In this document: positions 1-44,112 of the stretch, in pieces
How positions within the stretch are numbered: position 1 is the first letter of the stretch
Layout: each line of letters starts with the position of its first letter
Virus record (IMG/VR): IMGVR_UViG_3300033143_001696
Span: 1 to 44,112 of that record
From: a virus
Length of the DNA stretch: 44,112 bases
Reading direction: 5' to 3' (one strand)
Made by a program: the position numbers and the translations under genes
Notes under the pieces: generated by a model
Seen by the model: the letters and a program-made list of their open reading frames with translations, nothing else
Database searches by the model: none
What the model was told of the DNA's origin: nothing

Positions 1-114
1 CCCCCTCGAGCTCAAGTCAATCGACCCCTACGGCGCGAAAGTCTATCCAGACCAGTTCGCCGAGGAGCCCCCGTTGCATATGCTGATTCAGCTCATGATC
101 CAGATGGCGTGTAC
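1..114. repeat. Terminal direct repeat (contig-end overlap), left copy
   Basis: The first 114 bases are identical to 43,999-44,112. The repeat lies inside an open reading frame that continues in frame across the join, because the unique length of 43,998 is a multiple of three. The simplest reading is that the assembled molecule is circular or circularly permuted and the contig was cut inside the exonuclease gene. A genuine short terminal redundancy cannot be excluded from sequence alone. Confidence 0.95.
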
Positions 115-574
115 AGGGGCGTCATGGGGATCGCTCGCCGGTCTGTTCCCCGGGTATAACCTGCAGTGGGTTGACCGCGAACGTGACGACAAGTTTCTGA
201 GCGCAGCTCTGCCGAAGCTGGAGGAATTTTGGTCTCGAGTACAGCGCAAGGATCCGCCGCCTCCCGATCATCTGCCCGGCACGTTGGATGTGGTGAAGCG
301 ACTGTATAGCCAGGAGGACGGCACAACGATCGCCCTGGACGCCGAAGATCTGCAACTGGTAGACGCGTGGGAGATGACAAAGGAGAGGGCGAGAATGGCC
401 GGCAAGGACGTCAAAGAGATGGAGACCGTGCTCCGCGCCAAGCTCCAAGATGCGACCTTCGGAGTGCTGACGGATGGGACACTTTTGAGCCTGAAAACAA
501 CTAAGAGGTCTGGATATACCGTCAAGCCGACGAGCTTCAGGACGCTGCGAAGGGCGCGAGTGAAGGGGAAGTAA
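2..574 (+). CDS. YqaJ-type exonuclease, C-terminal part
   Basis: This is the 3' portion of the exonuclease that begins at about 43,631 and crosses the contig join. The assembled protein is about 313 residues, normal for a YqaJ/lambda-exonuclease-like viral recombinase. The part seen here opens with the catalytic LELKS segment (the E-x-K of the PD-(D/E)xK nuclease fold) at positions 5-19 and continues through a helical, Lys/Glu-rich C-terminus ending in basic residues. The family degrades one strand of duplex ends to give single strands for an annealing protein. RecT is encoded four genes downstream, the usual partner. An internal ATG at 74 is not the real start. Confidence 0.88.
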   Translation, partial: PLELKSIDPYGAKVYPDQFAEEPPLHMLIQLMIQMACTGASWGSLAGLFPGYNLQWVDRERDDKFLSAALPKLEEFWSRVQRKDPPPPDHLPGTLDVVKRLYSQEDGTTIALDAEDLQLVDAWEMTKERARMAGKDVKEMETVLRAKLQDATFGVLTDGTLLSLKTTKRSGYTVKPTSFRTLRRARVKGK

Positions 575-1063
575 TTGAGATACAGAATCTTGGACGTCTG
601 TTGCGGTCCCCGAATGTTTTGGTTCGACCCTGACCGCACAGATGTTCTCTTTTTAGATAAAAGAGTTGAGACTATCCCCATTGACCAAGGCACCCCCGGG
701 ACCGTGGGCCGGAAAGACGTATCTATATCACCCAATATTAAAGCTGATTTTGCAGCGCTGCCTTTTCGCTCGAGCTCCTTTCAGCATGTGGTTTTCGATC
801 CGCCACATATCCGCAGAGATGCCGCCAAAGGGATCTTTACTCGAAAGTATGGCTTCCTTTCGGAGAACTTTTTAGATGTGCTCGAGCTCGGATTCCGCGA
901 ATGCTTTCGTGTCTTGGCGCCGGGGGGAACTCTTATCTTTAAATGGTCGGATGCAGACTATCCACTCGCCGACGTGCTGAAGCTGACAGACCAAAAACCG
1001 CTCTATGGTCACAGGTCTGGGAAGGCGATGGGGACTCACTGGGTGGCATTTGTAAAGGAGTAA
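575..1063 (+). CDS. Class I SAM-dependent methyltransferase
   Basis: A 162-residue protein with a TTG start directly after the exonuclease stop. The N-terminus LDVCCGPRMFWF resembles a SAM-binding motif I. Residues 73-78 read VFDPPH, a (D/N)PP-type catalytic motif, and VLAPGGTLIFKW near residue 115 is the usual post-motif strand. The protein is short, with no obvious target-recognition domain. Similar small proteins occur in phage early regions, where they may modify phage DNA or act in evasion of restriction. The substrate is not determined, and an RNA or protein target is possible. Confidence 0.7.
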   Translation: MRYRILDVCCGPRMFWFDPDRTDVLFLDKRVETIPIDQGTPGTVGRKDVSISPNIKADFAALPFRSSSFQHVVFDPPHIRRDAAKGIFTRKYGFLSENFLDVLELGFRECFRVLAPGGTLIFKWSDADYPLADVLKLTDQKPLYGHRSGKAMGTHWVAFVKE

Positions 1064-1198
1064 ATAACTTTCCTTTTCTCACGATCTATAGTATAAGAAA
1101 AATGACAGTCCGAATCATCAAATTTGTGTCCCGAGCCCGCCCCGTTTTCTTGGACTGTCAGCGGTGGCGGGTAAGGGACGTTTTACAGGGAGGAAATC
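1064..1198. promoter_or_regulatory. Intergenic region with a 9-bp inverted repeat
   Basis: A 135-bp gap inside the early operon. TGACAGTCC (1103-1111) and its exact reverse complement GGACTGTCA (1152-1160) are separated by 40 bases. Just upstream, TTTTCT and AGAAAA flank an AT-rich segment containing TATAGTATAAG (1087-1097) that could serve as a -10 region, but no convincing -35 box was found. The 3' end holds the AGGGAGG ribosome-binding site of the next gene. The region could be an operator, an internal promoter or a leader structure. Confidence 0.4.
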
Positions 1199-1411
1199 AT
1201 GCTAGACAAACTGATAGAATTTCAGGACACCGAGGGAGCGCCGTGCTTCTTTGATCCGGCGGAAGTGTGCGGGGTGTATGGCGCACATCATCGCAGGGAT
1301 GATGATTCGGAAACGTACATAATGATCCGGGGCGGCGCCACCGGTCACTCGGCGCACTGCGTCATCGGAACACCGGAAGAAACACTCGCACGATTGAAGG
1401 GGGAATCATGA
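1199..1411 (+). CDS. Hypothetical protein, 70 aa
   Basis: A small acidic protein preceded by a strong AGGGAGG ribosome-binding site. Its stop overlaps the RecT start (ATGA type), so the two are probably translationally coupled. Residues 38-52 alternate in a beta-strand-like way (SETYIMIRGG). No family was recognised, although its position suggests an accessory role beside recombination genes. Confidence 0.75.
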   Translation: MLDKLIEFQDTEGAPCFFDPAEVCGVYGAHHRRDDDSETYIMIRGGATGHSAHCVIGTPEETLARLKGES

Positions 1412-2277
1412 ACGGCAAGAAAGACGAAGCAATTCAGAGGAGCCCCGAGTCAGAGGCGTTCAACCTGGCACAGCGCGAGGCGGCAGCATGGGCGGCGTCT
1501 TCGCTGATCCCGAAAGCCTATCAGGGCAATGTCCCGAACGTCTTGATCGCCATGGAGATGGCAAAGCGGATCGGGGCCAGCGTCATGGCTGTGATGCAAA
1601 ACCTGTACATCGTCCACGGCAACCCGGCGTTCGGTGCATCATTCCTGATCGCCACGGTCAACGGGTCCGGTCGGTTCACGCCGATACGATACCGGATGGA
1701 AGGCGAGGTGGGAAAGGATTCGTGGGGTTGTCGCGCATACGCCGAAGACAAAGAAACTGGCGAGGAATGCCTCGGGCCGCTGGTTTCGGTGAAGATGGCA
1801 AAGGCCGAGGGTTGGTGGAGCAAGAAAGACAGGCAGGGGAACGAGTGCTCCAAGTGGCAGACCATGCCCGAGCTGATGCTGCACTATCGCGCCGCCGCCT
1901 TCTGGACGCGGGTCTACTGTCCCGAGCTTTCCATGGGGATTCATACCACCGAAGAGATGGAGGACATTGCGCCGATTCAGGCATCACCCGCCGAAGTGGT
2001 GAGCCCGATAGAGGCACTCACAGACAAGCTGGAAAAGGAAGCGGAGAGCAAAGAGCCCGAACCGACGCCGGAACCTGACAAGCCTAACCCTCGGGAATCC
2101 GAGCGCGGCCTGCAGGATGAGATTCAGCGGCTCGCAAAAGTAGTCTACGGCGAAGACTGGCTGGACGGCCTGCAGGCTTGCTGCGATGCCAACAGCGTGA
2201 ACATGGAGAAGATGGGCGAAGAGGGCGAGATCAAGATCGTCGGCATTCTCTCGGGCCAGTTGGAAGGGGTGAAGTGA
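1408..2277 (+). CDS. recT: RecT-family single-strand annealing protein
   Basis: A 289-residue protein. Residues 17-95 carry the RecT signature layout: FNLAQREAAAWAASSLIP, then GNVPNVLIAMEMAKRIG, then VMAVMQNLYIVHGNPAF and SFLIATVN. The C-terminal third is acidic and Pro/Glu-rich, probably a flexible linker ahead of a short helical tail. RecT proteins coat single-stranded DNA and anneal complementary strands. Here it would work on ends resected by the YqaJ exonuclease just upstream. It overlaps its neighbours on both sides (ATGA and TGATG), so it lies in a coupled operon. Confidence 0.87.
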   Translation: MNGKKDEAIQRSPESEAFNLAQREAAAWAASSLIPKAYQGNVPNVLIAMEMAKRIGASVMAVMQNLYIVHGNPAFGASFLIATVNGSGRFTPIRYRMEGEVGKDSWGCRAYAEDKETGEECLGPLVSVKMAKAEGWWSKKDRQGNECSKWQTMPELMLHYRAAAFWTRVYCPELSMGIHTTEEMEDIAPIQASPAEVVSPIEALTDKLEKEAESKEPEPTPEPDKPNPRESERGLQDEIQRLAKVVYGEDWLDGLQACCDANSVNMEKMGEEGEIKIVGILSGQLEGVK

Positions 2278-2954
2278 TGGGATGTGACATTCATTTGTAT
2301 GCCGAAAAACGGGTTGATGGTAAATGGGTAACGGCGGATGAGTGGGAGCCAGACGAATATGATGACGAAGGATTCACCCTGTGCGTTCCGTATGAAAAGC
2401 GAATTTATGACAGCAGGAATTATTACCTATTTTCTATTCTTGCCGACGTTCGCAATGGATGCGGCTTTGCAGGCAGTGACACCGGAGATCAATTTATCCC
2501 GATAGCAACACCCCGTGGACTTCCTGAAGATGTAACCCCGAAAGTCAAAAAAGAAAGCGGCGGATGGGGCGGCGATGGTCACAGCTATTCATTTTTCACG
2601 GTCGCAGAGCTTCTGGGATATGACTGGACACAGACGGCCACGCTCCGGGGGTGGGTTACTGCAAAAGAATATGAAGAGTGGCAACGCATGATCCGGTGGG
2701 TTCCAGGTCCGAAAAGCTATTGTGCTGGCGTGGGCGGGAGATCTGTAAAGCACGTCACAGAAACAGAAATGAAAGCACTTATCCAGGGCGGCGTCGAACA
2801 GTCCACTCAAAACCTAAGAAGCACTTATTGCAAAATCTCCTGGCAGGATTCTTATCACGGCGTGTGCAAGGTGTTCTGGTGGGATGCTATCCCGAAGTTG
2901 CTTGCTCTTGGTGCTCCCGAAGATGTGCGGATTGTGTTTTGGTTCGATAACTAA
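2277..2954 (+). CDS. Hypothetical phage protein starting MGCDIHLY, 225 aa
   Basis: The start chosen is the ATG overlapping the RecT stop (TGATG), preceded by GGAAGGGGTG. A longer in-frame start exists at 2178 but lies deep inside recT. The N-terminus MGCDIHLYAEKRVDGKW followed by an acidic WEPDEYDDEG segment is a pattern I recall from many phage and bacterial proteins of unknown function. The protein is rich in aromatic residues, with no membrane segment or nucleotide-binding motif. Its role is unknown. Confidence 0.8.
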   Translation: MGCDIHLYAEKRVDGKWVTADEWEPDEYDDEGFTLCVPYEKRIYDSRNYYLFSILADVRNGCGFAGSDTGDQFIPIATPRGLPEDVTPKVKKESGGWGGDGHSYSFFTVAELLGYDWTQTATLRGWVTAKEYEEWQRMIRWVPGPKSYCAGVGGRSVKHVTETEMKALIQGGVEQSTQNLRSTYCKISWQDSYHGVCKVFWWDAIPKLLALGAPEDVRIVFWFDN

Positions 2955-2964
2955 GGAGGGAAAA

Positions 2965-4446
2965 ATGAAAACCGAAAAACTCAGAGTAACATCCATTCAG
3001 ATCAGGGACGTGCTCGGCGCTCGGGATTTCTCAATGGAAGTCGGGCGGGTCACAACGTTGAGTGGCAAAAATGGCTCGGGGAAAACTACGGCGATTGAGG
3101 CAATCAAGTCTGCCATCGGCGGCGGCAACCTTGCGAACCTGGCCTACATTCCTCAACCCGGCGATCCTGCCGACGAAGAGATCAATCCCGAGGTCGTGCT
3201 AGTCCTCGAAGGTGATAGCGAGAAATACCTTGTCGAGAAGAACGCCAAGGGGACAAAGGTCCGCAAACAGGTTGGCGACTCCGCAGGGTTTGAGGATATA
3301 AAGCCCCCCGGTCGCTTCCTGGATGGCCTGTTCGACAAGAAGCTCTCAAATCCCATTGAATTCCTGAACGCTGACAAAAACGATCGTGTCCTGCTACTCC
3401 TGGGAGCCCTTGACGTGACGTTGGACCGGGACGCCTTGTGGGAGGCTATGGGTATCGAGAAGCGCGACGTGGGAGCCGTTCCCGAGGGTCTACACCCGTT
3501 GCAAGAGCTCGCCCTGATACGCGAGGCGGTGTTCAGAGAGCGCACGGGGGTCAATCGGGATGCCACGCAGAAAGTTGCGACAGCGGAACAGACCAGGCGA
3601 GCGACGCCGGCCGTATTGCCCGATGGACACGAGAAGGAGATCGAGGCGCTGGACACGGGGATCGCAAACCGCAGCGTGGAAATCGTCCAGGGAATTGAGC
3701 AGGCGAGGAGTCATTGCGAGGGCTTGGCGGCTACAGTTGCTACAGCCGCAGACGCCGACACGAATGCACAGCGGGATCACCACAATGCAGATGCCGCGAA
3801 GCGATGGGCGGACTTTGAGGCAGAGATAGCAAAGCGCAGGGCAGACCTCACGGCTGAAATTGACGCCGAGGCGCTGGAAGTCGAGAAGACCATCAATGGC
3901 AAGAATGAGATTGTGAACAAAGAGATCCGCAACCTGGAAACTGACCGCGACGAAAGGCTCGAAAAACTCCGAGACGATGAGAAGACCATCGAGGCCGACA
4001 AGATCCGCCTCGCTGAACTCCGCGAACAAGCCAAGGCCGCAATCAAGGCCCGTACACTCCATGACCAGGCGGAAGCATTCGACGCCGAGGCAGAGAAGTT
4101 GCAGGCCATGAGCAAGCGCCTCACGGGGGCAATAGACGCCGTGGATGAGTACCGCCGCAAGCTCGCTGACAACCTGCCGATTCCGGGCCTGGAAGTAGAC
4201 GACAAGGCCATCAAGGTCAACGGCGTCCCGTTTGACCAGCTCAACAACGCGCAACGAATCGACATCGCCGTTGAGATTTCCTGTATTCGCTCCAAGGATC
4301 AGCGGTTGCCCATCATGTGGATCGATGGAGCCGAAGCCCTGGATAGCGAGAGTTTCGCGGCGCTGAAAACATCCCTTAAAAAGGCGGGCGTTCAGCCGAT
4401 CATCGGACGGGTGGACAGCTCCGATTTATCTGTGACGGTGGAATGA
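2965..4446 (+). CDS. SMC/Rad50-like coiled-coil ATPase
   Basis: A 493-residue protein with a strong AAGGAGGG ribosome-binding site 5 bases before the ATG at 2965. Walker A GKNGSGKT lies at residues 34-41. A long charged Ala/Glu/Lys coiled-coil centre spans roughly 210-400, and a Walker B-like segment LPIMWIDGAEALD lies near 448-460. This head-coil-head plan is that of SbcC/Rad50/RecN relatives, but much shorter. It follows exonuclease and RecT genes, so a role in recombination or DNA-end processing is likely. There is no partner SbcD-type nuclease; YqaJ may fill that role (inference). Confidence 0.83.
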   Translation: MKTEKLRVTSIQIRDVLGARDFSMEVGRVTTLSGKNGSGKTTAIEAIKSAIGGGNLANLAYIPQPGDPADEEINPEVVLVLEGDSEKYLVEKNAKGTKVRKQVGDSAGFEDIKPPGRFLDGLFDKKLSNPIEFLNADKNDRVLLLLGALDVTLDRDALWEAMGIEKRDVGAVPEGLHPLQELALIREAVFRERTGVNRDATQKVATAEQTRRATPAVLPDGHEKEIEALDTGIANRSVEIVQGIEQARSHCEGLAATVATAADADTNAQRDHHNADAAKRWADFEAEIAKRRADLTAEIDAEALEVEKTINGKNEIVNKEIRNLETDRDERLEKLRDDEKTIEADKIRLAELREQAKAAIKARTLHDQAEAFDAEAEKLQAMSKRLTGAIDAVDEYRRKLADNLPIPGLEVDDKAIKVNGVPFDQLNNAQRIDIAVEISCIRSKDQRLPIMWIDGAEALDSESFAALKTSLKKAGVQPIIGRVDSSDLSVTVE

Positions 4447-4586
4447 TGTTCTGGAAAATAGCTGCACTGCTCATGACCGTCGTGATGATAGTGGCCTATG
4501 CGTTAGGGATGGATGGTGGAATGATTTGTTTCCACACGTATATCGCTGCGTTTTGGGTCATGATGTATATCGGCGAAAAGCGATGA
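4443..4586 (+). CDS. Small membrane protein, two transmembrane segments
   Basis: A 46-47-residue ORF starting at the tandem ATG ATG that overlaps the ATPase stop, and overlapping the next gene by an ATGA junction. Residues 3-21 (IAALLMTVVMIVAYAL) and 27-42 (ICFHTYIAAFWVMMYI) are hydrophobic, with a GEKR basic end. The tight overlaps on both sides support it as real. Function is unknown; small two-helix proteins in early phage operons may affect the host membrane or superinfection. Confidence 0.6.
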   Translation: MMFWKIAALLMTVVMIVAYALGMDGGMICFHTYIAAFWVMMYIGEKR

Positions 4587-5185
4587 GCCAACAATCGCAG
4601 ATTGAAACCGAAGCCGCAGCCGGTAAACTTCTCCGGTCAATGGTGCAGTTCGGTCATAGTCGCTGCACGAGGATAACTCCGGCGGTCAAATGGCTTCTGG
4701 ATCATCAGTACGCGTACCTTGCGAACGGGCGGCTCTACATTACCGAGCCGAACCCGAAGGCGAAAACTCAGGTGACTACAGGCAGAGACTATTATGAGGG
4801 GCTCTGCGCCAATCCATCAGTAACAAGAAGCCCGCGAGCATGGACAGAGGAGGCGCGATCAGGGGTGACAGTGAAGCGAGGTAGGCTCGGCATGGTATCG
4901 GCTCGTTCTGGAATCAACCGTGCGGCTATCCCCGGCGGCGGGGCCCCGCATACTACCCGGACGCCAGAGGACATCATCAACGACAATGAGCAGATGATCG
5001 CAGCGAGAAAGAAGCTCTGCACAGGGCTAGAAATTACCGAGGATGAACTGCGCGCATTGATAGACGAGGACAGGATCCATCAGTGCAAAAATGGATGTAA
5101 GTCAATGGAGATCTTTGACCGGCGCGGGGATGGTGGGCTTCAACATCTTTGTCGGAAATGTAGAAAGAAACGGAGGGGAAAATGA
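4583..5185 (+). CDS. Hypothetical protein with C-terminal zinc-finger-like region
   Basis: A 200-residue protein whose start overlaps the preceding stop (ATGA). The C-terminal 35 residues hold a Cys pattern (CKNGC ... CRKC) ending in the basic stretch KKRRGK, typical of a small zinc-binding nucleic-acid contact module. The middle is Gly/Pro/Ser/Thr-rich and probably disordered. The N-terminal part (TRITPAVKWLLDHQYAYL) could be a small helical domain. No family was recognised. Confidence 0.75.
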   Translation: MSQQSQIETEAAAGKLLRSMVQFGHSRCTRITPAVKWLLDHQYAYLANGRLYITEPNPKAKTQVTTGRDYYEGLCANPSVTRSPRAWTEEARSGVTVKRGRLGMVSARSGINRAAIPGGGAPHTTRTPEDIINDNEQMIAARKKLCTGLEITEDELRALIDEDRIHQCKNGCKSMEIFDRRGDGGLQHLCRKCRKKRRGK

Positions 5186-5508
5186 GCAAAATCAATTTCA
5201 AGCTGATAGACGGCGAGCCTGTGTGTTTATCCGAATATTGCCCACGGTTCGAGACATGCCCGTTTGTATTGCAGGGATCAATCACCTGCCTTCCCGGTGT
5301 GCGTCAACAGCGGGACGAAGCACAGGGGCGCGAGAGTGAACTGAAAAACTTCGCCTACGGTGTGCAACACCATCGCAGGGACTGTTGGGATTATGATGAT
5401 GATATGGGTTATGAGCGGCGCGATTTCATCGACGAGGAAGAATGGGATCGGCTGTCGGAACAGGCCGAGCGGCTTCTTGCCCGACACGAGGAAGTGAGTC
5501 AGCCATGA
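5182..5508 (+). CDS. Hypothetical Cys-rich protein, 108 aa
   Basis: Preceded by CGGAGGGG and overlapping the previous stop. The N-terminal half has four cysteines in a short span (EYCPRFETCPF ... ITCLPG), suggestive of a small zinc or disulfide knot. The C-terminal half is acidic and helical. It sits in the coupled early operon with no further clue to function. Confidence 0.72.
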   Translation: MSKINFKLIDGEPVCLSEYCPRFETCPFVLQGSITCLPGVRQQRDEAQGRESELKNFAYGVQHHRRDCWDYDDDMGYERRDFIDEEEWDRLSEQAERLLARHEEVSQP

Positions 5509-5693
5509 GCACAGCACCAACGTTCACAACCGTCATCCGGGGTATTCTCAGAGACCGGGGTATTGACGCGGACCCGGTAGAGGTCGAAGACGCCATGAAA
5601 AAGCGACACAAGCACGGACTTGGCGGAATGCGAGCGGCAAGGTTTATGCATGAATGCGTCTCCGTGGCACTGGAGATTGAGAGGGAAAAATGA
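5505..5693 (+). CDS. Hypothetical protein, 62 aa
   Basis: The start at 5505 overlaps the preceding stop by ATGA; the longer frame from 5442 is inside the previous gene. The protein is helical and basic in the middle (EDAMKKRHKHGLGGMRAARF). No recognised family. Confidence 0.65.
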   Translation: MSTAPTFTTVIRGILRDRGIDADPVEVEDAMKKRHKHGLGGMRAARFMHECVSVALEIEREK

Positions 5694-6427
5694 AATATGA
5701 ATGCAGGGAATGTGGAAAGTCGTGCACTGTTCTTGATGTAGCGTTCGCGCCTGACCGGTGCATGTACAGCGGTGTTACACGTTTCAATTGGCGCGAAGTC
5801 AAAGAGGAGCCCGCCAAGAAATACGAGTCAAGCGATCCCGCGCCGGTATGGCCGAGTGATGCACAGAAGCGCGCGGCAGCTCCGTTTATAGAAATAGGAG
5901 ACCACGAGAAAACGGGCCACGGGGCTGCGATGCGGGATACACCAGACATCCGAGAGCATCGACGCTTATGGGTTGGGGACACGGAGTATGAAGTTGATCC
6001 CATTACGGGGTCGATAATTTGCCCCGGCTGCAAGGAGAAGGACACGGAGATCGAGGGATTGAAGGAAAGTTCCTGCGACTGGTTCAATACAGTCAAGCAG
6101 CTACGCGCCGACCTCAACGCCAAGATTCAGGAAGCATCCGCTGGTTTCATGGTGTCCCGTGATTCCGTGGTAAAGGATCTGGAGGCTGAGATCGAGCGGC
6201 TGCAGCGGGACGTTGACAACGCCGTTGGGGACTGCAAGAGATACTGCAGGGCGCTGAATGATAAGGACTATGAGATTGGCGAGCGGGACACGCTGCTTGA
6301 CGACATGAAGACCGAACTCGCAGAAGTGCGCGCCGCCAATGCGCGGCTTGTCAGTCGCAACCCCGAACGCGAGAAGGACATGCAGCAAGTCGCTTCGTTG
6401 ATCACAAAATGGCGAGTATTCAAATAG
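5690..6427 (+). CDS. Coiled-coil protein with Cys pairs, 245 aa
   Basis: The N-terminus KYECRECGKSC is a zinc-ribbon-like knuckle. A second CPGC lies near residue 112. From about residue 118 to 225 the sequence is heptad-like and charged (KDLEAEIERLQRDVDNA), predicting a long coiled coil. The ribosome-binding site AGAGGG lies before the ATG, which overlaps the previous stop. It is probably a DNA-associated scaffold or accessory protein; function unknown. Confidence 0.72.
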   Translation: MKYECRECGKSCTVLDVAFAPDRCMYSGVTRFNWREVKEEPAKKYESSDPAPVWPSDAQKRAAAPFIEIGDHEKTGHGAAMRDTPDIREHRRLWVGDTEYEVDPITGSIICPGCKEKDTEIEGLKESSCDWFNTVKQLRADLNAKIQEASAGFMVSRDSVVKDLEAEIERLQRDVDNAVGDCKRYCRALNDKDYEIGERDTLLDDMKTELAEVRAANARLVSRNPEREKDMQQVASLITKWRVFK

Positions 6428-6440
6428 AAAGGAGCCTGAA

Positions 6441-6917
6441 ATGGGCGGTAGAAGAGCAACAGGAGTGAACAACAGCGGGAAAAGAAGCGGCAAGAGGGAC
6501 GGCGGCGGCAGCGATGCAACCGAACTCATGAAAAATATTTCTATTGCCGCAGAGCACGCCAGAGCGTCAGTAATGACCGCACCCATCACAGAAATCACGG
6601 CGCTGGAGGTGATGCTCGAAAAGGACGGGGCGGAAACTTCCGCGACTGCCGCCATTCTGCAAGCCCTTGCCGCGATCAAATCCGACACGATGAGCAAGGC
6701 ATGGCTCGCATATTTCGAGGTCTATCAGAAGTACGGCATGGTTCCGACTGCGAAGATAGTAGAGATCGGCGAGCCCGAGGACAAAAAGAGCGACGCGGAA
6801 GAATACGCCGAGGATACTGCAGGCAAGGCGGCGGACGAAGAAGAGGAGAGACAAGCGTCGGATGACCTGGCAAAACAGCGGAAAAAGATGGTTGAAGAAG
6901 GGAAGAAAAAGCACTGA
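6441..6917 (+). CDS. Hypothetical helical protein, 158 aa
   Basis: Preceded by AAAGGAG. The N-terminus is Gly/Arg/Lys-rich, the centre is Ala/Glu helical, and the C-terminus is a highly charged Glu/Lys tail. It overlaps the following methyltransferase by one base. A small terminase subunit was considered because of the charged helical layout, but no helix-turn-helix was convincing. Confidence 0.7.
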   Translation: MGGRRATGVNNSGKRSGKRDGGGSDATELMKNISIAAEHARASVMTAPITEITALEVMLEKDGAETSATAAILQALAAIKSDTMSKAWLAYFEVYQKYGMVPTAKIVEIGEPEDKKSDAEEYAEDTAGKAADEEEERQASDDLAKQRKKMVEEGKKKH

Positions 6918-7558
6918 TGGAGCCCTACTACACCGAGCCGGGGATCGAGATCTACCATGGGGATTGCCGGGAGGTCTTGCCGGGGCTTGGGAAGGTGGAC
7001 CTTGTGTTGACTGACCCGCCGTATGGGATGGGCATGACGGGGCAGACGGGGGGAGCAGGAAAGGGGAAGGGTGCAACGCGAACAAGAGACTATGGCGATG
7101 TGGCATGGGATGGCGAGCCGGTCAATTGGGGGCTATTATGGGAGCTTTTGACGCTCGGCAAGTATGCCTGTTGTTGGGGTGGTAATTATTACCCGGTTCC
7201 CCCGTCACCCTCTTGGCTCGTTTGGGATAAAATGAATACAGGAAACTTTGCCGATTGTGAACTTGCATGGACGAATTACGGATCGGCTGTCAGAATAATT
7301 CACCATCTGTGGAATGGTATGGCGCGAAAAAACCTAGAGCCGAGATTTCACCCGACACAGAAACCCCTCGACGTGATGAAGTGGGCGATTACAAAATGCC
7401 CCGGTGAACCGCAAGCCATCCTCGACCCGTTCATGGGTTCCGGCACCACCCTGCGCGCTGTAAAGGACTTGGGCCGCAAGGCCATCGGGATCGAGATCGA
7501 GGAGAAGTACTGTGAGATCGCCGTGAAGAGATTGAGACAAGAGGTCTTAGATCTGTAG
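6917..7558 (+). CDS. Site-specific DNA methyltransferase (N6-adenine or N4-cytosine type)
   Basis: A 213-residue protein. DPPY lies at residues 33-36 (motif IV) and DPFMGSGTT near 170-178 (motif I), so the order is catalytic motif first, SAM-binding motif last, the beta-class layout. HPTQKP around 150 is the usual motif X neighbour, and GIEIEEKYCEIAVKRL is motif II. The target-recognition part between is short. Such phage methyltransferases often protect phage DNA from host restriction. No restriction endonuclease is adjacent, so it is an orphan. It closes the early operon. Confidence 0.88.
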   Translation: MEPYYTEPGIEIYHGDCREVLPGLGKVDLVLTDPPYGMGMTGQTGGAGKGKGATRTRDYGDVAWDGEPVNWGLLWELLTLGKYACCWGGNYYPVPPSPSWLVWDKMNTGNFADCELAWTNYGSAVRIIHHLWNGMARKNLEPRFHPTQKPLDVMKWAITKCPGEPQAILDPFMGSGTTLRAVKDLGRKAIGIEIEEKYCEIAVKRLRQEVLDL

Positions 7559-7842
7559 AAATGTACCGGGTTATAGATACCCCTTGCATGGGTAGTATTT
7601 GACCTACTTATAGGTGATAGTTGACACCGTGATGCATAATATGTAACGATTTGGGTTGGACTCCTTTGCCTGGTTTTGATCTGACCCTTTGCCCGATCGT
7701 CGGATTCACCCCCCTGTTTCGGCGGTCGGGCTCTTTCAAATCGTAAAATTCCCCCTCTCATAGCGTCCACTAGAAAGCGACGCAGTGAGCCTATCCGTGG
7801 CAAGGAACATACAATTTATTCACCGAGGAAGCAGGTCAAAAG
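7559..7842. promoter_or_regulatory. Gap between early and virion operons
   Basis: A 284-bp gap with no supported gene. It contains a small palindrome ACCTA-CTTA-TAGGT at 7602-7615, a GC-rich hairpin at 7691-7731, and a GAGGAAG ribosome-binding site near 7825. TTGACA at 7621-7626 is followed by CATAAT/TAATAT at about 7635-7642, but the spacing is too short for a normal sigma-70 promoter. The late promoter may nevertheless lie here, because the next gene opens the virion operon. Confidence 0.4.
7691..7736 (+). terminator. Possible terminator hairpin after early operon
   Basis: GCCCGATCGTCG (7691-7702) can pair with CGGCGGTCGGGC (7720-7731) over 12 positions including two G-U pairs, leaving a 17-base loop. 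TCTTT follows. The T-tract is short, so intrinsic termination is uncertain, but the place, after the last early gene and before the virion genes, fits a terminator. Confidence 0.45.
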
Positions 7843-8190
7843 GTGACAACCTCAAACGAAACAGATGCAGATCTGCAAATGGCAGACGGCATCAGCGGCG
7901 ACACAAATCTCAAAGACGAACGTGATCGCGCCGGGAAGGCTCCACTCACAAAGGATGAGCGCCTTGTCATGCTAGGCGAGATTTACGATGGGCTCCTCTT
8001 CTCATGGCGACAGAATGTCACGCTGGGATTCTCCAAGGGCTCCAGCGCCATCTCGTACCAACTTGAACGCGCACGCTTAGAAATGATTGGGCTGTCCAAG
8101 GATCACGGCGTGATCGATGCAACGAGCAACCACGACAAGGATCTCGGATGGAGGGGTTTGCCAGAGGTCAACGCGTCAACGGTCCACTAA
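7843..8190 (+). CDS. Hypothetical protein upstream of terminase, possible small terminase subunit
   Basis: A 115-residue protein with a GTG start; GAGGAAG lies about 12 bases upstream. The N-terminus is acidic and polar, and a helical part follows. It ends 3 bases before the large terminase ORF, the usual place for a small subunit, but no helix-turn-helix can be identified. The assignment rests only on position. Confidence 0.55.
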   Translation: MTTSNETDADLQMADGISGDTNLKDERDRAGKAPLTKDERLVMLGEIYDGLLFSWRQNVTLGFSKGSSAISYQLERARLEMIGLSKDHGVIDATSNHDKDLGWRGLPEVNASTVH

Positions 8191-8193
8191 TGA

Positions 8194-9573
8194 ATGGGCA
8201 AGCACGCATTCATCGGCCTCGACCCTCCTGTCGGCAAGTACCTTGAGATTTTCAACTACGTCCTGCGAGAAGATCCCGAGGTCAAGGATGTGGACCTGTG
8301 CTGCGGGCTCGGCTTCGGCAAGACGGTCATGGCGATTCAGATCGCTGCACTGACCCTGAATAAGAACGGCAAGCAGCGCGGCCTATTCCTGGAGCCCGAT
8401 TGGGATCGCGTCAATAGTATCTTTCTGGCAAAATGGATTGAGCATATCCCCGAGGAGCTGTACACGATTGAGTACGGCAACCACCGGATCGTCTGGCACA
8501 ACGGGTCGACCATGCTCTACCGGCCTCGGATCATCACGGGAGCCAGGGACCGAGCACGCGGCAAGTTCAAGGGCATTGAGTTCACGTTCGTTATTGATGA
8601 CGAGGCGGCAATAGGCTTCGACGGTCAACAGCAGATCAATACCCGGGCTCGAGTTCGAGCGGCGTCCACGGTTCGCTACTACTTCACGTTGAGCACGCCC
8701 CTGGTCGGTCCCTACGGACGCTTTATCAACCGTGGGGATAATAAGCTGTTCCGGGGTAAGACGAGCGACAATCACTATCTGCTGGCGCGAGACCCGAACT
8801 ACGAGATCAACCTTCGCAAGAAGATGTCGCCAGAGCAGGCCAGGCGGGAACTCGACGGCGAGCTTGTTGCGTTGGAAGGGCGCATTTGGAAGGGCGCCGA
8901 CATGGAGAAGTCGTGGCCGGAGGGCAACCGGAACGACCGTCATACGAGGTTCATCAAGGGCCAGCCCTGGTGGTTATTCTGCGACATCGGGAGCGCAACG
9001 GGAGCCTTTGCCGTCCTGCAACAAATGGATGCGACAGTCGGGGGACGCGAGATATTCGATGATCCCGTGTGGGTAGCGGTTGCGGATCTCTGTCCTCACA
9101 GTGACGCCTCGGCCTCTCGCGCATTCCAGATCTTGAAAAAAGAGTTCGGATACCCGGCTGCAATCGTGGCGGGTAAGGACATAAACAAAACAGACAGCGG
9201 CTCCGGCAAGCTGATTTCGTATTTTGCACAGAAGGCTTTCGGAAACGTGCCGATCTATCCATGTCCCGAGGATGCGGCAAACAGGCAAATCCAGTTCGAC
9301 CTCCTGTCATTCATGATGTGCAGCGCGGTCGATGCCGAGCGCCGGTTTACGGTTGCGGCCAACTTCGTGAGCCTGGACCTGGAAAGCCGACGCGGTATCA
9401 GGGAGATGATCGATGAAGATCAGTATCCGACCCCGGACAAGCGCCGAGTGAATGACATCCTGCCGAAAAACAAGGAAATCGAAGTGCAACATATCCGCGA
9501 TGCTCTACTGATGGGCGCCATGATGGTCATGCACCCGCCGGACTGGAATTATTCCGACAACCCGACAGCGTAA
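8194..9573 (+). CDS. terL: Terminase large subunit
   Basis: A 459-residue packaging motor. Walker A-like CGLGFGKT lies at residues 37-44, Walker B FVIDDE at 132-137, and the coupling-type motif TLSTPLVGPYG at about 166-175. The C-terminal RNase H-like nuclease domain begins with WWLFCDIGSATG (catalytic Asp near 264), with further acidic residues downstream. The enzyme pumps DNA into proheads through the portal and cuts concatemers. It starts 3 bases after the previous stop. Portal follows 8 bases downstream, the classical order. Confidence 0.9.
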   Translation: MGKHAFIGLDPPVGKYLEIFNYVLREDPEVKDVDLCCGLGFGKTVMAIQIAALTLNKNGKQRGLFLEPDWDRVNSIFLAKWIEHIPEELYTIEYGNHRIVWHNGSTMLYRPRIITGARDRARGKFKGIEFTFVIDDEAAIGFDGQQQINTRARVRAASTVRYYFTLSTPLVGPYGRFINRGDNKLFRGKTSDNHYLLARDPNYEINLRKKMSPEQARRELDGELVALEGRIWKGADMEKSWPEGNRNDRHTRFIKGQPWWLFCDIGSATGAFAVLQQMDATVGGREIFDDPVWVAVADLCPHSDASASRAFQILKKEFGYPAAIVAGKDINKTDSGSGKLISYFAQKAFGNVPIYPCPEDAANRQIQFDLLSFMMCSAVDAERRFTVAANFVSLDLESRRGIREMIDEDQYPTPDKRRVNDILPKNKEIEVQHIRDALLMGAMMVMHPPDWNYSDNPTA

Positions 9574-9580
9574 AGACAAC

Positions 9581-11206
9581 ATGCCGTTAATCAAAAGAGC
9601 ACTCCAGAACTTGCGGGAATCATCGACCACCGTCGGCGAGACGATTGTTGATAATATGCTGTCGTATTTTCAACGCCGGGATGACCACGATCAGATCCGC
9701 GATGCTATCAAACAGCGGTACGGCGTCGGCATCAAGACAACTACTGACCCGAAGAATAAGAACGCGAGTACTGAGGCATACGTCAAAGAGGGATTCGACA
9801 TCAAGGTCGATTCAGGGCTGACAGAAGTTCTCGCGGTAGGATTCGGAGCAAAGGTAGTTGCGGGGCTTGCGAGCTTGTTCACAGAGCCCGGGCAGCGGTA
9901 CACGCTGATCCATGAGAATGAAGAGACAGACCTAAAAGACGCCGAAAATCTGTTGCAGGAGCACCGCGAGAACGGCGGGCATTCTGCGGCCATGACGCTC
10001 TCTGATAAACGCTCTGTCCAGGTAGGCAGCGCGGGCCCACTGATCGGGTTCTCCGGCGGCTTCCTGTCCTATCAGGTGCTCTCGCCGTCCGATGTGCGGG
10101 CGTATTACTCCGACACGATTGACGACGAGGGCGACATCAGAGTCCCGGACAGCACGGATATTGAGGACGCCTCGGTGGTTGTTATCCGGTTGAGTGAAGT
10201 TGATCAGATGACAGGGCGCTATCTTGCCATCTTCGCCCGCTCGGACATCTATCCGAAAGGCCGCTACGTCACTTATGAGGCATCCAAGGAATCGACGGAA
10301 GTTCCGAAGCCGGACGATAAAGATAGCAAGGTTATAGACTTTGACATCTTGGGTGAGCTTTGCAACCCGCTGTCATTCTGGGCAGACCAGCATCCCGACG
10401 AGATCATCCCTGAATACCCGATAGCGATCATCAAAGGCGGGGTGACTGAAGACGGCGTTTTAATGCCGGTCTCGACCAGCCTCTATGAAGATTCTAAAGG
10501 GTTCGACGTGTCCGGTTCTCACCTCCTCGAAACATCAGGGGACGCAGCACGGGGAACAACCGTGATCACGCGACGTGCAGAGGCGGCAATGAAGCCCTTG
10601 CCTCGCACCCTTGTCGGTCAGATTGCGCTTTCGGTAGGGCAGGAGGTTGACCACATCGACCACGGGGCGGGCGAGTCTGTTAAAGCCCTGGACGTGCATA
10701 CGAAATTGGCGACCGAAGTTGCGGCCGGCTTCCAAGTTCCCGACTACATGGTGAGCAGTGAGGATCATGCGATTGAAGCAAGCAGCGGAATCGCGCTCGA
10801 GGTCAAATCCCGCCCGCTCAAGAAGCAACGCGATCATCGGATAGACCTGAATCGTCCCGAGGTAAAGCGGATCTTTGCAATCGAGAAGGCGCTGATCGGT
10901 CTGTTTGTTGGTACGGATGAGCCAGGTGTGAGCCTGCTCTTGGAGTGTAAACAGACCTGGGAGCCCGGCGAGTTGAGACTCCCAGAGAACCGCCTGGAAA
11001 CCGCAAAGCGCATCATTTCCCTGATGGACAAGGGGATCATGGATGCGATTGCGGCCATCCGAGAGTATTACCAGTTCCCGACTGATGCCGAGGCGGAAGA
11101 GTTCTATGTGAAGATGAAGGATCGGGCCGCAGAATTCCCGTCACTTGCAGCGCCGGAAAAGAAGACCATCGGGCTGTTGCCGAAGAAGACCAATGCCTTC
11201 AGTTGA
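9581..11206 (+). CDS. Portal protein
   Basis: A 541-residue protein directly after the terminase. It has the mixed alpha/beta layout of a portal, including a conserved-looking helical stem region around 340-420 and a C-terminal stretch LETAKRIISLMDKGIMDAIAAI. Portals form a dodecameric ring at one capsid vertex that binds the terminase and later the neck. Length is usual. The call rests on position and general layout rather than on a catalytic motif. Confidence 0.8.
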   Translation: MPLIKRALQNLRESSTTVGETIVDNMLSYFQRRDDHDQIRDAIKQRYGVGIKTTTDPKNKNASTEAYVKEGFDIKVDSGLTEVLAVGFGAKVVAGLASLFTEPGQRYTLIHENEETDLKDAENLLQEHRENGGHSAAMTLSDKRSVQVGSAGPLIGFSGGFLSYQVLSPSDVRAYYSDTIDDEGDIRVPDSTDIEDASVVVIRLSEVDQMTGRYLAIFARSDIYPKGRYVTYEASKESTEVPKPDDKDSKVIDFDILGELCNPLSFWADQHPDEIIPEYPIAIIKGGVTEDGVLMPVSTSLYEDSKGFDVSGSHLLETSGDAARGTTVITRRAEAAMKPLPRTLVGQIALSVGQEVDHIDHGAGESVKALDVHTKLATEVAAGFQVPDYMVSSEDHAIEASSGIALEVKSRPLKKQRDHRIDLNRPEVKRIFAIEKALIGLFVGTDEPGVSLLLECKQTWEPGELRLPENRLETAKRIISLMDKGIMDAIAAIREYYQFPTDAEAEEFYVKMKDRAAEFPSLAAPEKKTIGLLPKKTNAFS

Positions 11207-12035
11207 GGAATACATCGCGGCGACCGACAACGCCAATGACTACGCGGACGATCTTATAGCGAAGCTCGAACAGCGAGCCCTTGAGGATATGGACGACCTC
11301 TACACCAGCACGGCAAACCGTGACGTAGAGCTATGGTCGGAGATGGGCGTGAGCCCCGATACTGTGCTTTCAGATTACGACGAGATAGAACGGGACGAGC
11401 GGGATCTGAATTGGGCAACGGGGCTCGGTGGAATATCTGCCGCTTCCCTGCATCAGTTCACGCTCGATAACCGCGAGGATACGATCATCAAGCCGACCGC
11501 CTACAGACAGCAGGTTGTCGGTGCCTTGGCAGTTCAGATGACCAGGGCGCAGCTTGTCACCGCAGGTAAGCGCGGGTTCGAGGTGGAAGGTGTCAAGGGG
11601 TTTGCAAAGCTCCAGAAGGTGCACACTGACCGGCTGGCATTCTTGAGAGATGCGAGTAATCCGCAGCTCTACCACACGCTGGTCGAGTCCGGGGCAATGC
11701 GACCACTTGAGAAGACCGTTGCCGCGAACGTCGGGAACGTGTCCCGAATGACCAGCCTGAAGCCCGGAGCGGCTCAGTTCAAAGAGGAAGTCGCAGGGCT
11801 GATCAACACGAATGCAAAGCGCGGGCTTGCCGGTATGCAGCGTCGCGCCACTGAGAAGATATACACGATTCAATCCATCGGTGGTGACTTAGAGCGCCTG
11901 ATGGTCTGGATTGTAGAGGGCGGAAAGAATACCTGTTCCTACTGCATGGACCGCGCCGGGGATGTCGAGACCTACGAGACATGGGTTGACCTCGGAGTGC
12001 CAGGCGCGGAAGTTTGCAAGGGCGGGGACGCCTGA
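11193..12035 (+). CDS. Mu gpF-like minor head protein
   Basis: A 280-residue protein whose ATG at 11193 overlaps the end of the portal gene; the longer in-frame start at 11145 is deeper inside it. The C-terminus holds a Cys pair (NTCSYCMDRAGDVETYETW) followed by another Cys (VCKGGDA), resembling the end of phage Mu F / SPP1 gp7 minor head proteins. These proteins are few per capsid and assist portal incorporation or DNA entry. Context between portal and scaffold supports this. Confidence 0.72.
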   Translation: MPSVEEYIAATDNANDYADDLIAKLEQRALEDMDDLYTSTANRDVELWSEMGVSPDTVLSDYDEIERDERDLNWATGLGGISAASLHQFTLDNREDTIIKPTAYRQQVVGALAVQMTRAQLVTAGKRGFEVEGVKGFAKLQKVHTDRLAFLRDASNPQLYHTLVESGAMRPLEKTVAANVGNVSRMTSLKPGAAQFKEEVAGLINTNAKRGLAGMQRRATEKIYTIQSIGGDLERLMVWIVEGGKNTCSYCMDRAGDVETYETWVDLGVPGAEVCKGGDA

Positions 12036-12078
12036 CGTTGTCATCTTGAGGCTGCGTGATGGCCCAAAGGAGCAAACA

Positions 12079-12225
12079 ATGAATCGATTCATCTGGTATC
12101 TGAAACAGCTTTTGCCGTTGATGTACGTGTCCACCTATGGCGAGCACGGAGCCCGGTGGGTTTCCGTGTGGCGCATGTGGATGGGTCGGTGCTTCGCAAT
12201 CCGCAAGTGGAGAATCGCCGGGTAA
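12079..12225 (+). CDS. Small hydrophobic protein, 48 aa
   Basis: ATG at 12079 with AAAGGAG upstream. The sequence is hydrophobic and aromatic at its N-terminus (FIWYLKQLLPLMYV) and basic later (WRMWMGRCFAIRKWRIAG). It overlaps the next small ORF by a TAATG junction. Function unknown; possibly membrane-associated. Confidence 0.5.
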   Translation: MNRFIWYLKQLLPLMYVSTYGEHGARWVSVWRMWMGRCFAIRKWRIAG

Positions 12226-12332
12226 TGCCCGACTATCCCGACACAATCGTTGACGACTTCCTTGCCGCTGTCGATGCCGATGTGGAAGCCGTGGCCGAAG
12301 CAGAACGACAGCGCCGTAAAAAGAAAAAGTAA
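12225..12332 (+). CDS. Very small acidic/basic protein, 35 aa
   Basis: ATG overlaps the preceding stop (TAATG). An acidic N-terminal helix is followed by a basic end (RQRRKKKK). It has a codon pattern like its neighbours, but no family is known and it is short enough to be chance. Confidence 0.4.
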   Translation: MPDYPDTIVDDFLAAVDADVEAVAEAERQRRKKKK

Positions 12333-12337
12333 CTCTC

Positions 12338-12389
12338 GCGGAATCTGATCCGCTCGATATATCTCACAAAAACTGGAGCGACAACCAGT
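12338..12389 (+). other. Two short hairpins ahead of scaffold gene
   Basis: GCGGA/TCCGC with a 6-base loop (12338-12353) and ACTGG/CCAGT with an 8-base loop (12372-12389) lie in the 78-bp gap before the scaffold gene. They could shape the leader of the highly expressed scaffold-capsid pair or stabilise processed mRNA. No T-tract follows, so they are not terminators. Confidence 0.3.
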
Positions 12390-12410
12390 GCAAAAACGCA
12401 GGAGGACAGA

Positions 12411-13091
12411 ATGATTTTTCGTAGTTTTTTCAGAGATGAGAATGACGACCAGGGCGCAGGCGGAACAGGTGGAGACGGCGGTGGCGCGTCACAGATTGAC
12501 GTAGACAATGCGGCAATCAAGGCCAGTCCGCTTTTCCAGAAGTTGACGGCAGAGCTGAAAACCGAACGGGAAGGTCGAGAGGTGCTAGCGCAGGAGAAGG
12601 CCGACCGGCAAGCGGCAGAGACAGCGAAGGCCGAGGAAGCCGAACAGGAACGACTCAGGAAAGACGGACTGTTCGATGAGGCCGAAGCGAAGTACAAGGC
12701 CGCTGACGAAAAGAAAGATGCTGCACACGCCGCCGAGTTGCAGACCCGCGACATTGAGGCCGCGCTGCTGAAGGCCAACTTCCGTAACGAGACTTTCGTC
12801 AAGGGTGCGGTCACAGGCTACAACGCGGAGACAGACGGCACGATCGAGGAGTACGTTACCGCGCTCGCAGCCGATGAAGTCAATGCAGCGTTCATCGTGG
12901 CACCGGGAAAGGAAGGCGATCCGCCTCCGAAACCACCGGGTAAAAACACAGTGATCGGCGCGGGAAAAACGAACTGGGAAGAGGTCAAAGCCTGGGAAAA
13001 CAGCGATAACCGAGAAGAGCGAATCAAAGCAGGGAAGCTCATCAGCGAGTATCACAACACGCATGGCGAGTACCCTTATCAAAAATCATAG
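12411..13091 (+). CDS. Scaffold (capsid assembly) protein
   Basis: A 226-residue protein with an AGGAGG ribosome-binding site. The N-terminus is acidic and Gly-rich, the middle (45-120) is a charged Ala/Glu/Lys helix, and the C-terminus is basic and polar. That composition, and the place directly before the capsid gene, are typical of scaffolding proteins that template prohead shell assembly and then leave. No protease motif is seen, so processing, if any, is external. Confidence 0.78.
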   Translation: MIFRSFFRDENDDQGAGGTGGDGGGASQIDVDNAAIKASPLFQKLTAELKTEREGREVLAQEKADRQAAETAKAEEAEQERLRKDGLFDEAEAKYKAADEKKDAAHAAELQTRDIEAALLKANFRNETFVKGAVTGYNAETDGTIEEYVTALAADEVNAAFIVAPGKEGDPPPKPPGKNTVIGAGKTNWEEVKAWENSDNREERIKAGKLISEYHNTHGEYPYQKS

Positions 13092-13100
13092 GAGATAGTA

Positions 13101-14012
13101 ATGAGTTTCGCAGACTATAACGAATTCATCCAGAGGGAGCTGTTGCCGAGCATGGTTGACACGGTTATCTACGATAGCCTGAAGCCCTTCAACGACAACT
13201 TCACGAAGCCGAAGATCTTGGACGGTGATCGGATCACATCCAAGTATCGGCTCGCACACACCAGCAACGCGGCATTCTTCGACAAGAGCGATGTCGACCC
13301 GGCGAGCTCCACGCAGACCCTGGCGAAGCCGTATTGGGACAAGGTTTTCTCACACGGTGCCGCAGAGGTACACGGGATCGACATCTCGAATTCCAGCGTG
13401 AGCCTGTCCGAGAAGGCGCTGATCACGGATGCAGTGGCGAAAGAAGTCGAAGCCGTGGCCGCGCTCAACGTGTCGGCGATCTACACGCAGATCAAGAAGG
13501 ATGTCGACAGCACATCGGTTGCGTATTCCGACAAGGCGCTTTCGCGGGGAACCTACCCGCTGCTCGTTTCCTACGAGGAGGACACGAACGCGACGATCAC
13601 GCTGGCATATATGCGCGGCATGATCCAGGGAACGACTCTCAACAAGGGCGTCAATCTGAAGGACTACCTGTGCTTGAGTGAAGGCTCGGTGTACTACACG
13701 TTCAGGGCGCTCGCGGCGGCTTTGCACTCGTGGAATTCCACTACCGTGGCAGGCAAAGCGGAGAACATGGGATGGCCGATGTTCGACAACTTCGAGGGCT
13801 TGGCGTTCGCCGACCCGACCTTGTTCCCGAACATGACCACGGGTGACGTGCTGATGCTCCGGCGCCAGGATGTCAATATCTGTAACCACATGCCGCTGCA
13901 GCTCGAACTGGTTGCGTCCGGCAGGTTTGCCAAGAAAGTGGTCGTCCGCATGGGGACCAACGTGTACGTGGACAACCCGTACTTGAACGGCAAAATGACG
14001 GACAAGGATTAG
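13101..14012 (+). CDS. Major capsid protein
   Basis: A 303-residue protein with AGGAGA before the ATG. It follows the scaffold and precedes decoration-like genes. The layout fits an HK97-fold capsid protein: an N-terminal helical arm, a mixed central domain with alternating strands (YSDKALSRGTYPLLVSYEED), and a C-terminal beta-rich part ending NVYVDNPYLNG. Length is normal for a small phage capsid. No chymotryptic or cross-link motif was recognised. The strong ribosome-binding site fits high expression. Confidence 0.85.
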   Translation: MSFADYNEFIQRELLPSMVDTVIYDSLKPFNDNFTKPKILDGDRITSKYRLAHTSNAAFFDKSDVDPASSTQTLAKPYWDKVFSHGAAEVHGIDISNSSVSLSEKALITDAVAKEVEAVAALNVSAIYTQIKKDVDSTSVAYSDKALSRGTYPLLVSYEEDTNATITLAYMRGMIQGTTLNKGVNLKDYLCLSEGSVYYTFRALAAALHSWNSTTVAGKAENMGWPMFDNFEGLAFADPTLFPNMTTGDVLMLRRQDVNICNHMPLQLELVASGRFAKKVVVRMGTNVYVDNPYLNGKMTDKD

Positions 14013-14022
14013 GAGGTGAATC

Positions 14023-14400
14023 ATGGGAATCGTAGCAACACCGACCAAAACCGCAGGTCCGGGCATCAAGCCGGCGATCGGGGTGGAGTACGAGTTCACG
14101 CTCCTGCTCGACACGACCCACACGGACGGCAGCCAGACCATAGACCTGACGGCATATTTTTCATATCTCCACTCCTGCGAGATCGTCGGCTCACTCGCGA
14201 GCACGGGCTATTTCGCAGACATTCAGAAACCGGCGTTCGACACCGCCCTGTCAGCCACCAACCTCCTGGTTTTCTTCTACGAGGCGGGCGCAGATGCCGC
14301 CGCGCTGGACCTCCTGAACGGCATCGACCTGTCAGCCGTCATCACGGGGTTGACCATTCATGCCACGGGCAAACCCGCTCTTGACACCTCCTGGGCATAG
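14023..14400 (+). CDS. Capsid decoration-like protein A
   Basis: A 125-residue protein with the strong AGGAGGT ribosome-binding site. It is closely similar to the first 70 and last 50 residues of the next gene: both have PGIKP / KPGIG, TLLLDTT, GSLASTGY, a FYEAGAD segment and an identical end GKPALDTSWA. It is probably a capsid surface protein. The pair arose by tandem duplication, and this copy lacks the central insert of copy B. Confidence 0.72.
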   Translation: MGIVATPTKTAGPGIKPAIGVEYEFTLLLDTTHTDGSQTIDLTAYFSYLHSCEIVGSLASTGYFADIQKPAFDTALSATNLLVFFYEAGADAAALDLLNGIDLSAVITGLTIHATGKPALDTSWA

Positions 14401-14409
14401 GGGGTCATC

Positions 14410-15138
14410 ATGGGAACAGCAATAATTGCAACAAGGGTAGGAGGCCCGATCGTCAAACCGGGTATCGGGATAGAGTGTCGGTATACTCTCTTGCTCGATA
14501 CCACTGACGGCTCTGGGCTGCAGACGTGCGATCTGACGGCTGACTTCGGATACCTCCACACGGTGAAATTGGGAGGCTCACTTGCCTCTACCGGTTACGT
14601 CGTGGAGGTTCAGAAACCCGTAATCACAGCGACGAAAGCGCAGGGAGTCATAACCTGTACCGGATTTGCGGTCGCGGATGAAACGATGGTGCTCGGCACA
14701 ACTACGCTCACAGCGAAGGCTGTCGCCACGGGTAGCGTCGATCACTTTGCAATCGGAGGGAGCGCGGCCGCTCAGGTGACGGCTCTCGTGGCGACGCTCG
14801 GAGAATGTACCGGACACGCAGCATGGACAGCCGAGGACGGAGCGGGTGACACCGTTCTGATCACCGCAGCACTCGCAGGAGCAGCCGGAGACGCGATCGT
14901 CTTTACCGAAGCCGTGTCGAATCTGACCATCGACGGTGGCGGGACATTGGGCGGAAGACGGGCCGGTCTGGACGCTGACGCGGCGTTGACAGATGTCAAT
15001 CTCGTGTTCGGGTTCTATGAAGCCGGCGCAGATGGCGCGGCGTTGGACGCCATAGCGACAACCGACCTTTCCGCAGTCATCACCGGTCTGACCATCGTCG
15101 TTACCGGCAAACCTGCTCTCGATACGTCGTGGGCATAG
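14410..15138 (+). CDS. Capsid decoration-like protein B with inserted beta domain
   Basis: A 242-residue paralogue of the preceding protein, carrying about 117 extra residues at 73-188. The insert has the pattern GVITCTGFAVADETMVLGTT, then DHFAIGGSAAAQVTALVATL and NLTIDGGGTLGGRRAG, a beta-rich module widespread in phage virion proteins. A clear relative of the same insert lies in the tail terminator at 23,100-23,969. The flanking regions match copy A closely, so the module was gained by B or lost from A after duplication. It probably projects from the capsid surface. Confidence 0.72.
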   Translation: MGTAIIATRVGGPIVKPGIGIECRYTLLLDTTDGSGLQTCDLTADFGYLHTVKLGGSLASTGYVVEVQKPVITATKAQGVITCTGFAVADETMVLGTTTLTAKAVATGSVDHFAIGGSAAAQVTALVATLGECTGHAAWTAEDGAGDTVLITAALAGAAGDAIVFTEAVSNLTIDGGGTLGGRRAGLDADAALTDVNLVFGFYEAGADGAALDAIATTDLSAVITGLTIVVTGKPALDTSWA

Positions 15139-15147
15139 GAGGATACA

Positions 15148-15438
15148 ATGGCGAAAGCGAAAGCGAAAACACCCGCGAAGAAGGCAGCACCTGCGGCGAA
15201 GCCCGCGGCTGCCAAGAAGGCGGATCTCTCAGGCTACGGAAAGAAGCCGTACAAGGTCGGAGCCGATGTCATTCTCAACGCCCATGTCGCCGGGTGCAGA
15301 CCCGGTGCGTTCTGTGAAGTCACAGAGATCAAGCACGGCGGGGCGATGTTCTGCGTAAAGGTCGCCAAGGGACCGGGCGCAGAGGATGGCGACAAGCCGG
15401 CGAAGACATTCCAAGTCTGGGCTAACCAGCTCAACTAA
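15148..15438 (+). CDS. Small basic structural protein with Lys/Ala-rich N-terminus
   Basis: A 96-residue protein with AGGAGG ahead. Residues 1-27 are a Lys/Ala/Pro repeat like the tails of bacterial histone-like proteins. The rest is a small beta barrel-like domain (GADVILNAHVAGCRPGAFCEV). It lies among capsid genes, so it may be a virion component with a nucleic-acid-binding arm, or a head decoration protein. Confidence 0.65.
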   Translation: MAKAKAKTPAKKAAPAAKPAAAKKADLSGYGKKPYKVGADVILNAHVAGCRPGAFCEVTEIKHGGAMFCVKVAKGPGAEDGDKPAKTFQVWANQLN

Positions 15439-15439
15439 C

Positions 15440-15485
15440 TGACCGTTCGGTCAAATCAAAGTGAAACGCCCCTTTCCCGGGGCGT
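15440..15485 (+). terminator. Hairpins after capsid cluster
   Basis: A small hairpin TGACC-GTTC-GGTCA (15440-15453) is followed by a strong one, ACGCCCC-TTTCCC-GGGGCGT (15466-15485). No T-run follows; the next bases are CGGTTG. Placed after the capsid and decoration genes, it could reduce read-through into the tail genes or protect mRNA ends. A true intrinsic terminator is doubtful. Confidence 0.45.
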
Positions 15486-15546
15486 CGGTTGTGAGTGGTT
15501 TCACAGCCCTGATGAACAGCCAACAGACTCAAAAAAGGAGTGGCAC

Positions 15547-16233
15547 ATGGACATCGATCTTGCAAAAATCAAGTTTCTGGCCCGGGATGCAAAGGAATTA
15601 AAAGACTTCATCGCCAGTGAGTTCAAGCGCGGCGGGCCTTCGGATCCTCCATACCTGTCTCAATGCCTCGTCGCATTCAACCAGGGCGGGGTTTTGGTCA
15701 TGGAAGCCCTGGCGTTGCGGTATGAAAAGGATCGCAAGCTGCCTGACAACATGCGCCTACGGTGGAAGCTACTCGTCCTTTGCGACGAGTGGGGAAACCC
15801 GCCTATCCCCGGCGAGATAGTTTACCGAAGGGAACAGCTCCCCCTGGAGCACGAACGCGGCAAGCCGTTGACCTCCGAAGAGATCAACATCGATAAAATG
15901 AACGGCGTGTACGAGGACAAGTGGGTTCGGAAAGTGCCGTATACCATCGACGAAAAGGGCTGCATAACCGTCGAGTTCGAGGATACGAGTTTCTTCCTGA
16001 CTGTCTACGGTGTGCATGGCAAGAGTGGCGCTGCGATCAGCATCCACAAAAAGGAGCATTCGTCCGACGTGGTAGACACCCCCGGCGGTCAGAAACTCCA
16101 TGCGTGGTACTGGCGTTTCAAGGAACAGGACGCGGAGATGTACGCGAAGTTGCCGAAGATCACGGAGAAAGAAATCGAGAAGCGAAAGAAGGAAAAGCGC
16201 GGTCATAAGGTAGAGGAGAAGCCCGCAGCGTAA
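15547..16233 (+). CDS. Hypothetical protein in head region, 228 aa
   Basis: Preceded by AAAAAAGGAG. Mixed fold, with an N-terminal helical region, a beta-like middle (CITVEFEDTSFFLTVYGVHG) and a charged C-terminal tail of Lys/Glu repeats. It starts 3 bases before the large LamG-type gene. No family was recognised; probably a virion or assembly protein from context. Confidence 0.7.
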   Translation: MDIDLAKIKFLARDAKELKDFIASEFKRGGPSDPPYLSQCLVAFNQGGVLVMEALALRYEKDRKLPDNMRLRWKLLVLCDEWGNPPIPGEIVYRREQLPLEHERGKPLTSEEINIDKMNGVYEDKWVRKVPYTIDEKGCITVEFEDTSFFLTVYGVHGKSGAAISIHKKEHSSDVVDTPGGQKLHAWYWRFKEQDAEMYAKLPKITEKEIEKRKKEKRGHKVEEKPAA

Positions 16234-16236
16234 CCG

Positions 16237-19200
16237 ATGGCAATCTTTCCAAATCCTCGACTGGCGGCATCACCATGTGAACGCATGGCGGGCTGTTCGT
16301 TTGCCGATAACTTTGTCAATGAGACAACGGTTGAAGCGAACGGCGGAGTGTTCACCTTCGGCGCTGAAGTTGATCATGGATTCACTCCCGATGCGGTTGC
16401 CGGTTATATCACTTATGACATCATACCGCAGCCGGGCGGTTTCTCAGCCAAGGCACGATTCAAGGCGACCAGGATCACCGGCTCACGCAACCCGATAATT
16501 AACAACGGAGAGATAGGTGTCAGTGGATTTTGGATCTACCTGAAGGATGATTACGTCTATGCTCAACATGGCAACGGCGCGGAGCCTCACACCGCCTGCA
16601 TAGTCACCGCTGATATTCTGGACGGTGAAGTTCACGCCATCACCTATGTCGTGGACATGACCAACGGGGTTCACACCCTGCGAGTGGACGCGCTCGATGC
16701 GGTTCAAGAAGCCACGGCGATCAATGAGGTGATCGGGAATGCTCAGGCGCTCAAAATCTGTAGCCAAGGCGCGGCACGGTACGAAGGCACGGTCTACAAG
16801 CCTCGCATTCTCGACTCCATATTGACCCAGGCCGATCACGATGCGTATCACGCGGATACTCTGATCAGCTTTGGCAAGAACCCGTTTGCGGTCTACCCAT
16901 GCAATGAGATTTGCGACGACACCGCCGGCGACAAGATCTGGGAGCGCGGTCTGAATGACCGGGACTTGTACAAGGCCGACAGAGTAGCGGGCGCCAAGTA
17001 CCCCACGTTCAGCGCCACGCCAACGCCCCGCTACACGTTCGACGGGGCTGATGACTATGTATCCAACGTGCCGGACCTGCCGAGCACCTACACCACGACA
17101 GCGGCCCTGGAATCGGTAGGTACTCCGCGCCCGTGGATTCAGCAGGACAATGACGCAGCTTTCCTTGACGACATCTCGACTGAAGGCGATTACACCGGCA
17201 TCCTGCACAGCCTGTCGATTCACGAGGGCGCGTTGTCCTCGCTTCAACTTCTGCAGGATGAATATCAACATCTCTACTGGCTCGACCGACAGCTTGCATG
17301 GGGTCTGTATCACCGTCTGATTACCGAAGAGACTTGTCAGCTCCTCATGTTCCCCGGTTCTCACGCGACGGATTTCACGGACTACTCGCGGAACCTACAC
17401 CCAGGGACACCGACCAACGTCACGAACCTGGGCCCGAACGGATGTATATTCCCGCAAGCAGACAGCCGGATCACGGTTGCGAATACCACGGGAATAGGAT
17501 CGGAACCGTTCAAGTCCGTTCAGGGGACGCTCGTTTTTTACGGTCGCTTCTTTACCTCTGAAGTTCCCGGTATGCTCGCGGATAAGGGGACCGGGCTCGA
17601 GTTCAGGACGGACGGCAACAATCTTGACTTCATGGGCTCCACGATTGCTCACACGTTCGACGATAATACGCAGATCGCAGTCGTCTGGAAAAAAGGATAC
17701 AAGCCTCGGTTTTTCGTGGATGGATTTCTCATCGGTGAGGGGAACGCGATTGTCAACCCCTCGGATGCTGGCTCGGATGACCTCATCATTGGGAACAACA
17801 ACGCCGCTGACAACCCGACGCCGTATGCACTGAATCAAGTTTACTTCGGCACAGACCCGTTGACCGACGATGAAATTTACGCGATGTGGAGCGACCGCCG
17901 GTCGATTGACTACACGCCGATTCCGACGTTCAGGGCGTTCTCGCAGCCTTCAGGTGTGGGGAATCTGAATCCGAATCTGGCGATCAACGGCGTCACGAAG
18001 ACTCCTGCTCTCAGGTACAAACTTGGGGATGCGGACGCAGTAGGTCTCCCCCCCTGGACCTATGGCGTTGCACTTGAGCCACAAGGTTCAGGGGGAACAT
18101 ATAACACAGGCTCTCCTTGTTTGGGTTCCAATGATGATTCATACGATGTTGAGGGAACAAGATGGTATGATAGCGGAGTAGACACTACAGCTGGAGACAT
18201 AACTACTGAAGACATAGTTGTCGAACTGCTCTTTCGAGCTGGATCGGACGGCGGCAATGCTCCCATTGTATTAAACAAGAGATTCGGCGGATCGGGTAAT
18301 GGGTGGCGTCTAGATTTGCGAACGGTTGAAAATCTGAGCCTTCTTTTAGACTCTGGTGGACAAGCCCAGGTAATAACCAACAGTCTGACTATAGGTTGTT
18401 GGTATCACGCAATAATTTTTGTTAATAGGGATGAAGCTTCCGCCAACGGTGCCCAGTGGTACTTGAACGGAGTAGCAGACGGAGCTGGAGTGAATATGTC
18501 TGCAATAGCAGGCAGCATTACCAACAACGTGGAATTACAACTTGGTGGCGAACTTGGCGGGAATATTTACCTTAGCAAAATTGCATATATAGCCATGTGG
18601 AAACAAGCCGCATGGATGCAAGCAGGCGCAGCGGGACCTGCAGAATGGGCCACCATCGCCGCTGAACGCTTCGCCAAGTTCTCCGGCATGTACCCACAAC
18701 AGGCAGTCGGAACGGCCCTCGCATCGGTGAAAACCCGTGCCTATCCCGCGTATCTCGACAAGATGGAAAGCGGCGTCAGCAAGCTGTATCACGTCGGAGC
18801 CGAATGGTTGAGGATGTGCAGCCGGGATGATTCCGGCGCGGAGAACGTGCAGGGGTATCTGCCCGAGCCGCAGGTTGAAAATCTGATTGACGAGTGCGAG
18901 GATTTCAGCGCGTGGACGAAACTCGACGCGGGCGACACGGTTACAGATGACGCAGCGGTGTGTCCCGATGGCAGAACGGCGGCGGCTTCGTTGGTTGCGG
19001 ACTCGACGAGCGGGGGGCATGGAGTCAAGAGAAACACCGCAGCACTCACAGCAGACACGTATACATTTAGTATATTTGCTCGACCGGGGGATTTTGATTG
19101 GATCTTTTTTTGGAATAATACCATCGCTAATTGTCATTGTTATTTTGACATCGCCAACGGAGCAGTAGGAACACCCGGGGCGGCAATAACAGGGTATATC

Positions 19201-19872
19201 GAAGGCCCATTTTTCGGCGATTATTTCCGTTGTTGTATTGTTTTTACTGGCACGGTGGGTGCTCACGACTTGCGAATATATTCTGCCGTTGCTGATGGAG
19301 ACGCCACCATCGCAGGCGACGGCGGCACAGTAAACACCTACCTCTGGGGCGCTCAGTGCGAGAAAAACGATTACATGTCCAGCCTTGTGTACACTAACGG
19401 CGCGACGGCGATTCGGTTGAAAGATCAACTTCGGTTCGTGGGGGACGATGGGAATGTTACGAATAATCGGCGCGGGACGTTGGCGATGGATGTGCTGTAT
19501 TCTGATTATGACAATGTAGACTTAAGGTATTTCTGGTCTATCAATGATGGTGGGGGAGCAGCGGATCGCATAAATGCAGTTATGGCGAATGACCTATACA
19601 GCGCCGCAACACGAGCCACTGTCGGAAATATAGGCACAAGCAATCCAGCAGGTGATGTTGCAGACGGGGCTATTCATCAACTCAGATGTCAGTGGGCAAT
19701 TGATGATTTTGTAGCCAGTCGTGATGGTGTAGACGGTGCAACGGATACTGATTGCGGTGTTCCTAATGATCTGGACCAGGTCGACATTGGGACAAGTAGG
19801 GTCCAAACTGCACAAGCTCAATGCCTCATCCAAAACCTGCGAATATTTTCAGAGCCTACCACCGAGGATTAG
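16237..19872 (+). CDS. Large virion protein with repeated LamG/concanavalin-like domains
   Basis: A 1211-residue protein, the longest in the genome. At least four beta-sandwich blocks can be seen, at about 30-205, 390-560, 610-800 and 1070-1205, each with LamG-like features such as a strand rich in WYLNGV or RVDALD and a DGYI/NGV turn. Another carbohydrate-binding-like block lies at 890-1060 (SAWTKLDAGDTVTDDA). Such proteins decorate heads or form fibres and bind glycans. The nucleotide composition drops in GC at about 18,050-18,600 and in parts of 19,040-19,870, unlike the flanks, which suggests imported or fast-evolving domains. The placement between capsid and connector genes suggests a head fibre. 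Confidence 0.75.
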   Translation: MAIFPNPRLAASPCERMAGCSFADNFVNETTVEANGGVFTFGAEVDHGFTPDAVAGYITYDIIPQPGGFSAKARFKATRITGSRNPIINNGEIGVSGFWIYLKDDYVYAQHGNGAEPHTACIVTADILDGEVHAITYVVDMTNGVHTLRVDALDAVQEATAINEVIGNAQALKICSQGAARYEGTVYKPRILDSILTQADHDAYHADTLISFGKNPFAVYPCNEICDDTAGDKIWERGLNDRDLYKADRVAGAKYPTFSATPTPRYTFDGADDYVSNVPDLPSTYTTTAALESVGTPRPWIQQDNDAAFLDDISTEGDYTGILHSLSIHEGALSSLQLLQDEYQHLYWLDRQLAWGLYHRLITEETCQLLMFPGSHATDFTDYSRNLHPGTPTNVTNLGPNGCIFPQADSRITVANTTGIGSEPFKSVQGTLVFYGRFFTSEVPGMLADKGTGLEFRTDGNNLDFMGSTIAHTFDDNTQIAVVWKKGYKPRFFVDGFLIGEGNAIVNPSDAGSDDLIIGNNNAADNPTPYALNQVYFGTDPLTDDEIYAMWSDRRSIDYTPIPTFRAFSQPSGVGNLNPNLAINGVTKTPALRYKLGDADAVGLPPWTYGVALEPQGSGGTYNTGSPCLGSNDDSYDVEGTRWYDSGVDTTAGDITTEDIVVELLFRAGSDGGNAPIVLNKRFGGSGNGWRLDLRTVENLSLLLDSGGQAQVITNSLTIGCWYHAIIFVNRDEASANGAQWYLNGVADGAGVNMSAIAGSITNNVELQLGGELGGNIYLSKIAYIAMWKQAAWMQAGAAGPAEWATIAAERFAKFSGMYPQQAVGTALASVKTRAYPAYLDKMESGVSKLYHVGAEWLRMCSRDDSGAENVQGYLPEPQVENLIDECEDFSAWTKLDAGDTVTDDAAVCPDGRTAAASLVADSTSGGHGVKRNTAALTADTYTFSIFARPGDFDWIFFWNNTIANCHCYFDIANGAVGTPGAAITGYIEGPFFGDYFRCCIVFTGTVGAHDLRIYSAVADGDATIAGDGGTVNTYLWGAQCEKNDYMSSLVYTNGATAIRLKDQLRFVGDDGNVTNNRRGTLAMDVLYSDYDNVDLRYFWSINDGGGAADRINAVMANDLYSAATRATVGNIGTSNPAGDVADGAIHQLRCQWAIDDFVASRDGVDGATDTDCGVPNDLDQVDIGTSRVQTAQAQCLIQNLRIFSEPTTED

Positions 19873-19875
19873 ACT

Positions 19876-20520
19876 GTGAAGATCTGCAACAAATGTAAGG
19901 AGCCCCTGGCCCTCGACTGCTTTGACGGGTGCAAGACAGCGCCGGATGGACTTCAATACACTTGCAAGACTTGCTCAAAAGCACAAAAGGCAAGTTGGTA
20001 TCAGAAGAATAGGTGCAGGATATTGGCGCAGGCCAAGAATGCACGCGCAGAAGATCCGTGCGGGATAAGAGCGGCGCGAGCCGCATATCGTAACGCGAAC
20101 ATGGGGCGTGCCCGGGAATATTCAAGGGAATACTACAGGAAGCACGCTGAAAAGGTAAAGCGTTCCGCGAAAAAGTACCGAGACAAAAATCCAGCAATAG
20201 CAACCGCAGCACAGAAAAGGTGGCGGAAAATCAATCCTGAAAAAATAAGAGAGTACAGTCGCAAGCGTCGTGCCAACAAAAGCAGCGTAACCGTTGGCCC
20301 TGTTGATGAGGCGGCGATTTACGAGCTTTGCGGCAACCGTTGTGCATACTGCGGCAGTACCAAAAGACTCGAACTGGATCATATCGTTGCACTCGCGGCG
20401 GGTGGCCCTCACTGTGAAAGCAACCTCTTGGTTGCGTGCCGAACCTGCAATTCGAGCAAGGGTACTAAGCCCGTGGCCGAGTGGTTAGCGACCCGCCCGA
20501 TGACGAAAACAGCAGCATAA
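19876..20520 (+). CDS. HNH endonuclease
   Basis: A 214-residue protein with a GTG start 3 bases after the previous stop. The C-terminal HNH domain shows CAYC (156-159), LELDHIVALAAGG (His 169), an ESNL segment and CRTCNSSKG (188-195). An N-terminal Cys-pair region (CNKC ... CKTC) forms a second zinc knuckle. The middle is basic and rich in Tyr/Arg/Lys. It is probably a free-standing homing-type or packaging-associated nuclease. Its position right after the mosaic LamG gene fits a mobile element that drives local recombination. Confidence 0.88.
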   Translation: MKICNKCKEPLALDCFDGCKTAPDGLQYTCKTCSKAQKASWYQKNRCRILAQAKNARAEDPCGIRAARAAYRNANMGRAREYSREYYRKHAEKVKRSAKKYRDKNPAIATAAQKRWRKINPEKIREYSRKRRANKSSVTVGPVDEAAIYELCGNRCAYCGSTKRLELDHIVALAAGGPHCESNLLVACRTCNSSKGTKPVAEWLATRPMTKTAA

Positions 20521-20533
20521 ATAGGAGAACAAA

Positions 20534-20608
20534 ATGCCACGCAAAGATGGAACAGGACCAAGCGGCAAAGGACCGAAAACAGGACGCGGCAAAGGCGGCT
20601 GCAAATAG
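20534..20608 (+). CDS. Microprotein of the GTGP...TGRG type, 24 aa
   Basis: ATG with TAGGAG 7 bases upstream. The whole protein is a Gly/Lys/Pro-rich run containing DGTGPSGKGPKTGRGKGGC. The core DGTGP...GP.TGRG...C resembles the N-terminal motif of DUF5320-type proteins, small Gly/Cys-rich proteins of unknown role. It sits between HNH and a virion gene. The strong ribosome-binding site supports that it is translated. Confidence 0.6.
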   Translation: MPRKDGTGPSGKGPKTGRGKGGCK

Positions 20609-20617
20609 GAGATCATC

Positions 20618-20971
20618 ATGCCCGGAATAAATCGAACCGAATATGACGATTGTGGAATCGGCCTCGGCGAAACAATCGCGTTGACCACGACAGCCCACGA
20701 GATGAAAAAGCTCACCGAGTGGTTTATCGTCTTCACGGCGGGCGCGGCTCCCACAACGAGCGAAAACCTTCTCGTAATCGTGGACCGTTCTGCGAGCGGC
20801 GGGCATGACTCGATCATCTTCGACGAGGACTTGAGCACCTACGGCGGCGGGGTGATTGATTTCCAGTGGAATGAGGAGCCGATCTCGCTCGGTATCACGG
20901 ACCAACTCAAAGCAACCTACGCGAACACCGACGACTTGGCGATCGATTTCGGCGCCACGATGGAGCTGTAG
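20618..20971 (+). CDS. Hypothetical virion protein, 117 aa
   Basis: Preceded by TAGGAG. Beta-rich composition, with repeated alternating strands such as ENLLVIVDRSAS and VIDFQWNEEPI. It lies between the microprotein and a concanavalin-like protein, so it is probably a minor virion component. No named family. Confidence 0.65.
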   Translation: MPGINRTEYDDCGIGLGETIALTTTAHEMKKLTEWFIVFTAGAAPTTSENLLVIVDRSASGGHDSIIFDEDLSTYGGGVIDFQWNEEPISLGITDQLKATYANTDDLAIDFGATMEL

Positions 20972-20973
20972 TC

Positions 20974-21678
20974 ATGAGTACACTAAACGGAAAACCGGTT
21001 ACTCTCGGCGATAAAGTCATCGCGGGGGATCAGGAAGTGCTCGGCGATTTAAGCATCGGCGGGGACTTCATCACTAAACGGCATTTTTTCAACGAAAATT
21101 TCCTGTGGACTTCTGGTATTTACGGCTCCGTTTGGGATCTGACCAACGTAACCGGGGCGGGAACAAATGCGATGAAGGCGGGGGCGGGCGCGGGCGGTGT
21201 GACGCTGTTGACATCGGGTGCAGCCGGAGCGGGGGATTATGAATGCACGCAGACACACGACGATTATTTCAGCCGTGTGATTCAGCCTACTGTCGATTGC
21301 CACATGACACTCGATACTGACCTCACGGGCAAAGAGGTATTCTTCGGCCTGTCCGATAACCCGATGGTTGAGGACGGCGATTATGTGATCTTCATGTTCG
21401 ATTTCAGCAATGACAACGTGAACTGGTGGCACAGTAGCAGCGGCGGAACAGATGCCACTCTCGCTGTCGGCCCGACCGCCGGCACGAAACAAAAGCTGAG
21501 AATCAAACTAGACGCCGCAGGACAAGCCAAGTTCTATATCGACGGGACGCTCGTCGCCACGGTAGCGGGCGCAGTCGCCAACGACCACGGGGATCTGTTC
21601 CTATTCTACGGCGTTCAGACCGAGGCGGCACAGGCAGAAATAATCGAAGTGGATCACGTTTACGCGCAGTGGGATTAG
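20974..21678 (+). CDS. Concanavalin-like beta-sandwich virion protein
   Basis: A 234-residue protein. The N-terminus (VTLGDKVIAGDQEVLGDLSI) looks like a triple-helix or fibre base. Residues about 40-234 form a jelly-roll with LRIKLDAAGQAKFYIDGTLV, a motif typical of concanavalin/LamG folds. Probably a head fibre or glycan-binding decoration, paired with the larger LamG protein upstream. Confidence 0.65.
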   Translation: MSTLNGKPVTLGDKVIAGDQEVLGDLSIGGDFITKRHFFNENFLWTSGIYGSVWDLTNVTGAGTNAMKAGAGAGGVTLLTSGAAGAGDYECTQTHDDYFSRVIQPTVDCHMTLDTDLTGKEVFFGLSDNPMVEDGDYVIFMFDFSNDNVNWWHSSSGGTDATLAVGPTAGTKQKLRIKLDAAGQAKFYIDGTLVATVAGAVANDHGDLFLFYGVQTEAAQAEIIEVDHVYAQWD

Positions 21679-22563
21679 ATGTTTCAAATTCAATACAACT
21701 ACGACTCGAACCCACTGCGGATCGAGTTCCCTGTCGAGTGGGATGGAAAGCTCATCTCGGAGCTGGACATCGGGATCAAGGATATGGCGGGGACGGCGCT
21801 GCTTGCCCCGGATTCCGCGACGCTGTACACGCAGACCACCCTTGACGCAGATGTGGCCGCCTACCTGGATACCATCACGCTCGCAGTCGGCGCCACGGCT
21901 CTGTCAATCGGAGATCCGATCCTGATATGCGGAGTCGCGGGCGATGAAGTGCGCCGGGTGAAGGCTTACGATGCCGCAACCCGCGAGGTGCTTCTGACCG
22001 CCATTCTGGACTATGCCCACGACGCGACAGAGAAGGTCTACGGCCTGTTCGGTACGTACACCCTGGACACTACCACCGTCGCCACCTGGACGCTTGCGCT
22101 GCCCGTTGTGCTCACCTGGGAACCGACAGGAACAGGCCAGGCGATCACAGAGATGGCGCGGGTGTCGAAATCCACCCTGGACATCGAGGGATTACGCAGT
22201 CGATTCGCTGACAAGTTCCCCCGGGCTCACAATGCTTTCACCGAACCCGTCGACAGATTTGCGAGGATAGCACAGGAAGCCGAGGGCGAGGTTGAACTGG
22301 AGATGCTCTCGAACCGCCTGGACATCCAGAGGATCGTCGACCAGGACATTATTGCCCCGGCGATCATGGCAAAGATGGCCTGGTATTGGGTCTTGCAATC
22401 TGATGACGACATGAAGGAAGAGCGCGAGGTCATAGCGAACGAGTACGAGAAACAAATCGGCATCGTGATCAACCTGCCACTCTGGCAGGACGCCAACCAA
22501 GACGGCGTAGAAGACGACGGCGAAACCACAAGTCACGAGCACATCTTTGAAAGGGGCTGGTAA
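21679..22563 (+). CDS. Connector-region protein, 294 aa
   Basis: Starts immediately after the previous stop. The N-terminal half is beta-rich and includes a small SH3-like stretch (LSIGDPILICGVAGDEVRRV). The C-terminal half is helical. Its position before the gp10-like and terminator genes suggests a head-tail connector or adaptor. It overlaps the next start by one base. Confidence 0.6.
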   Translation: MFQIQYNYDSNPLRIEFPVEWDGKLISELDIGIKDMAGTALLAPDSATLYTQTTLDADVAAYLDTITLAVGATALSIGDPILICGVAGDEVRRVKAYDAATREVLLTAILDYAHDATEKVYGLFGTYTLDTTTVATWTLALPVVLTWEPTGTGQAITEMARVSKSTLDIEGLRSRFADKFPRAHNAFTEPVDRFARIAQEAEGEVELEMLSNRLDIQRIVDQDIIAPAIMAKMAWYWVLQSDDDMKEEREVIANEYEKQIGIVINLPLWQDANQDGVEDDGETTSHEHIFERGW

Positions 22564-22847
22564 TGATCATTGCAGCGAAAAAAGAACTACGGATCAGCGG
22601 CATCAAAATCAAGGCGGGCCGGTTCAACTATCCGCAGATCAATTACAAGGAAAAAGCAACCGCCGACCAGCTCAAGGTGCTGCGCGATGACATGAACATG
22701 ATCAAGTTCAGCGAGATCCTGTACATGGACGAAGGCGGCAAGGTGAAAAAGAATGCTTCGAGAACTGGAAAAAAGGCTGCGAAGTCTGGCAAAAAAGGAA
22801 GTGCAGATAGCGGCAGCGGGGACGTATCCGGTAAAAAGAAAGACTAA
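22563..22847 (+). CDS. Small connector-region protein with basic tail, 94 aa
   Basis: Overlaps the previous stop (TAATG). Residues 1-60 are mixed; the end is Lys/Ser/Gly-rich and low in complexity. Its last 95 bases overlap, in a different frame, the start of the next gene, so its tail may be constrained by that gene. Role unknown. Confidence 0.65.
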   Translation: MIIAAKKELRISGIKIKAGRFNYPQINYKEKATADQLKVLRDDMNMIKFSEILYMDEGGKVKKNASRTGKKAAKSGKKGSADSGSGDVSGKKKD

Positions 22848-23103
22848 GGTTCAGGACGTTGCGATGTACCAGAACGACGGAACCGAGCGCGGAATAAAGC
22901 CGAGCCGGTTTGTCGAGCGGGCAGAAAAGAAAGCCCGCGGCTGGTCCAGTGAAATCGCCGACGCTGTAGGCAAGTATCTTTTTGATGGAGATCCGACCGC
23001 GCTGCTCCGGCTCGGGGTGAAGATCGCTGACGACATCACGGTTATGATTGACAGGATAGACACCCGGCGGCTCAAAGGCTCCATGAAGGTAACGATCAAG
23101 TGA
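22753..23103 (+). CDS. Virion morphogenesis protein (Mu gpG / HK97 gp10-like)
   Basis: A 116-residue protein. Its N-terminus (LEKRLRSLAKKEVQIAAAG) and the following VAMYQNDGTERGIKPSRF match the layout of tail-completion/neck proteins of the gp10/virion-morphogenesis type (strand, then Y-x-(E/N)-x-GT, then a PxRxF segment). The start at 22,753 is preferred because the family-like N-terminus would be lost from GTG 22,801 or ATG 22,864. It overlaps the preceding gene by 95 bases in another frame. Confidence 0.65.
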   Translation: MLRELEKRLRSLAKKEVQIAAAGTYPVKRKTKVQDVAMYQNDGTERGIKPSRFVERAEKKARGWSSEIADAVGKYLFDGDPTALLRLGVKIADDITVMIDRIDTRRLKGSMKVTIK

Positions 23104-23969
23104 ACCCGCACAAGACAGTGAAGCTCTGGATCCTCGCCTGCGGTAAGCAGTACGGGATCGAGAAAGCGTTTGAATACATCTGGCCTGATGCCAGCTCACG
23201 CCCCGAGATAATGTACTGCACTTACCAGTTTGTCAGCGGAGTGCCGACGCAAGAGGGCCAGGGGGATATGTCGGCGAAGGTCTACAGTGACGACGACCGG
23301 GCGCGAGGGACGATCGCCTGTGCAGGGCTTCCGGTAGCCGATGAGACGTTCATTCTTGGCGCGACAACCATCACGGCGAAAGCTGACGGATCGGGAGACG
23401 TTGACCATTTCACCATCGGCTCCGATGCCGCTGCAACGATTGAAAATATCAATGCCACCCTGGCTGAATGCTCAGAAAAGGCGAATATCAACGCTTGGGC
23501 CATCACGGGCGGCGTGCTGGTTGAATGGAAAGATCCGGGGCTTGTCGGCAACGCTATCCCGTTCTCCGAGTCTCTGACCAATTGCTCCATGGACGGCGGC
23601 GGATTCCTCGGCGGTACTCGCGCAGGGACGGACAGCCACGACATTGAACGGCGGGGATACCAGGCGCATTCTCAGACCGTCCAGATCGATATGTACAACA
23701 GTGAGGACGGGCTTTATGAGCTGGAAGCGTTCGGCGTTGCGGCACATCACAGTCCTGACATCAGGCAGATATTCGACACGAATGGATGCGCGTTCGGACA
23801 CGTCCTTTCCGTCACCAATATGACCGAGTTCGATAACGACGCCGACATCAGGTTTCACCATCGAATGATCTGCACCTTCACCGAAAACGTGGACATCTCA
23901 TTGACTGAGATCAACGCAATAGTCGACAGCATCCCGACCGACATCGATACGATAACCCATCCGGCCTAG
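23100..23969 (+). CDS. Tail terminator/neck protein with inserted beta domain
   Basis: A 289-residue protein. The outer parts (1-66 and about 181-289) look like a small neck terminator protein of the gp12-like type (YCTYQFVSGVP at the start; SQTVQIDMYN and a later NVDISLTEI). Between them lies a 115-residue insert (about 67-181) that resembles the insert in the decoration-like protein at 14,410: both have PVADET/AVADET, the DHF.IG segment and a GGG.LGG.RAG end. Without the insert it would be of usual family length. The tail terminator caps the tube and sheath. Confidence 0.7.
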   Translation: MNPHKTVKLWILACGKQYGIEKAFEYIWPDASSRPEIMYCTYQFVSGVPTQEGQGDMSAKVYSDDDRARGTIACAGLPVADETFILGATTITAKADGSGDVDHFTIGSDAAATIENINATLAECSEKANINAWAITGGVLVEWKDPGLVGNAIPFSESLTNCSMDGGGFLGGTRAGTDSHDIERRGYQAHSQTVQIDMYNSEDGLYELEAFGVAAHHSPDIRQIFDTNGCAFGHVLSVTNMTEFDNDADIRFHHRMICTFTENVDISLTEINAIVDSIPTDIDTITHPA

Positions 23970-23990
23970 CCCGGAAAAACGGAGGAAAAC

Positions 23991-25415
23991 ATGGCCGGTA
24001 TATCAGATTTTTCGAGTGTAACAATCAACCTCACACGAACCCCTGCGGCGGCGGTCAACTTCGGCGTCGCCATGCTCCTGGTCGATCACGCGGACATCCC
24101 GCCGGATATTCGCTATCGGTCCATGACGCGGGCGACCTATCAGGCGCTCGTCACGGCAGACACGGCGCACGATCTCTGGATGGATGACTTATGGGGTCAG
24201 ACCTTGAACCCCGACGAGTTGTACCTTGCGAGATGGTGTTCAGCGGCAACTCTGGCCTATTTGGTCTGCCCGAACGCGACAACCGACGTGGCGGCATGGG
24301 CGGCACTCGCAGCGACCGCACAGCTCAAGATTCACGAGGGCGTAGCGAACGAAGACATCGCCCCGGACTTCACAGGCGACACCTCCATGGCCGACGTATG
24401 TGCGACGATCCAGGCGGCGATGCTCGCAGGACCGGGGATGACGGCGGCATATACCTGCTCGCTCGACATCCTTGGCAGGGTGACGATCCACTCGGACCTC
24501 TCAGGCTCGGGCTCCGATGAGGTGTCCATCGATACACCCGCCGGCGGCGTCGACCTGTCACTTCCCGCATGGCTCGGCGGGGCAACAACGATCTTCCAGG
24601 ATGGCTGCGACATCGAAACTCTGGCCGAATCGATGAACCTCGTCCTCGCGGTGGACAACACCCCGTTCATCATGTGCGAGATCGGCGGGTCCATCGCTCA
24701 GAAGGTCGCCTTCTCGACTGCCGTCAATGCCCTGGACAAGATCTTTCTGTGCGTGTCGAATGATACCGACTGCAAGAGCGGCGGATCGACAACCGACGTG
24801 GCGTATCTCATCCATGCGAATGACGACCAGCAGACCCATCTCGAATACACCGAGCACACGGCAGACAACCCCGACGCCTGCATCTGCGGCGAGATCATGC
24901 CGTACACGGAAGCGCGGAGGAGCTTCGCCTTGTGGCCCATGCTGGAGCTGCACATGTCCGGCTTGCGGGTATCGGATGGTGAGGCCATACAGCTGACAGT
25001 CGCCGAGGAGGTCGCACTCGCCGCAAAGGGCTGTGACTACCTTGTCGCCCCTCGCGGCCTGGAGCACTTTGCCACGGGGCTGGCAGCGGGTGGAAACGAA
25101 ATGCGGATCATGATCGGCAAGTTCTACTGCGAGGCGATGATCACAGAAGAGGTCTATGCGTACATGCTCGCCCAGGATGTCGTGACGTTCTCGGACGACG
25201 ACATTCTCGCAGTACAGTCGATCATGGAGAAGTGGCTCGACGAGATGGTCATCAGGAAGGTTCTCGAGGCCGACTACACCATCGACATGCCGAGCGCCGC
25301 AGACTTCAGCGCCGCAACGAAGGCCACGCACATCATGGACCTGACAAACGTAGCCAATGCCGACGCGCAAATCACGGTCAATCAGATAAACATCACCCTT
25401 TCGTGGGCGATCTAA
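23991..25415 (+). CDS. Tail sheath protein (DUF3383 family)
   Basis: A 474-residue protein preceded by CGGAGGA. It has the DUF3383 sheath layout: an N-terminal strand-rich INLTRTPAAAVNFGVAMLL, a central region with DFTGDTSMADVCATIQAA, and a C-terminal strand NADAQITVNQINITLSW that donates to neighbouring subunits. The gene precedes a tube gene, as expected in contractile tails, and its presence makes this a myovirus. Length is usual. Confidence 0.85.
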   Translation: MAGISDFSSVTINLTRTPAAAVNFGVAMLLVDHADIPPDIRYRSMTRATYQALVTADTAHDLWMDDLWGQTLNPDELYLARWCSAATLAYLVCPNATTDVAAWAALAATAQLKIHEGVANEDIAPDFTGDTSMADVCATIQAAMLAGPGMTAAYTCSLDILGRVTIHSDLSGSGSDEVSIDTPAGGVDLSLPAWLGGATTIFQDGCDIETLAESMNLVLAVDNTPFIMCEIGGSIAQKVAFSTAVNALDKIFLCVSNDTDCKSGGSTTDVAYLIHANDDQQTHLEYTEHTADNPDACICGEIMPYTEARRSFALWPMLELHMSGLRVSDGEAIQLTVAEEVALAAKGCDYLVAPRGLEHFATGLAAGGNEMRIMIGKFYCEAMITEEVYAYMLAQDVVTFSDDDILAVQSIMEKWLDEMVIRKVLEADYTIDMPSAADFSAATKATHIMDLTNVANADAQITVNQINITLSWAI

Positions 25416-25425
25416 GGAGGACGAC

Positions 25426-25878
25426 ATGGGTGGATATAAAGACAAAAAGAATTTCAAGCCTCACGATCTGAACAACCTCACAGTCACACTCAACGGCGAG
25501 TTCACAGCCAGCGGGATCGATTCGATTTCTGCGGAGTATGATGACGATCATTTCTCCATTCAGACGGTCGCGGATGGCACGGGGGTCCCCGTGAAGGACC
25601 CGAGCAGGAAAGGGACCGTCACCCTGGCAATTCTGGAAGCCGATCCGACAAATACGAAGCTCTGGGAGCTGTATCAGGCATGTGTGGACAGCAATACAGG
25701 CTTCTCCATCTCAGCGAAAGACAGCAACGCGCCCGAGTTCAACATCGCAGAAACCTTCTGCTACATTCAGAAGCCGCCAGCGATGGGGCGCAGCGCCGAA
25801 GCCGCAGTCCTCGAATGGATCATCGTCGCGGTATACCTGAAAATCAAGGGCGGCGGTTACGCGCTCCAAGACGTCTAG
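25426..25878 (+). CDS. Tail tube protein (DUF3277-like)
   Basis: A 150-residue protein with AAGGAGG before the ATG. It has a beta-rich layout, with SGIDSISAEYDDDHFSIQTV, then VPVKDPSRKGTVTLAIL, then TNTKLWELYQAC, typical of the DUF3277 tube proteins that follow DUF3383 sheaths. The tube forms the inner channel for DNA. Confidence 0.82.
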   Translation: MGGYKDKKNFKPHDLNNLTVTLNGEFTASGIDSISAEYDDDHFSIQTVADGTGVPVKDPSRKGTVTLAILEADPTNTKLWELYQACVDSNTGFSISAKDSNAPEFNIAETFCYIQKPPAMGRSAEAAVLEWIIVAVYLKIKGGGYALQDV

Positions 25879-25885
25879 TCCTTAG

Positions 25886-26356
25886 ATGTCCTCGGCAATC
25901 GCAAAGCTGCTCGGGGCATTCTCGGGCGCGAAGATTGACTACGTTCCCTACAGCATGGATGACGTGGTGATCATGTACGGCATTCCACCGTTCAAGGTGG
26001 GAAGCGTTGATTACGTTTTCGCGCAGCACGCCAACGCCGAGGCCCGTCTGGTAATGGGGCTCAACGCCGAGGGCGTATTCGTCAACAATAAAAACAAGTC
26101 GGGGATTATCGAGTTCGGATTGCTGAACGGAAGCCTGTCCGGTGGCGCGATCCAGGTTGCGAACATGACAGGGATCCCTTTTCCCGTAGCCATCACGGAC
26201 AAGTCATCCAAGGGAACGAGCACCGTTCTAGGCTCTGCCTGCAGGATGATTGCAACCCCCGGTTGGCGTCGGGCACTGTTCCCCGGCTTGACGATTTACA
26301 CGCTTCACACACCCCGCCTGCTCATCTCGCAGGGGGTAAGACTACCGGCCTCATAA
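25886..26356 (+). CDS. Second tube-like tail protein
   Basis: A 156-residue protein 8 bases after the tube stop, with no good ribosome-binding site. It has an order of beta segments similar to the tube protein (VDYVFAQHANAEARLVMGLN, then KNKSGIIEFGLLNGSLSGGA, then TGIPFPVAITDKS). It may be a diverged tube paralogue, a tube initiator, or a cap. It ends 10 bases before the chaperone. Confidence 0.6.
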   Translation: MSSAIAKLLGAFSGAKIDYVPYSMDDVVIMYGIPPFKVGSVDYVFAQHANAEARLVMGLNAEGVFVNNKNKSGIIEFGLLNGSLSGGAIQVANMTGIPFPVAITDKSSKGTSTVLGSACRMIATPGWRRALFPGLTIYTLHTPRLLISQGVRLPAS

Positions 26357-26366
26357 GGAGGGCAAC

Positions 26367-26864
26367 ATGAAAGAAGTTGAAGGGACCAGCCTGCTCGGGG
26401 GAGAAGCCAGGAAGTATGCATTCAAACTGATGAACGCGAAAACAGGGACGCGACTTTTTCACGAGTACATTTCCCTGGTCGTCAAGGCTCTGCCGCTTCT
26501 TGGAAAGTTCCTGAGTGCAAGCGATGAAAAGAAGGGTAAGGATGATGTTGATCTCAAGCAGATCTCCGAACTTGTTTCCATTCTGCCGCAGATCCTTACC
26601 TGGGAGCGCGTTGAAGAGCTGGCGCGAGAAATGCTCGCCGGCCACAAGGCAACTATCGGCGGCACTGTGCATGAAGCCGACGAGACAGGTTTCCACGACG
26701 GCATCACTGGCGATCCCCTCGAACTCTACACCGCTATTTTCTACGCGATCACCGCGAACTATCCGAAGTACATCGACCCTTTACTGACAGCCCTGGAGGA
26801 CGAGGGCGATTCCTCCCAAGACCAAGGGGACGAAACAGAAGCCCCGACATCGAGCACTCGTTAA
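26367..26864 (+). CDS. Tail assembly chaperone (short product)
   Basis: A 165-residue protein with AAGGAGG ahead. It lies between the tube and tape measure genes, the normal place for the chaperone. It is helical (ISLVVKALPLLGKFLSA; VEELAREMLAGHK) with a low-complexity Asp/Glu/Ser tail. Phage chaperones of this kind commonly yield a longer product by ribosomal frameshift, and an in-phase extension without its own start codon follows here. Confidence 0.78.
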   Translation: MKEVEGTSLLGGEARKYAFKLMNAKTGTRLFHEYISLVVKALPLLGKFLSASDEKKGKDDVDLKQISELVSILPQILTWERVEELAREMLAGHKATIGGTVHEADETGFHDGITGDPLELYTAIFYAITANYPKYIDPLLTALEDEGDSSQDQGDETEAPTSSTR

Positions 26865-27043
26865 CCCTCACAGACCTGGAGATCCTGACCGTTGCGAAAT
26901 GGTGGGAGGTCGACCCTGATGTTGTAGAGCGTTGGACGATGCCGGATTTCACCGACCGTCAAGAGTATATGTACATTCAGTTTGAACTCGACCGGGATCC
27001 TGATGAAGACGACCGACCTTTGTGGCGCGGTCCAGAAAGCTAA
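26865..27043 (+). CDS. Frameshift extension of tail assembly chaperone
   Basis: An open frame of about 60 codons in the -1 frame relative to the chaperone, ending in TAA at 27,041-27,043. It reads as DLEILTVAKWWEVDPDVVER and on to RPLWRGPES. It has no ATG, GTG or TTG start, and the frame stays open well upstream, so a -1 slip near the end of the chaperone would join them. I could not identify a classical heptanucleotide slippery site; AAGGGGAC near 26,824-26,831 is the only run. The extension is the typical T part of a G/GT pair. Confidence 0.6.
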
Positions 27044-27046
27044 CCA

Positions 27047-29068
27047 ATGGCCGACCACGAAAAAGTCTATTCGATAAAATTCGATGTGACCAAATCGCTC
27101 GCGGCCCTCGGTAAATTCAACAAGAGGCTGGAGAAGACTGAAGTCCTGGTCAAGCGGATCCGCAAGGCGGCGGGGCCGATGTTCCGCAGCATGTCACGGG
27201 GATACAAGAAGCTCGGAAAGTCCATCGATCAGGTTGATCGCAAGACCAAGAAGCTCGGCAAGTCGGCGATAAATACCAGCAAGCAGATCCAGAAGGCGGC
27301 GAAGAAAAGTAAGCGAGCGTTCGACGGTATCGGCAAGAGGGCGTCGGCGCTCGGGTCTACCATGACTCGGCGTGTGACCTTGCCCCTCGCCATTGCTGGC
27401 GTGGCGTCGCTGAAGTTTGCGCGAGACTTCAACCGTGGCTTGGCGAATGTTCACACGCTTTTAGACGGTGGTATCGATAGAATCGAGGGATTAAAAAAGG
27501 GTGTGATGGCGCTCTCCGCCGACGTGGGAAAACCGCTCGGAGATCTGACAGACGGATTGTATCAGGTCATCTCCGCGCTCGGTGATACCGACGAAAGCAT
27601 GGGGCAACTTGAGGTCGCAGCGCGGGGCGCAGTTGCCGGTGTAGCCTCGACAGAGGAATCCATCAGCCTCTTGTCCGGCGTGATGAATGCCTACAACGAG
27701 ACAAGCGTCAAGCAGATGGAGACGACTAGCGACCTTGCGTTCATGGCGGTCAAGCTCGGCGTAACCACGTATCCGAAGTTGGCGGCATCGATGGGCAGAG
27801 TGACGCCGCTTGCTGCAGCGATGGGAACCTCTCAGGCCGAGTTGTTCGCAACGATGGCGACGGGAACGAAGGTCGGGACTGAAACCGCCGAAGTCGCAAC
27901 TCAGATAGCATCCGTCTATAGCGCGATGTTGAAGCCGACAGACGCGCTGAAAAAGACCGTCAAGAAGCTCGGCTTCGAGTCCGCTAATGCGATGATGAAA
28001 GAGAAGGGATTCAGGGGAACCCTGATCGCCCTCAATGAAGCGGTAGACGGAAACGAAGAGAAGATGGCCGCGATGCTCAAGCGCAAAGAGGCCATGTTGA
28101 TCGCAACGGTTCTGCTCGGCGGTCAGTCTGAAAATTACACCGAGATACTCGGCAAAATGGAGAAGGCCACCGGGTCGACCGATGAAGCCTACCGGCGCCA
28201 GACCGAGGGGATCAATAAGCAGGGCCACGAGTGGGAGAAGACGAAGCAGAAAATGGTCGGTTTCGGGGTTCGCATTGGCGACAAGCTGCTTCCGGTTCTC
28301 GGCAAGTTGTTTACAGCCATCGAGCCCATCCTCGAAAAGCTCGAAAAGATGGACCCGGCAACCCTGGAATGGGGGCTCAAGATCGCGGGCTTCTTGGCGA
28401 TTCTCGGACCCGGCCTGAAAGTCTTTGGCGGGCTTGCCACGGTCGTTGAAACGATAGTAAGATCGTCGCGGGGGCTGCTGAATTTTTTCTCAAAAAATAC
28501 GGCCGCAGCGGGAAAGCTATCGAGCAAGGTTGGCACGCTCGGCGGAAAATTGAATTCACTCGCGGGATCAATCGGAGCTATCGCGGTAGCTGCGGCGGTT
28601 GGTGCCGCGATAGGAACCGTCGTCTCGGAAACCATCGTAAAGCCCGAGATGGAGAAAAAAGCCAAGCGCGAGGATGTAGAAGAGAACGTTGTCCGACGCG
28701 CCAAAGAAGCGGTCAAGCACGGGTCCGCCGCAGAGAAGGAAGCGGCCAAGGTTGCATTGTTGCAGCATTACGGCAAGAAAAAAGAGCAGGGGCAAAGAGC
28801 CTTCCAGATAGCCGACCCGATGGAAATGCTGGCGAGTAAAATAATGGGGGTGGAAAGTCCAGCAGAGAAACAAAAAAGGTTATTGAAAGAGGGTGCGTTT
28901 GCGGTCAAGCAACTATCCCATCAGCAACGGCAAGGGGCGGGGATGACGAATAACATCACGGTCAACGCCCCCGGTGGCGATCCCAAAGTGATTGCAAAAG
29001 AGGTCGAGAAGTCCATGGGTAAAGCATTGCGACGGGGCGCGCAGGGTATCGGAGCGGGTGAGCAATGA
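27047..29068 (+). CDS. Tape measure protein
   Basis: A 673-residue protein. The N-terminus is basic and coiled-coil; a TP901-type core follows (about 120-370) with repeats such as GVMALSADVGKPLGDL and LSGVMNAYNETSVKQ. Hydrophobic segments at about 445-475 and 510-530 (IGAIAVAAAVGAAIGTVV) may cross the host membrane. The C-terminus is charged. It fixes tail length: about 670 residues would correspond to roughly 100 nm. It is short for the class but within range. The last codons overlap the next start (ATGA). Confidence 0.85.
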   Translation: MADHEKVYSIKFDVTKSLAALGKFNKRLEKTEVLVKRIRKAAGPMFRSMSRGYKKLGKSIDQVDRKTKKLGKSAINTSKQIQKAAKKSKRAFDGIGKRASALGSTMTRRVTLPLAIAGVASLKFARDFNRGLANVHTLLDGGIDRIEGLKKGVMALSADVGKPLGDLTDGLYQVISALGDTDESMGQLEVAARGAVAGVASTEESISLLSGVMNAYNETSVKQMETTSDLAFMAVKLGVTTYPKLAASMGRVTPLAAAMGTSQAELFATMATGTKVGTETAEVATQIASVYSAMLKPTDALKKTVKKLGFESANAMMKEKGFRGTLIALNEAVDGNEEKMAAMLKRKEAMLIATVLLGGQSENYTEILGKMEKATGSTDEAYRRQTEGINKQGHEWEKTKQKMVGFGVRIGDKLLPVLGKLFTAIEPILEKLEKMDPATLEWGLKIAGFLAILGPGLKVFGGLATVVETIVRSSRGLLNFFSKNTAAAGKLSSKVGTLGGKLNSLAGSIGAIAVAAAVGAAIGTVVSETIVKPEMEKKAKREDVEENVVRRAKEAVKHGSAAEKEAAKVALLQHYGKKKEQGQRAFQIADPMEMLASKIMGVESPAEKQKRLLKEGAFAVKQLSHQQRQGAGMTNNITVNAPGGDPKVIAKEVEKSMGKALRRGAQGIGAGEQ

Positions 29069-29589
29069 GCATAGCGGGAAATCTTGCAAGCGCCGCAGCG
29101 TCCCTCCTCGGAGGGATGGAGGACGCGAAGATCGGCGACCTGACTTTGTCCGCGCTGATGGCCCTGGAGGGAAGCGACCCGCTGGACGTGACTCGAAAGC
29201 CCGTCGACAAGGGCTTTGTCATGACGGATGCGGCGGTAGCCTTGCCGAAGGATCGAACACTCGAGATCTGCCTTGCCGATCCCTGCTTCTCACCCGAGGC
29301 ACTTATTCAGGCCGCGCTTTCGGGCGATGCCGCTTCCCTGACCCAGACGTGGCGCGAGAAAAAAGACCTCCTCTACAAGATGAAGGATGATCGGGAACTC
29401 GTGACAGTGCAGACTCACGAGGAAGTTTTGCCATCCATGATGATTCAAGACATCATCCCCCACTACGATGTCAATGAAAATATGGACGCCTTTTTCGCTA
29501 CGGTGTTTGTGATGGAGATCCGAGTTGTAGAGGGTAGCGCAGCCGGCGGGCTTCTCGACCAAGCTCTCGACGCGGTAGGTGGACTGTGA
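29065..29589 (+). CDS. Dit-like baseplate/tail-end protein
   Basis: A 174-residue protein directly after the tape measure. It has the layout of a Dit-like N-terminal domain: small residues at the start, then LSALMALEGSDPLDVT and RTLEICLADPCFSPEAL, followed by a beta-rich end. It probably links the tube end to the hub. The following genes fit a Pam3/AP22-like small myophage baseplate. Confidence 0.65.
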   Translation: MSIAGNLASAAASLLGGMEDAKIGDLTLSALMALEGSDPLDVTRKPVDKGFVMTDAAVALPKDRTLEICLADPCFSPEALIQAALSGDAASLTQTWREKKDLLYKMKDDRELVTVQTHEEVLPSMMIQDIIPHYDVNENMDAFFATVFVMEIRVVEGSAAGGLLDQALDAVGGL

Positions 29590-29897
29590 GCACCGTTAAA
29601 ATCAGCGTCCGCGATAACCCCTACTACCGAGGGACCAAGGCGCTCGACGGGAACACGTACACGCTCACGGTGCGCTGGAATACGTATACGGAAAAATGGA
29701 TCATGGACCTGGAAGGCGCGACAAATGACGTGGCGATCATGGGCATTGCCCTCGTCGGCGGGAAAGACCTTCTCGCGCCGTTCGGATACAGAGAACTCGG
29801 TGAGCTATGGGTCATGGACAATTCCGGGGCTGATGAGGATCCGAACTTTGCCGACATGGGCGGGCGGTTCACACTCGAATATACGCCGGTAGGTTGA
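29586..29897 (+). CDS. Baseplate plug protein
   Basis: A 103-residue protein with a GTG start overlapping the previous stop and AGGTGG just ahead. The sequence is a compact beta barrel (GNTYTLTVRWNTYTEKWIMD; GIALVGGKDLLAPFGY; GRFTLEYT), typical of the small baseplate plug family described in small myophages. It would close the tube lumen at the baseplate before contraction. Confidence 0.75.
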   Translation: MSTVKISVRDNPYYRGTKALDGNTYTLTVRWNTYTEKWIMDLEGATNDVAIMGIALVGGKDLLAPFGYRELGELWVMDNSGADEDPNFADMGGRFTLEYTPVG

Positions 29898-29900
29898 GCC

Positions 29901-30926
29901 ATGACACGGATCATTAATCCGCGTACAGAGATCAGAATCCTCGGCATCGACGAACTGATCATCTCAAAGGCCACACCGAGCACGGACGAGTATCTTTATA
30001 TTGACCATGACATCCGAAAGGACTTCGACGACGAGCCGAACGAGGCCGAGCTGGTAATTTACAACCTGGCTGAGAGCACGCGAAAACGGATCAGCGATTT
30101 TGCAAACCAGGCGGCGCCCGTCGAGATCTTCCTGACTCCAAGCGGTGTTGATGAACTGGTACGAGCATTCAAGGGTGAGATTGATTGGGCGGGCCATCGC
30201 TCGCAGCGCCCTGGATACGAAACGCGGATCTCGTGCACCTCCCAGAAGGAACAGCACCGGTCAATTTTCATCAATCAGAAGACCTTCGCCGCGGGAACTC
30301 CCGCCGCCGACATCATCACTTTTCTGATCAATGAAATCGGGATGCCGAGCGAAACGGTTATGCCGTTGCCGCTCATTCCGATACTCAGAGCAGAGTCATT
30401 TACTGGTCCCGCGTTCCCCCTGCTGCGTCGATACGTCCAGTACATGGGGCTCCACTGTTTCATCACGGACGGCGTTCTCAAGATAGCCAGTGTTCACGCG
30501 CCGCAAAATCCGATGGTATATCCACTGGCAAAGCGGCTCATGCTCGAGGATCCAGAGGAGACAACACGGATCGATCTGGAAGATGTCGAGCTGAAAGTCA
30601 ACGCGGAGTTTTCCAAGAAGGATCCGAAGGCGGCACGGCGGCGAAAACGCAAGACCAAGAAATCGAAGATCGTCGGGAAATCTGACTATGTCGAATATGA
30701 GGCGATGGACAAGACCATTCACGGGATCAATATCGAGATACTTTGCCAGCCTGACCGACAGCCGGACGATGCGGTGAACCTTCCCGAGTATCCCGCGCTC
30801 GCCTCTCGGCTGTTCCGAATTCGTGACGTGCATCATTTCGGGGACAACTACGCAGGCAACCGGACATCGACTTTCAACTGTGACGAATACGAGGGAAGCC
30901 TCGCAGATCTGGTGATGGGAATATGA
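29901..30926 (+). CDS. Baseplate hub protein (gp27-like)
   Basis: A 341-residue protein. The N-terminal part (DEPNEAELVIYNLAESTRKR) is a typical hub signature, ADVEIYNL-like. The middle has a barrel-like FKGEIDWAGH and a helical repeat, and a basic Arg/Lys-rich stretch lies near 245-255. The hub sits on the spike and joins the tube. The following gene encodes the spike, as expected. The stop overlaps the spike start. Confidence 0.8.
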   Translation: MTRIINPRTEIRILGIDELIISKATPSTDEYLYIDHDIRKDFDDEPNEAELVIYNLAESTRKRISDFANQAAPVEIFLTPSGVDELVRAFKGEIDWAGHRSQRPGYETRISCTSQKEQHRSIFINQKTFAAGTPAADIITFLINEIGMPSETVMPLPLIPILRAESFTGPAFPLLRRYVQYMGLHCFITDGVLKIASVHAPQNPMVYPLAKRLMLEDPEETTRIDLEDVELKVNAEFSKKDPKAARRRKRKTKKSKIVGKSDYVEYEAMDKTIHGINIEILCQPDRQPDDAVNLPEYPALASRLFRIRDVHHFGDNYAGNRTSTFNCDEYEGSLADLVMGI

Positions 30927-31672
30927 GCCTATTCAGAGACATCGCGTATGCCGTCAAGCGACTGCTCGGGGTAGAACTCGCCGTCGTGCACACGCACATT
31001 CCCTGCCAGGTGATTTCATACGATCCCGTCACGAATACCTGCGAGCTGCAGCCGTGTCTTATGAGGATGAGGGCAGACGATCCGAACAATTTCGAGGAGG
31101 TGCAGCTGCCCGTTTTAAAGGACGTGCCAGTTCAGCAACTCGGGAGCGGTGATCTGTTCCTGTCCGTGGCGCCGACAGTGACACGCGGAGTTGGTTCCTA
31201 TGGCGATCTTCATGTACAGGAGCGCAGTATCGCCAATTGGGTTCTACAGGGCGGTGTCGTGGCTCCAGGGACGGCTCGCAAGTTCGACCTGGCTGACGGG
31301 TTTTTCGTGCCGTCCATCTCTTTGTGCGTGCCAGATCTGCACACGGGGCCGATACTGACCGATAGGATTGCGCTCAGAAACAAAGCCGGTACCACATATG
31401 TTGCGGTTCTGGATAACGAGACGGTGGAGTTGTCCAACCCGTTCGGAAAAATTACGATAGATATTGCCGGTCTGATAGTAGTGAATAGCTCGGCAGATGC
31501 CGCTGCGCTGGCATCGAAGGTTGATTTGCTCTGGTCAACCCTCTACACGCTTTTGACAACATGGACGCCGGCGCCGCCTGATGGTGGGTTGGCGTTCAAG
31601 ACTGCAGCCATCGCAGCTTTCCCAATACCGCCGACTTCTGTTGCCTCAACAAAATTGAAAGTAGACGCCTGA
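30923..31672 (+). CDS. Baseplate spike protein (gp138 N-terminal type)
   Basis: A 249-residue protein. Residues 20-110 form an OB-fold-like domain of the gp138 type (HIPCQVISYDPVTNTCELQP; VQLPVLKDVPVQQLGSGD). Near 165-195 is a short beta-helix-like stretch (TVELSNPFGKITIDIAGLI), followed by a helical end. The trimer would make the membrane-piercing tip. No metal-binding HxH is seen at the end. Confidence 0.8.
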   Translation: MSLFRDIAYAVKRLLGVELAVVHTHIPCQVISYDPVTNTCELQPCLMRMRADDPNNFEEVQLPVLKDVPVQQLGSGDLFLSVAPTVTRGVGSYGDLHVQERSIANWVLQGGVVAPGTARKFDLADGFFVPSISLCVPDLHTGPILTDRIALRNKAGTTYVAVLDNETVELSNPFGKITIDIAGLIVVNSSADAAALASKVDLLWSTLYTLLTTWTPAPPDGGLAFKTAAIAAFPIPPTSVASTKLKVDA

Positions 31673-32058
31673 TGCGCGGTGTAAAACTCACCAAGACCGA
31701 CGCCGGATGCTACGACCTGGATCTTCAGGCCGGCAAGTTCGTCATGTGCGAAGACGGAACTGCCGCGGCGAGCCACTGCGCAACTCGGCTTCAAATATAC
31801 AAGGGTGAATATAACCTTGGCGGGAAGCTCACGAACAAGGACGACCTCGGGGTTGATTGGTACGGAATTATTTTCAACGTTGCCATGGGAGAAGCGGAGA
31901 AAACTTTCGAGCTTCGCAAGGCCATCCTGGGAACCCCGGGCGTGCTCAGTATCATAAAATTCGAGTGGTCGCAGTCCGGGCGGGTCGTAGCCATCACAGG
32001 ATCCGTCAATACCGAGTGGGGCGTGATAGACATCAGCCAGGAGATAGAACAGTTGTGA
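31672..32058 (+). CDS. Baseplate wedge/sheath initiator protein (gp25-like)
   Basis: A 128-residue protein. Its middle (CATRLQIYKGEYNLGGKL; GVDWYGIIFN) and the acidic helix ELRKAILGTPGVLSI match the gp25/DUF2634-type layout. It nucleates sheath assembly on the baseplate. It overlaps both neighbours (TGATG at the start), in the conserved order gp25-like then J-like. Confidence 0.77.
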   Translation: MRGVKLTKTDAGCYDLDLQAGKFVMCEDGTAAASHCATRLQIYKGEYNLGGKLTNKDDLGVDWYGIIFNVAMGEAEKTFELRKAILGTPGVLSIIKFEWSQSGRVVAITGSVNTEWGVIDISQEIEQL

Positions 32059-33209
32059 CATCATCATACGACAGCACGGGAATCGTACTCGACCGCTATG
32101 CCGATATTGTCGCCCGCCTGAAAGAGCTTTCCGTGGCTAAATGGGGCGCGTCCATCAATACCGAAGAGGACGAATTCCTCGGTCACGTCATCAGGAACAC
32201 CGCCCTTGTACAATCCGAACTGAACGAGATAGTTCAATCTATCTATGATGCGATCAGCGTAGCCAACGCGACAGGGACGCCCCTGGACAACCTCGTGGCC
32301 CTCATCGGCCTGCTGCGGCTCTCAGAGGCATTCTCGACCGTGACCATGACCTTGACGGCTGACATTGCCACGACGGTTCCCGTGGGCTCGAGATACGGAA
32401 CAAGCGCCGGGGTGGTCTTCGCCACGGATGAGGAGCTCGTATTCGCCGGCGCCGGAGACCTGGACGTTGAGGCCACCTGTACAATAGTCGGGGCGAACAA
32501 TGCAGGGATCGGCGATGTGATTGAGATCCTGACGCCGGTCCACGGTATCAGCGCGGCGACCAATGCAGCAGCGGCGATCCCCGGTCGGCTCCGAGAGACA
32601 GATCCGCAGCTCAAGACACGTCACACGTCCGCTGTCGCTACTTCGGGTGAGGATGACCTGGCATCCGTCTTTGAGGCTGTCTCGGCTGTAGACGGTGTTT
32701 CTGCTGTCTACACAAACGAAAATGACACGAACGAGACTGTTGACGGGGTGGACGCTCATAATATCCATGTTTCCGTTATCGGCGGAACTGATGACGACGT
32801 GGCCGAGGCCATCTCTCACAATAAGACATCCGGAGTTCCGACGCACGGGGCCCAGACCGTCGCGGTGTACAGCGAAGTCACGAGCCAGGCGAAAGATATT
32901 CACTTTGACAGGGCGGTCGATGTCCCCGTCTTCGTGTCCGTGGAGGTGACGGTTGTGGCGGGAGTCTACCCCGAGGATGGGGGCGCGGCGATAAAGGCCG
33001 CGCTTGTGGCATCTTTTACCGACAAGAGGATCGCTGCCAATGTCGTTTTCACTGAACTTTACGCACCGATTTACTCTGTCCCCGGGCATTCTGTCGCAGA
33101 CCTGCAGCTCGGCCTGGTACATCCCGCCCTCGGCACTTCCGATCTCACCATGACCACCCTGCAGCGGGCGACTCTGCCGCTCGCAAATATCACGATCAAG
33201 GAAAGTTAG
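32055..33209 (+). CDS. Baseplate J-like protein
   Basis: A 384-residue protein. The GTG at 32,055 overlaps the preceding stop and has AGGAG about 8-10 bases upstream; the longer frame from 31,857 lies inside the previous gene. J-like features: a TGTPLDNLVALIGLLR segment, TVPVGSRYGTSAGVVFATDEE, and the C-terminal FTELYAPIYSVPGHSVADLQL. It forms the wedge core of the baseplate. Confidence 0.83.
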   Translation: MTSSYDSTGIVLDRYADIVARLKELSVAKWGASINTEEDEFLGHVIRNTALVQSELNEIVQSIYDAISVANATGTPLDNLVALIGLLRLSEAFSTVTMTLTADIATTVPVGSRYGTSAGVVFATDEELVFAGAGDLDVEATCTIVGANNAGIGDVIEILTPVHGISAATNAAAAIPGRLRETDPQLKTRHTSAVATSGEDDLASVFEAVSAVDGVSAVYTNENDTNETVDGVDAHNIHVSVIGGTDDDVAEAISHNKTSGVPTHGAQTVAVYSEVTSQAKDIHFDRAVDVPVFVSVEVTVVAGVYPEDGGAAIKAALVASFTDKRIAANVVFTELYAPIYSVPGHSVADLQLGLVHPALGTSDLTMTTLQRATLPLANITIKES

Positions 33210-33210
33210 A

Positions 33211-33846
33211 ATGACCATCTCGGCAGATTTCAAGGACCGGGTTTTCAAGCAGTTCAAGGACTCGCCGCACATCGTTGCGCTGTTCGAGATCATCGCGGAT
33301 CCGATGCAGGACTTGTCGGATGTGGCCGACTACATCCTGGCACACTTGAGCATTGACGATTCTGAAGGGCTGGCCCTGGACATGCTCGGCGAACTGATCG
33401 GCGTGAACCGTCCCCCGATGCAGGAGCCAAACATCTTCACGTTGCGGCGCCCCGGGGATACGTCTGACCCTGATAATGATACCGGCTTTGGGAATGACGA
33501 TGATCCAGCACTGTCGACCGGCGGCTATCTGGGAACCTGCCAAGGTCTCGCACTCGTCTCAGATCCTGACGCAGAGATGGCCGACGAAGATTACCGCTTT
33601 CTCTTGCGCCAGAAGGCGGCGAGCTTCCGATCCAAGTTCACCCGCGAGAACATCTATCTTTACCTGATCGAGTTCGGTTCGCGCTGCGTGATTGACGATG
33701 ATACCGTGCTTGACGTGGAGTACGATCCCGTCACCTACTACGACCTGAACGCCTTTCAAAAGTTCTACGTCCTGTCTCGGGGATTCAAACCGGGCGGGGT
33801 CAGTACTGACTTCCGCGACATGATGCGGCATGGAGATTCAATATGA
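33211..33846 (+). CDS. Baseplate protein (DUF2612/gpI-like)
   Basis: A 211-residue protein that follows the J-like gene. It has LDMLGELIGVNRP near 55-70 and a later RFLLRQKAASFRSKFTREN, usual landmarks of DUF2612-type proteins. It occupies the place of P2 gpI and connects the wedge to the receptor-binding protein. The stop overlaps the fibre start (ATGA). Confidence 0.78.
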   Translation: MTISADFKDRVFKQFKDSPHIVALFEIIADPMQDLSDVADYILAHLSIDDSEGLALDMLGELIGVNRPPMQEPNIFTLRRPGDTSDPDNDTGFGNDDDPALSTGGYLGTCQGLALVSDPDAEMADEDYRFLLRQKAASFRSKFTRENIYLYLIEFGSRCVIDDDTVLDVEYDPVTYYDLNAFQKFYVLSRGFKPGGVSTDFRDMMRHGDSI

Positions 33847-35303
33847 GTCTGATCAGAAAACTTCTCAATATCTGGGCCAACTCGGGAACACTCGAAAGCC
33901 CGGAGCCGGACGCGGACAAGATCGATCTCGGCTATGTCGGCCGCGAACGCCCGTACATCGATCGCCTGAACTGGCTGGTAAACCGCGCCGAGAAAAAGCT
34001 CAATGACCTGCTCATTCAGGGCGTGTCGTCTGCCCACGATGAAGCGACTGAAGCGGAAGTGCAATCAATGATCGAAACGGGACTCTGGAGTGATTCGTGG
34101 GGATGCACGGATGACGACGCGAACATTATCAGCGGCGGGGCGACAAAACAATATCGAGATGTCGTTACATATTTTAATGCCGATGGCGACGCACGGCTTC
34201 TGGTTGCGGATACATCGTTGATGAAAATCGAGATGTGGGATCCGAGGGCGAAGACACTAACGGATACTTCTCACGATCTCTGCGATGATCTGCCCGTTGG
34301 GGTTGTTGCGGCAACATCGGACTTTCAATGTCTCTGCACGGATGGGACATGGGTATATGCCGTGGTGAAAGATACCGTGCCGGCCCCTGACGAGTACTAC
34401 ATTCAAGCCTGGAAGATCTCCGACTGGTCCGTTAATGTGGGCTGGCCCGCCACCGGAACCCAATTGACCCCGACCGGAACCGGGAAATTTTTCAAGGCCA
34501 TCATTGCCAGTGCCGACAGGATTGCGGTTATCAACAACGCGACGACCATCACGGCGGCAGGCGACCCGGCAATCGAGATCATCGACATGGATGACGGGGT
34601 GATCCTTGCAGACGGGGCGGGGGATGCACCAATAGCCATTACCGCCCTCGCCGATCCTGTCATCGCATCGGACGGGACGAACCTTTTCTTCGGCGCTTAC
34701 GGATCCACAAACCTGCTCTGGCTGTGCAGCGCGACGATTGCCGATCCGACCGTGGGGTGTGGCGGTACAGATTGGGGCGTGGCGACAAACTATAACGCCC
34801 ACATCGGCGCGATGGTTTCCATGGACGAAAAGATCGTGAGCTTTCTAAATTGGGGCGCGCAGGCATACGGCAACCAAGTTATCCTGACTCACACCGCCGA
34901 CGATGCCATCATGGATATTATCCTGCTCGGACAGGACGCACAGGCGGGCCCGTTGACTGCCGACGAATACATATACCGGGAATGCACCGACGCGGTTTTC
35001 GACGGTGTCAACATATGGATTTTCGTCGACATCGATAACCTGTCAGCCAGCATTTCCGGGGGCTTCGTGAAAATCGACGCTGCGAAGTTGAGCTTTAATA
35101 TAATTGTGGACAAGTATCGAATCATTGACGACTTGGAGCCATCATTGTTCATGGTAATGCCGAAGACCGATCTTAGCCTTGGTGAGCCTCAAATGGGGCT
35201 CACGTTCGACGGGCGGGACATATGGGGGATCGCTCAACAGTCAGCATCATCAACCAACAGCGGCAAGATTGCCCGCCTTCCACTCGCACTCATTCGCAGT
35301 TAG
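33843..35303 (+). CDS. Receptor-binding/tail fibre protein with beta-propeller-like body
   Basis: A 486-residue protein. The N-terminal 65 residues (LIRKLLNIWANSGTLESPEP; YIDRLNWLVNRAEKKLNDLL) are the baseplate-attachment part seen in many small myophage fibres. The body (75-486) shows repeats of alternating strands with Trp and Asp/Gly turns (LCTDGTWVYAVVKD; VIASDGTNLFFGAYGS; VFDGVNIWIFVD; LTFDGRDIWGIAQ), which predict a beta-propeller. No pectate lyase-like repeat and no chaperone were seen. It probably determines host range. Confidence 0.78.
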   Translation: MSLIRKLLNIWANSGTLESPEPDADKIDLGYVGRERPYIDRLNWLVNRAEKKLNDLLIQGVSSAHDEATEAEVQSMIETGLWSDSWGCTDDDANIISGGATKQYRDVVTYFNADGDARLLVADTSLMKIEMWDPRAKTLTDTSHDLCDDLPVGVVAATSDFQCLCTDGTWVYAVVKDTVPAPDEYYIQAWKISDWSVNVGWPATGTQLTPTGTGKFFKAIIASADRIAVINNATTITAAGDPAIEIIDMDDGVILADGAGDAPIAITALADPVIASDGTNLFFGAYGSTNLLWLCSATIADPTVGCGGTDWGVATNYNAHIGAMVSMDEKIVSFLNWGAQAYGNQVILTHTADDAIMDIILLGQDAQAGPLTADEYIYRECTDAVFDGVNIWIFVDIDNLSASISGGFVKIDAAKLSFNIIVDKYRIIDDLEPSLFMVMPKTDLSLGEPQMGLTFDGRDIWGIAQQSASSTNSGKIARLPLALIRS

Positions 35304-35312
35304 GAGATCACC

Positions 35313-35588
35313 ATGGGAGAACTCGGAGAACTGCACGAGAAAATCAACACGGTCGATAAGAATGTGGTGAAGATACAGACCACCCTCGACCTGTCACTGC
35401 CTAAGCTCGCCACGGATGAATCGGTAGAACTCGCCATCGCAAATCATTCTGCAGACTGTAAAGGAACAAAGAGATCCCTGACGCCCGCCCGCAGTTCATC
35501 AGCGAAGAAAATAGCCGCACTGATCACCGCTACGGCGGCCCTCACATCGGCGGTGCTATTGGTGTTGCAATTTCTGTTTGGGGGTTGA
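35313..35588 (+). CDS. XhlA-like membrane protein, possible holin component
   Basis: A 91-residue protein with TTAGGAGA ahead. It has an N-terminal coiled coil (ELHEKINTVDKNVVKIQTTL), a linker and one C-terminal membrane segment (AALITATAALTSAVLLVLQFLFGG). The layout resembles XhlA/hemolysin-type proteins that act with holins. It closes the virion operon, converging with the minus-strand operon that holds the endolysin. Confidence 0.65.
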   Translation: MGELGELHEKINTVDKNVVKIQTTLDLSLPKLATDESVELAIANHSADCKGTKRSLTPARSSSAKKIAALITATAALTSAVLLVLQFLFGG

Positions 35589-35589
35589 A

Positions 35590-36075
35590 CTACTCGACCA
35601 CAACTACGCGATAGGGATCGCCCGAGCCGCCATTGAAATAGATCTTGAGCGAGCCATCATCCTGCACGGACATCGCCGCAGAATACCAGCCCACCCCGAA
35701 CATATACGCTGTCGGACTGTCACTGTATCCCCACGCCTGGATCGATGGTAGGTTAGATATATCCAAGGCCAGATAAAGCGTCGCCTCTGAAGACGAGTTG
35801 AACGTGCCAGAGTAAACCGTCCGCGTGCCGGGTCCGTCCAAGCCATCGGATCCATTCTGCCCGTCCTCGCCATTCTGCCCGTCGTCTCCATCCACGCCCG
35901 AATCCCCGTCAACTCCGTCCTGCCCATCACCCCCGCTTTCACCGTCCAGGCCATCCTCGCCGCTCAACCCGCCTTCCCCGTCTATCCCGTCCAGTCCCAT
36001 TCCGGCCGGCGGGTACTCATCACATCCCCCCAAAATCAGAAGCGCGATTATTATTGACATTGCTATTTTATTCAT
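35590..36075 (-). CDS. Collagen-like lipoprotein
   Basis: A 161-residue protein. Residues 1-17 form a signal peptide ending in LGGC (Cys18), a good lipobox; Asp19 follows, which in enteric bacteria favours retention in the inner membrane. Residues 27-83 are 19 uninterrupted collagen-type Gly-X-Y triplets rich in Asp (for example GLDGIDGEGG). The C-terminal 78 residues are a small beta-rich domain (TRTVYSGTFNSSSEATLYLA). It is predicted to be a surface-anchored, possibly trimeric rod. It may block superinfection or change adsorption, but this is inference. A plus-strand Pro/Ser-rich frame over the same DNA is a shadow. Confidence 0.82.
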   Translation of the reverse strand: MNKIAMSIIIALLILGGCDEYPPAGMGLDGIDGEGGLSGEDGLDGESGGDGQDGVDGDSGVDGDDGQNGEDGQNGSDGLDGPGTRTVYSGTFNSSSEATLYLALDISNLPSIQAWGYSDSPTAYMFGVGWYSAAMSVQDDGSLKIYFNGGSGDPYRVVVVE

Positions 36076-36262
36076 TTCCCATTGCCTCCCTTTTCATCTG
36101 CGTGTGCCATTCGTCACAGTTCCGCAGCACTTTATCGAAAATCAAACCGTCACCATCCAGGCGAAGGTTCTCGATTGTCTCGAGGATAACCCTGTGAGGG
36201 AAGCCCTGAACTTCCATCAGGTAGCGGTAGAGCAAGTCGTGGTCGAATTCTCTGTTGCTCAT
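36068..36262 (-). CDS. Hypothetical protein, 64 aa
   Basis: A small helical protein (FDHDLLYRYLMEVQGFPHR). Its start overlaps the stop of the Tat-signal gene and its stop overlaps the start of the lipoprotein. No family recognised. The coupled overlaps support it as a gene. Confidence 0.65.
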   Translation of the reverse strand: MSNREFDHDLLYRYLMEVQGFPHRVILETIENLRLDGDGLIFDKVLRNCDEWHTQMKREAMGNE

Positions 36263-36600
36263 GACTTATCTGTCAGCCTTCCATATCCGGGGCGCAAGAA
36301 ATCACGCTTTGTAACCCAATTATCGCTCGCCCAAACAGTGACGAACGCTGATCCATCAGAGAATGAAACCGTGTGCTGAAAATCCATTTGCTGATTTATG
36401 CTTGCAGCAACTTCATCGGCGGAGAAATCACCGCTGAAATCGAGTCCTTTGACCCGCTCGCCGTTGATACAGAACACAACCTCGTCCGGGCCGTACTTCT
36501 TGCCCTCCGCCAACGCTGCAGGCGCTACCACCGCAGCCCCGACGACCAGCCCCATTGTTCGCAGAAATCCCCGCCTCGTTAGGATGCTTTCGTTTTTCAT
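36259..36600 (-). CDS. Tat-exported hypothetical protein
   Basis: A 113-residue protein. The start at 36,600 (ATG AAA AAC) has an AGGGAGG site 7 bases upstream; the longer frame to 36,816 lies inside the radical SAM gene. Residues 8-14 are TRRGFLR, a twin-arginine motif, followed by a hydrophobic stretch and an ALA-type cleavage site after residue 31. The mature part is 82 residues with one Cys (VVFCINGERVKGLD). Export of folded proteins through Tat is unusual for a phage gene. It overlaps the radical SAM gene by four bases. Confidence 0.75.
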   Translation of the reverse strand: MKNESILTRRGFLRTMGLVVGAAVVAPAALAEGKKYGPDEVVFCINGERVKGLDFSGDFSADEVAASINQQMDFQHTVSFSDGSAFVTVWASDNWVTKRDFLRPGYGRLTDKS

Positions 36601-37433
36601 GATGCCTCCCTGAACAGGTGTGCCATCGACGCGGGCCTTGCCCATGTCCGCTGAAATCGCTTCCACTCCCTTGACGGCACGGTGCTTTTGTTGTCCCTGT
36701 AGAGCATCGCCATCGGCAAGAAACCCGCCGCGATAGTATCGGTCAATCGCTTCGCTGCGTCGGAAGTGGTATCCCCTTTGAACCCTACCAGCACATAGGC
36801 GTGCAAGGCCCACCATGGACGACCGCTTGCCGTGCGCGTGAACCCTGCCGACTGCAACAACTGCCCCGCTTCAAAAAGTGGCTCACGGTCGGAGGGTGTA
36901 TCATATGCAAAATACATTGACTTCGGGTTCAGGCTTCGCAGCGTCTCAGCGTGGGCGGTGGTTAGCAGCTTCGCCTCAAGCCCACCCGTAAACTCTGCCT
37001 TGCGTGGCTGTCTCTTGAGCATGTCAACTACCGCCCCAAAATGCTCCGGCGATGCCGCAAGAATGTTCGAGTCAAGAATATTCCACCCGTCCATTATTGG
37101 CAGTTCTCGGATGTCACCCTCGCGCTTCCATACGTCGCAGAACCAGCATCGATTAGGACAACCCCGCGTGGTGATGGTATACCCGTGCCTGAGGTATTGC
37201 CCCGGCACGAATTCGCCGCCAGAATCTCCGACCGCTGGACCTCCCACCTTGACCGGCGCGACATGCTTCCACCACTTTTCGAGCGTTTCGACCATGGGCA
37301 GATCCCACGAGAACGAAGCGGATATATGAACCTCATCAGCGTCGTCAAAAAGCCCTGGCGGGCAACCGATCCGCACCATGTCGTCCGTTGGCGTGGCGTT
37401 CGTGCGGCGGGGGAATAGGCGGATAACCCTCAC
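36597..37433 (-). CDS. Radical SAM protein
   Basis: A 278-residue protein from a GTG at 37,433 with GGGGAG just before it. An upstream start at 37,538 is possible in frame, but that region encodes the Cys-rich protein in another frame. The CxxxCxxC cluster GCPNRCWFC lies at residues 91-99 and would bind a 4Fe-4S cluster and split S-adenosylmethionine. The N-terminal VIRLFPRRTNATPTDD and a later GGLEAKLLTTAHAETLRSL are typical of phage radical SAM proteins of unknown substrate. No SPASM domain is clear. It overlaps its neighbours on both sides. Confidence 0.8.
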   Translation of the reverse strand: MRVIRLFPRRTNATPTDDMVRIGCPPGLFDDADEVHISASFSWDLPMVETLEKWWKHVAPVKVGGPAVGDSGGEFVPGQYLRHGYTITTRGCPNRCWFCDVWKREGDIRELPIMDGWNILDSNILAASPEHFGAVVDMLKRQPRKAEFTGGLEAKLLTTAHAETLRSLNPKSMYFAYDTPSDREPLFEAGQLLQSAGFTRTASGRPWWALHAYVLVGFKGDTTSDAAKRLTDTIAAGFLPMAMLYRDNKSTVPSREWKRFQRTWARPASMAHLFREAS

Positions 37434-37582
37434 CTTCTCCCCTGCCTTTCGATCATCTTCCTCGCCACATCTCCCCTGATAATATGCTTGCATTTGGGCA
37501 TGTCGGCCACCGGGCCCGAGTAACAGCAGGCTCCGCACCCGTCATATGCGACAGCGTATCCGTGATGAATATAGGCGATCAT
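37430..37582 (-). CDS. Cys-rich small protein, 50 aa
   Basis: An ATG overlaps the stop of the zinc-ribbon gene and the TGA overlaps the radical SAM GTG. The sequence YDGCGACCYSGPVADMPKC has four cysteines within 17 residues. It could be a small zinc-binding protein, or a substrate or partner of the radical SAM enzyme that follows immediately. The two overlaps and short length are consistent with a genuine coupled gene. Confidence 0.6.
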   Translation of the reverse strand: MIAYIHHGYAVAYDGCGACCYSGPVADMPKCKHIIRGDVARKMIERQGRR

Positions 37583-37893
37583 GACGGCTTTCCCGCCCAG
37601 AGTGAATCCTTCATTTGTTGTTGCGTGATCATGAGTCCTCGCTTTCGCAATCCGCGATCCAACTTCTTTTGAAATGACCTTTTATCGCCGTACTCGAGCG
37701 CGCATTCCCCAGGCAGCGTGCTGTCATCCCCGAGGGCGCCCGAGCAGTTGACAAAGTCCTCGACCCGCCGGGGCTCCGGGGGTTCATTCAGGCAATCTTC
37801 ACAGATCCATTTTCGTTTATACCAGATGAGCGGCTTCCACCGGCTGCATTTCTGGCAGAGTATCGGTCGCTTTCCCCCCTTGGCTAAGCCCAT
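37579..37893 (-). CDS. Zinc-ribbon protein, 104 aa
   Basis: The N-terminal half holds two Cys pairs (CQKC and CEDC, about 15 residues apart) as in a zinc ribbon, in a basic setting (KRPILCQKCSRWKPLIWYKR). Two more cysteines follow. The C-terminus is basic. It starts the cassette Zn-ribbon, Cys-rich, radical SAM, Tat protein. Function unknown. Confidence 0.7.
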   Translation of the reverse strand: MGLAKGGKRPILCQKCSRWKPLIWYKRKWICEDCLNEPPEPRRVEDFVNCSGALGDDSTLPGECALEYGDKRSFQKKLDRGLRKRGLMITQQQMKDSLWAGKPS

Positions 37894-37895
37894 TA

Positions 37896-38510
37896 CTACC
37901 TCGTTTTCTCGACCACTTCTCTGAGTTTTTCCGCAAGCGTGAACCTGTCGTTTACCATTCGCCGCAGTTTACTTCCCTGCTTCGGATTGCATTGTGCCCG
38001 TTTCGATCCGTATGCCGCTAGAGCAGCCTCCCAATCTGTACCGCAGCGGTCGTGATGCCACGCGAGCACCTTGCACCCGCAATCAATTTGGCCCGCCACG
38101 GTGGACATATCACAGTCGAACCTACGGATCGTGAAGGGGTGAACCTGCATGATTCCTTCCTCGCCGCCTGGGCCGATTACCTTCCACCGAAGCGATGATT
38201 CACGATAGGAAATCGCCGTCACGAGATCATGTGGTATGTCAAATTTTGTCGCACCGATAACGATCTGTTCTGCCATCTTCGCGCCCCAATCTGCCCGGTT
38301 CATCGGGTGATGGGGGACGGATTTGACCAGATGGGCGATCATCACTTCAACCTCTGAGGCTTGCGAGGATCGATTCTGAGCGGCATCGTCCACGACGGGG
38401 GGGGTAGCACTGGCGGGAGCGGCTATCAGGACGGCTACAGCGGCCACGAGGGACAGCAGCGTGAGATAGACCAGGAGCCCCGCCGGACTCGGATCCTTTA
38501 ACCATGTCAT
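37896..38510 (-). CDS. Lytic transglycosylase (endolysin) with N-terminal signal
   Basis: A 204-residue protein from ATG 38,510 (a GTG three bases upstream is also possible). Residues 12-30 are hydrophobic, followed by an APASA cleavage-type site, so it is exported or membrane-tethered. The SLT-type domain shows AISYRESSLRW (catalytic Glu near 104), then GIMQVHP, the usual goose-lysozyme/SLT signature. It degrades peptidoglycan for host exit. It overlaps the small holin-like gene (TGATG), so both lie in one lysis pair. Confidence 0.85.
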   Translation of the reverse strand: MTWLKDPSPAGLLVYLTLLSLVAAVAVLIAAPASATPPVVDDAAQNRSSQASEVEVMIAHLVKSVPHHPMNRADWGAKMAEQIVIGATKFDIPHDLVTAISYRESSLRWKVIGPGGEEGIMQVHPFTIRRFDCDMSTVAGQIDCGCKVLAWHHDRCGTDWEAALAAYGSKRAQCNPKQGSKLRRMVNDRFTLAEKLREVVEKTR

Positions 38511-38623
38511 CACGGGAGCACCGTCACGAGCTCATCACATGCGTTGATGAAGTACCAAGTCACCGCGATCAGGATGAGCGATCCGATTACCGTGAGGGCC
38601 ATCTGTAATTTGTCATTTTGCAA
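38510..38623 (-). CDS. Small holin-like protein, TTG start
   Basis: A 37-residue ORF with a TTG start and a perfect GGAGGAG site 6 bases upstream. A competing ATG frame 5 bases downstream of the TTG meets a stop after nine codons. Residues 8-26 form one hydrophobic helix (LTVIGSLILIAVTWYFI) with charged residues on both sides. It sits directly before the transglycosylase, the usual place for a holin. It is smaller than most holins; a spanin-like or pinholin-like role is possible. Confidence 0.55.
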   Translation of the reverse strand: MQNDKLQMALTVIGSLILIAVTWYFINACDELVTVLP

Positions 38624-38668
38624 ACTATTCTCCTCCGTGGTTACAAGTTCCGCGAATTGTACCACGGA

Positions 38669-39295
38669 TCATCGCCAGAAGGTAAAGCGTTTCGGCCCGC
38701 GCATGTCGGCCTTCCATTGCTTCCAGTGTGGCGACCGGGGATAGCCCCATGCCTCCCTGAATATCATGTTCCCAACCCTGCCCACCCAAACCACAAACGG
38801 GTTTCGCGTCGTGTGCCCCGCCGTCAAGTGTGCAAAGATTTCAGCGTCCACTCCGAGCTTGGACAGTTCGCAGCATAGCGCGACGGCATAACCATCGCGG
38901 GGGCTGTAGGAATCGACCTGCACTTCGATGTCCGCCTTATTCTTCCACCGCCGCTTCCACCAACCCCGCCCGCACGAGCACGCATAGAGGATGATGGTGA
39001 TCTTCCGCGTCACCCCGGCAATGGTTTTCGCCAGCCCTGCCACGCATTTGTACGACTCGCGCATTCGGGGCAAGCCTCGCGGCGTGCCATGGTCGAATAT
39101 GGCGAGCACATCGAGGCCGCCTTTCATCTTGCGGATCTCGCGCCGGATGCGACCGTCACGGACGTCAACCACAGATGAAAGGGGGAGGTCATTATCCTGA
39201 TTGGCGTCAAGCCACTTCCACGCCTCCCGCTTGAACTCATCCCCGTCGCGGCGGAACCGTTTGTTTTTCCCGTTGTAGATCGCGAGCATTTTCAT
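38669..39295 (-). CDS. Possible caspase-fold (clan CD) protein
   Basis: A 208-residue protein. Residues 60-74 (LDVLAIFDHGTPRG) and 100-110 (TIILYACSCGRG) show the spacing and strand-then-catalytic-residue layout of clan CD proteins, with a His at 69 and Cys at 106 as the possible dyad. The remainder is basic and rich in Trp and Arg, ending WRRS-like with GPKRFTFWR. No signal peptide. Related proteases act in host cell death and defence, so it could target a host protein. The similarity is to a general pattern, not a proven family match. Confidence 0.55.
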   Translation of the reverse strand: MKMLAIYNGKNKRFRRDGDEFKREAWKWLDANQDNDLPLSSVVDVRDGRIRREIRKMKGGLDVLAIFDHGTPRGLPRMRESYKCVAGLAKTIAGVTRKITIILYACSCGRGWWKRRWKNKADIEVQVDSYSPRDGYAVALCCELSKLGVDAEIFAHLTAGHTTRNPFVVWVGRVGNMIFREAWGYPRSPHWKQWKADMRGPKRFTFWR

Positions 39296-39310
39296 GGTGT
39301 CTCCTCCCTT

Positions 39311-39544
39311 TTATCCCGCAAATAAAATTGTCTCATGGTCGAAAACACCTATCTCACCATGGACCGGATGGCTAACCTGAAATACAATCTCCGGCGCGTT
39401 TTCATCCGGCTCAATTTCAACGACCGTTGCCCACCCTCCGGGCCAATCGCCTATCTGTTCGGTCAAGACCCTCTGACCTATCAGCTTCTCACCAAACCTC
39501 TCGGCAAGGGCACCGGCTGTCCCCATTAGGTTATGCTTGCTCAT
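39311..39544 (-). CDS. Hypothetical protein, 77 aa
   Basis: A small beta-rich protein (AEIVFQVSH-type strands in WATVVEIEPDENAPEIVFQV). Its start overlaps the stop of the coiled-coil protein upstream (ATGA). The beta pattern resembles small SH3-like or PRC-type domains. No family assigned. Confidence 0.7.
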   Translation of the reverse strand: MSKHNLMGTAGALAERFGEKLIGQRVLTEQIGDWPGGWATVVEIEPDENAPEIVFQVSHPVHGEIGVFDHETILFAG

Positions 39545-39720
39545 GGTGTCGCCTCTTTTTTCAGCCGCTTGATTTCCTTCTCGAGTTGACGGATGGCGGC
39601 GTTCGCTTTTACTAATTCACTTCGCGCAAAGTCCAACTCGCGCTGCACCCTCACCCTCGCTGTCTCCGAGGCGCGAAGTTTCGTTTTCAGTTTCGCCGAT
39701 CGGTCTACTTGTTGGTTCAT
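39541..39720 (-). CDS. Coiled-coil small protein, 59 aa
   Basis: An ATGA overlap at both ends. The sequence is almost wholly heptad-like and basic (AKLKTKLRASETARVRVQRE ... KEIKRLKKEATP), predicting a single alpha-helical coiled coil. Not large enough for a domain beyond that. Confidence 0.65.
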   Translation of the reverse strand: MNQQVDRSAKLKTKLRASETARVRVQRELDFARSELVKANAAIRQLEKEIKRLKKEATP

Positions 39721-39956
39721 GGTTTATCCCCTTGTCTGAAATGCAGCGAAATCCAATCCGCACAGATAGACCTGTCGTCATCCACGTCCGCAAGTGCGGG
39801 CGGCATGCACTTCTTGACGCATTGCTCGTTGTTCTCCAGCGGGCAAAATCCACAATCGTGGGTTATATACTCACAGGCTAGCATGAATGATTTCTTCATT
39901 TCCTCCAACGCCCGCTCTCTGATAATTGCAAATCCATTCTCAGCTTTTGATGTCAT
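39717..39956 (-). CDS. Cys-rich hypothetical protein, 79 aa
   Basis: ATG at 39,956 has GGAGG 5 bases before it; the longer frame from 39,995 is less likely. Six cysteines (ACEYITHDCGFCPLENNEQC) point to a zinc site. Overlaps its downstream neighbour by ATGA. Confidence 0.68.
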   Translation of the reverse strand: MTSKAENGFAIIRERALEEMKKSFMLACEYITHDCGFCPLENNEQCVKKCMPPALADVDDDRSICADWISLHFRQGDKP

Positions 39957-40117
39957 ACTTCCTCCAACCCTTTCAATTTCTTGTACGTCTCCCAATCCAT
40001 CGGCGCGTCTTCATCCTCGCAGTCGCAGCCGTCCGTTCGGTTGTACATCTGCCCGCACTTGAAACAGCGGGCCCTGTGGATGCGGCGGTCATGATCTGGG
40101 ATGTGATCGGATCTCAT
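39953..40117 (-). CDS. Zinc-finger-like small protein, 54 aa
   Basis: The ATG at 40,117 has GAGGGAG just ahead, better than the in-frame ATG at 40,156. CFKCGQMYNRTDGCDCE shows two Cys pairs as in a small zinc ribbon. The end is acidic then Lys-rich (DWETYKKLKGLEEV). Confidence 0.68.
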   Translation of the reverse strand: MRSDHIPDHDRRIHRARCFKCGQMYNRTDGCDCEDEDAPMDWETYKKLKGLEEV

Positions 40118-40419
40118 GGCTCCCTCTCTTTCTCGGCGCGGGCGATGGCAACCCATTCCGCAATCTCTTCTGTCGCCTCGTCTCCCGCCAAGCCGTACAC
40201 CTCGATTTCATCTGCAATGAGTCGGGCGGCGTGCTCAAACATTGCCCGCCATCGGCGGGATGCTTTCTCGGCTGCGTCGGCGCGGGCCGTTTCGCATTTC
40301 AGCCGTCTGATTTCCATCTTGGCTTGCCAGAGCTTTTCCTGAACTGCTGGCGCGTAGTGACTGGCACCTTCGGTCAAGGCGTCAATTTCTTTCTCGTCCA
40401 TCGGTTTTATTTCAGCCAT
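40114..40419 (-). CDS. Helical hypothetical protein, about 101 aa
   Basis: The start at 40,419 is preferred because GAGGGGAGA lies about 6-9 bases ahead; 40,425 is a further option. The sequence is helical and acidic (KEIDALTEGASHYAPAVQEK; EEIAEWVAIARAEKER). It overlaps both neighbours. Confidence 0.66.
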   Translation of the reverse strand: MAEIKPMDEKEIDALTEGASHYAPAVQEKLWQAKMEIRRLKCETARADAAEKASRRWRAMFEHAARLIADEIEVYGLAGDEATEEIAEWVAIARAEKEREP

Positions 40420-40723
40420 TGCCATTCTCCCCCTCATCGTCGACGTGAAACACTGCCGGTTTTTTCATAGACATCTTGCGTATAGAAGTCGCCACGATTT
40501 TGGGCTTGCGAACCGTCCTGCCAATAGCTTTGCACAGCAGTTCCATTCCCGTCTCGAACCCACCGCCCCCATCGTCGGCCATGATAATGTCAATAGCGTC
40601 ACCCACCATCTTCTTGACAGCCGCCCGCTCGGTGAGGAGTTCGGGGATGGCACACGAATCAGCCCATGAATTCTCGTCATTTTCCACAATCGCCGCGATT
40701 CGTTTTTCTGATAGTCGGGTCAT
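40412..40723 (-). CDS. Hypothetical protein, 103 aa
   Basis: The start at 40,723 overlaps the stop of the winged-HTH gene by ATGA. A Gly-run (MADDGGGGFETGMELL) breaks a helical protein, and the C-terminus is basic then acidic. No family recognised. Confidence 0.65.
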   Translation of the reverse strand: MTRLSEKRIAAIVENDENSWADSCAIPELLTERAAVKKMVGDAIDIIMADDGGGGFETGMELLCKAIGRTVRKPKIVATSIRKMSMKKPAVFHVDDEGENGNG

Positions 40724-41055
40724 GACGTCACTCGCCAAACCGTTGCCCGCATCCCCGTCGTCTTCGACTTCCGCACCCGCCCCGAATGCTCCACAAGAGG
40801 GGGGCGCATATTGCACAGGCTGTTGCGGGCGGAGACGATGGAGGTGTAGCGACAGCCCCCAACAAGTTTCGCGATCTCCTCATCGGTCATTCCATCCTGC
40901 TTGTAGCGCCACTTGAGATCGAGCACGCCCAACACCCGCTCCTTAATGCTCCGGTGCTTCCCCGTCTTGTCCATCGCCCTCGCCGCCGCGTTGGACGTGG
41001 GGGAGGCGTGAGCTGCGGGAGCGGGGCGGTTGAATAATGATTGTTGATCGTTCAT
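40720..41055 (-). CDS. Winged helix-turn-helix protein
   Basis: A 111-residue protein; ATG 41,055 follows AGGAGGG. The N-terminal 40 residues are flexible. Residues 45-105 form a winged HTH: IKERVLGVLD, then MTDEEIAKLVGGCRYTSIVS (helix-turn-helix), then LVEHSGRVRKSKTTGMRATV (wing). It is probably a transcription regulator or a replication/restart factor of the phage. Confidence 0.76.
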   Translation of the reverse strand: MNDQQSLFNRPAPAAHASPTSNAAARAMDKTGKHRSIKERVLGVLDLKWRYKQDGMTDEEIAKLVGGCRYTSIVSARNSLCNMRPPLVEHSGRVRKSKTTGMRATVWRVTS

Positions 41056-41783
41056 TGGTTCCCTCCTGTTAGTATCTCCCATGCGAGTCTTGCCACTGCT
41101 GGAACCTGTCCATTCCCAATGGCTTTAAGTCGGTCCAGTTCTCTGGCCAACGCATCAGGATTTCTGAGCACCGCGGCGTGTTCACCTTCTGATGCACACG
41201 CGCCAATTGCTCGTGCAAATTGCCGTCTCCGTGATTCTTTCGAATTAGTGATTTCATCCCCATGGTGTGTGGAATTGTGCTTGCTGTCGGGCGCAAAAGC
41301 ATAAATCCAGCATCTTTCACCGTTCGCACACCCCCCTGCGTGATGTCCTCCCAGCACACACCATCGCGCATCATACCCCATCGCGGCAAGATCACCGAGG
41401 ACCACGGCAAGTCCTCGACCCACAAGCAAAGGTGAGTTTTCCACGAACGCGAATCGAGGTCGTACTTCGCCGATAATTCTTGCCATCTCTCCCCATAGCC
41501 CAGATCGTGCTCCGGTGATCCCTGCGCCCTTGCCGGCGGCTGAGATGTCTTGACAGGGAAAGCCGCCCGAAACAACGTCAACAATTCCTTGCCACGGTCG
41601 TCCGTCAAAGGTTTCCACATCAGACCAAATGGGGAACGGCTCAAGACATCCATCATTTTGTCGTTGCGCCAGAACTGCCGCTGCGTAGGCATCACGTTCA
41701 ACAGCGCAGACGGTTCGCCAGCCAAGGAGGTGTCCTCCGAGTATGCCTCCACCAGCGCCCGCGAAAAGAGCCAACTCATGCAC
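41052..41783 (-). CDS. DNA cytosine C5 methyltransferase
   Basis: A 243-residue protein from a GTG at 41,783 with AGGAGGG five bases ahead. Motif I LFAGAGGG lies at 6-13, GGFPCQDIS with catalytic Cys77 at 73-81, ENS at 115-117, and motif X AIGNGQVP near 221. The motif VIII region reads CANGERCWIYAFA, altered from the usual QxRxR, and the recognition domain is short. Such phage enzymes shield DNA from restriction. Within it runs a second long frame from an ATG four bases later. A relic of its 5' end lies at 43,106-43,175. Confidence 0.87.
   Translation of the reverse strand: MHELALFAGAGGGILGGHLLGWRTVCAVERDAYAAAVLAQRQNDGCLEPFPIWSDVETFDGRPWQGIVDVVSGGFPCQDISAAGKGAGITGARSGLWGEMARIIGEVRPRFAFVENSPLLVGRGLAVVLGDLAAMGYDARWCVLGGHHAGGCANGERCWIYAFAPDSKHNSTHHGDEITNSKESRRRQFARAIGACASEGEHAAVLRNPDALARELDRLKAIGNGQVPAVARLAWEILTGGNQ
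41069..41779 (-). CDS. Alternative-frame protein overlapping the C5 methyltransferase
   Basis: An open frame of 236 codons in the +1 frame, wholly inside the methyltransferase gene. The ATG at 41,779 comes four bases after the GTG of the methyltransferase (GTG-C-ATG), so one ribosome-binding site could serve both. Landmarks are MSWLFSRALVEAYS at 1-14, SALLNVMPTQRQFWRND (24-40), RSWKTHLCLW (111-120), LPRWGMMRDG (131-140) and RWPENWTDL (210-218). From memory, phage proteins with this order of motifs are frequent in databases and often lie over cytosine methyltransferases, but I cannot verify that here. Confidence 0.6.
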   Translation of the reverse strand: MSWLFSRALVEAYSEDTSLAGEPSALLNVMPTQRQFWRNDKMMDVLSRSPFGLMWKPLTDDRGKELLTLFRAAFPVKTSQPPARAQGSPEHDLGYGERWQELSAKYDLDSRSWKTHLCLWVEDLPWSSVILPRWGMMRDGVCWEDITQGGVRTVKDAGFMLLRPTASTIPHTMGMKSLIRKNHGDGNLHEQLARVHQKVNTPRCSEILMRWPENWTDLKPLGMDRFQQWQDSHGRY

Positions 41784-41819
41784 TGTTTCCCTCCTCGCCC
41801 TCCGGCGGGCTGTGCTTTT

Positions 41820-42581
41820 TCATCCTTCCCCTCCTGTTCGTTTCTTGCGCTCGTCAAACATCGCCTCACGCTCTTCATTCGTCATCCGTTCCCCGTCGTC
41901 ATCATCCACAAACTCCTCCGGCTGCGGCCTGCCTGTGGTGTGAGCCTTCTCACGTTCCGCGCTACGGGCTGCGAACTGTGCCTGGTGGACTATGAGCCCA
42001 TGATTCTTAGAGTACGGCTCACGGGGATTCTGGTAAGCCTTAGCGGCTCTGAGAATGTCCGGGGTGATATTGAGCCCGGCGGATCCCCATGCGAGAACAG
42101 ACTGTTCGATCTGATCCTGCGGCCATTGAGGCCATAGCTCGAGGCAGAGCGCGACCAGGGGATGAGGGGGAACGATCGCCTCCTTGTCTTTATCCTCTTC
42201 ATATTGATCACGCGTGCGCGCCTCTCCCTCTGTCTCTCCTCTGTCTCTGATCTGATCTGAGCACGATTCTGGTGCATCTTGCGGGCATGTTGATAGCTCC
42301 GTGCTAGCATCACACTCAAGCCAATGAGATAATTCAGAAATGCTCTTTTCAACCTCTGTGATAGAGATCCGCAGTCGGAATGCTAGCACGCTGATTGCAG
42401 GAAGCTCGCCGGCCATCCCTGGATCCTCTGAGGCGATGAGCCAGAACATGAGCAGGTGTTTTACCGCGGCGCCCGACAACTCAAAAAATTCAGGGTCGTC
42501 GAGTAGGTCGCGGTAGAGCCGAATCCAGGGCGGTTTTCGGTTTTTGTAGTGCTGGAATTTCTCCCAGTTTTTGACCTTCAT
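41820..42581 (-). CDS. Replication initiator/replisome-organiser-like protein
   Basis: A 253-residue protein; the start at 42,581 overlaps the HTH gene stop by ATGA. An N-terminal winged-helix-like domain has WEKFQHYKNRKPPWIRLYRD and then FFELSGAAVKHLLMFWLIAS and LAFRLRISITEVEKSISEL, a pattern of phage replication proteins and DnaD/replisome-organiser N-domains. The C-terminus is acidic. It probably binds the phage origin and recruits host helicase. There is no helicase in the genome. Confidence 0.72.
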   Translation of the reverse strand: MKVKNWEKFQHYKNRKPPWIRLYRDLLDDPEFFELSGAAVKHLLMFWLIASEDPGMAGELPAISVLAFRLRISITEVEKSISELSHWLECDASTELSTCPQDAPESCSDQIRDRGETEGEARTRDQYEEDKDKEAIVPPHPLVALCLELWPQWPQDQIEQSVLAWGSAGLNITPDILRAAKAYQNPREPYSKNHGLIVHQAQFAARSAEREKAHTTGRPQPEEFVDDDDGERMTNEEREAMFDERKKRTGGEG

Positions 42582-42766
42582 TGCTCTGCCGGCGCCTCGT
42601 TGTTCTTTGCCTTCTCGAGATAGGCGTCCACCTGTTCCCGCTTCACCCGCCAGGAACTCCGCACCTTGTAGCCTTCCATCTCTCCAGACTCGAGCAGTTG
42701 GGTTGTGATCCATTCAGACACCCCGAGAATCTTCGCTGCATCCGGCACTGTCAGCATTTCCGACAT
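42578..42766 (-). CDS. HTH DNA-binding protein (excisionase-like)
   Basis: A 62-residue protein. The start at 42,766 has GGAGG 5 bases ahead; 42,769 and 42,778 are less well placed. Residues 4-50 (LTVPDAAKILGVSEWITTQL then VRSSWRVKREQVDAYLEK) form an HTH_17/excisionase-type winged helix. As first gene of the minus operon it may bind the divergent control region just upstream and regulate both operons. No integrase is present. Confidence 0.8.
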   Translation of the reverse strand: MSEMLTVPDAAKILGVSEWITTQLLESGEMEGYKVRSSWRVKREQVDAYLEKAKNNEAPAEQ

Positions 42767-42800
42767 CATGACCTCCATTCAAAATTTACAAACCACTACA

Positions 42801-42829
42801 TTAATAAAGCACCCGTGGCGCAAAGTAAA
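42801..42829 (-). promoter_or_regulatory. Leftward promoter of the divergent pair
   Basis: On the minus strand, TTTACT (42,829-42,824) as -35 is followed after 17 bases by TATTAA (42,806-42,801) as -10, with GGGTGCT just upstream of the -10. The predicted start near 42,794 leaves a leader of about 28 bases with GGAGG ahead of the HTH gene. The arrangement mirrors the rightward promoter. Confidence 0.5.
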
Positions 42830-42897
42830 GAAAATTCGGCGGATTATTTTTATTAAATTAAATTACGTTTTTTCTTTACTCAGGTCTCGAGGGTGCT
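42808..42897. repeat. Nested inverted repeats in the divergent control region
   Basis: AGCACCC (42,808-42,814) pairs with GGGTGCT (42,891-42,897), and AGTAAAGAAAA (42,824-42,834) pairs exactly with TTTTCTTTACT (42,870-42,880). The spacings between the inner and outer elements are 9 and 10 bases on the two sides. The arms are almost mirror images and overlap both promoters, so they are either duplicated promoter elements or paired operator sites. Confidence 0.6.
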
Positions 42898-42902
42898 AGA
42901 AT
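42875..42902 (+). promoter_or_regulatory. Rightward promoter of the divergent pair
   Basis: TTTACT (42,875-42,880) as -35 is separated by 16 bases from TAGAAT (42,897-42,902) as -10, which matches TATAAT at five of six positions. Start would be near 42,909. The CAGGAGC ribosome-binding site then lies at about 42,930 and the first ATG at 42,942. This is the most convincing promoter in the window and should drive the early operon. Confidence 0.6.
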
Positions 42903-42941
42903 GGGTTCATGGACAGCGCAACACAGACCAGGAGCAAGACA

Positions 42942-43112
42942 ATGAAAATTATCAGGACATGGAAAGAAACCGGAGAACGCGAAGAGATAACAATGGACAC
43001 CCTGCGCTCCAATCTGCGCCTTCTCAACTTCCCACATGTGGAAGAAACCATCAATCACTTGATAGCGGGCGGATTGGTTCACACGCACCTCACAGGGTAT
43101 TCAGTTGCATGA
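42942..43112 (+). CDS. Hypothetical protein opening the early operon, 56 aa
   Basis: ATG at 42,942 with CAGGAG 7 bases ahead; an in-frame ATG at 42,909 coincides with the predicted transcription start and has no ribosome-binding site. The protein has MKIIRTWKETGEREEIT, then a helical LRSNLRLLNFPHVEETINHL and a strand. It looks like a small HTH-like or wing protein. Its stop lies inside the methyltransferase relic. Confidence 0.62.
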   Translation: MKIIRTWKETGEREEITMDTLRSNLRLLNFPHVEETINHLIAGGLVHTHLTGYSVA

Positions 43113-43175
43113 GTTGGCTCTTTTCGCAGGCGCTGGCGGAGGCATACCCGGGGACATCTCCTCGGATGGCGAAAC
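43106..43175. repeat. Relic of the C5 methyltransferase 5' end
   Basis: About 70 bases match, in inverted orientation, the start of the methyltransferase gene (41,712-41,782). The first 44 or so bases differ at only three or four positions and similarity fades after that with small gaps. Both frames of the source locus can be read: MHELALFAGAGGGIPG (here from a TTG) and MSWLFSQALAEAYPG (ATG at 43,109), the latter ending at 43,186. Confidence 0.8.
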
Positions 43176-43182
43176 ACGGGAA

Positions 43183-43419
43183 ATGACGCCGCGAGAGAAA
43201 TGGTTGAAAGTCTGGTATGCCGCCGCCGGGAAATGGATCCGCGAGCACCCGAAGCCGAAGGCGATTGACCGCGTCGAGCGGCAAGAATGGGGTGAGAGCA
43301 AAGAGCGGTTCCGGCAACAGTGGCAGCGTGAAAACCCATCGCCACCACTGACGGCGGGCGAGCGCGGCGAGTGCAATAAACTTATAAAACTGAACAGCAT
43401 CATGACGGGGCAGAAATAA
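43183..43419 (+). CDS. Hypothetical basic protein, 78 aa (possible fused N-terminus)
   Basis: The start ATG 43,183 begins TPREKWLKVWYAAAGKWIRE, a basic Trp-rich helical protein. The frame is open upstream to a TTG at 43,105, which would add 26 residues derived from the methyltransferase N-terminus. The ribosome-binding site before ATG 43,183 is weak (GGGAA), so the true start is uncertain. No family recognised. Confidence 0.55.
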   Translation: MTPREKWLKVWYAAAGKWIREHPKPKAIDRVERQEWGESKERFRQQWQRENPSPPLTAGERGECNKLIKLNSIMTGQK

Positions 43420-43449
43420 CAAACGCGCAATTGGCGCAAAGGAGCAATC

Positions 43450-43677
43450 ATGGACGACGAAAAAGCAGAACTGATCGAGACACTTTCAACAGGGTACAGC
43501 GAAGCCGACAAAGAAGGCGCGGTCATGGCCGAACGGTTGAGATGCGCGAATCTGATCACGGGATGGCAGGGAAAGATTCCCGCGAACACCAGGGCCGAAC
43601 TGACCCGCCGCATTCTGGATCCCGAGTGGGATGCGCCGCCCGTATCGCCTGCACCGGATGGTCCCCGTGTCGGTTGA
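43450..43677 (+). CDS. Hypothetical acidic protein, 75 aa
   Basis: Preceded by AAAGGAG. Helical and charged (DDEKAELIETLSTGYSEADK) with a Pro-rich end. Its last 47 bases overlap the exonuclease start in another frame. Unknown function, in the coupled early operon. Confidence 0.65.
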   Translation: MDDEKAELIETLSTGYSEADKEGAVMAERLRCANLITGWQGKIPANTRAELTRRILDPEWDAPPVSPAPDGPRVG

Positions 43678-44112
43678 GCTGTCGAGAGAGGAGTGGCTGG
43701 CAAAGCGCCGGGAATACATCGGCGCGAGTGACGCAGCGGCCATCCTCGGCGCGGATCCGCGAAGGGGGGCTTTGGCTGTATTTGAGTCCAAGGTTACAGG
43801 CTACAGCTCCGATGATAACAAGTGGATGAAGTACGGGCGCGATATTGAGGGCGCGATTGCGAATATGTACAGCGAGGAGACGGGGCGAGAAGTGATAGAC
43901 CTGGGAGCAACCACGATCACGGTTCACCCTGACCTGCCTTTTCTCGGTGCGACATTGGACAGGCAGACGCACAAAGAAATGGATGAGGGCCCACACGGCC
44001 CCCTCGAGCTCAAGTCAATCGACCCCTACGGCGCGAAAGTCTATCCAGACCAGTTCGCCGAGGAGCCCCCGTTGCATATGCTGATTCAGCTCATGATCCA
44101 GATGGCGTGTAC
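43631..44112 (+). CDS. YqaJ-type exonuclease, N-terminal part
   Basis: The 5' portion of the gene that continues at position 2 of the window. Possible starts are ATG 43,631, ATG 43,658 and GTG 43,667; the first is listed, although the family-like sequence begins at SREEWLAKRREYIGASDAAA. That segment, then KYGRDIEGAIANMY and FLGATLDR, are the nuclease landmarks before LELKS. The gene overlaps the previous one. The reading frame is closed only by joining the contig ends. Confidence 0.87.
   Translation, partial: MRRPYRLHRMVPVSVELSREEWLAKRREYIGASDAAAILGADPRRGALAVFESKVTGYSSDDNKWMKYGRDIEGAIANMYSEETGREVIDLGATTITVHPDLPFLGATLDRQTHKEMDEGPHGPLELKSIDPYGAKVYPDQFAEEPPLHMLIQLMIQMAC
43999..44112. repeat. 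Terminal direct repeat, right copy
   Basis: Identical to bases 1-114. The base before it (43,998) is G, and the exonuclease frame runs through it in register, which supports joining the ends to a 43,998-bp circle. Confidence 0.95.

Follow-up and report, generated by a model that had tools for sequence, protein, structure and literature searches.

Two reading frames in one stretch of phage DNA

The window analysed here, a virus record of 44,112 bases, carries two long reading frames on its minus strand that occupy nearly the same DNA (Table 1). The preliminary description of this stretch had reported frames of 243 and 236 codons in the +1 register, with GTG and ATG starts behind a single AGGAGGG. 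Our coordinates bear this out. The frames, which we call f0 and f1, have 711 of 732 bp in common; the GTG of f0 (41783) and the ATG of f1 (41779) are 4 nt apart, and the AGGAGGG lies 5 nt from the former and 9 nt from the latter. f1, whose product would begin MSWLF, ends in a TAA at 41069-41071, and the TGA of f0 overlaps the ATG of the next gene. In the window the f1 frame stays open farther 5', as far as an ATG at 41878. The ATG at 41779 is the likely start, because a TGA or TAA directly precedes the f1 ATG in most relatives.

f0 matches the Pfam family DNA_methylase (PF00145; 7e-25, residues 6-183) and phrog_363 (2.5e-50), and in a phmmer comparison it aligns to residues 16-174 only of M.HhaI. 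Motifs I, IV, VI and X, already recognized in the preliminary description, were found again (ALFAGAGGG, GGFPCQ, ENS and KAIGNGQVP). With motif VIII, they give the series of a C5-cytosine DNA methyltransferase in the right order: I, IV (PCQ), VI (EN), VIII and X. Motif VIII is atypical, with NGER in place of QRxR. In monomeric C5-methyltransferases the TRD and motif IX lie between motifs VIII and X. Neither was found on the f0 chain from its alignment with M.HhaI and its motif positions, and the 54-residue linker between VIII and X is too short to hold both. With I-VIII and X present and IX absent, f0 shows the pattern of the large subunit of EcoHK31I-type enzymes.

Table 1. Features of the overlapping locus in the window.
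Feature	Position	Strand	Remarks
f0, catalytic (alpha-like) subunit, C5-cytosine methyltransferase	41052..41783	-	243 aa, GTG start, TGA stop
f1, proposed TRD/motif IX (beta-like) subunit, +1 frame of f0	41069..41779	-	236 aa, ATG start, TAA stop
AGGAGGG, Shine-Dalgarno-like site before both starts	41789..41795	-	sequence
f0 motif I, ALFAGAGGG	41745..41771	-	
f0 motif IV, GGFPCQDIS (catalytic Cys)	41541..41567	-	aligned to M.HhaI
f0 motif VI, VENSP	41430..41444	-	
f0 motif VIII region, GERCWI	41304..41321	-	QRDRIWI in relatives
f0 linker between VIII and X, 54 aa	41136..41297	-	near-neutral in f0, dN/dS 0.84 [0.69-1.05]
f0 motif X, RLKAIGNGQVPAVA	41091..41132	-	
f1 conserved block, SWKTHLCLWVEDLPWSSVILPRWGMMRDG	41360..41446	-	W113, T115, P132, G135 and G140 at least 90% conserved
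f1 variable segment, proposed TRD	41183..41323	-	f1 dN/dS 0.24 [0.19-0.30] in the VIII-X span
f1 motif IX-like segment, NTPRCSEILMRWPENWTD	41129..41182	-	family consensus LNPxWVEWLMGWPxGWTD

The window is probably a complete circular assembly of ~43,998 bp, since it ends in a 114-bp direct terminal repeat (1-114 and 43999-44112). An ORF that apparently runs across both ends is one we take to be YqaJ-like, and Pfam recognizes a terminase and a Baseplate_J protein. Elsewhere in the window are an N6/N4 DNA methylase (6917-7558, +; Pfam 1.2e-23) and a weak Pfam match to Methyltransf_11 (575-1063, +); judged from these matches, the phage may carry two or three methyltransferases. At 43106-43173 (+), in the opposite orientation, lies a 68-bp segment that repeats the beginning of the f0/f1 gene with 90% identity and is joined in frame with an unrelated short ORF (43105-43419). 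It appears to be what remains of the 5' end of a second methyltransferase gene. Other ORFs encode a Radical SAM-like protein (36597-37538, -; Pfam 3.9e-5, below the curated cut-off) and a product with collagen-like glycine-rich repeats after a lipoprotein-like start (35590-36075, -).

Conservation and selection in the two frames

Relatives for a count of stop codons were collected with f0 peptides only, giving 62 non-redundant loci with less than 90% mutual identity. Stops in f1 were counted from codon 2 to motif X, and the expectation was taken from synonymous shuffles. No internal stop was observed in f1, against 241.4 expected, and all 62 loci were stop-free, against 0.78 expected; the third frame of the same loci contains 926 stops. 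Thus none of the relatives found through f0 has an f1 broken by stops beside an intact f0. When the codons of the window's own f0 were shuffled synonymously, f1 stayed open for 236 codons in 49 of 20,000 cases (0.25%). Of 255 scorable viral and cellular loci, 254 have f1 in the +1 register relative to f0; in the lone exception (L260) an indel has exchanged the frames. Because an f1 profile was used to find the cellular loci, these give no unbiased view of f1 integrity. Breaks by a single stop are rare and occur both ways, in f0 (L090, L221, L243, L246) and in f1 (L010). Three loci taken at first as having a broken f0 and an intact f1 (L014-L016) were rejected, since an indel switches their frames.

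Substitution rates were compared with an OLGenie-like count, a simplified method that uses single-site classification, Jukes-Cantor correction, a codon bootstrap and independent pairs. f1 is constrained, with dNN/dNS of 0.28 [0.23-0.34] against 1.65 for the +2 frame as a negative control, and dSN/dSS of 0.15 [0.07-0.26] against 1.19; for f0, dNN/dSN is 0.20. Both frames are under purifying selection, and the contrast between the +1 and +2 frames is large despite the simplified count. These results, with the conservation of both frames, support the earlier idea that both are functional. Changes at f0 codon positions 1 and 3, which are f1 positions 3 and 2, occur in a ratio of 0.86-0.97 among relatives 6-20% apart. 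The ratio is mostly 0.08-0.45 in the flanking genes of close relatives, at up to ~27% divergence, few such genes being comparable. The f1 proteins are 43% identical in pairwise comparisons versus 28% with shuffled codons; this excess is weak on its own, because the third frame also exceeds its shuffle (39% versus 27%). At the RNA level, Rfam found no family at the locus and the local fold is unremarkable (z = -0.01).

Selection shows a division of labour between the frames. Before motif VIII, dN/dS is 0.08 for f0 and 0.36 for f1, and from motif X onward it is 0.33 and 0.59. In the VIII-X span the order is reversed, with 0.24 for f1 and 0.84 for f0 (intervals in Table 1), so this DNA is constrained as f1.

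The start region was examined with a fixed pattern, NNN-[AATGAG/CGTGAG/CATGAG]-[CT]TGG followed by motif I, which matched 164 distinct loci. The f0 start codon is ATG in 90 of them, GTG in 44 and TTG in 13. In 12 the position holds TTA and the ATG of f1 is kept. This is also the state of L022, L070, L082, L091, L097 and other TTAAATGAG loci, in which f0 must start elsewhere, perhaps at a TTG three codons on. Nine loci have a different f0 N-terminus (L032, L035, L044, L056, L057, L062, L079, L080, L083). Their f1 again begins MSW, MTW or MAW, followed in most by a similar [LMI][IF]S-x-A segment, and its start lies 20-35 nt 5' of the aligned f0 start, in a register that differs from that of f0. 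The recurrence of this start in another register points to conservation of the f1 N-terminus as protein and not as a shadow of f0.

Relationship of f1 to split methyltransferases

A database search of the 236-residue frame led to a named family: phrog_1008 (PHROG 1008, 'DNA methyltransferase') matches all 75 of 75 f1 proteins of relatives. The window's own f1 is divergent (TPRCSEILMRWPENWTD) and matches at only 1.1e-5. The same profile matches gp77 of Mycobacterium phage Eagle (1.7e-79), gp50 of Paenibacillus phage Diva (1.1e-73), a +1 frame of Streptomyces phage phiBT1 that carries no annotation (1.4e-40) and, in Mycobacterium phage DotProduct, the C-terminal third of gp64 (6.5e-81), a single-chain protein in which motifs I-VIII are followed by MGWPAGWV and IIGNGV, all in one frame. 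An hhalign comparison of f1 with an alignment of Eagle, Diva and other such proteins gave a probability of 99.8 (E 5.9e-28). By these profile comparisons, f1 is homologous to the C-terminal halves of phage C5-methyltransferases, both split and single-chain. A longer methyltransferase family, phrog_116, matches Eagle gp77 and phiBT1 downstream of the match of the catalytic half.

Two members of the family whose f1 begins MSW, L174 and L176, have an f0 that stops right after motif VIII. Their f1 carries the variable part or TRD, then LNPDWVEWLMGWPVGWT (IX) and then RLKAIGNGQ, which is motif X. Together with the phrog_1008 and hhalign homology, this makes f1 most likely the other part of the enzyme. 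In DotProduct gp64 and Eagle gp77, as in L174 and L176, a segment of the motif IX-like kind lies ahead of motif X within a single frame. Pfam gave no convincing match for f1 or f1-type proteins, and sequence and profile searches of solved structures with f1-type proteins returned no methyltransferase, so the assignment of motif IX in f1 rests on pattern, position and the chain of homology. AlphaFold2 models of f1 alone were not usable (mean pLDDT 54 with 75 relatives and 57 with 133), and a Foldseek search with the first of them found no fold match. The conserved N-terminal 110-140 residues of f1, for which we found no counterpart in M.HhaI-type enzymes, are absent from short forms of f1 in related phages.

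The observed arrangements can be ordered by type, the direction of change not being established by this ordering. They are a single chain (DotProduct); a catalytic half and a half with the TRD, IX and X that overlap partially (Eagle, phiBT1, Orcanus, KHumphrey, L174, L176); a catalytic half that includes X, with a shorter f1 nested in it (Bacteroides BX788P2, Stenotrophomonas S72, Diva); and the type of the window, with f1 extended up to the f0 start. L174 and L176 (1497-2592) are natural intermediates between the overlapping enzymes and those that are simply split. Both frames are intact in hundreds of related phages and prophages from many bacterial phyla. Related loci occur in phages of Vibrio, Salmonella, Klebsiella and Microcystis, and cellular ones in Pseudomonas, Acinetobacter, Citrobacter, Chromobacterium, Nitrosomonas, Akkermansia, Desulforhopalus, Geothrix, Patescibacteria and others.

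The public records that we inspected mostly annotate one frame. f0 is named in those of E. coli PT62 (a prophage), Salmonella S9-5 and Klebsiella BUCT711, and f1 is a 'hypothetical protein' in Pseudomonas phPA-G and Vibrio 1.291.O; both frames are listed in Diva, where gp50 is recorded as 'g49 internal gene'. In phiBT1 (L277) an unannotated ORF that matches PHROG 1008 (1141-2070, +) lies beside gene 9.1, whose record notes that the 'DNA methylase may be inactive'. Going by this match, the ORF is probably the missing half of gene 9.1.

A proposed enzyme encoded in two frames

We consider it very probable that the two frames of the locus specify a single heterodimeric C5-cytosine methyltransferase, with f0 as the catalytic and f1 as the TRD/motif IX subunit. 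f0 would contribute SAM binding, the PCQ cysteine and motifs VI, VIII and X, and f1 the small domain, with the DNA-recognising TRD and the motif IX that f0 lacks. Because their starts lie within 4 nt behind one ribosome-binding site, both subunits would be made at the same place and time. Once assembled, the enzyme would methylate a specific site in the phage DNA. Phage methyltransferases usually serve to protect against restriction, and here too methylation would most likely shield the phage DNA from host restriction. Translation of f1, heterodimer formation, activity, specificity and a protective role are what we infer, whereas the conservation of both frames under purifying selection, the division of labour between them in selection and the homology of f1 to C-terminal methyltransferase halves are shown by the sequences.

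Alternatively, f1 could be a separate overprinted protein, such as an anti-restriction factor or a regulator, and not a methyltransferase subunit. Its N-terminal 110-140 residues, absent from the short forms, may indeed do something else. However, phrog_1008 and hhalign tie f1 to the C-terminal halves of split and single-chain methyltransferases, f0 is without a TRD and motif IX, motif X is on f1 in L174 and L176, and f0 is near-neutral exactly where f1 is constrained; we regard this reading as very unlikely. A programmed +1 frameshift near motif VIII, fusing f0 to f1 into a single-chain enzyme with no separate initiation of f1, would suit L174, L176 and Eagle, in which f0 breaks off shortly after motif VIII and the remainder is on f1. 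It is a very unlikely account of the locus, since f1 is already open and under constraint 5' of motif VIII (dN/dS 0.36) and has its own conserved ATG or GTG start, usually with a stop directly 5', while f0 keeps motif X downstream in the main family. That f1 is not a protein at all, its openness arising from codon or dinucleotide bias or from an RNA-level constraint, is scarcely credible: long +1 frames do occur by chance, as the shuffles of the window show, but not with 0 versus 241 stops over 62 loci, substitutions that follow f1 codon position, an f1 start motif kept in different registers, and a locus with neither a notable RNA fold nor an Rfam family.

Beyond the heterodimer itself, we think it reasonably likely that the locus belongs to a widespread phage family in which catalysis and DNA recognition are encoded in two frames of nearly identical DNA of 0.7-0.9 kb with starts 4 nt apart. 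Specificity would evolve in one frame while the other there encodes a near-neutral linker, and the N-terminal part of f1 would be an extra domain gained by extending f1 to the f0 start.

One of the closest parallels known is EcoHK31I, in which the small-subunit gene lies inside the large-subunit gene in another frame. Compared by description only, M.EcoHK31I (YGGCCR) resembles the proposed enzyme in having two polypeptides, the larger with motifs I-VIII and X and the smaller with IX, but its predicted TRD is in the large subunit (PMC3404938), whereas selection places the TRD of the window's enzyme in f1. The overlap in the window is also almost complete, with starts 4 nt apart, and the window copy is from a phage, whereas EcoHK31I is part of a restriction-modification system. 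M.AquI (CYCGRG) is a two-polypeptide C5-methyltransferase split in the variable region after motif VIII (PMC3404938). L174, L176, Eagle gp78/gp77 and phiBT1 resemble its split; in AquI, however, motif X is in the small subunit, and in the window it is on f0. Among phages, Diva gp49/gp50 and Eagle gp78/gp77 are nested or adjacent methyltransferase genes in the +1 frame, and gp50 and gp77 are f1 homologues. They differ in that the internal gene of Diva starts 184 nt into gp49, and that the Eagle subunits are annotated with a 23-bp overlap and have motif X in gp77.

The ShiLan domain, an out-of-frame HNH endonuclease in a phage methylase, is likewise a hidden overlapping frame in a phage DNA methylase, but it is a homing endonuclease within an insertion and not an enzyme subunit (PMC11855218). 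Inside the methylase gene of DotProduct (L275) we observed an out-of-frame ORF (395-904, +) with an AGLIDGEG-like motif, perhaps a hidden homing endonuclease comparable to the ShiLan insertion (PMC11855218).

In the open-access literature that we searched, no paper describing the phage f0/f1 overlap was found, an absence that is weak evidence of novelty. The preliminary description had suggested that f1 might be an undescribed partner such as a specificity factor. A role in specificity fits the homology; a wholly undescribed partner does not, given PHROG 1008, the split C5-methyltransferases and the Diva record. PHROG 1008 is, however, called just a DNA methyltransferase, and its overlap with the catalytic gene and its role as a subunit are not stated. 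Split C5-methyltransferases are thus already known, and it is the near-total overlap, its breadth and its non-annotation that look new.

An enzyme whose two subunits are encoded in almost wholly overlapping genes would be an extreme case of gene compression. Because most of the inspected records annotate just one of the frames, many database entries for 'DNA cytosine methyltransferases' may describe only half of an enzyme, its recognition subunit being left without annotation or listed as 'hypothetical', which may explain remarks such as 'may be inactive' for phiBT1 9.1. The family would also offer a natural system for the evolution of specificity where every change also alters the partner protein.
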